Part shown: piece after piece, positions 1 through 31,340 of the stretch | How the letters are laid out: each line of letters opens with the position of its first letter | How positions within the stretch are numbered: position 1 is the stretch's first letter | From: a virus | Length of the DNA: 31,340 nucleotides | Direction: 5' to 3' (one strand) | Virus record (IMG/VR): IMGVR_UViG_3300021376_000229 | Coordinates: 1 to 31,340 of that record | Translations under genes and position numbers: made by a program | Notes under the pieces: generated by a model | Told to the model about the DNA's origin: nothing | Databases searched by the model: none | The model's input: only the letters and a program-made list of their open reading frames with translations

Positions 1-3000
1 CTCAAATTCCAGAATTTTTATCTGATGAATCTCCCCTTCTTGTAGATTTTCTTACTCAGTATTATAAATCATTAGAATATCAATCTGGATCTATTGATAT
101 TATTTCTAATATTACTAAGTATAAAAACAGCAAAAAGTTTAATAATATAGATTTAATAGAAAAAACAACTTTAACTTCTAATATTTTAACTTTTGATCAA
201 ACTATAAATGTAACATCAACTAAAGGTTGGCCTGATACATATGGACTTTTAAAAATAAATGATGAAATTATCACATATACTTCAAAAACTAATACTTCAT
301 TTGAAGGTTGTATTAGAGGATTTAGTGGAATTGAAAATTTAAAAGCTTTAGATAATCCTGAATTTGCAATATTTTCATCTACTCAATCTTCAGAACATAG
401 TTCTGGATCTTTTGTTAAAAATTTAAGTAATTTATTTTTAATAGAATTTTTTGAAAAATTTAAATATGAATTTTTACCTGGATTTGAATCCAGAGATTTC
501 TATAAAGATTTATCTATAGAAAATATATCATACAAAATTAAAGATTTATATTCATCCAAAGGAACTGATCAATCGTATAAACTTTTATTTAAAATTTTAT
601 ATGGTTCTGATATTGAAATTATTAAACCACAAGAATTTACATTAACTCCATCATCGAACTCATACTTTATAACAAAAAATATTCTTGTAGAAAAAATTTC
701 TGGTGGTAATCCAATAGACATTAAGGGTAATTTCTTATTTCAAGAAATTGCAGGTATCGGTACAGTAAGCGCTTCTATATTTAATGTTGAGTATAGACCA
801 GTATCCGATAAAAACTTTTATGAAATTTCTTTAGATAGCACATCTTTCACAGGAAAGTTTCAAGCTTCTGGTAAGACAAGAATATTGGAAGATGTTGCAG
901 TTAATTCTAATAATATTATAGTTGATTCTACTGTAGGATTTGCTAATTCTGGGTCACTTTTAGTAAAACCAAAAAATTCTGATTTCATTACAATTAATTA
1001 CTCTGGAAAAACTATTAATCAATTTACTGGAGTTACTAATGTATCGAAACCTCTTGATTTTGGATTGGATTTAGTAGAATCAAAATTTGCATTTAGTTAT
1101 GTTGGATTAGGAAATACATCTAAAGTTCAATTTAGAGTAGTTAATGTTATTGATAGTATTGATTTTTCTAAAACATCAAATCTAAGAGTCGGAGATACGA
1201 TATCTCTATCAGGTTTTGGTAGAGATTTATTTAATAGATTTGAATTTAATAGTTGGATTTATAATATTCCTACAAATCATAATATTAATATTATATCTCA
1301 AGTTGATGCAACTAAGTATAGAATAGAACTTTTTGATAAAATTTATTTTTATGCGGGTGAACAAATTTTACTAGTAAATTCGACTGGACAAACTTTTCCG
1401 GTTAATATTGTTTCTGTTGAATATTCGCCGTCAGACACAGTTAAAAAATATAGCCAAAAAATTGTAGTTCAAATAACAACTTCTGGATCTTTTAATATTT
1501 TAAGTGCTATCAAAATAAGAAAAAAAATCTATAAAGCAAATCATTTTAGTAATTATTTTAATAATCTAAATTTGATACCAACATCAGTTCAAAATACATA
1601 TATTGATTCAAATGAAGAATACTTTTATGTAACCTCTTCAGGATTACCAAATTATACTATTTTTTCTACTGATAATAAAAAATCTTTATCAACTAATGTT
1701 GGAATTTCTAAGACTGATGTTTTTAATGTTACTGATCATAATTATTTAAGTGGAGAAATAGTTTATTATCAACCTCAACAAGTATCAGGAATACAAACAG
1801 GAATTTATTTTGTTACTAAAGTTGATAATAATAAATTAAAATTTTCTTACAGTAGATCTGATGTTTTTTCAAAAAAATATATAACAACTACTATACCAAT
1901 AACTAATGATATTTTATATAAAAGTGGGTATGAAAATAAAACCTTAAAACATCAAAAGTTATTAAAAAAATTTCCTTTTAATCAGATAAAATCTTCTTTT
2001 GATGATTTAAATAAAAGAACTACTTTTAATAGAGAAATCGGTCTTTTAAATAATGGAGTTCAATTACTTTCTCCAACATTATTTGACGAAAACATTTATT
2101 ATGGAGCTATAACTTCGATTAATGTTACCAATGAAGGGCAAGACTATGATGTAATTGATGTTCCACCCATAGAAATAAAAGATGAAACTGGATCTGGGTG
2201 TAAAGCACATGTAAATCTTTCTGGAACAGTTAGAGAGATTAAAATATTAAACGCTGGATATGGATATCAAGAAAAACCAAAAATTACTATTGTTGGTGGA
2301 AACGGCAAAGGTTGTGTATTAGAATCAAATCTCGTCAGCACACAAGTTTCCGTAGGATTTAAAGCAGATTTGAATGTAGCTTCGGCAGACAATACCATAC
2401 AGTTTTTAACAACTATTCCTTTTGAAGATGGTGAACAGGTAGTCTATGATTCAAATAATAATAGTAATATTTTAGGAATTGTTAATAGTTCAACATATTT
2501 TGTTGGAATTTTAACGGATAATAAAATTAAATTATTTAATAATAAAATAGATGCTCTCCAAAAAATAAATGAAATAGATATTGTTGGAGTCTCCTCTGGA
2601 TTCCATTTTATAAGAACTTTAAAAAATAAAAATACTTTTACAAAGATTTATGTAAAAGATCCTGGAGAAGGATATTCAAATAGAAAAATAAAAGTTCCAT
2701 CTGTACTTTCAGCCGATAATAGAACTTTAGGTATTAATACTTTTGATTCTTATATTTTTGCAAAAAATCATGGATTTTCTAACGGAGAGGTTGTAATATA
2801 CAGTTCTACCGACACTGCGATAAGCGGACTATCATCCGTTTCATACTACAAAGTTAAAGTCATAGATAATAATAAATTTAGACTTTATAATTCTGGAGTT
2901 AGCACTTCTTTAAGCGATGAAAATTATATAAAAAATAAATTTGTTAAATTCAACTCTTTAGGAATTGGAACTCATATTATTGGATATCCTCCCATTGAAG

Positions 3001-6000
3001 TGCATGTAGAATCAAAATCTGGAACAGGAGCCACTACAAATATAAAATCAGAGCTAAAACCAATTGTACTGGGTTCTATCGAAGATGTTTATGTTGAAGA
3101 TGGAGGTATTGGATATGGATGTACAAATATTATTAATTATCACAGAAGACCAAATACTGGAATTGCAAGTATAACATCTGAAGCTATTTTAAAACCAATT
3201 ATTATTAATGGTTCAATAGTTGATGTTCAAATCATAGGTAGAGGAAACGGTTTTAGAGAAAATTCTGAAATAGTAATTTCTGGAGAAGGAAGCTACGCAC
3301 AAATAGAACCAATCGTAGAGGATGGAAAACTTTCTAATGTAAATATAGTTTTTGGTGGGGTGGGTTATAACTCAAGAAATACAATATTAACATTAAAAAA
3401 TAGAGGACAAAATGCTAAATTCTTGACAAATGTAAATGAATGGAAAATAAATCAGGTAATCAAATCTAAAGTTTCTATTAATAATAATGATGATGGAATT
3501 ATATATTCATCTAACAATATAGACCTTGGACTACAATTTACTTATTTTTATATTCCTAAAAAATTAAGATATCAATTATCAGATAATTTGGGAGAAAATA
3601 ATAAAGAAAATACCGGTACACTTAATCATTCTCCAATTTTGGGTTATGCATATGATGGAAATCCCATTTATGGTCCATATGCATATGATACAACAACTGG
3701 TGGATTTATACGAAGAATGAATCCTGGTTACACATTGAATGTAGATTTAACCCCAGGCAAAAGACCACCACTATTTGAAAATGGATTTTTTGTAAATGAT
3801 TATATTTTTGATGGCTCTGGAGACTTAGATCAACATAATGGTAGATTTTCTATAACTCCAGAGTATCCTAGTGGAGTTTATGCATATTATAATAGTATTG
3901 ATGTTAATGCATCTAACGAACCTATTCCCAGATACCCATATGTAGTTGGTCCATATTTTTATAATACCCCAGTAGAAGAAAACTTTTTACCTGGATTTAA
4001 TCAAGATTTTAATATTTTTAATACTAGTCTAACTAGAAATGTTGGTCCATACTATTTAAATTCTGCCAATTCTTCTTATGACCTAATAGATAAAGTTTTG
4101 GAAGAGTATAAACAAGAATTTGTTGTAACCGAAATAAACTCTGGTAAAATAGAAAACGTATCTATATTTTCTGCTGGAGATAATTATAAAGTAAATGATC
4201 CTGTAGAAATAGATATAAGTGACACGGGAGGTATACAATCAAATATCGTTGTAAGTGAATTACAAGGTAGAGAAATTCAAAATTTCAGTTTAATTGAAGA
4301 TAAAATAACTGATTATGAAGTTATAGTTTCTACTTTTGGTGCCACTATAAAAACAAGTTCGCCACATCAAATTAAAAATAATCAACCAATAGTATTAAGT
4401 GGAATATCAACAATTACTGCAAGTGGACTGGAAGGCACCAAAATTGTTCAAGTTGCAGAAAAACAATCTCAACTATTGGAAACTATAGGTGATTTAAATA
4501 CAACTGGCATATCAACTTTTATAAAAGTAAAAGATATAACTGGATTTAAATCAAATGATTTTATAGGAATAGGAACAGAAATTCTGTTAATTACTAATAT
4601 TGATGTTAACAGATCTGGATTTTTTGTGAATAGAATTCAAAATACAGGAATTCATTCTGTTGGAATTGACACTGTAGTTTTACTTTCAAAAGAATTTAAA
4701 GTTTTAAATAGTGTTTCTGACGAAAAACCATTAAATGATTCAAGTAATTTTAGACTTGAAAACTATACTACATTTTTTGATCCAAGATTTACTGTAGGTA
4801 TTGGCACCAGTGGTTCAACTCGGAATGTTGTGGGAGTTGGGAGTACGTCACAATTTAAAACTATCTTTATTCCACAAAGAAGTATATTCATTCCTGGTCA
4901 TAAATTTTTCACCGGTCAACCATTGATTTACAATTCTGGATCTGGAATTGGAGGTACATCTTTATTTGTAAATAATGTGGGATCTGCAATTTCATTTAAA
5001 TTACAAGATAATCAATTAGTTTATGCCGTTAATCTGGGTAGAGATTATATTGGACTATCGACTATTGGGTTTACTAGTTCTATAGGAATAGGCACCACTA
5101 ATAATAGTTTAGAATTTTGGGATCAACAAAAAGCCTATGGAGTAATAGGAGCGGCTCACTCTTTAACTACTATAAATCCAAGAATAACAGGAACACTACA
5201 AAAAAGTGTAGGCATAGTAACAACAAAAACAAATCATAATTTAAAAGTTGGCGACATCATAAAATTTAATTTATCTACGACATTTAATGAAGTTGTAAAA
5301 GTTATTTTTGATCCTGTAAATAGAAAAATTTTAATGCGAGAAATTGCATTTACAAATAATAATGTATCTGTTGATGATAATTCTATAAATGTTTCTTCAT
5401 ACACAGGAAATATTAATACAGGTGATAAACTTGTGTATATTGCACAAAATCCAATTAATGGGTTGTCAAATTATGGAATTTATTATGTTTCAAAAACTAA
5501 TTTCAATTCTATAAAATTATGTCAATATAGAAGCGACATACTCGAATCTAAATTTATTGATTTTTCATCAACAGGAGGATCTAGCCAAAAATTATATTTC
5601 ATTAATCCTCAAATTAGTTGCATAAGAACCACAAAAATAGAATTTGATTTATCAGACTCTAGTCTATTCAATTTAAATTTGCAATTTTATTATGATGTAA
5701 ACTTTATTGAGCGTATTAATGAAAGAAGTGGATTTTTTGTAACTAGATCTGGAATTCCTGGAAATACTGGTGCAAAAGTTATTTTGGATCTTTCATCACA
5801 AAATTTTCCCATATATTATCAATTTCTTTCTAAGGGATCTTCTGAAGAAAATAAAAAACAAATATCTACAGATTATGATGTATTATTAAATAATAGAATT
5901 TCAATAATAAATCATCAATTTAATGATAACTTTGTAGTGTCTACCGTAGTATCAAGTAAAGAATTTATATTTGATAATAATAAAAAATTAACCGAGATTG

Positions 6001-9000
6001 AAAAACAAATTATTAATCAAATCACAACCAAGTTTTCTTATAAAACAACATCTACTAATGCTTTGGGGCCGATATCAAAATTAAAAATCAATTTTGCAGG
6101 TAGGGGATATAAAAAATTACCAACTATTAAAAAAATAAAAAGCGTTTTAGGAACAAATGCTGTTATAAAAATTACCTCTCCAAAAATTGGTCGAGTTGAA
6201 ACTTTTGATAGAGTAAAAGATGGATTTGATTATCCAACAGATCCAACGCTTTCGCCATCTTTAAGTGTGCCAACTATTATTGGAATTAAAGATATACGAA
6301 CCATAGATTATATTGGAATAATTACTGGAGGTAAAAGACTTAATACTGCTCCAAAATTAATAGTAAGAAATGATACTAATGGCATAGAACTCAATTCCAA
6401 TATAGCTGGAGGATCTGTAGTTTCTGTAGATATTATTAAAAATTCTACTTCAATATCAAATCCTCTTGAAATATTTACAATACATAATTCAAATGGATAC
6501 GAAATAGATTCAGTTTCTATTGCCGGAAATTTAGTAACTTTAGAATTAACAAATAATCTAGCTTCGAATAATCCATTTATACCTTCAGGATTTGGTCAAA
6601 CAAGTTATACATTTCCATTTGTTGTAGGAGATCAAATTTTTATTGAAAATTGTAGACTAACACCATCTACTGCACAGTTAGCTAATTTTAACTCATCTTC
6701 ATACGATTACCGATTTTTTGATGTTGTAGGAGTTAGTTCTTTTAATAATACTGTTACTTATAGTATGACAGGAATTGCTACTGGTGGTTTTGGTACATAT
6801 GATGATGATTTTGGCTTAGGTACAGTCATCAATAAAAAAGATTTACCAGTTTTTGAAATGGTGTTAAAAGATGATGTAAATTATTTTTCCAATGAAAAAA
6901 TATCCTCCGCAAAGTTTTCTGGAGTAATATTGGAGAATGGTTGGGATAATAAACTCAATCAAATGAGATTAAAAAATATTTCTGGTCAAATAAATGTACT
7001 AGATAAAGTTTTTGGTGAAACTTCAAGAATTAACGGAACGGTTGAATATTTTGATACATTTAATTTATATTCTACATTAGGAGTTTCTCGTGATAAAACA
7101 TCTTCAATAGATCTTTCCTCTGGTATATTAAATGAATATTCTCAAAGAATATCCGATAATTTTTATTATCAGAAGTTTTCTTATTCAATCAGAGGCAATA
7201 TACCATATAATATTTGGAGAGAATCTGTAAGATCTATTGTTCATCCATCTGGATTTAAGGAATTTTCCGATTTAGAAATACTAACACAACCAACATTAAA
7301 TGAAGTTAATGTTGGAACCTCTAAATCAACAAACATGAGACCAAAGTTGTTAGATACAGCCTCATCTACATTTATTAATGTTGATTCAATAGTAAATTTA
7401 AATGATACACCAAATTTTGCTAGAGTTTATGAGGAAGAAACTGCAGCAGACGGATCCATTCAGAATATATTTTTTGATGGCGGTATTGATTTAAGTCCTT
7501 TCATAATAAACAAAACAAATAAAGTTATTCAGGTCGATGATATAAGTAATCAATTCGACGGGACTTCAATACAGGATTTGCGTGATAGATTTGCTGATGC
7601 ATCTGATTTGATAGATGGCAACCGACTATTCATTCAAGAAGAAGTTGTAGGATTTATAACTGCTACTTATCCTGGAATTACCACCAATCCAGATTGGGAT
7701 AGAGATGTTTGTGCAAGAGATGTGGGATTGGTTGTTGATGCAGTTTCACACGATCTCAAATATAACTCAAATAACAAAACAGTTGAAGCAGCACTTTCAT
7801 ACTGGTCAACTCCAGGTGGAATAAATTATGTGGCTGGAGAAACTACCGAAACAATAGCGGGATTTAAGTATATTGTCGATTTAACTAAGTTTATTATTAA
7901 TAATACAGGAGTTAAAACTTCATATCAACTTGCTAATTCAGTTGGCATTAATAGTTTAGTTTATAATAATATAACTGGTATTACAACTGTTGGTACTACA
8001 ACCTCTCATGGACTTTCAACTACAACTAAAAATTATGTTGTTTTAAAAAATATAACTCTTTCTTGTAATTCTGGCGGGGGAATAACTACTGCAATTTTTC
8101 CAAGTTTAGGCGCAGGGCCAGATGGAAACGCTTCTCTATCACCCAAGGGGTTTGTTTATGAAGTTGAGATTATTGACTCCACTAAATTTAGAGTAAATAC
8201 CGGTCCTTCAACTATAACCCATAATTATGTAAATGGAGGAACAGTTCAAAGAGCATTTATATCTACCACACAGTATTTCAATACCACAATTTTACGAGAT
8301 ATTAATTGTAGTCCGTCTTATAGCGAGAACTGTTGTGCAGATGTCCAAAGTGCAATTAGTAATTATATTGGAATTATTACTTCAGTAATTGGAATTGGAG
8401 TAACTGCCGCTCCAAGCATCATAACATATCCATCTATACAAAGAGGTGGAGGTATAGTTGGACTAACAACATTTAAATTAAAAAATAATGGAACTCCCTT
8501 ATTTAAACATCAAGTTTCCAGTAATAATATCAATTCCGTCACTGATACATTCATAATTCCAAATCACAATTTTCAGTCTGGTCAAGAATTGACATATTCT
8601 TATTCTAATGGAAGTCCTATTGGAATTGCTACAACTTCTTATGTTTCGGGTATAACTTCAACTTTAATACAGGTTCATAATTTTGATGGCACTGCAGTTC
8701 TTGAAAATGGATATTCTGTTGCGATAACGACAAGTATAACTGGAGTGGGTACAGTTCTAGTACCGGTTGGACCAATTTCGAAATCATATGTTCAAGTCAT
8801 TGGAGTAACAACAACTGGATCCACGGCTGAATTTACAGTATTCAGATCATACTCTTCAACTACTGGTCAACCACTTTCGACTTCAATATTACCTACTAAA
8901 GGTGGTAAGGGATATTCTGTGGGACAAACTGTTTCTATTGCGGGAACTTATTTGGGTGGTACTACTCCCGACAATAATCTTACATTTGTAATTTCAAAAA

Positions 9001-12000
9001 CTGGACCAACTGTAATTTCTGGGCAATCGAATCAAAGTTATCTTTCCGTTCCTTCTAATGATTCATCTGGAGCTACTTTTGATATTTCTAGAGATTCTTC
9101 TGGAGCAATTAATTTTGTTGGAGTTTTAAATGGTGGATCTGGATATGCATCTACCTCTATAGTTTCTGTTGCTGGAACTTATATCGGAGGCACAGATTCA
9201 AATGATAATTTGAAATTTAGTCCACTTGAACTGGGCACTAAAGTTTTACCACAATCTCTCTTTGTATATAAACTAAATGATAATGAATTTAAATTATCTG
9301 GATTGTCCACCAGTGTATTTTTAAATATTACTGGTGTAGGTACAGCTATTCATCATCTCGAATACAAAGAACCAAATCACAGTATATTGGTGTCCATTGA
9401 TGGGATAATACAAAAAGCTTTGACTAGAAAATCTTTAAATGTTTCTTTAGCTTCCAGTGTTTCGACAGCATCGACAACAATATTAACCATATCAGCAGGT
9501 ATCTCTTCATTAAATACGGGGGATATTATTAATTTAGCAAATGAATTGATTTCAATTAAAACAATTGGTATATCTTCTGCAAATCAAATAGAGGTTGTAA
9601 GAGGACATTTTGGTTCAGTCGCAACATCACATACTGTTGGAACATCTGCCACTGTTATGACTGGTAATTTTAATGTTGTTGGAGATATAATATATTTTGA
9701 TACTGCTCCATATGGAAAAATAGGTCGAGTGGGACTACTAACAGGATCTACTTTTAGTGGTAGAGTTTTTAGTAGAAAATTTGATCCCAGCACTCCCCAA
9801 GATAAAAATTTACTTATTGATGATTTATCTCTATCTTTTACTGGTATAGCTGCGACACAGTTTACTATAAAATCTAAGGGACAAACCGTAAATACTTTAT
9901 TTAATAATGTTAATAGTGGCACTGAAATAAGTAATAATCCAATAATACTAATCAATAATGTTGCACAAAATCCATTTGATGATTTTACGATTGATGGATC
10001 TGGAACAAACACACTTAAATTTATATCTGGAGTTCCAAAAGCAGGAAAAATATCTAGAGTTGCTGTATCAACAAGTCATGGATATATTCCAAGAATTGGA
10101 GCAGCTGCAACTGCAGCCGTATCTGTTACTGGAACCATTAGCAGTGTTAGTGTTTCTGGTGGTGGATCAGGATATAGATCTGCCCCCGTTGTCAGCGTTG
10201 CAGCCACTGTTGGATTTGGTGCAAGTATAACTGCTTTAGTTAGTGCTGCTGGAACAATAACTGGATTCACAATTGTAAATGCTGGAATTGGATACACTAT
10301 AACCTCGCCACCAACCGTTGTAATCGGAATACCTACTGGATATAGTAATCTTGGTTTAGCGTACACTGGAGGAACATCTGGCGTGGGCCAGCAAGCTAAA
10401 ATAACAGTAGAGGTTGGTTCTGGATCAAGTATTATTGACTTTAAATTCGATAATTCCGGAATTGGTTATAAAGTTGGTGATAAATTAAAAGTGGTTGGGA
10501 TACCAACTATTCATAGTGGATCATTAACAGAATTTGTTTTAACGGTAGATGCAGTAGAAACTGACTCATTTAGTGGTTTTTATCCTGGTCAATTTATAAA
10601 ATTTGATGATATTTCTCAATTCTTTAATGGATTTAGGAAAAAGTTTACTCTTTCTACAACTATAAATGGGGTAAGACAAGTTCTTGGACTAAGAGTTCCT
10701 ACTGGAACAAATTTAGATGTAACAAATAATATTTTTATATACATAAACGATGTATTACAGATTCCAAATTTATCGTATAAATTCTCTGGAAGTAGAGTCA
10801 TATTTACTGAGGCACCTAAACCTGGATCAAAATGTTTTATCCTGTACTATAGAGGATCATCTAATGATGTTGAGTTGGTTGTACCACCACCAACAATTAA
10901 ACCTGGAGATAAAGTAATAATTCAAGAAAATCCAGAAGATCCTTTTGATATTTCTCAATTTGACCGCGTTGTTAAAAAAATAGTCGCTGCTGATCAATTA
11001 GAAACTTTCAATTATTATTCGGTTGGTATAATAACCAATCCAACAAAAATTAGACCTCTTACTTGGCAAAAACAAGATAGTGATACTGTGATTAGTGGCA
11101 CATTATATTCCAAATCTAGACCAAATCTTCAAAGTAATATAAGACCTTCTGCAACTATCATTAAAACTATTCAGCCACAAGATAGTACAATATATGTTGA
11201 TAATGCATATCCTCTTTTTACCGATGTAGATGGTCTTAATGAAGATGTGAGAGATATTTTAATATTTGAAGATAAACCTATTACACCAGCTTCAGCACAG
11301 GCTATAGTTTCTACTTCATCTACAATTTCTTCTATTGTTGTAACAAATGGTGGAGTCGGTTACGCAAATACACAATCACCAAAAGTAATTATTTCAAAAT
11401 CTGTTATTGCATTAAAAGATCCTATTTTTGATTGGAAAAACGCAACCGGTTTAACTACATCATATAATTTAAAATCTGTACAATATAAAGACAAATTTGT
11501 TGCTATCGGAAGTAGTTCGGTTTTTGTTACAAGTTCTGATGGAATATCTTGGCAAGTTGGCACAGTTGGATTTAGTCAAACTTCCAATTTTAATTCAATT
11601 CAAGTAGTCGGTGTTGGTACAAGTAATTTGTTAGTTGCTGCAGGAACGGCGGGTAAAATTATAAGAGCTACAGACAATGGATCGACTATTTCCAGTTGGA
11701 CTAAAATTCCATTAGAAGAAGATATTATTGTTTTAGGTATAGGAGCTGTAGGTAGAGTAGGTAGTGCATATACAGGGACATTTAATCAAATAGTATATTC
11801 TAGTTATGCTAATGCTTGGGTTGCTGTTGGGGCTGGTGGATCCATTTTTGTTGGTAATGGCATAAGTACAAATAGTTTTGTTAGTAGATATTCCGAAACA
11901 TTATCAGATTTTAATAGTGTTACATTTGGAAATACTTATTTTGTTGCTGTTGGTAACAATGGGGTAATTCGAACTTCTAATAATGGAACAATATGGGAAA

Positions 12001-13112
12001 ATACACCATCGCCAGTAACCAATAATTTAAATAAAATAATTTATATCAATGGAAACTTTATTATAGTTGGAAATCAAGGAATAATTTTGAAGTCAGTTAG
12101 TAAAGATACATATCAACTTATTTCAAATAATCTTGGAGCTGAAAATTTAGTAAACATATATTATAACTATGGTTTCTATGTAGCAGTGACATCTTCTGGA
12201 CAATTGTATTATTCCTTTGATTTGACAAATTGGGTTTACAGGAGCACATTACAATCAAACAATATTAATGATTTAGTATTTGCAAATGATATTGGACCAG
12301 ATGGCAGATATGTTATAGTTGGAACTGGAGCTACTGTAATGTATGCAGATCCAATTTATAATCCTGCAACTGCAACTGCTGTTATAAGTAATGGAAGTAT
12401 TGTATCCGTACAAGTAAATAATCCAGGATTTGGTTATGTGAATGGTAGTTCTCCCCCAGTTTTAGTGGAAAGTGACACATATAAGACTGAATTGATTAGA
12501 TCATTTAAAGTACAGGGAGATTTTGGAGTAATTATTGGAATTACTACGCATATAGCAGGAACTCCCGGTATCGGAACCACATCTCCAAAAATTTCTTTCA
12601 GTTTAAAATCTGAACAATATGATAATAGTACTCTAGGCGTAGGGTATTCTGCACTGAATGCTTTTGGTATTGTTAACAGCCAGCTATCAAAAGGAGATTA
12701 TTTTGTAATAACTGATAGTAATGTTCAAACCGGTGGCGACTTAGTTGGGATTACAACCCTTCTTGGTGGTATGAGTAATTATCCAAATTCTAAAATTGGA
12801 ATAGCAAAATCTTTCCTAGATGGTGTTTATATTGTTGAAGATATAACACCACCATCAGCTGGTATAGTAACAGTAACATGCAACTTTGCTCCCATGGTTG
12901 ATAATTATGTAAAAGTTTATAGTAGAGGATCAAATAATACTGGAATTGGGACAAATAATTTCTATGGAAGATATAGTTGGGGTAAAGTATATGATTATCA
13001 AAACAGAGTTTTAGGAAATCCTCAAACTTTTACAGCTTTTAATGACAATGGAATTTCTGGAATATCATCCTCACCAAAAATTGTAAGAACTAGAAACATT
13101 GTAAGTAAGTAA
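1..13112 (+). CDS. Giant baseplate-associated structural protein with YHYH domain, 3' part (gp7 position)
   Basis: The reading frame is open from base 3 to the TAA at 13110-13112, so at least 4369 residues are present and the true start lies upstream; the first in-frame start-type codon, a TTG at 885, is internal because the frame is uninterrupted before it. The protein precedes a gp8-like gene, the position of T4 gp7, which organises the baseplate wedge; that equivalence is inferred from order only. Visible parts: an N-terminal segment with a turn module ending in RGFSG (about nt 230-335); repeated HxFxxGExVxY and GxGY modules; a YHYH domain (about nt 3615-3960, motifs GYAYDGNPIYGP, DLDQHNGRF and YPSGVYAYY); a helical cysteine-containing module (about 7545-7910 and 8285-8400); GGxGY repeats again (8890-10330, 11330-11400); and an Asp-box propeller-like segment (about 11420-12355). 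No signal peptide or membrane segment is expected. A virion-structural role is nearly certain; exact location in the tail is not. Confidence 0.88.
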   Translation, partial: QIPEFLSDESPLLVDFLTQYYKSLEYQSGSIDIISNITKYKNSKKFNNIDLIEKTTLTSNILTFDQTINVTSTKGWPDTYGLLKINDEIITYTSKTNTSFEGCIRGFSGIENLKALDNPEFAIFSSTQSSEHSSGSFVKNLSNLFLIEFFEKFKYEFLPGFESRDFYKDLSIENISYKIKDLYSSKGTDQSYKLLFKILYGSDIEIIKPQEFTLTPSSNSYFITKNILVEKISGGNPIDIKGNFLFQEIAGIGTVSASIFNVEYRPVSDKNFYEISLDSTSFTGKFQASGKTRILEDVAVNSNNIIVDSTVGFANSGSLLVKPKNSDFITINYSGKTINQFTGVTNVSKPLDFGLDLVESKFAFSYVGLGNTSKVQFRVVNVIDSIDFSKTSNLRVGDTISLSGFGRDLFNRFEFNSWIYNIPTNHNINIISQVDATKYRIELFDKIYFYAGEQILLVNSTGQTFPVNIVSVEYSPSDTVKKYSQKIVVQITTSGSFNILSAIKIRKKIYKANHFSNYFNNLNLIPTSVQNTYIDSNEEYFYVTSSGLPNYTIFSTDNKKSLSTNVGISKTDVFNVTDHNYLSGEIVYYQPQQVSGIQTGIYFVTKVDNNKLKFSYSRSDVFSKKYITTTIPITNDILYKSGYENKTLKHQKLLKKFPFNQIKSSFDDLNKRTTFNREIGLLNNGVQLLSPTLFDENIYYGAITSINVTNEGQDYDVIDVPPIEIKDETGSGCKAHVNLSGTVREIKILNAGYGYQEKPKITIVGGNGKGCVLESNLVSTQVSVGFKADLNVASADNTIQFLTTIPFEDGEQVVYDSNNNSNILGIVNSSTYFVGILTDNKIKLFNNKIDALQKINEIDIVGVSSGFHFIRTLKNKNTFTKIYVKDPGEGYSNRKIKVPSVLSADNRTLGINTFDSYIFAKNHGFSNGEVVIYSSTDTAISGLSSVSYYKVKVIDNNKFRLYNSGVSTSLSDENYIKNKFVKFNSLGIGTHIIGYPPIEVHVESKSGTGATTNIKSELKPIVLGSIEDVYVEDGGIGYGCTNIINYHRRPNTGIASITSEAILKPIIINGSIVDVQIIGRGNGFRENSEIVISGEGSYAQIEPIVEDGKLSNVNIVFGGVGYNSRNTILTLKNRGQNAKFLTNVNEWKINQVIKSKVSINNNDDGIIYSSNNIDLGLQFTYFYIPKKLRYQLSDNLGENNKENTGTLNHSPILGYAYDGNPIYGPYAYDTTTGGFIRRMNPGYTLNVDLTPGKRPPLFENGFFVNDYIFDGSGDLDQHNGRFSITPEYPSGVYAYYNSIDVNASNEPIPRYPYVVGPYFYNTPVEENFLPGFNQDFNIFNTSLTRNVGPYYLNSANSSYDLIDKVLEEYKQEFVVTEINSGKIENVSIFSAGDNYKVNDPVEIDISDTGGIQSNIVVSELQGREIQNFSLIEDKITDYEVIVSTFGATIKTSSPHQIKNNQPIVLSGISTITASGLEGTKIVQVAEKQSQLLETIGDLNTTGISTFIKVKDITGFKSNDFIGIGTEILLITNIDVNRSGFFVNRIQNTGIHSVGIDTVVLLSKEFKVLNSVSDEKPLNDSSNFRLENYTTFFDPRFTVGIGTSGSTRNVVGVGSTSQFKTIFIPQRSIFIPGHKFFTGQPLIYNSGSGIGGTSLFVNNVGSAISFKLQDNQLVYAVNLGRDYIGLSTIGFTSSIGIGTTNNSLEFWDQQKAYGVIGAAHSLTTINPRITGTLQKSVGIVTTKTNHNLKVGDIIKFNLSTTFNEVVKVIFDPVNRKILMREIAFTNNNVSVDDNSINVSSYTGNINTGDKLVYIAQNPINGLSNYGIYYVSKTNFNSIKLCQYRSDILESKFIDFSSTGGSSQKLYFINPQISCIRTTKIEFDLSDSSLFNLNLQFYYDVNFIERINERSGFFVTRSGIPGNTGAKVILDLSSQNFPIYYQFLSKGSSEENKKQISTDYDVLLNNRISIINHQFNDNFVVSTVVSSKEFIFDNNKKLTEIEKQIINQITTKFSYKTTSTNALGPISKLKINFAGRGYKKLPTIKKIKSVLGTNAVIKITSPKIGRVETFDRVKDGFDYPTDPTLSPSLSVPTIIGIKDIRTIDYIGIITGGKRLNTAPKLIVRNDTNGIELNSNIAGGSVVSVDIIKNSTSISNPLEIFTIHNSNGYEIDSVSIAGNLVTLELTNNLASNNPFIPSGFGQTSYTFPFVVGDQIFIENCRLTPSTAQLANFNSSSYDYRFFDVVGVSSFNNTVTYSMTGIATGGFGTYDDDFGLGTVINKKDLPVFEMVLKDDVNYFSNEKISSAKFSGVILENGWDNKLNQMRLKNISGQINVLDKVFGETSRINGTVEYFDTFNLYSTLGVSRDKTSSIDLSSGILNEYSQRISDNFYYQKFSYSIRGNIPYNIWRESVRSIVHPSGFKEFSDLEILTQPTLNEVNVGTSKSTNMRPKLLDTASSTFINVDSIVNLNDTPNFARVYEEETAADGSIQNIFFDGGIDLSPFIINKTNKVIQVDDISNQFDGTSIQDLRDRFADASDLIDGNRLFIQEEVVGFITATYPGITTNPDWDRDVCARDVGLVVDAVSHDLKYNSNNKTVEAALSYWSTPGGINYVAGETTETIAGFKYIVDLTKFIINNTGVKTSYQLANSVGINSLVYNNITGITTVGTTTSHGLSTTTKNYVVLKNITLSCNSGGGITTAIFPSLGAGPDGNASLSPKGFVYEVEIIDSTKFRVNTGPSTITHNYVNGGTVQRAFISTTQYFNTTILRDINCSPSYSENCCADVQSAISNYIGIITSVIGIGVTAAPSIITYPSIQRGGGIVGLTTFKLKNNGTPLFKHQVSSNNINSVTDTFIIPNHNFQSGQELTYSYSNGSPIGIATTSYVSGITSTLIQVHNFDGTAVLENGYSVAITTSITGVGTVLVPVGPISKSYVQVIGVTTTGSTAEFTVFRSYSSTTGQPLSTSILPTKGGKGYSVGQTVSIAGTYLGGTTPDNNLTFVISKTGPTVISGQSNQSYLSVPSNDSSGATFDISRDSSGAINFVGVLNGGSGYASTSIVSVAGTYIGGTDSNDNLKFSPLELGTKVLPQSLFVYKLNDNEFKLSGLSTSVFLNITGVGTAIHHLEYKEPNHSILVSIDGIIQKALTRKSLNVSLASSVSTASTTILTISAGISSLNTGDIINLANELISIKTIGISSANQIEVVRGHFGSVATSHTVGTSATVMTGNFNVVGDIIYFDTAPYGKIGRVGLLTGSTFSGRVFSRKFDPSTPQDKNLLIDDLSLSFTGIAATQFTIKSKGQTVNTLFNNVNSGTEISNNPIILINNVAQNPFDDFTIDGSGTNTLKFISGVPKAGKISRVAVSTSHGYIPRIGAAATAAVSVTGTISSVSVSGGGSGYRSAPVVSVAATVGFGASITALVSAAGTITGFTIVNAGIGYTITSPPTVVIGIPTGYSNLGLAYTGGTSGVGQQAKITVEVGSGSSIIDFKFDNSGIGYKVGDKLKVVGIPTIHSGSLTEFVLTVDAVETDSFSGFYPGQFIKFDDISQFFNGFRKKFTLSTTINGVRQVLGLRVPTGTNLDVTNNIFIYINDVLQIPNLSYKFSGSRVIFTEAPKPGSKCFILYYRGSSNDVELVVPPPTIKPGDKVIIQENPEDPFDISQFDRVVKKIVAADQLETFNYYSVGIITNPTKIRPLTWQKQDSDTVISGTLYSKSRPNLQSNIRPSATIIKTIQPQDSTIYVDNAYPLFTDVDGLNEDVRDILIFEDKPITPASAQAIVSTSSTISSIVVTNGGVGYANTQSPKVIISKSVIALKDPIFDWKNATGLTTSYNLKSVQYKDKFVAIGSSSVFVTSSDGISWQVGTVGFSQTSNFNSIQVVGVGTSNLLVAAGTAGKIIRATDNGSTISSWTKIPLEEDIIVLGIGAVGRVGSAYTGTFNQIVYSSYANAWVAVGAGGSIFVGNGISTNSFVSRYSETLSDFNSVTFGNTYFVAVGNNGVIRTSNNGTIWENTPSPVTNNLNKIIYINGNFIIVGNQGIILKSVSKDTYQLISNNLGAENLVNIYYNYGFYVAVTSSGQLYYSFDLTNWVYRSTLQSNNINDLVFANDIGPDGRYVIVGTGATVMYADPIYNPATATAVISNGSIVSVQVNNPGFGYVNGSSPPVLVESDTYKTELIRSFKVQGDFGVIIGITTHIAGTPGIGTTSPKISFSLKSEQYDNSTLGVGYSALNAFGIVNSQLSKGDYFVITDSNVQTGGDLVGITTLLGGMSNYPNSKIGIAKSFLDGVYIVEDITPPSAGIVTVTCNFAPMVDNYVKVYSRGSNNTGIGTNNFYGRYSWGKVYDYQNRVLGNPQTFTAFNDNGISGISSSPKIVRTRNIVSK

Positions 13113-13119
13113 AAGGTAA

Positions 13120-13126
13120 CTAAATA
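13120..13126 (+). promoter_or_regulatory. Possible late promoter box (CTAAATA)
   Basis: CTAAATA lies in the 33-base gap between the giant gene and the gp8-like gene, 19 bases before the ATG. It shares TAAATA with the T4-type late -10 element TATAAATA. Because DNA here is so AT-rich, a match of this quality may arise by chance. No terminator separates the two genes, so co-transcription with the upstream gene is equally likely. Confidence 0.3.
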
Positions 13127-13145
13127 AAAAAAAGTATGTTTTAAA

Positions 13146-14741
13146 ATGCCCGCTATAATATCGGATCAATTTAGAGTTTTAAATGCAGAAAGCTTTGTAA
13201 AAAGTGTTTCTGGTGTAGGCGATACTTCAAATAAATATTATACTTTTATAGGATTACCAAATAGTTCTAGTCCAGCAGCGGGCGGATCTTCTACTTGGAT
13301 TTCCAATACGCCCTCTCCTCTAGATGGATTTAAAGAAGAATATGTAGTTAAAGAAAGTATCATATCATTAAAACAAATCACAAATCAAGATGTACGAAGA
13401 CTTGTAAGAAAAGTTATTTGGACTGCTGGAAATACTTTTGAAATGTATAGGCATGATTATAATGTTTTTAATGTCACTCCAGTTACATCTCAAACTGGTT
13501 TATATGAAGCAAATTTTTATGTAATAAATGAAGATTTGAGAGTTTATATTTGTCTACAAAATGGAACTGATCCAGAAAATCCAAAAGGAAGACCATCTTT
13601 TGACCAACCTACATTTATTGATTTAGAACCAAGAGCTGCAGGAGCTAGTGGTGATGGCTACATTTGGAAATACTTATATACTATCAAACCTTCTGAAATT
13701 GTTAAATTTGATTCCATAGAATATATACCAGTTCCGGAAAATTGGGGAAGTTCGGGTGAGTCAATTCCTACAAAAAATAATGCAGTTGATGGTAAGATAG
13801 AAGTTATCATAATTAATAGCAGAGGTTCTAATTATCAACCAATTTCAACATCTTTTTCCAATGTACCTATATTGGGTGATGGAACTGGAGGTAAAGCAAC
13901 AATTACAATTGATTCTTTTGGTAAAGTATCTGAAGTATTTGTTACAGATGGTGGAAAAAATTACACTTATGGAACAATACAATTTTATCCAGGAGCTCCT
14001 GGATCTGAAATAACTGGACCCCTAAAACAATTGAGTAATACTGGAATTGGTACTACTTCCATAGCATCTTTTAATGTGATTATTCCACCAAAGGGCGGTC
14101 ATGGGTATGACATTTATCGAGAACTGGGTGCTTATAAAGTTTTACTATATTCTAGATATGAAACTTTGGAAAGCAACCCCGATATTATTTTAGGAAATGA
14201 TTTTGCTAGAGTTGGAATATTAAAAAATCCTACTATTTTAGGAAGTAATGTTCAAATTTTGGATACATCAGTGGTTAGTGGATTAAATGCTTTAAAATTA
14301 AGCGGAGTTACCACTAATACAACATATGCAGTCGATTCTGTTATAAAACAAACTGTTGGATTTGGATCAACAGCGATAGGATTCGTAGCTTCTTGGGATT
14401 CTATAACAGGAGTATTAAAATACTATCAACCAACAGGGCTTGCTTCAAGTGAAACTGGATTTAAAATTATTCCATTTACTTCAAATCCAGATGTTGGATA
14501 TGGAACAACAATTAATTGTTCTACGATTATTGGACCAACACTGTCAATTAACACAGGTTTTAGTGGTGTAACAACCACAATAAATAATAGAATATATCAG
14601 TTGGGACAACAGTTTGTTGCTGGTATTTCTTCAGCTGAATATAATAAAAAATCTGGAGATATTATTTACTTGGATAATAGACAACCTATCCCAAGATCTG
14701 CCAATCAAAAAGAAGATATTAAAATTGTATTGGAGTTCTAA
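13146..14741 (+). CDS. 8: Baseplate wedge subunit, T4 gp8-like
   Basis: The 531-residue product resembles the gp8 wedge protein of T4-like marine phages. In T4, gp8 forms dimers that join the wedge built by gp10, gp7, gp6 and gp53. The family signature is near the N-terminus: an opening with ISDQFRVLNAESF, then YYTFIG, a KEEYVVKESIISLKQIT stretch, WTAGNTFEMYRHDYN, and the conserved GDGYIWKYLYTIKPSE around residues 169-184. It is longer than T4 gp8 (334 residues); extra length lies in the C-terminal half, which contains GGxGY-like segments (NSRGSNYQP near residue 225 and TDGGKNYTYG near residue 268) also found in the two flanking giant proteins. The ATG has no clear Shine-Dalgarno sequence. 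The gene follows the giant protein by 33 bases and ends 5 bases before the next gene, which fits a baseplate operon. Identification by motifs is strong; symbol follows T4 nomenclature. Confidence 0.88.
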   Translation: MPAIISDQFRVLNAESFVKSVSGVGDTSNKYYTFIGLPNSSSPAAGGSSTWISNTPSPLDGFKEEYVVKESIISLKQITNQDVRRLVRKVIWTAGNTFEMYRHDYNVFNVTPVTSQTGLYEANFYVINEDLRVYICLQNGTDPENPKGRPSFDQPTFIDLEPRAAGASGDGYIWKYLYTIKPSEIVKFDSIEYIPVPENWGSSGESIPTKNNAVDGKIEVIIINSRGSNYQPISTSFSNVPILGDGTGGKATITIDSFGKVSEVFVTDGGKNYTYGTIQFYPGAPGSEITGPLKQLSNTGIGTTSIASFNVIIPPKGGHGYDIYRELGAYKVLLYSRYETLESNPDIILGNDFARVGILKNPTILGSNVQILDTSVVSGLNALKLSGVTTNTTYAVDSVIKQTVGFGSTAIGFVASWDSITGVLKYYQPTGLASSETGFKIIPFTSNPDVGYGTTINCSTIIGPTLSINTGFSGVTTTINNRIYQLGQQFVAGISSAEYNKKSGDIIYLDNRQPIPRSANQKEDIKIVLEF

Positions 14742-14746
14742 TAAAA

Positions 14747-17700
14747 ATGGCACAAAATACTAATCTAAATACATCTCCATATTTTGATGATTTTGATGTA
14801 ACAAAAAACTATCAAAGAGTTTTATTCAAACCGGGAACTCCAATTCAAGCGAGAGAATTAACAACCCTTCAATCAATATTACAAAATCAAGTTGAAAAGT
14901 TTGGAAAACATTTTTTCAAAGAAGGGCAAGTAGTAGTACCTGGAAATGTAGCATATGATTCCGAATATACTTGTGTCCAAATAGACCCAACTCACTTAGG
15001 AATTCCTGTAACTGCATACCTTGATAAGTTAATAGATAAAAGAATAAAAGGCGAAACTAGTGGAGTTTTTGCTAAAATTGAAAGATATATTAGTGCAGAA
15101 AATTCTGAAAATAATAACAATACTTTGTATATAAAGTATCAAAGTTCTAGTGATACAAATTTTTCAAGTAGTAAATTTATAGATGGAGAAAATCTTCTTG
15201 TACTAGAAAACATAAACTATGGTCAAGGAGTTATTAGATTAGATTCTTCATTTGCTACTGCTATCATTTCCGGTTCTACGGCTACAGGATCTGCTATTAA
15301 AATTGAAGAGGGTGTTTATTTTATAAGAGGATTTTTTGTAGATGTTTTTCCACAAACTGTGATATTAGATCAATATAGCAATTTGCCTTCATATAGAGTT
15401 GGATTATCTATTTTTGAAGACATTGCTGTACCTTCTCAAATAAATGTAGATCTATTTGATAATGCACGAGGATTTTCTAATTTTGCTGCTCCTGGTGCTG
15501 ATAGACTCAGAATTGTTGCTAGTTTAATAAAAAAATCACTGGATGATTTTAACGATGAAAATTTTGTGGAATTATTAAGGATTGAAAACGGAGAAATTAA
15601 AAAAGTTCCTAAAAAGCAAGACCCAATTAGTTTAATAACCGATGAATTGGCAAGAAGAACAAATGATGAATCAGGAGATTATTATATAAAACCCTTTAGT
15701 GTAGTAGCTAAAGAATCATTAAACAATGCACAGGGAAACAATGGAGTTTATAATCTTCGTCAACTAACAAAACAAGGAAATACACCTTCGAATGATTTAT
15801 TAACTTTACAGATTTCTCCTGGAAAGGCGTATGTTAAAGGATATGAAGTAGAAACTCAGATAACCATAAATGCAGATTTAGAAAAACCTAGAACTACAGA
15901 GTCAGTAAAAGATACCACTGTTCCATTTACTTTAGGTAATTTGGTAGAACTTAATAATGTTTATGGGGCAGTTCCTGTAGGATTTGGAACAACAAGTCAA
16001 GTATCTTTGTATTCAAAAAGAACATCAACTCCAGGTGTTGCTTCTGGAATTCCCATAGGCGTCGCTAGACTTTACGATTTGAAATTAAAAAATGCTGGAT
16101 ATTCAAACGCTGCCAGTATTTTTGAGAGTTCATCCTATGATATACAAACATATACATATTTGCAATTAAATGCTACATTAACTTTATCTAGACCAGCATT
16201 TATTGAAGGAAAAAATAGTTCTGCATCTGGATTTTTAGCTATAAATGCTTCAAACTCTAATCAATTGGTGTTATACCAAGTTTCTGGAACTTTTTCAGCT
16301 GGTGAACAATTAAAAGTCGATGGACAAGATATTTCTAGAACAGTAACTAATGTTAGGGATTATAATTTAAGTGATATAAGACAAATAGTTGGATTTAGTG
16401 GAGCCACAACAGTATTTACTGCAGACACTGTGATATCCCAAGCAATACCCATTGCACCTCAAAATACCAGTTTTACTATTTCTGCTGCAGCTGGCGGCAT
16501 AAGTAATGTAACATCATCTAATTCAACATTTGGAGTCGGAATTAATACAGGAGATATTTTTGTTTATACAAAGTCTAATGATACATTACCAACATTTAAT
16601 AGAGTAACTTCAGTAAATGCTGCTTCAAAAACTATTCAAATTGAAGCCACTACTAGTGTTACTGGCGTTAATGTTGGTACATTACCTTCAGCTGCAACAA
16701 CTCTCACTGGCCTAGTGAAAGGAATTTCTGTACTAGAAAATCCAACAGATTCTTACTTTTTTGCAGAATTAGATAACACAAATATTTCAAATGTTGATAT
16801 ATCAGAAGGAGAGATGGTTTTTAGGAAATCATATTCAGTAACTGTTGCATCAAATGGTTTGACAGCAACTTTAGAAAGTGATACTAATTTTACTCTAGAG
16901 CCTTTTGATGAGGAAGACTATACATTAGTCTATAGTAATGGAGTTGTAGAACCATTAACTAAAAACCAGTTTACAATTACTGCTGCCAGAACTTTAACTT
17001 TAGTTAATTTATCTCAAAATGGCTCCGCTACATTAACAGCAACTTTTCGAAAAAGAAAATTAAAACCAAGAAAGAAAATTTATAATAGATGTGCAATATT
17101 AGAAATCAATAATTCAAGTACAACTAAATCTGGAATAGGTAGCACAACTCTTAATGATGGACTAATATTTAGTCCTTATTATGGAACAAGAGTTCAGGAT
17201 CAAAAGATTTCATTAAATGTACCTGATGTAATTTTTGTTTCTGCAATTTTTGAATCTTCAGATAATAATTCCGCCGATTTGCCAAAATTAGAAGTTATTG
17301 ATTTAAATGCTAATATTTTAAATGCAATAAAAGGTGAGATTGTTTATGGTGAAACGAGTAGTGCTTTGGCGATGTTTGTTGAAACTAACGGAACAAATCA
17401 ATTTGGATTCGTTTATATTAATGAAAATACTTTCCTTAAAGATGAAAAAATTGTTTTTAGTGAATCAAATATTACTGCAAAAGTAAGTTTATTAATAGAG
17501 GGAGATCGAAATATAGTATCAGATTTTATTTTTAACGATGGACAAACTCTTGAAATCTCCGATTTTTCATTTTTAGTAAGAAAAGATGGCGTTACTGCTC
17601 CAACAAAGAAATTAAAAATTGTATTCCACCATTATTACATAGATGCAAATGATGATGGAGATTTTGTTACTGTTGCTTCATATGATAGTGATAGATATGC

Positions 17701-20700
17701 AACTGAATTGCCTTTTGTTGGTTTTAATAGAGCAAGTGATATTATTGACTTGAGACCAAGAGTCAGCCCTTACAATAGTAACTTAACTCCATATTCCCCA
17801 TTTGAATTTGAATCTAGAAAGTTTTTGCCTGCAACTAATTCTAGCCCATATAATTTTGCTAAGGACAAAGATTTATTCTTAAGTTATTCTTACTATCTTG
17901 CCAGAACAGATAAACTTTATCTTAATAGATATGGTGAATTTTTAATATCCAAAGGAGTCCCATCATTAACTCCAATTTCTCCTTCTATAATTGAAAACGC
18001 TTTAGAAGTGGCTACAATTACAATGAAACCATATGTTTATACTGTTGATGATGTGGTTGTACAACTATCTTCGCATAAAAGATATAGAATGCAAGATATT
18101 GCAAGACTTGAAGACAGAATAAGAAATATCGAATATTATACATCACTTTCTCTTCTAGAAACGGATACTAAAAATTTAACATTAAGAGATTCTCAAACTC
18201 AGTTAGATAGATTTAAGTGTGGATTCCTTGTAGATAATTTTAAATCTGTAAGTAGTGGAGCTTTAGGTGATCCACAACATAAATGTAGTATTGATACTAA
18301 AGATGGTTTACTTAGACCACAACACTACACAACTTCTGTGGATCTTCTATTAGGTTCTGAAGCGGTGATAGGAGCATCTAATATTTCAAATCCAGAAGCA
18401 GATCTAAGATTCGTAAAAGATCTTGGAAATCCCAACACAGTTAAAGTTGGCGATGTTGTATGTTTAAAATACACTGATGTAGTATTTCTAAAAAATACTT
18501 TTGCGACTAGAGCTGAAAATGTAAATCCATTTCATGTTGTTAATTGGATTGGTGCAATTGAATTAAATCCAGCTACGGATACTTGGATTGAAACTAAAGG
18601 CACAAAGAGAACTGTCGATCAAGAAGGCAATTATTCAACCACAATACAGCAACTTGGTGTTGATTCAAATACGGGACTATCTCCTATAGATTGGGGATCT
18701 TGGGAAACAACATGGACTGGTACTCAAGAAATTGCTAGACAAAATATGGGTAGCATATATGTTGGCACTCAAGAAATTTCCAGAAGTACCCATAGGGGAG
18801 GATTCCAAAAAGGTAGAGGAATTCCCGAAACTACTACCATAAACTACAGAGATCAATATACTAATTTTACTAATGTAACCACATTAACTACTACAAAACA
18901 AGCGAGACAAGGTATTCAATATAAAGTATCCGAAAGATTTGATACAGTTAATTTAGGTACATTTGTTATATCTACTGAAGTTATTCATAAAATGCGTACA
19001 AGAAATATTGAATTTATTGCAAGAAGATTAAAACCAACAACAAGAATGTATGCATTTTTTGATAATGTTGATATGGCTAAATATGCCATGCCTAAATTAA
19101 TTGAAATTGAAATGCAAAGTGGTACTTTTGCTGTTGGTGAAACTGTAACTGGAACATTGGGAACCGCTTCCATTAAATTTAGATTGGCATCTCCTAATCA
19201 CAAATATGGTCCATATAATCAAGCAGAACAAGTTTTTACTGCCAATCCATACTCTCCACTCCAATCGATACCTACATCATATTCTACAACATCAACGGTA
19301 TTAAATGTTGATACAGCTTCTTTAGAATTACAATCTGCTTCTGGATTTTATGGATATGTTATTCAAAACATGCAATTAAAAGGAGAAGCTTCTAAAGCGA
19401 TAGCTAAAGTAACAAATGTAAGATTAATTACAGATTCATCCGGTACTTTGATTGGATCTTTACATATTCCTGATTCAAAACTACAGTCTACACCTTCATT
19501 TGAAACTGGAACAAAAACATTTACACTTACAACTAGTTCTACTAATACTACAATCGTTGGTGCAACCGATAGCACAGCCGATACTAAATTTACATCGTCT
19601 GGTCTATTAAACAATACTGAAGAAGTTACTTTAAGAACTAGAAATGCAAATGTAGAAAGATTAAGTAGAAGTGAAGAACGAACTTTGACTAGTCAACAAA
19701 CAACACTTCAAGCCGGAACTTCTTTTGTTAATAGAACTGTTTCTCAGACAAGATGGGTAGATCCACTTGCACAATCTTTTGAAGTTCCAGATGAAAATGG
19801 TGTATTTATCACAAAGTGTGAAATATTCTTTAGAACTAAAGATACTAATAATTTACCCGTTACTATGCAAATCAGAACTATGCAAACTGGTTTGCCCACA
19901 ACGACAATTATTCCTTTTGGTGAAGTAGTTTTAGATCCAAGTCAAGTAAATGTATCTTTAGATGGTAAAACTCCTACTACATTTACTTTCCCATCTCCAG
20001 TTTATCTTGAAACTGGAAACTCATATTCTGTAGTTTTACTATCGGCGTCTAATGAATATACAGTATGGATTTCTAGAATGGGTGAAGAAGATGTCACTAC
20101 ATTAAATTTACCTGAATCACAAAAGATCGTTGTATCACAACAACCATTATTAGGTTCCTTATTTAAATCTCAGAACGGTGCAACCTGGGATCCAAGTCAA
20201 TTAGAAGATTTAAAATTAGTTTTATACAGAGCAAAATTTGTTACTGGATCTAGTACAGCAAGATTCTATAATCCAAAATTAGATATTGGTAATAATCAAG
20301 TTGTAACTTTAAGACCAAATCCTCTAGATTGTATTTCTAAGTCAGTTTTGATAGGACTAGGAAAAAGTTTGACTTCTGCAGAAGTTTCTGGATTGACTCC
20401 AGGAAGTCCAATATTGCAACAAAACAATTCTAAATTTAGATCAAACTTGAAAAGTATTGTTGGTTCAGTGGGAATTGGAAGCACATTAACAGTAACTGCT
20501 ACAGGTCTTGGATTTACATCTACATTTAAAACCTACTCCAATGTAAGTTTAGTATCTTTAACTGGTAAAGGATTTGGCGGAAAAGTTAATTTAAGTGTTC
20601 AAAATGGAGTGGCAATTGCAGCCACAGTTTCAATTGGTGGAACTGGATATGCTATCGGAGATGCACTAGAAGTAAATTATTCTCAAACAGATAACCTTGG

Positions 20701-22261
20701 AAATAATTTAATACTTAGTATTCCAAATAATGTTGGAGTAATTTCTTCATTCAATTCTTTGCTTGTAGATGAAGTACAGGGAACATTAAATCAAAATTCT
20801 GTTGACAGTTTATTCTATGTTGGTTCTGCTGGAACTAATCCACTTTCTGGAGCCACCGTAACAACAATATTAGATCTATCGGATGGGTTACACTTTAAAG
20901 TTAGTCACAATAATCATGGAATGTATTCTTTAACTGATAAAGTAATTCTTTCTGGAATAGAACCAGATCAAAAACCACAAACACTGAAAGCATCATATAA
21001 TTCAACATCTACCAGTGATATTGTTGTAAGTTCTGTAGGAATATTTACAAGTTTTGAAAATGTTCCGGTTTCTGCTATAAATGTTGGATATATTTTGATC
21101 GATAGTGAAGTTATTTCATATACTGGAGTTGTAACATCTACTAATAGTTTAACTGGAATAACTAGGAATATAGATAATACGATTTCGGGAAGTTATGCAC
21201 TTGAATTTCCAATATTTAAATATGAATTAAATGGAGTATCTTTGAGAAGAATTAATAAAGTTCATAATTTGTCTGATACGAATTTAGTCACATATCCTAC
21301 CGATCTGGATTATTATTATATTCAAGTCGGAATGAATAGTAGAGGTGTTGATAGAACTCCAGGAAACGCTGGAGGATTTCCTGCATTATTCTTTAAAGAT
21401 GATAAATCTTGCGGATCATATGACACGGTTCCTTTAATGGGATCTCCAAAAGGACCTAAAGCAAGTCAAAATATACCATTTGATCTTATCAGACCTAACT
21501 TTGAAACAATGATTCCACAAAAGACAACAATATCTGCAAAAGCAAGAACTTTTAGTGGGTCTTCTCCAGATAGTAACTTAATTTCTTTTATTGACCAGGG
21601 ATTTGTAGATATATCTTTAAACGCAACCAATGAGTTTAATTCTCCTAGAATTATTTGTTCTCAGATAAATGAAGATACATACCTATCAAGTTTTCCAGGT
21701 AAAAAATCTTTTACAATAGAAGTTACTTTATCATCAGAAGATGAAAAAGTTTCCCCAATGATCGATTTGGATAGAGTGAATTTGATAACCATCTCCAATA
21801 GAATTAATTCTAAAGTTAAAAATTACGCTAATGATCCTAGAGTAAATTCTTTAACTAATGATCCAACGGCTGCAACTTACTTAAGTAATATTGTTGTTTT
21901 AGAAAAAAATGCTGATAGTTTGAAAGTATTCTTCGATGCGTTTAGGCATTCTACTAATGATATTAGAGTATGTTATAGAATTTTTAGATCTGATACTCCC
22001 ACAGCGACCCAATTATGGGAATTATTCCCGGGATATGATAACTTAGATGCTAATATGCAAGTAAAAGATCCTTCTAAAAATAATGGAAGACCAGATAAGA
22101 ATGTAACCCATTCAACATTGGAAGATGATTTCAAATCATATGAATTTACAGCTTCCAATTTACCGCAGTTTAATGGATTCCAAATAAAAATTCTAATGTC
22201 AGGAACAAATTCTGCATTTGTTCCAAAAATTAGAGATTTTAGAGTTATTTCTAGTATCTAA
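14747..22261 (+). CDS. DUF4815-type giant virion structural protein (baseplate/tail periphery)
   Basis: The 2504-residue product begins with the DUF4815 signature of T4-like marine phage structural proteins: SPYFDDFD, then VLFKPGTPIQARELTTLQSI around residues 25-45, followed by HFFKEGQVVVPGNVAYDS and, near residue 360, SPGKAYVKGYEVE. A central helical segment (RMQDIARLEDRIRNIEYYTSLSLLE, about residues 1113-1137, is one run in two halves) recurs in this family, as does KPTTRMYAFFDN near residue 1430 and the DPLAQSF motif near residue 1672. It ends with KIRDFRVISSI. In T4 this genomic place holds gp9 and gp10, so a role at the wedge tip or as a fibre-attachment protein is plausible but inferred. 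A weak GGAG (14732-14735) lies 11 bases before the ATG, and the start is 5 bases after the gp8 stop, so the two are probably co-translated. It also contains one GGxGY module (near residue 1965) and one turn module (near residues 2113-2145). Confidence 0.85.
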   Translation: MAQNTNLNTSPYFDDFDVTKNYQRVLFKPGTPIQARELTTLQSILQNQVEKFGKHFFKEGQVVVPGNVAYDSEYTCVQIDPTHLGIPVTAYLDKLIDKRIKGETSGVFAKIERYISAENSENNNNTLYIKYQSSSDTNFSSSKFIDGENLLVLENINYGQGVIRLDSSFATAIISGSTATGSAIKIEEGVYFIRGFFVDVFPQTVILDQYSNLPSYRVGLSIFEDIAVPSQINVDLFDNARGFSNFAAPGADRLRIVASLIKKSLDDFNDENFVELLRIENGEIKKVPKKQDPISLITDELARRTNDESGDYYIKPFSVVAKESLNNAQGNNGVYNLRQLTKQGNTPSNDLLTLQISPGKAYVKGYEVETQITINADLEKPRTTESVKDTTVPFTLGNLVELNNVYGAVPVGFGTTSQVSLYSKRTSTPGVASGIPIGVARLYDLKLKNAGYSNAASIFESSSYDIQTYTYLQLNATLTLSRPAFIEGKNSSASGFLAINASNSNQLVLYQVSGTFSAGEQLKVDGQDISRTVTNVRDYNLSDIRQIVGFSGATTVFTADTVISQAIPIAPQNTSFTISAAAGGISNVTSSNSTFGVGINTGDIFVYTKSNDTLPTFNRVTSVNAASKTIQIEATTSVTGVNVGTLPSAATTLTGLVKGISVLENPTDSYFFAELDNTNISNVDISEGEMVFRKSYSVTVASNGLTATLESDTNFTLEPFDEEDYTLVYSNGVVEPLTKNQFTITAARTLTLVNLSQNGSATLTATFRKRKLKPRKKIYNRCAILEINNSSTTKSGIGSTTLNDGLIFSPYYGTRVQDQKISLNVPDVIFVSAIFESSDNNSADLPKLEVIDLNANILNAIKGEIVYGETSSALAMFVETNGTNQFGFVYINENTFLKDEKIVFSESNITAKVSLLIEGDRNIVSDFIFNDGQTLEISDFSFLVRKDGVTAPTKKLKIVFHHYYIDANDDGDFVTVASYDSDRYATELPFVGFNRASDIIDLRPRVSPYNSNLTPYSPFEFESRKFLPATNSSPYNFAKDKDLFLSYSYYLARTDKLYLNRYGEFLISKGVPSLTPISPSIIENALEVATITMKPYVYTVDDVVVQLSSHKRYRMQDIARLEDRIRNIEYYTSLSLLETDTKNLTLRDSQTQLDRFKCGFLVDNFKSVSSGALGDPQHKCSIDTKDGLLRPQHYTTSVDLLLGSEAVIGASNISNPEADLRFVKDLGNPNTVKVGDVVCLKYTDVVFLKNTFATRAENVNPFHVVNWIGAIELNPATDTWIETKGTKRTVDQEGNYSTTIQQLGVDSNTGLSPIDWGSWETTWTGTQEIARQNMGSIYVGTQEISRSTHRGGFQKGRGIPETTTINYRDQYTNFTNVTTLTTTKQARQGIQYKVSERFDTVNLGTFVISTEVIHKMRTRNIEFIARRLKPTTRMYAFFDNVDMAKYAMPKLIEIEMQSGTFAVGETVTGTLGTASIKFRLASPNHKYGPYNQAEQVFTANPYSPLQSIPTSYSTTSTVLNVDTASLELQSASGFYGYVIQNMQLKGEASKAIAKVTNVRLITDSSGTLIGSLHIPDSKLQSTPSFETGTKTFTLTTSSTNTTIVGATDSTADTKFTSSGLLNNTEEVTLRTRNANVERLSRSEERTLTSQQTTLQAGTSFVNRTVSQTRWVDPLAQSFEVPDENGVFITKCEIFFRTKDTNNLPVTMQIRTMQTGLPTTTIIPFGEVVLDPSQVNVSLDGKTPTTFTFPSPVYLETGNSYSVVLLSASNEYTVWISRMGEEDVTTLNLPESQKIVVSQQPLLGSLFKSQNGATWDPSQLEDLKLVLYRAKFVTGSSTARFYNPKLDIGNNQVVTLRPNPLDCISKSVLIGLGKSLTSAEVSGLTPGSPILQQNNSKFRSNLKSIVGSVGIGSTLTVTATGLGFTSTFKTYSNVSLVSLTGKGFGGKVNLSVQNGVAIAATVSIGGTGYAIGDALEVNYSQTDNLGNNLILSIPNNVGVISSFNSLLVDEVQGTLNQNSVDSLFYVGSAGTNPLSGATVTTILDLSDGLHFKVSHNNHGMYSLTDKVILSGIEPDQKPQTLKASYNSTSTSDIVVSSVGIFTSFENVPVSAINVGYILIDSEVISYTGVVTSTNSLTGITRNIDNTISGSYALEFPIFKYELNGVSLRRINKVHNLSDTNLVTYPTDLDYYYIQVGMNSRGVDRTPGNAGGFPALFFKDDKSCGSYDTVPLMGSPKGPKASQNIPFDLIRPNFETMIPQKTTISAKARTFSGSSPDSNLISFIDQGFVDISLNATNEFNSPRIICSQINEDTYLSSFPGKKSFTIEVTLSSEDEKVSPMIDLDRVNLITISNRINSKVKNYANDPRVNSLTNDPTAATYLSNIVVLEKNADSLKVFFDAFRHSTNDIRVCYRIFRSDTPTATQLWELFPGYDNLDANMQVKDPSKNNGRPDKNVTHSTLEDDFKSYEFTASNLPQFNGFQIKILMSGTNSAFVPKIRDFRVISSI

Positions 22262-22266
22262 ATTAT

Positions 22267-22503
22267 ATGTTAGTACCAGTAGAAAATAATAAAGGATTTT
22301 TCAGAGACAAAAAATCGGATGCAATTTTAAATTGTTCTGATTCTGATTATCAACAATATTTGGAAGTAAAAAATAAAAAAATAAATGAAATAACTCATAT
22401 GAATGAAATAACTGAAAAAATTAATGAAATTGATCAACTCAAAGAGGATGTAAATGAAATTAAATATATGATGAAATTAATCCTATCTAAATTAGACACC
22501 TGA
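22267..22503 (+). CDS. Small coiled-coil protein, unknown function
   Basis: This 78-residue protein starts 5 bases after the DUF4815 gene stops and is read in the same direction. Residues 1-35 look compact and polar; from about residue 36 the sequence turns into a charged helix with recurring NEI triplets at 7- to 10-residue spacing (INEI, MNEI, INEI, VNEI) and a hydrophobic end (YMMKLILSKL). Isoleucines, leucines and valines fall at 3/4 spacing, the mark of a parallel coiled coil. There is no signal peptide or membrane helix. Small coiled-coil proteins of this design are common next to structural genes in T4-like marine phages but their role is not known to me. A connector, trimerisation helper or fibre-assembly factor would fit. 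No clear Shine-Dalgarno sequence is seen, so translation may depend on coupling to the upstream gene. Confidence 0.7.
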   Translation: MLVPVENNKGFFRDKKSDAILNCSDSDYQQYLEVKNKKINEITHMNEITEKINEIDQLKEDVNEIKYMMKLILSKLDT

Positions 22504-22504
22504 T

Positions 22505-22512
22505 CATAAATA
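22505..22512 (+). promoter_or_regulatory. Candidate T4-type late promoter (CATAAATA)
   Basis: CATAAATA differs at one base from the T4 late -10 element TATAAATA recognised by the gp55 sigma factor. It starts two bases after the stop codon of the coiled-coil gene and ends 20 bases before the ATG at 22533, a spacing that leaves a short leader. It would drive the two short virion-protein genes that follow. AT-richness makes chance matches possible, but the placement in a gap of only 29 bases supports function. Confidence 0.5.
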
Positions 22513-22532
22513 GTTAAAAACGGACTACTATA

Positions 22533-22865
22533 ATGGCGGCAAGGAATGTAAACTTAGTTCTTGAACAAGGGGTTGACTTTCAAGCTACCTTTACAATCAG
22601 GAACACTAATAATGCACCATTAAATTTGACTGGATATACAGGTATTTCTTCAATTAGAAAACATCCAACATCCTCTACTGCTTATCCCTTAACTCTTACA
22701 TTTGTAGATTTATTAAATGGAAAAATTGCAGTTTCCATGGGACATACTGCAACTGATGCGATTGAAGGTGGTCGTTATGTTTATGATGTAATTCTTATTT
22801 CACCTAATGCTTACAGAAGTAGAGCAGTGCAAGGAAATGTTCTTGTAACACCAGGGGTATCATAA
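22533..22865 (+). CDS. Small virion protein, Ig-like/BppU-N-like beta domain
   Basis: The 110-residue protein reads as a single beta-sandwich: NLVLEQGVDFQATFTIRN at the start, then PLNLTGYTGISSIRK, a strand-turn-strand region, GRYVYDVILIS near residue 82, and a final strand ending VQGNVLVTPGVS. This order (a strand with QG-D-F, then a 'linear in the ligand' segment with LTGYT, then YxYDV) is typical of the small beta-domain proteins of marine T4-like phages and resembles the N-terminal domain of BppU-type baseplate proteins; I rate that resemblance as moderate. The gene has a late promoter candidate just upstream and its stop overlaps the next start by one base (TAATG), so the two products are probably made in step. 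Virion localisation is inferred from context. It could be a decoration or a fibre-linking protein. Confidence 0.72.
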   Translation: MAARNVNLVLEQGVDFQATFTIRNTNNAPLNLTGYTGISSIRKHPTSSTAYPLTLTFVDLLNGKIAVSMGHTATDAIEGGRYVYDVILISPNAYRSRAVQGNVLVTPGVS

Positions 22866-23539
22866 TGACAGATTACATAGTAACTTTAAATGAACCCGGT
22901 CCGTTTAGAATTGGAGTTGATTATGAAATTCCAACAAAATCTATTCAATATGGAAATATAATTCTTGACAATATAAATTCTCAATTTACTGGAATTGCAA
23001 AAACCTTTACATTAAATGCAAGCGGGACTGCATATGTGCCTACTAATCCTCAACAACTAATTGTAGTTAAAAATAATCTTGTAATGGAACCCCTTGAGGA
23101 TTATGTTATTTCGACAAGTAATGTTATATTTACTGTCGCTCCAAATTCGGGAGATGATGTCTTTATTATTGCTCTTGCAACAACTGCAGATTTAACAAGA
23201 ACAATTAATTTTGTTGTTGATAGTGGATCAATTGCAATGATTCCTGGAAATAAAGGATCTGTAACTTTAGATGTAAGTGGAATTTTAGAATCGTTGGTAA
23301 TTTTATCAGATCAACAAGGATCTTTAACTTTGAGTATTAAAAAATCAAATTATAATAATTTTCCAACATTCTCAAATATTCATCCGTCAAATATCATCAT
23401 GACAAATGAAAGAAAAATTCGTGATGATAATTTAACAGGATGGACAAAAACTTTAGTGGCTGGGGATATTTTGACATTTGATGTTATTGCAGTAAATAAT
23501 ATCAATCGTTTCTTAGTTTCTTTAAAATTAAAATTATAA
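22865..23539 (+). CDS. Virion structural protein with tail-fibre-type beta module
   Basis: The 224-residue protein starts within the stop codon of the previous gene and has an AGGGG ribosome binding site (22853-22857) seven bases before the ATG. Residues 36-105 form a module with FTGIAKTFTL, then a strand QQLIVVKNN, then MEPLEDYVIS, then VIFTVAPNSGDDVFII. The same order of motifs occurs near nt 10612-10860 of the giant upstream protein, and it is a well-known pattern of phage fibre and baseplate proteins. The C-terminal half (DLTRTINFVVDSGSIAMIPGNKG onward, in short segments) looks like a second beta domain that ends with a run of strands. There is no catalytic signature. A function as a baseplate-periphery or fibre-associated protein is inferred from the module and the neighbours. 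Confidence 0.75.
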   Translation: MTDYIVTLNEPGPFRIGVDYEIPTKSIQYGNIILDNINSQFTGIAKTFTLNASGTAYVPTNPQQLIVVKNNLVMEPLEDYVISTSNVIFTVAPNSGDDVFIIALATTADLTRTINFVVDSGSIAMIPGNKGSVTLDVSGILESLVILSDQQGSLTLSIKKSNYNNFPTFSNIHPSNIIMTNERKIRDDNLTGWTKTLVAGDILTFDVIAVNNINRFLVSLKLKL

Positions 23540-23542
23540 ATA
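23535..23542 (+). promoter_or_regulatory. T4-type late promoter, perfect TATAAATA
   Basis: TATAAATA is an exact match to the T4 late -10 consensus. It overlaps the stop codon (TAA at 23537-23539) of the preceding gene and lies 43 bases upstream of the ATG at 23586. T4 late promoters have no -35 element and depend on gp55, gp33 and gp45, so nothing further is expected upstream. It is the best promoter match in the window, and it stands before a gene with the best-spaced ribosome binding site of the intergenic starts and a terminator after it. Confidence 0.68.
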
Positions 23543-23571
23543 AAGATAGTTATTAAAAATTATAACCTGTT

Positions 23572-23577
23572 GGGGAG
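23572..23577 (+). promoter_or_regulatory. Ribosome binding site (GGGGAG)
   Basis: GGGGAG stands eight bases before the ATG at 23586. Most starts in this window lack a clear Shine-Dalgarno sequence, so this site suggests unusually efficient initiation and supports the chosen start. Confidence 0.6.
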
Positions 23578-23585
23578 TTGTTTAA

Positions 23586-24593
23586 ATGGCACTATTAGTT
23601 CCAAATATTGGAGAACTTGAGTCACTCAGATACTTGGTTGCACAGAACAACCACACTGCAAGTCTTGCTGATCAGTCTCCTAGAAATCTAGTTTTAAAAC
23701 TTTTTACAAGTAACACCACTCCAGCCGAGACGGATGTTCCTTCTGTAACTAAATATTTTGAACCATATGGAGTTGGAAATACCAATGCCTATGGATTTGC
23801 TCCTACTACAGGGTATCCATATTGTGTAAACAATAGAGCAGATCAAAATTATTCATCTCAGACTGGTATTCTTCTCAATGGTTCTCGTTGGAGAATCAAT
23901 CAGGTAGGTTCTGGTACAACTGCTACTTATCCTGAACAAACATTTACATTTACTGGAGATGCCGGTGATGTTTATGGTTATTATGTAACTCGTGCAAACA
24001 ATATGCCTGTCGCGGTTCAGGGTGTTATACATGGAGCCACTGTTGGAATCGGAACTACAGTGACAAAAGGAAATAACACCGATCCAGTCATTGGAGTTGT
24101 AGGTAACTTCTATATTACAGTTGATCCAGATCAAAGTGTTGATGATTTAACTTTGGGAATGGTTGTGGGTGGTAATCTTGGAATTCAAACTGGCACTAAA
24201 GTTATTGGTATTGATCGAGCTTATAAAGTTGTTTATCTAGATAAAGCACTCATTGATAATATTCAGGTTGCTACCGACTCAAGTGTTGAATTTAGTTATT
24301 CTAAAATGGTAAGAAGTGATCACCAACTTGTAGCGGGAGATGTTCTTTATATTGCAGCTGGTGCAGGTAATACAACATTAGAGTCTAATACCTACACTGT
24401 TTTCTCAGTCCCCAATGCCAATGAGTTTTTTACAACTCCTGCACTCAATCCAACTTTGAATACTGTTGCTGGTCTTAATACTGCAACTCTCTTTAGTTCA
24501 ATTATGTACGCTGAGAGATTCACGAATGGTCCTTACAGCATCCAAAACAACGGTGACCAAATCAAGATTACACTCAACATTGCTCTTGACTGA
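23586..24593 (+). CDS. Probably abundant virion structural protein, unknown family
   Basis: The 335-residue protein starts MALLVPNIGELESLRYLV and is rich in small and beta-forming residues. Features I can see: a LESLRYLV helix at residues 9-16; a short strand NLVLKLFTSN; an aromatic, glycine-rich stretch VTKYFEPYGVGNTNAYGF (about residues 54-71); FTFTGDAGDVYGYYVT near residue 122; and beta strands to the end (QIKITLNIALD). I recognise it as a type of virion protein found in T4-like marine phages beside fibre genes, but cannot name its function. It has its own late promoter at 23535, a good ribosome binding site and an intrinsic terminator at 24623, so it is probably made in large amount. The nearly balanced use of C-ending codons (CTC, GTC, AAC, ACC near its 3' end) contrasts with the AT-ending codons of neighbours and points the same way. 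Decoration or distal-tail protein are options. Confidence 0.75.
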   Translation: MALLVPNIGELESLRYLVAQNNHTASLADQSPRNLVLKLFTSNTTPAETDVPSVTKYFEPYGVGNTNAYGFAPTTGYPYCVNNRADQNYSSQTGILLNGSRWRINQVGSGTTATYPEQTFTFTGDAGDVYGYYVTRANNMPVAVQGVIHGATVGIGTTVTKGNNTDPVIGVVGNFYITVDPDQSVDDLTLGMVVGGNLGIQTGTKVIGIDRAYKVVYLDKALIDNIQVATDSSVEFSYSKMVRSDHQLVAGDVLYIAAGAGNTTLESNTYTVFSVPNANEFFTTPALNPTLNTVAGLNTATLFSSIMYAERFTNGPYSIQNNGDQIKITLNIALD

Positions 24594-24608
24594 TACTTAA
24601 ATAAGTAT
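24593..24608. repeat. 16-bp perfect palindrome after the stop codon
   Basis: ATACTTA, a two-base AA centre, and TAAGTAT form a perfect inverted repeat that begins on the last base of the stop codon at 24591-24593. It also holds CTTAAATA (24596-24603), two mismatches from the late promoter box. It may be only a weak hairpin ahead of the terminator. Confidence 0.35.
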
Positions 24609-24622
24609 ATTATTGAATTCTT

Positions 24623-24653
24623 GGGGATTGTAACTGCAGTCCCCCTTTTTTTT
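24623..24653 (+). terminator. Rho-independent terminator
   Basis: GGGGATTG (24623-24630), loop TAACTG, and CAGTCCCC (24637-24644) form an 8-bp stem with one G-U pair, followed by a C and eight T residues (24646-24653). The structure is 29 bases downstream of the stop codon of the abundant virion gene. It is the only clear intrinsic terminator in the window. A TTG-started frame that opens at 24621 runs through it, which argues that this TTG is not used. Confidence 0.88.
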
Positions 24654-24677
24654 ATTAAATCTATTGTTTTATTAAAA

Positions 24678-25055
24678 ATGAACATTTATGTTTATAATTC
24701 ATCCACTGTAAATGAGTATTCAATAGAGGATATGGGATCTATTTCCTCCTCTGTTCAATGTTCATTTGATTATGGTGAATTGCAAACGGAAGTTTTTGAC
24801 TGTCAAGATTTTTATGTCGTAACATGTTCCGAGACTTTAATTCCTTTTGGATCCATTAAAATTAAAAAAGAAACTAAAAGTTATCATAAGAAAATTTCTA
24901 AAGAATTTGTCAATCTTATTAAAATTAACGATAAATCTTTTCTTCTTTCTAGATTTATATTGTTTTGGATTGGATTTGGCACAATATTTGAATTTAATAA
25001 TGGCTTAGAAAGACAAGTAATACCTGATGTTTCTGGAGGAGGTATAACAAAATGA
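24678..25055 (+). CDS. Single repeat-unit relative of the downstream fibre protein
   Basis: I place the start at the ATG at 24678 (125 residues). The longer frame from the TTG at 24621 would begin inside the terminator stem and is rejected. The sequence reads as one degenerate copy of the unit that builds the next protein: YNSSTVNEYS, then DMGSI and FDYGEL, then IPFGSIKI, then GFGTIFEFNNGLERQ, matching DYGxI, PFGSIxL and GTLFSFGEKIERR in the same order. Two cysteines (SIKI-flanking FDCQDFYVVTCSE) are unusual for this family. It ends in a TGA that overlaps the ATG of the next gene by four bases (ATGA), so translation is probably coupled. No Shine-Dalgarno sequence precedes it. Function unknown; a capping, chaperone or attachment partner of the large repeat protein is a reasonable guess. 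Confidence 0.66.
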   Translation: MNIYVYNSSTVNEYSIEDMGSISSSVQCSFDYGELQTEVFDCQDFYVVTCSETLIPFGSIKIKKETKSYHKKISKEFVNLIKINDKSFLLSRFILFWIGFGTIFEFNNGLERQVIPDVSGGGITK

Positions 25056-28000
25056 CGTTATATCAATATTCAGGATCTCAAGGATCTCAAGGATTTCAAT
25101 CACTTCCAGTAACTACTTTTACATTTACTCAAAATTTTAGCTTAAACAGTATTAGTTTTGATAATAATTCAATAACTTTTGATAATACAAATCAAAATTT
25201 AATTTCAAGTGCCCCTACCCGCGCATTTAACTATAATTTAACATCAATATCTGATAATAATTTACTTGATTATGGGTTAATCACAAATAGTGTTGGATTT
25301 TTAGATGACTATGGGCAAATTAGTCAACTATCTAGTACAACTTTAGACTATGGATTAACAACTCAATCTGTCATTTCCACAGTGTATCCTTTTGGTGGAA
25401 TGCAGTTAAGTGGATCTGCTTCTTTAATAGTTCCTGCAGATATTAGAACTTACAATGCAGTAGGATCATATAGTTTAACATATAGTCCAGATGATACTAC
25501 AGGAACTCTCTTCAGTTTTGGTGAAAAGATTGAACGAAGAACTTATGATTATAGTCAATCTTCTATTGAAACCCCTGAAGATGATTACGGTTCAATATCT
25601 AATGTTATTTTATTTACTGATGAATATGGATCACTTTTAGATTCATCAAATCTAACAGAAGACTTTGGACTTGTTAGTACAATAGACTTGTTCTCTGCAG
25701 CTACTCCATTTGGAAAATTAACTATTGGTGGATCTGCAGATACCGAGTGGATTAATAAAAATTTCTATGGACCACTTTTTGGTACAATTGGACAGGTAAA
25801 GGTAACTTATAGTCCAGATGATACTACAGGAACTCTCTTCAGTTTTGGTGAAAAGATTGAACGAAGAACATATAATTATGATATACTTTCTGTTCAAAAT
25901 ATAGGTCAAGATTACGGTTCAATATCTAATGTTATTTTATTTACTGATGAATATGGATCAGTCTCAAATTCATCAACCTTAACAGAAGATTTTGGATTCG
26001 TTAGTACGATAGATTTGTCCTCTGCAGCTACTCCATTTGGAAAATTAACTATTGGTGGATCTGCAGATACTGAATGGATTAATAAAAATTTCTATGGATC
26101 AACTTTTGGTACAATTGGACAGGTAAAGGTAACTTATAGTCCAGATGATACTACAGGAACTCTCTTCAGTTTTGGTGAAAAGATTGAGAGAAGATCTTAT
26201 GATTATAATCAATCTTCTATTGAAAATACTGAAAGTGATTATGGATCAATAAGTCAAATAACATCACAAACTGAGGATTATCAATCCATTACAACAATTC
26301 ATGGATTGGTAGAAGAATTTGGATTTATAACAGAACCCACTGGTGGTTTGGTACTTCCTTTTGGTACTATAACTCTAAGTGGATCAGCAATAACTGCTGT
26401 TAATTATAGACTATTCTTCTATGGATCCTCTGTAGAAAAATTTGTTTATAGTCCAGATGATACTACAGGAACTCTCTTCAGTTTTGGTGAAAAGATTGAA
26501 AGAATAACATATTCATACAATAAACAATCTATAATTAATAATATAGATGATTATGGATTAGTTTCTGAGTTAACTATAGGTGGTTTTGACTATGGATTAA
26601 TAACAAGTATTAGTGGTTCTCAACCTTCAGAAAATTATGGATTAATTTCAGAATCTGTAGTATCCTCTATATCTCTTCCATTTGGATCTTTAAGTTTCTC
26701 TGGAACTTCTCTAGAAAGTGAAATAGATTCTTATGTTGGTGATACAGCAACAATCTTTATAAGTGGCAATGTAAGCAATGTACAAGAAGCAGATTCTTAT
26801 AAGGGCTCCGGAACTATAAGTCTCTCTGGAACATACAACAACTTCAAATATATCAGTGCTTGGGTTGGCTCTGGAATTCTCTTTGGATTTGGTGAAAAGG
26901 TTGAACGAAGAACTTATGTATATGATCAAAATCTACCCGCAACAGTTATAGAAGATTTTGGTTTAATAATTAATTCTCCAACAACAACTATTGATTGTGG
27001 TTCTGTTAATTCTCCAGTTAATGATGGCATAGAAAATTATGGTAGTCTGGGAGGTGCAATTGGTGTAACTCCATTTGGATCTCTAAGTCTATCTGGAACT
27101 GCTTTAGAAAGTGAAACTGATGCTTACATTGGTCTAGGAACAATCTTTGGAAGTGGTAACGTAAGTAATGTACAAGAAACAGATTCTTATAAGGGCTCTG
27201 GAACTATAAGTCTTTCTGGAACTGCTCTAGATTCTTCTATTATTGGTTATGTTGGTTCCGGAATACTCTTTGGATTTGGTGAAAAAATTGAACGAAGATC
27301 TTATGCATATAATAAGACTTCAGTAGAAAATGACGAAGATTATGGATTAGTTTCAGAATTAACTATAGGTGGAACTGATTATGGGTCTATAGCTGGCGTT
27401 GGCGGCGGACAAATTGATGATGATTATGGTTTAATAACTCAATCAAACATTACTGCAATTCCATTTGGATCTATAACTCTTTCTGGTATTTCTTCTAATA
27501 GAGAAATTGCAGTATATGGTTATTATGGAAATGATAATAATCCAGGAACTTCAGGAACAATCTTTATAAGTGGTAATGTAAGTAATGTACAAGAGATAGA
27601 TTCTTATAAGGGCTCTGGAACTATAACTCTTTCTGGAATTGCTCTAGAAAGTGAAAGTGATGTTTATATTGGCCTAGGAACAATCTTTGTATCTGATTTT
27701 GGATTAGAGAGTGAAATAGATGTTTATACGGCTTCTGGATCTATAAGTCTCTCTGGAACAGCTGTAGAAAGTTTCTCTGCACAAACTCCAGAAGATACTC
27801 AACTGTTTGTAATTTCAGGATCTGCATCTAACATTAAAGAAACAGATTCTTACAGTGGATCTGGATCTCTAAGTCTATCTGGAATTGCTCTAGAAAGTGA
27901 AAGTGATGTTTATATTGGCCTAGGAACAATCTTTGTATCTGATTTTGGATTAGAGAGTGAAATAGATGTTTATACGGCTTCTGGATCTATAAGTCTCTCT

Positions 28001-29875
28001 GGAACAGCTGTAGAAAGTTTCTCTGCACAAACTCCAGAAGATACTCAACTGTTTGTAATTTCAGGATCTGCATCTAACATTAAAGAAACAGATTCTTACA
28101 GTGGATCTGGAACTATAACTCTTTCTGGAATTGCTCTAGAAAGTGAAAGTGATGTTTATATAGGATTAGGTACTGTAGTACTTTCTGACTTCGGTAGAGA
28201 AAGTGAAATAGATGTTTATACGGCTTCTGGATCTATAAGTCTCTCTGGAACAGCTGTAGAAAGTTTCTCTGCACAAACTCCAGAAGATACTCAACTGTTT
28301 GTAATTTCTGATGTTGGTGTAAGATATTACTCTCCAATATACCCAAGAAATGCTCTCATTGGTGATCCAGGATCTGGAATTGGAACTATCCGACTTAATG
28401 ACGATTCTGTTTTAACTGTAACTAGAGCTACTCTTCCATATAAGGCAAAAGGTGGTATAACACTTTCTAATGGACTTAAAGAATCCTTTAATAAAGGAAA
28501 TTATAATAGTTCTGGTATTGTTACACTATCTGGTATTGCATCAACTAGAGAAATTCAAGTTTACGGATATTATGGTGACCAGAAGAATCCTGGAACTAGT
28601 GGAAAAATAACTTTAAATGAACAAACTACTCCAATTATTGAGAAATATACATCATCTTATGTTGGTTTAGGTACAATCACTTTAAGTGATTCTTTTGAAA
28701 GAAGACGTTTACGTGCATGGAACGGATCTGGTACTATTACATTATCCGGAATAGGTTTAGACTCTATTACTATTCCAGTATCAAATACCATACTATTCAA
28801 GTTTAGTGGTTCTAAATTTGAATCATTTATTCCAACTACAGAAATTGGTTCTGGAATTATTACTATTACAGGATCTTCCGATACCCCAATAAGAACTTTT
28901 GTTCATAACGGTTCGGGTTCCATAGTCCTCAATGGTTCTGCTATAATTAGACCAGTTCTGAGACAAATTGGTACAGGAACGATTCGTCTTGTACCTAGAT
29001 TTAGAGTTGATGACGATTATACCTCTTGTGATAATGATACGGACTTTTCAGTTCAATTTGGTAATACACCACTTCTTAATGCTACGTCAATTACTTTTGA
29101 TAATTCAAACATTACTTTTGATAGTCAGATAATCAAATCTACTTCTACACTTTCTGTAACTTGTGATAGGGAGGATGATGCAACTGTCAAATTTGTTGCA
29201 AATCCACCAGAAGATACAATATTATTCACAATTAGTGGATCTTCAATAACATCGGTAGTAAGTCTTGATAGTTATGTAGGAATTGGAAATATCTTTATTT
29301 CTGGTGGATATACAAATCTGAGATCAACAAAAGTTAAAGTTGGAACTGGAATTGTAACTATCTCGCAGCTATCTAAGGATGTTGAGATTGATTCTTATGT
29401 TGGACTTGGGACAATATTAAGTCTCTCAGGAGCTTCCAAATCTAAAATTGCAAATCCACCAGAAAATACCATTCTTGTACAAATTGGTGGAACTGCTTCC
29501 ACTAGAGTTGAATTTGAATATTCTTATGTTGGAGTTGGAACTCAATATTTCAGTGGTATTGGCTCTCAAAGAATTGTTTATGCAGATCGTGGATCTGGAC
29601 TGATTTCTCTATCTGGTAATCTTGTTTATCCTGATATTAAATTTGTTCCATCCCCAGATGGTTCTGGAATCATATCTATTGTTGGAACGTCTAAAGAAAA
29701 ATCAACCGTTGTTCATAATATTCAAGGGGGATCTCTTTTCACTCTTTATGGTGGATTTGAATCCTTTAGTAAAACAAATTATAATGGAATTGGCACTATC
29801 TTTATTGTTGGAGCAGCTTCTTCTATTATCAATAATCCATTCCAACCATCAAGAGTTTATGTCACAATAATCTAA
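25052..29875 (+). CDS. 1607-aa tandem-repeat fibre or adhesin-like virion protein
   Basis: The start overlaps the previous stop (ATGA) and has a strong GGAGGAGG (25035-25042) nine bases before it. The N-terminus includes short collagen-like triplets (GSQGSQGFQ, residues 7-15). From about residue 70 to 500 the protein is built from units of about 104-109 residues with DYGxI, PFGxxxxxG and YSPDDTTGTLFSFGEKIER. From about residue 550 to 1100 it uses shorter repeats of the pattern GSGTIxLSGxALESExDxY, including an 82-residue unit in three copies. The rest has more divergent GxGTIxLSG repeats. The composition (Ser, Gly, Thr, Ile rich, few charges, regular Y/S/G spacing) suits a beta-solenoid or beta-helical fibre. 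No catalytic, signal or membrane segment is seen. Its place between a virion gene and a tail fibre gene supports a virion surface protein. Which receptor, if any, it binds is unknown. Confidence 0.8.
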   Translation: MTLYQYSGSQGSQGFQSLPVTTFTFTQNFSLNSISFDNNSITFDNTNQNLISSAPTRAFNYNLTSISDNNLLDYGLITNSVGFLDDYGQISQLSSTTLDYGLTTQSVISTVYPFGGMQLSGSASLIVPADIRTYNAVGSYSLTYSPDDTTGTLFSFGEKIERRTYDYSQSSIETPEDDYGSISNVILFTDEYGSLLDSSNLTEDFGLVSTIDLFSAATPFGKLTIGGSADTEWINKNFYGPLFGTIGQVKVTYSPDDTTGTLFSFGEKIERRTYNYDILSVQNIGQDYGSISNVILFTDEYGSVSNSSTLTEDFGFVSTIDLSSAATPFGKLTIGGSADTEWINKNFYGSTFGTIGQVKVTYSPDDTTGTLFSFGEKIERRSYDYNQSSIENTESDYGSISQITSQTEDYQSITTIHGLVEEFGFITEPTGGLVLPFGTITLSGSAITAVNYRLFFYGSSVEKFVYSPDDTTGTLFSFGEKIERITYSYNKQSIINNIDDYGLVSELTIGGFDYGLITSISGSQPSENYGLISESVVSSISLPFGSLSFSGTSLESEIDSYVGDTATIFISGNVSNVQEADSYKGSGTISLSGTYNNFKYISAWVGSGILFGFGEKVERRTYVYDQNLPATVIEDFGLIINSPTTTIDCGSVNSPVNDGIENYGSLGGAIGVTPFGSLSLSGTALESETDAYIGLGTIFGSGNVSNVQETDSYKGSGTISLSGTALDSSIIGYVGSGILFGFGEKIERRSYAYNKTSVENDEDYGLVSELTIGGTDYGSIAGVGGGQIDDDYGLITQSNITAIPFGSITLSGISSNREIAVYGYYGNDNNPGTSGTIFISGNVSNVQEIDSYKGSGTITLSGIALESESDVYIGLGTIFVSDFGLESEIDVYTASGSISLSGTAVESFSAQTPEDTQLFVISGSASNIKETDSYSGSGSLSLSGIALESESDVYIGLGTIFVSDFGLESEIDVYTASGSISLSGTAVESFSAQTPEDTQLFVISGSASNIKETDSYSGSGTITLSGIALESESDVYIGLGTVVLSDFGRESEIDVYTASGSISLSGTAVESFSAQTPEDTQLFVISDVGVRYYSPIYPRNALIGDPGSGIGTIRLNDDSVLTVTRATLPYKAKGGITLSNGLKESFNKGNYNSSGIVTLSGIASTREIQVYGYYGDQKNPGTSGKITLNEQTTPIIEKYTSSYVGLGTITLSDSFERRRLRAWNGSGTITLSGIGLDSITIPVSNTILFKFSGSKFESFIPTTEIGSGIITITGSSDTPIRTFVHNGSGSIVLNGSAIIRPVLRQIGTGTIRLVPRFRVDDDYTSCDNDTDFSVQFGNTPLLNATSITFDNSNITFDSQIIKSTSTLSVTCDREDDATVKFVANPPEDTILFTISGSSITSVVSLDSYVGIGNIFISGGYTNLRSTKVKVGTGIVTISQLSKDVEIDSYVGLGTILSLSGASKSKIANPPENTILVQIGGTASTRVEFEYSYVGVGTQYFSGIGSQRIVYADRGSGLISLSGNLVYPDIKFVPSPDGSGIISIVGTSKEKSTVVHNIQGGSLFTLYGGFESFSKTNYNGIGTIFIVGAASSIINNPFQPSRVYVTII
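25481..26499 (+). repeat. Four-copy repeat with 53-bp identical core, 109-codon period
   Basis: A core that encodes YSPDDTTGTLFSFGEKIE starts at 25481, 25808, 26135 and 26447. I find 53 identical bases in all four. The first three are exactly 327 bases apart and the last 312, so all stay in frame. Between them another identical stretch (GATTACGGTTCAATATC, at 25583 and 25910) and a GKLTIGGSAD segment recur. Two further, more divergent copies (GFGEKVERR and GFGEKIERR) follow near 26880 and 27265. Confidence 0.9.
27632..28308 (+). repeat. Three-copy tandem repeat, 246-bp (82-codon) period
   Basis: The unit begins SGIALESESDVY at 27632, 27878 and 28124, exactly 246 bases apart. By eye, bases 27632-27865 and 27878-28111 (234 bases) are identical. 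The third copy differs in its centre (about 28160-28200) but returns to identity from ATAGATGTTTATACGG to GTTTGTAATTTC. Such near-perfect identity in an otherwise diverged protein means recent tandem duplication or gene conversion. Confidence 0.9.
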
Positions 29876-29885
29876 TTTATTTAAT

Positions 29886-29893
29886 GATAAATA
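29886..29893 (+). promoter_or_regulatory. Candidate T4-type late promoter (GATAAATA)
   Basis: GATAAATA is one base from the late consensus TATAAATA. It lies 11 bases after the stop codon of the repeat protein and 36 bases before the ATG of the tail fibre gene, with no other gene between. It is well placed to start a new late transcript for the fibre gene. Confidence 0.5.
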
Positions 29894-29929
29894 TATCAGA
29901 AGAAAGAGTAGTTTGGGTTACGTCGCACT

Positions 29930-31340
29930 ATGACTAAGCAGGTACAACTCAGAAGAGGGACAACAGCTGAACATGCAGTATTTACAGGAGCCGTAGGTGA
30001 ATTAACAATTGATACTAGTAAAGATGTTGCTGTTGTTCATGATGGAGTAAAAGTTGGCGGTCATGAACTTGTAGGTGTTGCGGCTACTGGACAGACAATC
30101 GTTAATAAAGACGGACTTGCAATTGGATCTACTGTAGCTAGTTCTCCACTAACAGTTATTGGTAATTCTTTTATTTCTGGAGTTAGTACATTCGGAAATA
30201 ATGTCAATGTAGGATCAAACTTAAACGTTTCTGGAGATTCAATTTTTGCTGGAGTAAGCACTTCTGTCGGAGTAACTATTGGAGTAGGAAATACTGATTT
30301 AATTGTAAATGGAACTGCTAGAGTAACTAATACTCTTTCTATTGGGCCTAATACCATAGTTATAAATGGAAACACTAATACAATAGAAGCAGAAACTTTA
30401 GTCGCTAAAAAAGTAAATATAACAGGAGAAAATATAGTCATAGCTTCTTTTGATAGAACTATTACAAACTCAGTCTCCGCAGGTTCAACAATTTTTCCAT
30501 TAAATAATATATCTTCTCTAGTTGTAGGAGATTTATTTAATGTAACTGGAATATTTACACATGTGCCTATCACTGGATTTGGTACAACATCAGTAGCTAA
30601 TTTTTATGAAACTTTATCAACTACATCCATTTCAACAACAGTTAGTGCAGGATCTACAGTTATTGGAGTTACTACTACTATTGGAATTACTACGAGTTCT
30701 TTTATTTCTGTATCTGGAGTAGGCATTACTGATGCACCAATTATAGGATTTGGTACAGTATCACTAGGAAATGTTTATAATTTAGTATCTATAACCGGCG
30801 TTGGCAATACGGTTTCAGCAGGATCTACTGTAATCATAGTTAATGCAATTACTAATGTTGTAGTTGGTGATTATGTGAGTGTTGCTAATACTGATACTGG
30901 CGCAACACTTATTAATAGAGTTCCAATAGTTGGATTAGGCACTACATCTGCAACTCCATATTATGTGACTGTTAATACTACATCTATTTCAACAACGGTT
31001 AGTGCTGGATCTACAATAGTTTCTGTTGCATCAACCTCAGGAATTACTACGAGTTCTTTTATTTCTGTATCTGGAGTAGGCATTACTAATGTTCCAGTTG
31101 TTAATGTAATAACAACTGGTATTACAAGTTCTTATCAAAATTCAGCAAATACAACAGTAGCTTCTACAGTTGCTATAGGATCTACAGTAATTCCTGTCGC
31201 ATCAACTACAGGAATTACTGTAGGAAACGCAATTGATATTACTGGGATCTTTAATAAAGTAAAAGTAACTGGAGTTGCTGCTACCACTATAACCATTGGT
31301 GTAGGAAATACTTATAATGGTACTATATCTTCAGGTTTAG
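29930..31340 (+). CDS. Tail fibre with Mtd_N-like N-terminus, 5' part
   Basis: The frame opens at the ATG at 29930 and continues past the window end (at least 470 residues). Residues 1-45 carry the pattern of the N-terminal domain of Mtd-type phage receptor-binding proteins: VQLRRGTTAEH, then FTGAVGELTIDT, then DVAVVHDGVKVGGHEL. In phage fibres this small domain attaches the fibre to the virion. Residues 75-180 hold typical short fibre repeats (SGVSTFGNNVNVGSNLNVSG in pieces, then GVSTSVGVTIGVGN). From about residue 178 come five 56-62-residue modules centred on TVSAGSTVI (see repeat). The gene has a late promoter candidate at 29886 but no clear Shine-Dalgarno sequence. Since the 3' end is missing, the receptor-binding tip cannot be described. 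A host-recognition role follows from family knowledge. Confidence 0.85.
   Translation, partial: MTKQVQLRRGTTAEHAVFTGAVGELTIDTSKDVAVVHDGVKVGGHELVGVAATGQTIVNKDGLAIGSTVASSPLTVIGNSFISGVSTFGNNVNVGSNLNVSGDSIFAGVSTSVGVTIGVGNTDLIVNGTARVTNTLSIGPNTIVINGNTNTIEAETLVAKKVNITGENIVIASFDRTITNSVSAGSTIFPLNNISSLVVGDLFNVTGIFTHVPITGFGTTSVANFYETLSTTSISTTVSAGSTVIGVTTTIGITTSSFISVSGVGITDAPIIGFGTVSLGNVYNLVSITGVGNTVSAGSTVIIVNAITNVVVGDYVSVANTDTGATLINRVPIVGLGTTSATPYYVTVNTTSISTTVSAGSTIVSVASTSGITTSSFISVSGVGITNVPVVNVITTGITSSYQNSANTTVASTVAIGSTVIPVASTTGITVGNAIDITGIFNKVKVTGVAATTITIGVGNTYNGTISSGL
30467..31330 (+). repeat. Five 56-62-codon modules in the tail fibre, with a 48-bp exact repeat
   Basis: The SAGST-type motif recurs with its Ala (Ile in the last copy) codon at 30479, 30647, 30818, 31004 and 31175, which are 56, 57, 62 and 57 codons apart. 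Modules 2 and 4 are closer to each other than to their neighbours: a 48-base stretch at 30683-30730 is identical at 31040-31087 (357 bases, 119 codons apart), and the start of both modules is also nearly identical. Together this is an ABAB-like arrangement. Confidence 0.82.

Follow-up and report, generated by a model that had tools for sequence, protein, structure and literature searches.

In some genes of T4-like phages, the coding sequence is divided into two regions and the two products come together again, as in the case of Aeh1 nrdA (PMC2988022). More generally, genes that encode subunits of heteromeric complexes show an enrichment of 4-nt and 1-nt overlaps (PMC10666635). The Synechococcus phages S-SSM7 and Sf-FS3 encode hypothetical, phrog_11522-like proteins (SSSM7_110 and SfFS3_93, respectively) that share with the genes described here their locus, upstream genes, and N-terminal domain, as well as a similar C-terminal motif. 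Each of these proteins is encoded by one continuous ORF and contains fewer units of this type, whereas in the 31,340-nucleotide stretch of viral DNA that we analyzed (IMG/VR record IMGVR_UViG_3300021376_000229, hereafter the window), two adjacent genes, which we call small and large, correspond to the one continuous gene of relatives.

The small/large module sits between baseplate genes and further tail genes (Table 1). A preliminary description of this DNA had located the ATG start of the small gene correctly at 24678 but ran the gene on to 25130; it ends with a TGA at 25055. The 4-base overlap with the large gene was described accurately and is an ATGA, the large frame being −1 relative to the small frame. 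The order of motifs given for the small protein also stands, with the exception of the first motif, which reads YNSSTVNEYS, with T rather than S. The large protein matches the profile of phrog_11522, a cyanophage repeat protein of unknown function, with an E value of 3.6e-52. The same profile gave no match to the small protein alone and is matched by 17 of the 34 members of our domain alignment. Hairpins similar to the terminator-like one upstream of the small gene occur in both fused and split relatives, and small and large may be transcribed together as a separate unit.

Table 1 Positions of the small and large genes and of associated features in the window
Feature	Position	Strand	Remarks
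T4-like baseplate gene	13146-14741		Upstream; matches phrog_438 (baseplate wedge)
Conserved upstream gene (335 aa, phrog_10467)	23586..24593	+	Survey anchor; the small gene's domain adjoins it in every such locus with enough downstream DNA
Terminator-like hairpin and T-run	24623..24654	+	Between upstream gene and small gene
Small gene (125 aa)	24678..25055	+	One repeat unit, detached N-terminal domain of a fibre-type protein; 100.6 bits to profile of fused N-terminal domains; dN/dS 0.16 versus L006
Shine-Dalgarno of large gene, GGAGGAGG	25035..25042	+	Within Gly-Gly-Gly codons of small gene
Predicted hairpin	25041..25064	+	Stem 25041-25048/25057-25064; loop 25049-25056 holds start codon
Stop/start overlap, small to large	25052..25055	+	ATGA; ATGA, GTGA, or 1-nt overlap in all other split loci with a readable next start
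Large gene (1607-aa repeat protein)	25052..29875	+	Seven units, then short GSG-type repeats and conserved C-terminus ...NNPFQPSRVYVTII
Seven in-phase units of large protein	25226..27628	+	Approximately residues 59-165, 166-272, 274-380, 383-489, 487-619, 621-737, 751-859

We compared the small protein with its neighbor using a profile whose 27 source sequences are N-terminal domains of fused proteins in other phages, with none from the split lineage. This profile matches the small protein across its full length at 100.6 bits and picks out a run of seven in-phase units in the large protein (15.6-33.7 bits), beginning at residues 59, 167, 274, 383, 487, 621, and 751; the best score among 200 locally shuffled large proteins was 9.8 bits. 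The pair therefore comprises eight homologous units, the first of which resides on its own polypeptide. Pairwise Smith-Waterman alignments of the small protein with each unit score 58-76, as compared with shuffled means of 28-33. None of the composition shuffles of the small protein (500 each) reached the observed scores, and shuffling the units instead did so once in 500, for one unit only. These results bear out both the likeness of the small gene to a single unit of the large one and its better alignment to the units than to shuffled sequence.

In tblastn searches of phage genomes, the small protein matches the start of a long ORF in S-SSM7, S-SSM6a, and Sf-FS3. The GLER-x-V-I-P-D motif at the end of the small protein is common to the fused forms. 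Beyond it, the window reads VIPDVSGGG and reaches a stop within a few residues, whereas the fused forms read VIPDLGAAG and go on into more repeats. The cut falls just past the end of the unit. The gap between the 100.6-bit match to fused N-termini and the at most ≈34 bits of the neighbor's units points to an ancestral first unit detached by gene fission, and by sequence comparison the small gene is orthologous to the first unit of the fused forms rather than a copy of any unit in its neighbor. Separately, the GenBank start of SSSM7_110 (S-SSM7, GU071098.1; L007:9001-9070) lies 69 nt too far downstream, so that part of the conserved N-terminal domain is lost; in related contigs, too, the first codon of this domain is one for leucine, apparently TTG used as a start.

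To survey relatives, we searched viral contigs independently for the domain and for the conserved 335-aa upstream gene, and classified the loci by script. The domain is present in every locus with at least 500 nt of downstream sequence: 158 are fused, 42 are split, and 3 are undetermined, with some contigs counted twice. Six further loci had too short a tail. These loci contain ≈85 distinct fused domains and 24 distinct split small proteins (that of the window and 23 others), and the fused set includes S-SSM7 and Sf-FS3, in which the domain forms the N-terminus of one long ORF. Eighteen fused loci gave partial first matches; of 10 that were inspected, 9 proved to contain the entire domain plus an insert, and the match in S-SCSM2R (L009) is poor. 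A large ORF follows the split small gene wherever enough sequence is available, and the split is kept down to ≈40% identity among the small proteins. The co-occurrence of the two parts in relatives is thus confirmed, the unit being constant with the large gene and no loss being seen among loci with enough downstream DNA.

At the junction between the two genes, wherever a split small protein is followed by a readable start, the overlap is 4 nt (18 of 23) or 1 nt (5 of 23), in agreement with the close coupling that had been proposed. The final codons of the small gene, Ser-Gly-Gly-Gly, bear the Shine-Dalgarno sequence of the large gene. SGGG occurs near the end of the small protein in 26 of 27 distinct junctions, and all 26 contain a Shine-Dalgarno-like GG[A/G]GG; in these, 5 or 8 nt separate the final glycine codon from the start. 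We rejected the codon choice within SGGG as evidence for a Shine-Dalgarno sequence; it is uninformative because chance alone yields GG[A/G]GG in ≈82% of Gly triplets.

We also folded the region from −18 to +24 around the start of the large gene in a position-specific manner, using in-frame windows from the same genes as controls. The predicted hairpin mostly loops out the start codon and pairs all or part of the Shine-Dalgarno sequence, which is partly paired in the window and fully paired in many relatives. It is more stable than the control windows (Fisher p 8e-6, 13 groups), a combined value that is optimistic because related groups were treated as independent and this was the second of two tests. 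By locus, the value is marginal for the window (p 0.07) and lower for L086 (p 0.012); among control starts, those of the upstream gene, 0 of 27 fall below p 0.05. An earlier, simple duplex test was weaker (Fisher p 1.4e-4; window p 0.36). Statistically, the hairpin would tend to occlude the start site of the large gene, and together with the overlap it is consistent with translational coupling of small and large.

In a tree of the domain, all split small proteins but one lie on one side of a branch with a support of 100/99. The exception is L199:9092-9442, where the corresponding position is occupied by a highly diverged small gene that has a GGAGG Shine-Dalgarno sequence and an ATGA overlap of its own; it probably represents a second, independent fission. 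We rooted a tree of the upstream gene with its most distant relatives; its outgroups (the L040 group and S-CAM1) all carry one long ORF, and the split loci are nested inside fused ones, which suggests fission and not duplication. The upstream gene of the window clusters with those of two fused loci, L143 and L145 (92-93% identity, support 99/92), and despite these close upstream genes its small protein is far from their counterparts. The simplest reading of these sequences would be that fission came first and that phages then exchanged the module as a whole.

Split and fused forms also differ in the size of the repeat array. Split-type large proteins contain a mean of 6.1 units (n=15), as compared with 1.75 in close fused relatives when their N-terminal unit is counted (n=20; Mann-Whitney p 2e-6, kinship ignored). 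Because the split arose essentially once, this expansion is one correlated event and no proof of cause. Unit number varies between close relatives as well: L004 has nine units versus seven in the window. L002 and L004 are ≈98% identical to the window in DNA over the common stretch and diverge past residue 682 of the large protein. The region that differs from them spans 27098-28200 of the window (large residues 683 onward). The small gene is under purifying selection, with a dN/dS of 0.16 between the window and L006; values in the L014-L016 subgroup are 0.4-0.8, on few changes. In split small proteins, the second half is lysine-rich and has lost the GSG pattern, and most members retain the C-terminal signature ER-x-V-I/V-P-D from the fused proteins.

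On the basis of its genomic neighborhood and repeat character, the large protein is probably a tail fibre. The annotation of S-SSM7 gives "structural protein" for the gene two positions upstream of the long ORF and "phage tail protein" for the gene downstream. The N-terminal unit and a C-terminal ...PRTYVVII are retained in large and fused proteins alike, whereas the length and unit number of the stretch between them vary; a fibre or linker anchored at its two ends would be expected to show this pattern. Pfam and PDB searches returned no relative and no recognizable fibre domain. AlphaFold2 gave no usable model for the small protein (34 sequences; pLDDT 49, pTM 0.12) or for the upstream 335-aa protein (50 sequences; pLDDT 52), and a Foldseek search with the latter model found nothing at E below 0.001. 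The motif around NPFQIPRTYVVII near the C-terminus (window 29831-29872) is conserved in most fused and split proteins despite the variation in unit number, and it may dock to another tail protein.

Taken together, we consider it probable that the small gene encodes what was the first unit of a long fibre-type virion protein in T4-like cyanophages, split off by fission and translated in a coupled manner, and that the two chains reassociate with the small one as a proximal cap. Fission would have cut the N-terminal repeat unit from the fibre-type protein just past its end, so that the unit would be made as its own polypeptide. Ribosomes finishing small would then re-initiate, or open the hairpin, at the large start 4 or 1 nt away, and large would be made in step with small. 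The two chains would most likely reassociate non-covalently, with the small chain most likely acting as a proximal cap or an attachment unit in the fibre formed with large. More tentatively, the detached first unit may act as a separately dosed cap or nucleus that allowed the downstream array to expand and vary, giving a modular, length-variable fibre with a starter subunit.

A role for the small protein as a cap or seed, as proposed in the preliminary description, is plausible. A free chaperone is less likely, because most relatives have the domain covalently built into the fibre protein. The same observation counts against the wider idea that the small protein is a free assembly factor, a chaperone or nucleation seed for the expanded array that is non-stoichiometric in the fibre. 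The larger arrays of split loci (about six units versus about two) and the lysine-rich second half without the GSG pattern would fit such a factor, but the signature retained in most members and the constant adjacency and coupling to large do not, and we regard it as unlikely. The suggested birth of the small gene by partial duplication of a large-gene unit did not hold up. A common origin of all the units is compatible with it, but the small protein is orthologous to, and far closer to, the fused N-terminal domain at the same locus, which in fused relatives is preceded by no additional copy; we give this origin almost no credence.

Could the separate form instead be ancestral, with other phages having fused two genes? 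The domain tree supplies no root of its own, which would leave room for this order and means that the direction of change rests on the upstream-gene outgroups; with these carrying one long ORF and the split loci lying within fused ones, we judge it very unlikely. The −1 relationship of the two frames might also stem from a frameshift error in sequencing or assembly, or from programmed −1 frameshifting through which a fused protein is still made. However, the split recurs in 24 distinct proteins, and both the start codon and the Shine-Dalgarno sequence are conserved. Reading the junctions by eye revealed no common slippery site, leading us to reject programmed frameshifting on the junction sequences; frameshifting of either kind is highly improbable.

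Fission as favored here would be clean, scarless, and long conserved: a structural protein of a phage would have been divided where one repeat unit gives way to the next, with the final codons of its first part also supplying the ribosome-binding site for the second part. The locus allows a single fibre-type protein to be compared in its naturally fused and naturally split forms, raises a possible link between splitting and repeat-array expansion, and explains small orphan ORFs at this position in cyanophage metagenomes. Within the literature we covered, which included few subscription papers, we found no report of a scarless fibre-type split with a second ribosome-binding site inside the first gene. 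Coupled overlapping pairs described elsewhere (PMC6728339, PMC10666635) share with this junction an ATGA or TGATG/TAATG overlap, an internal Shine-Dalgarno sequence, and a hairpin that is predicted to occlude the start site here, marginally so in the window itself, the coupling of small and large being deduced here from sequence. The split genes of T4-like phages, including Aeh1 nrdA, T4 topoisomerase gene 60, and Aeromonas phage gene 43A/43B (PMC2988022), likewise present one ancestral protein as two polypeptides. Those genes encode enzymes, and homing endonucleases or inserted sequence are associated with the way they are divided, whereas no homing endonuclease or insert lies between small and large, where stop and start overlap directly and the protein divided is a structural repeat protein.
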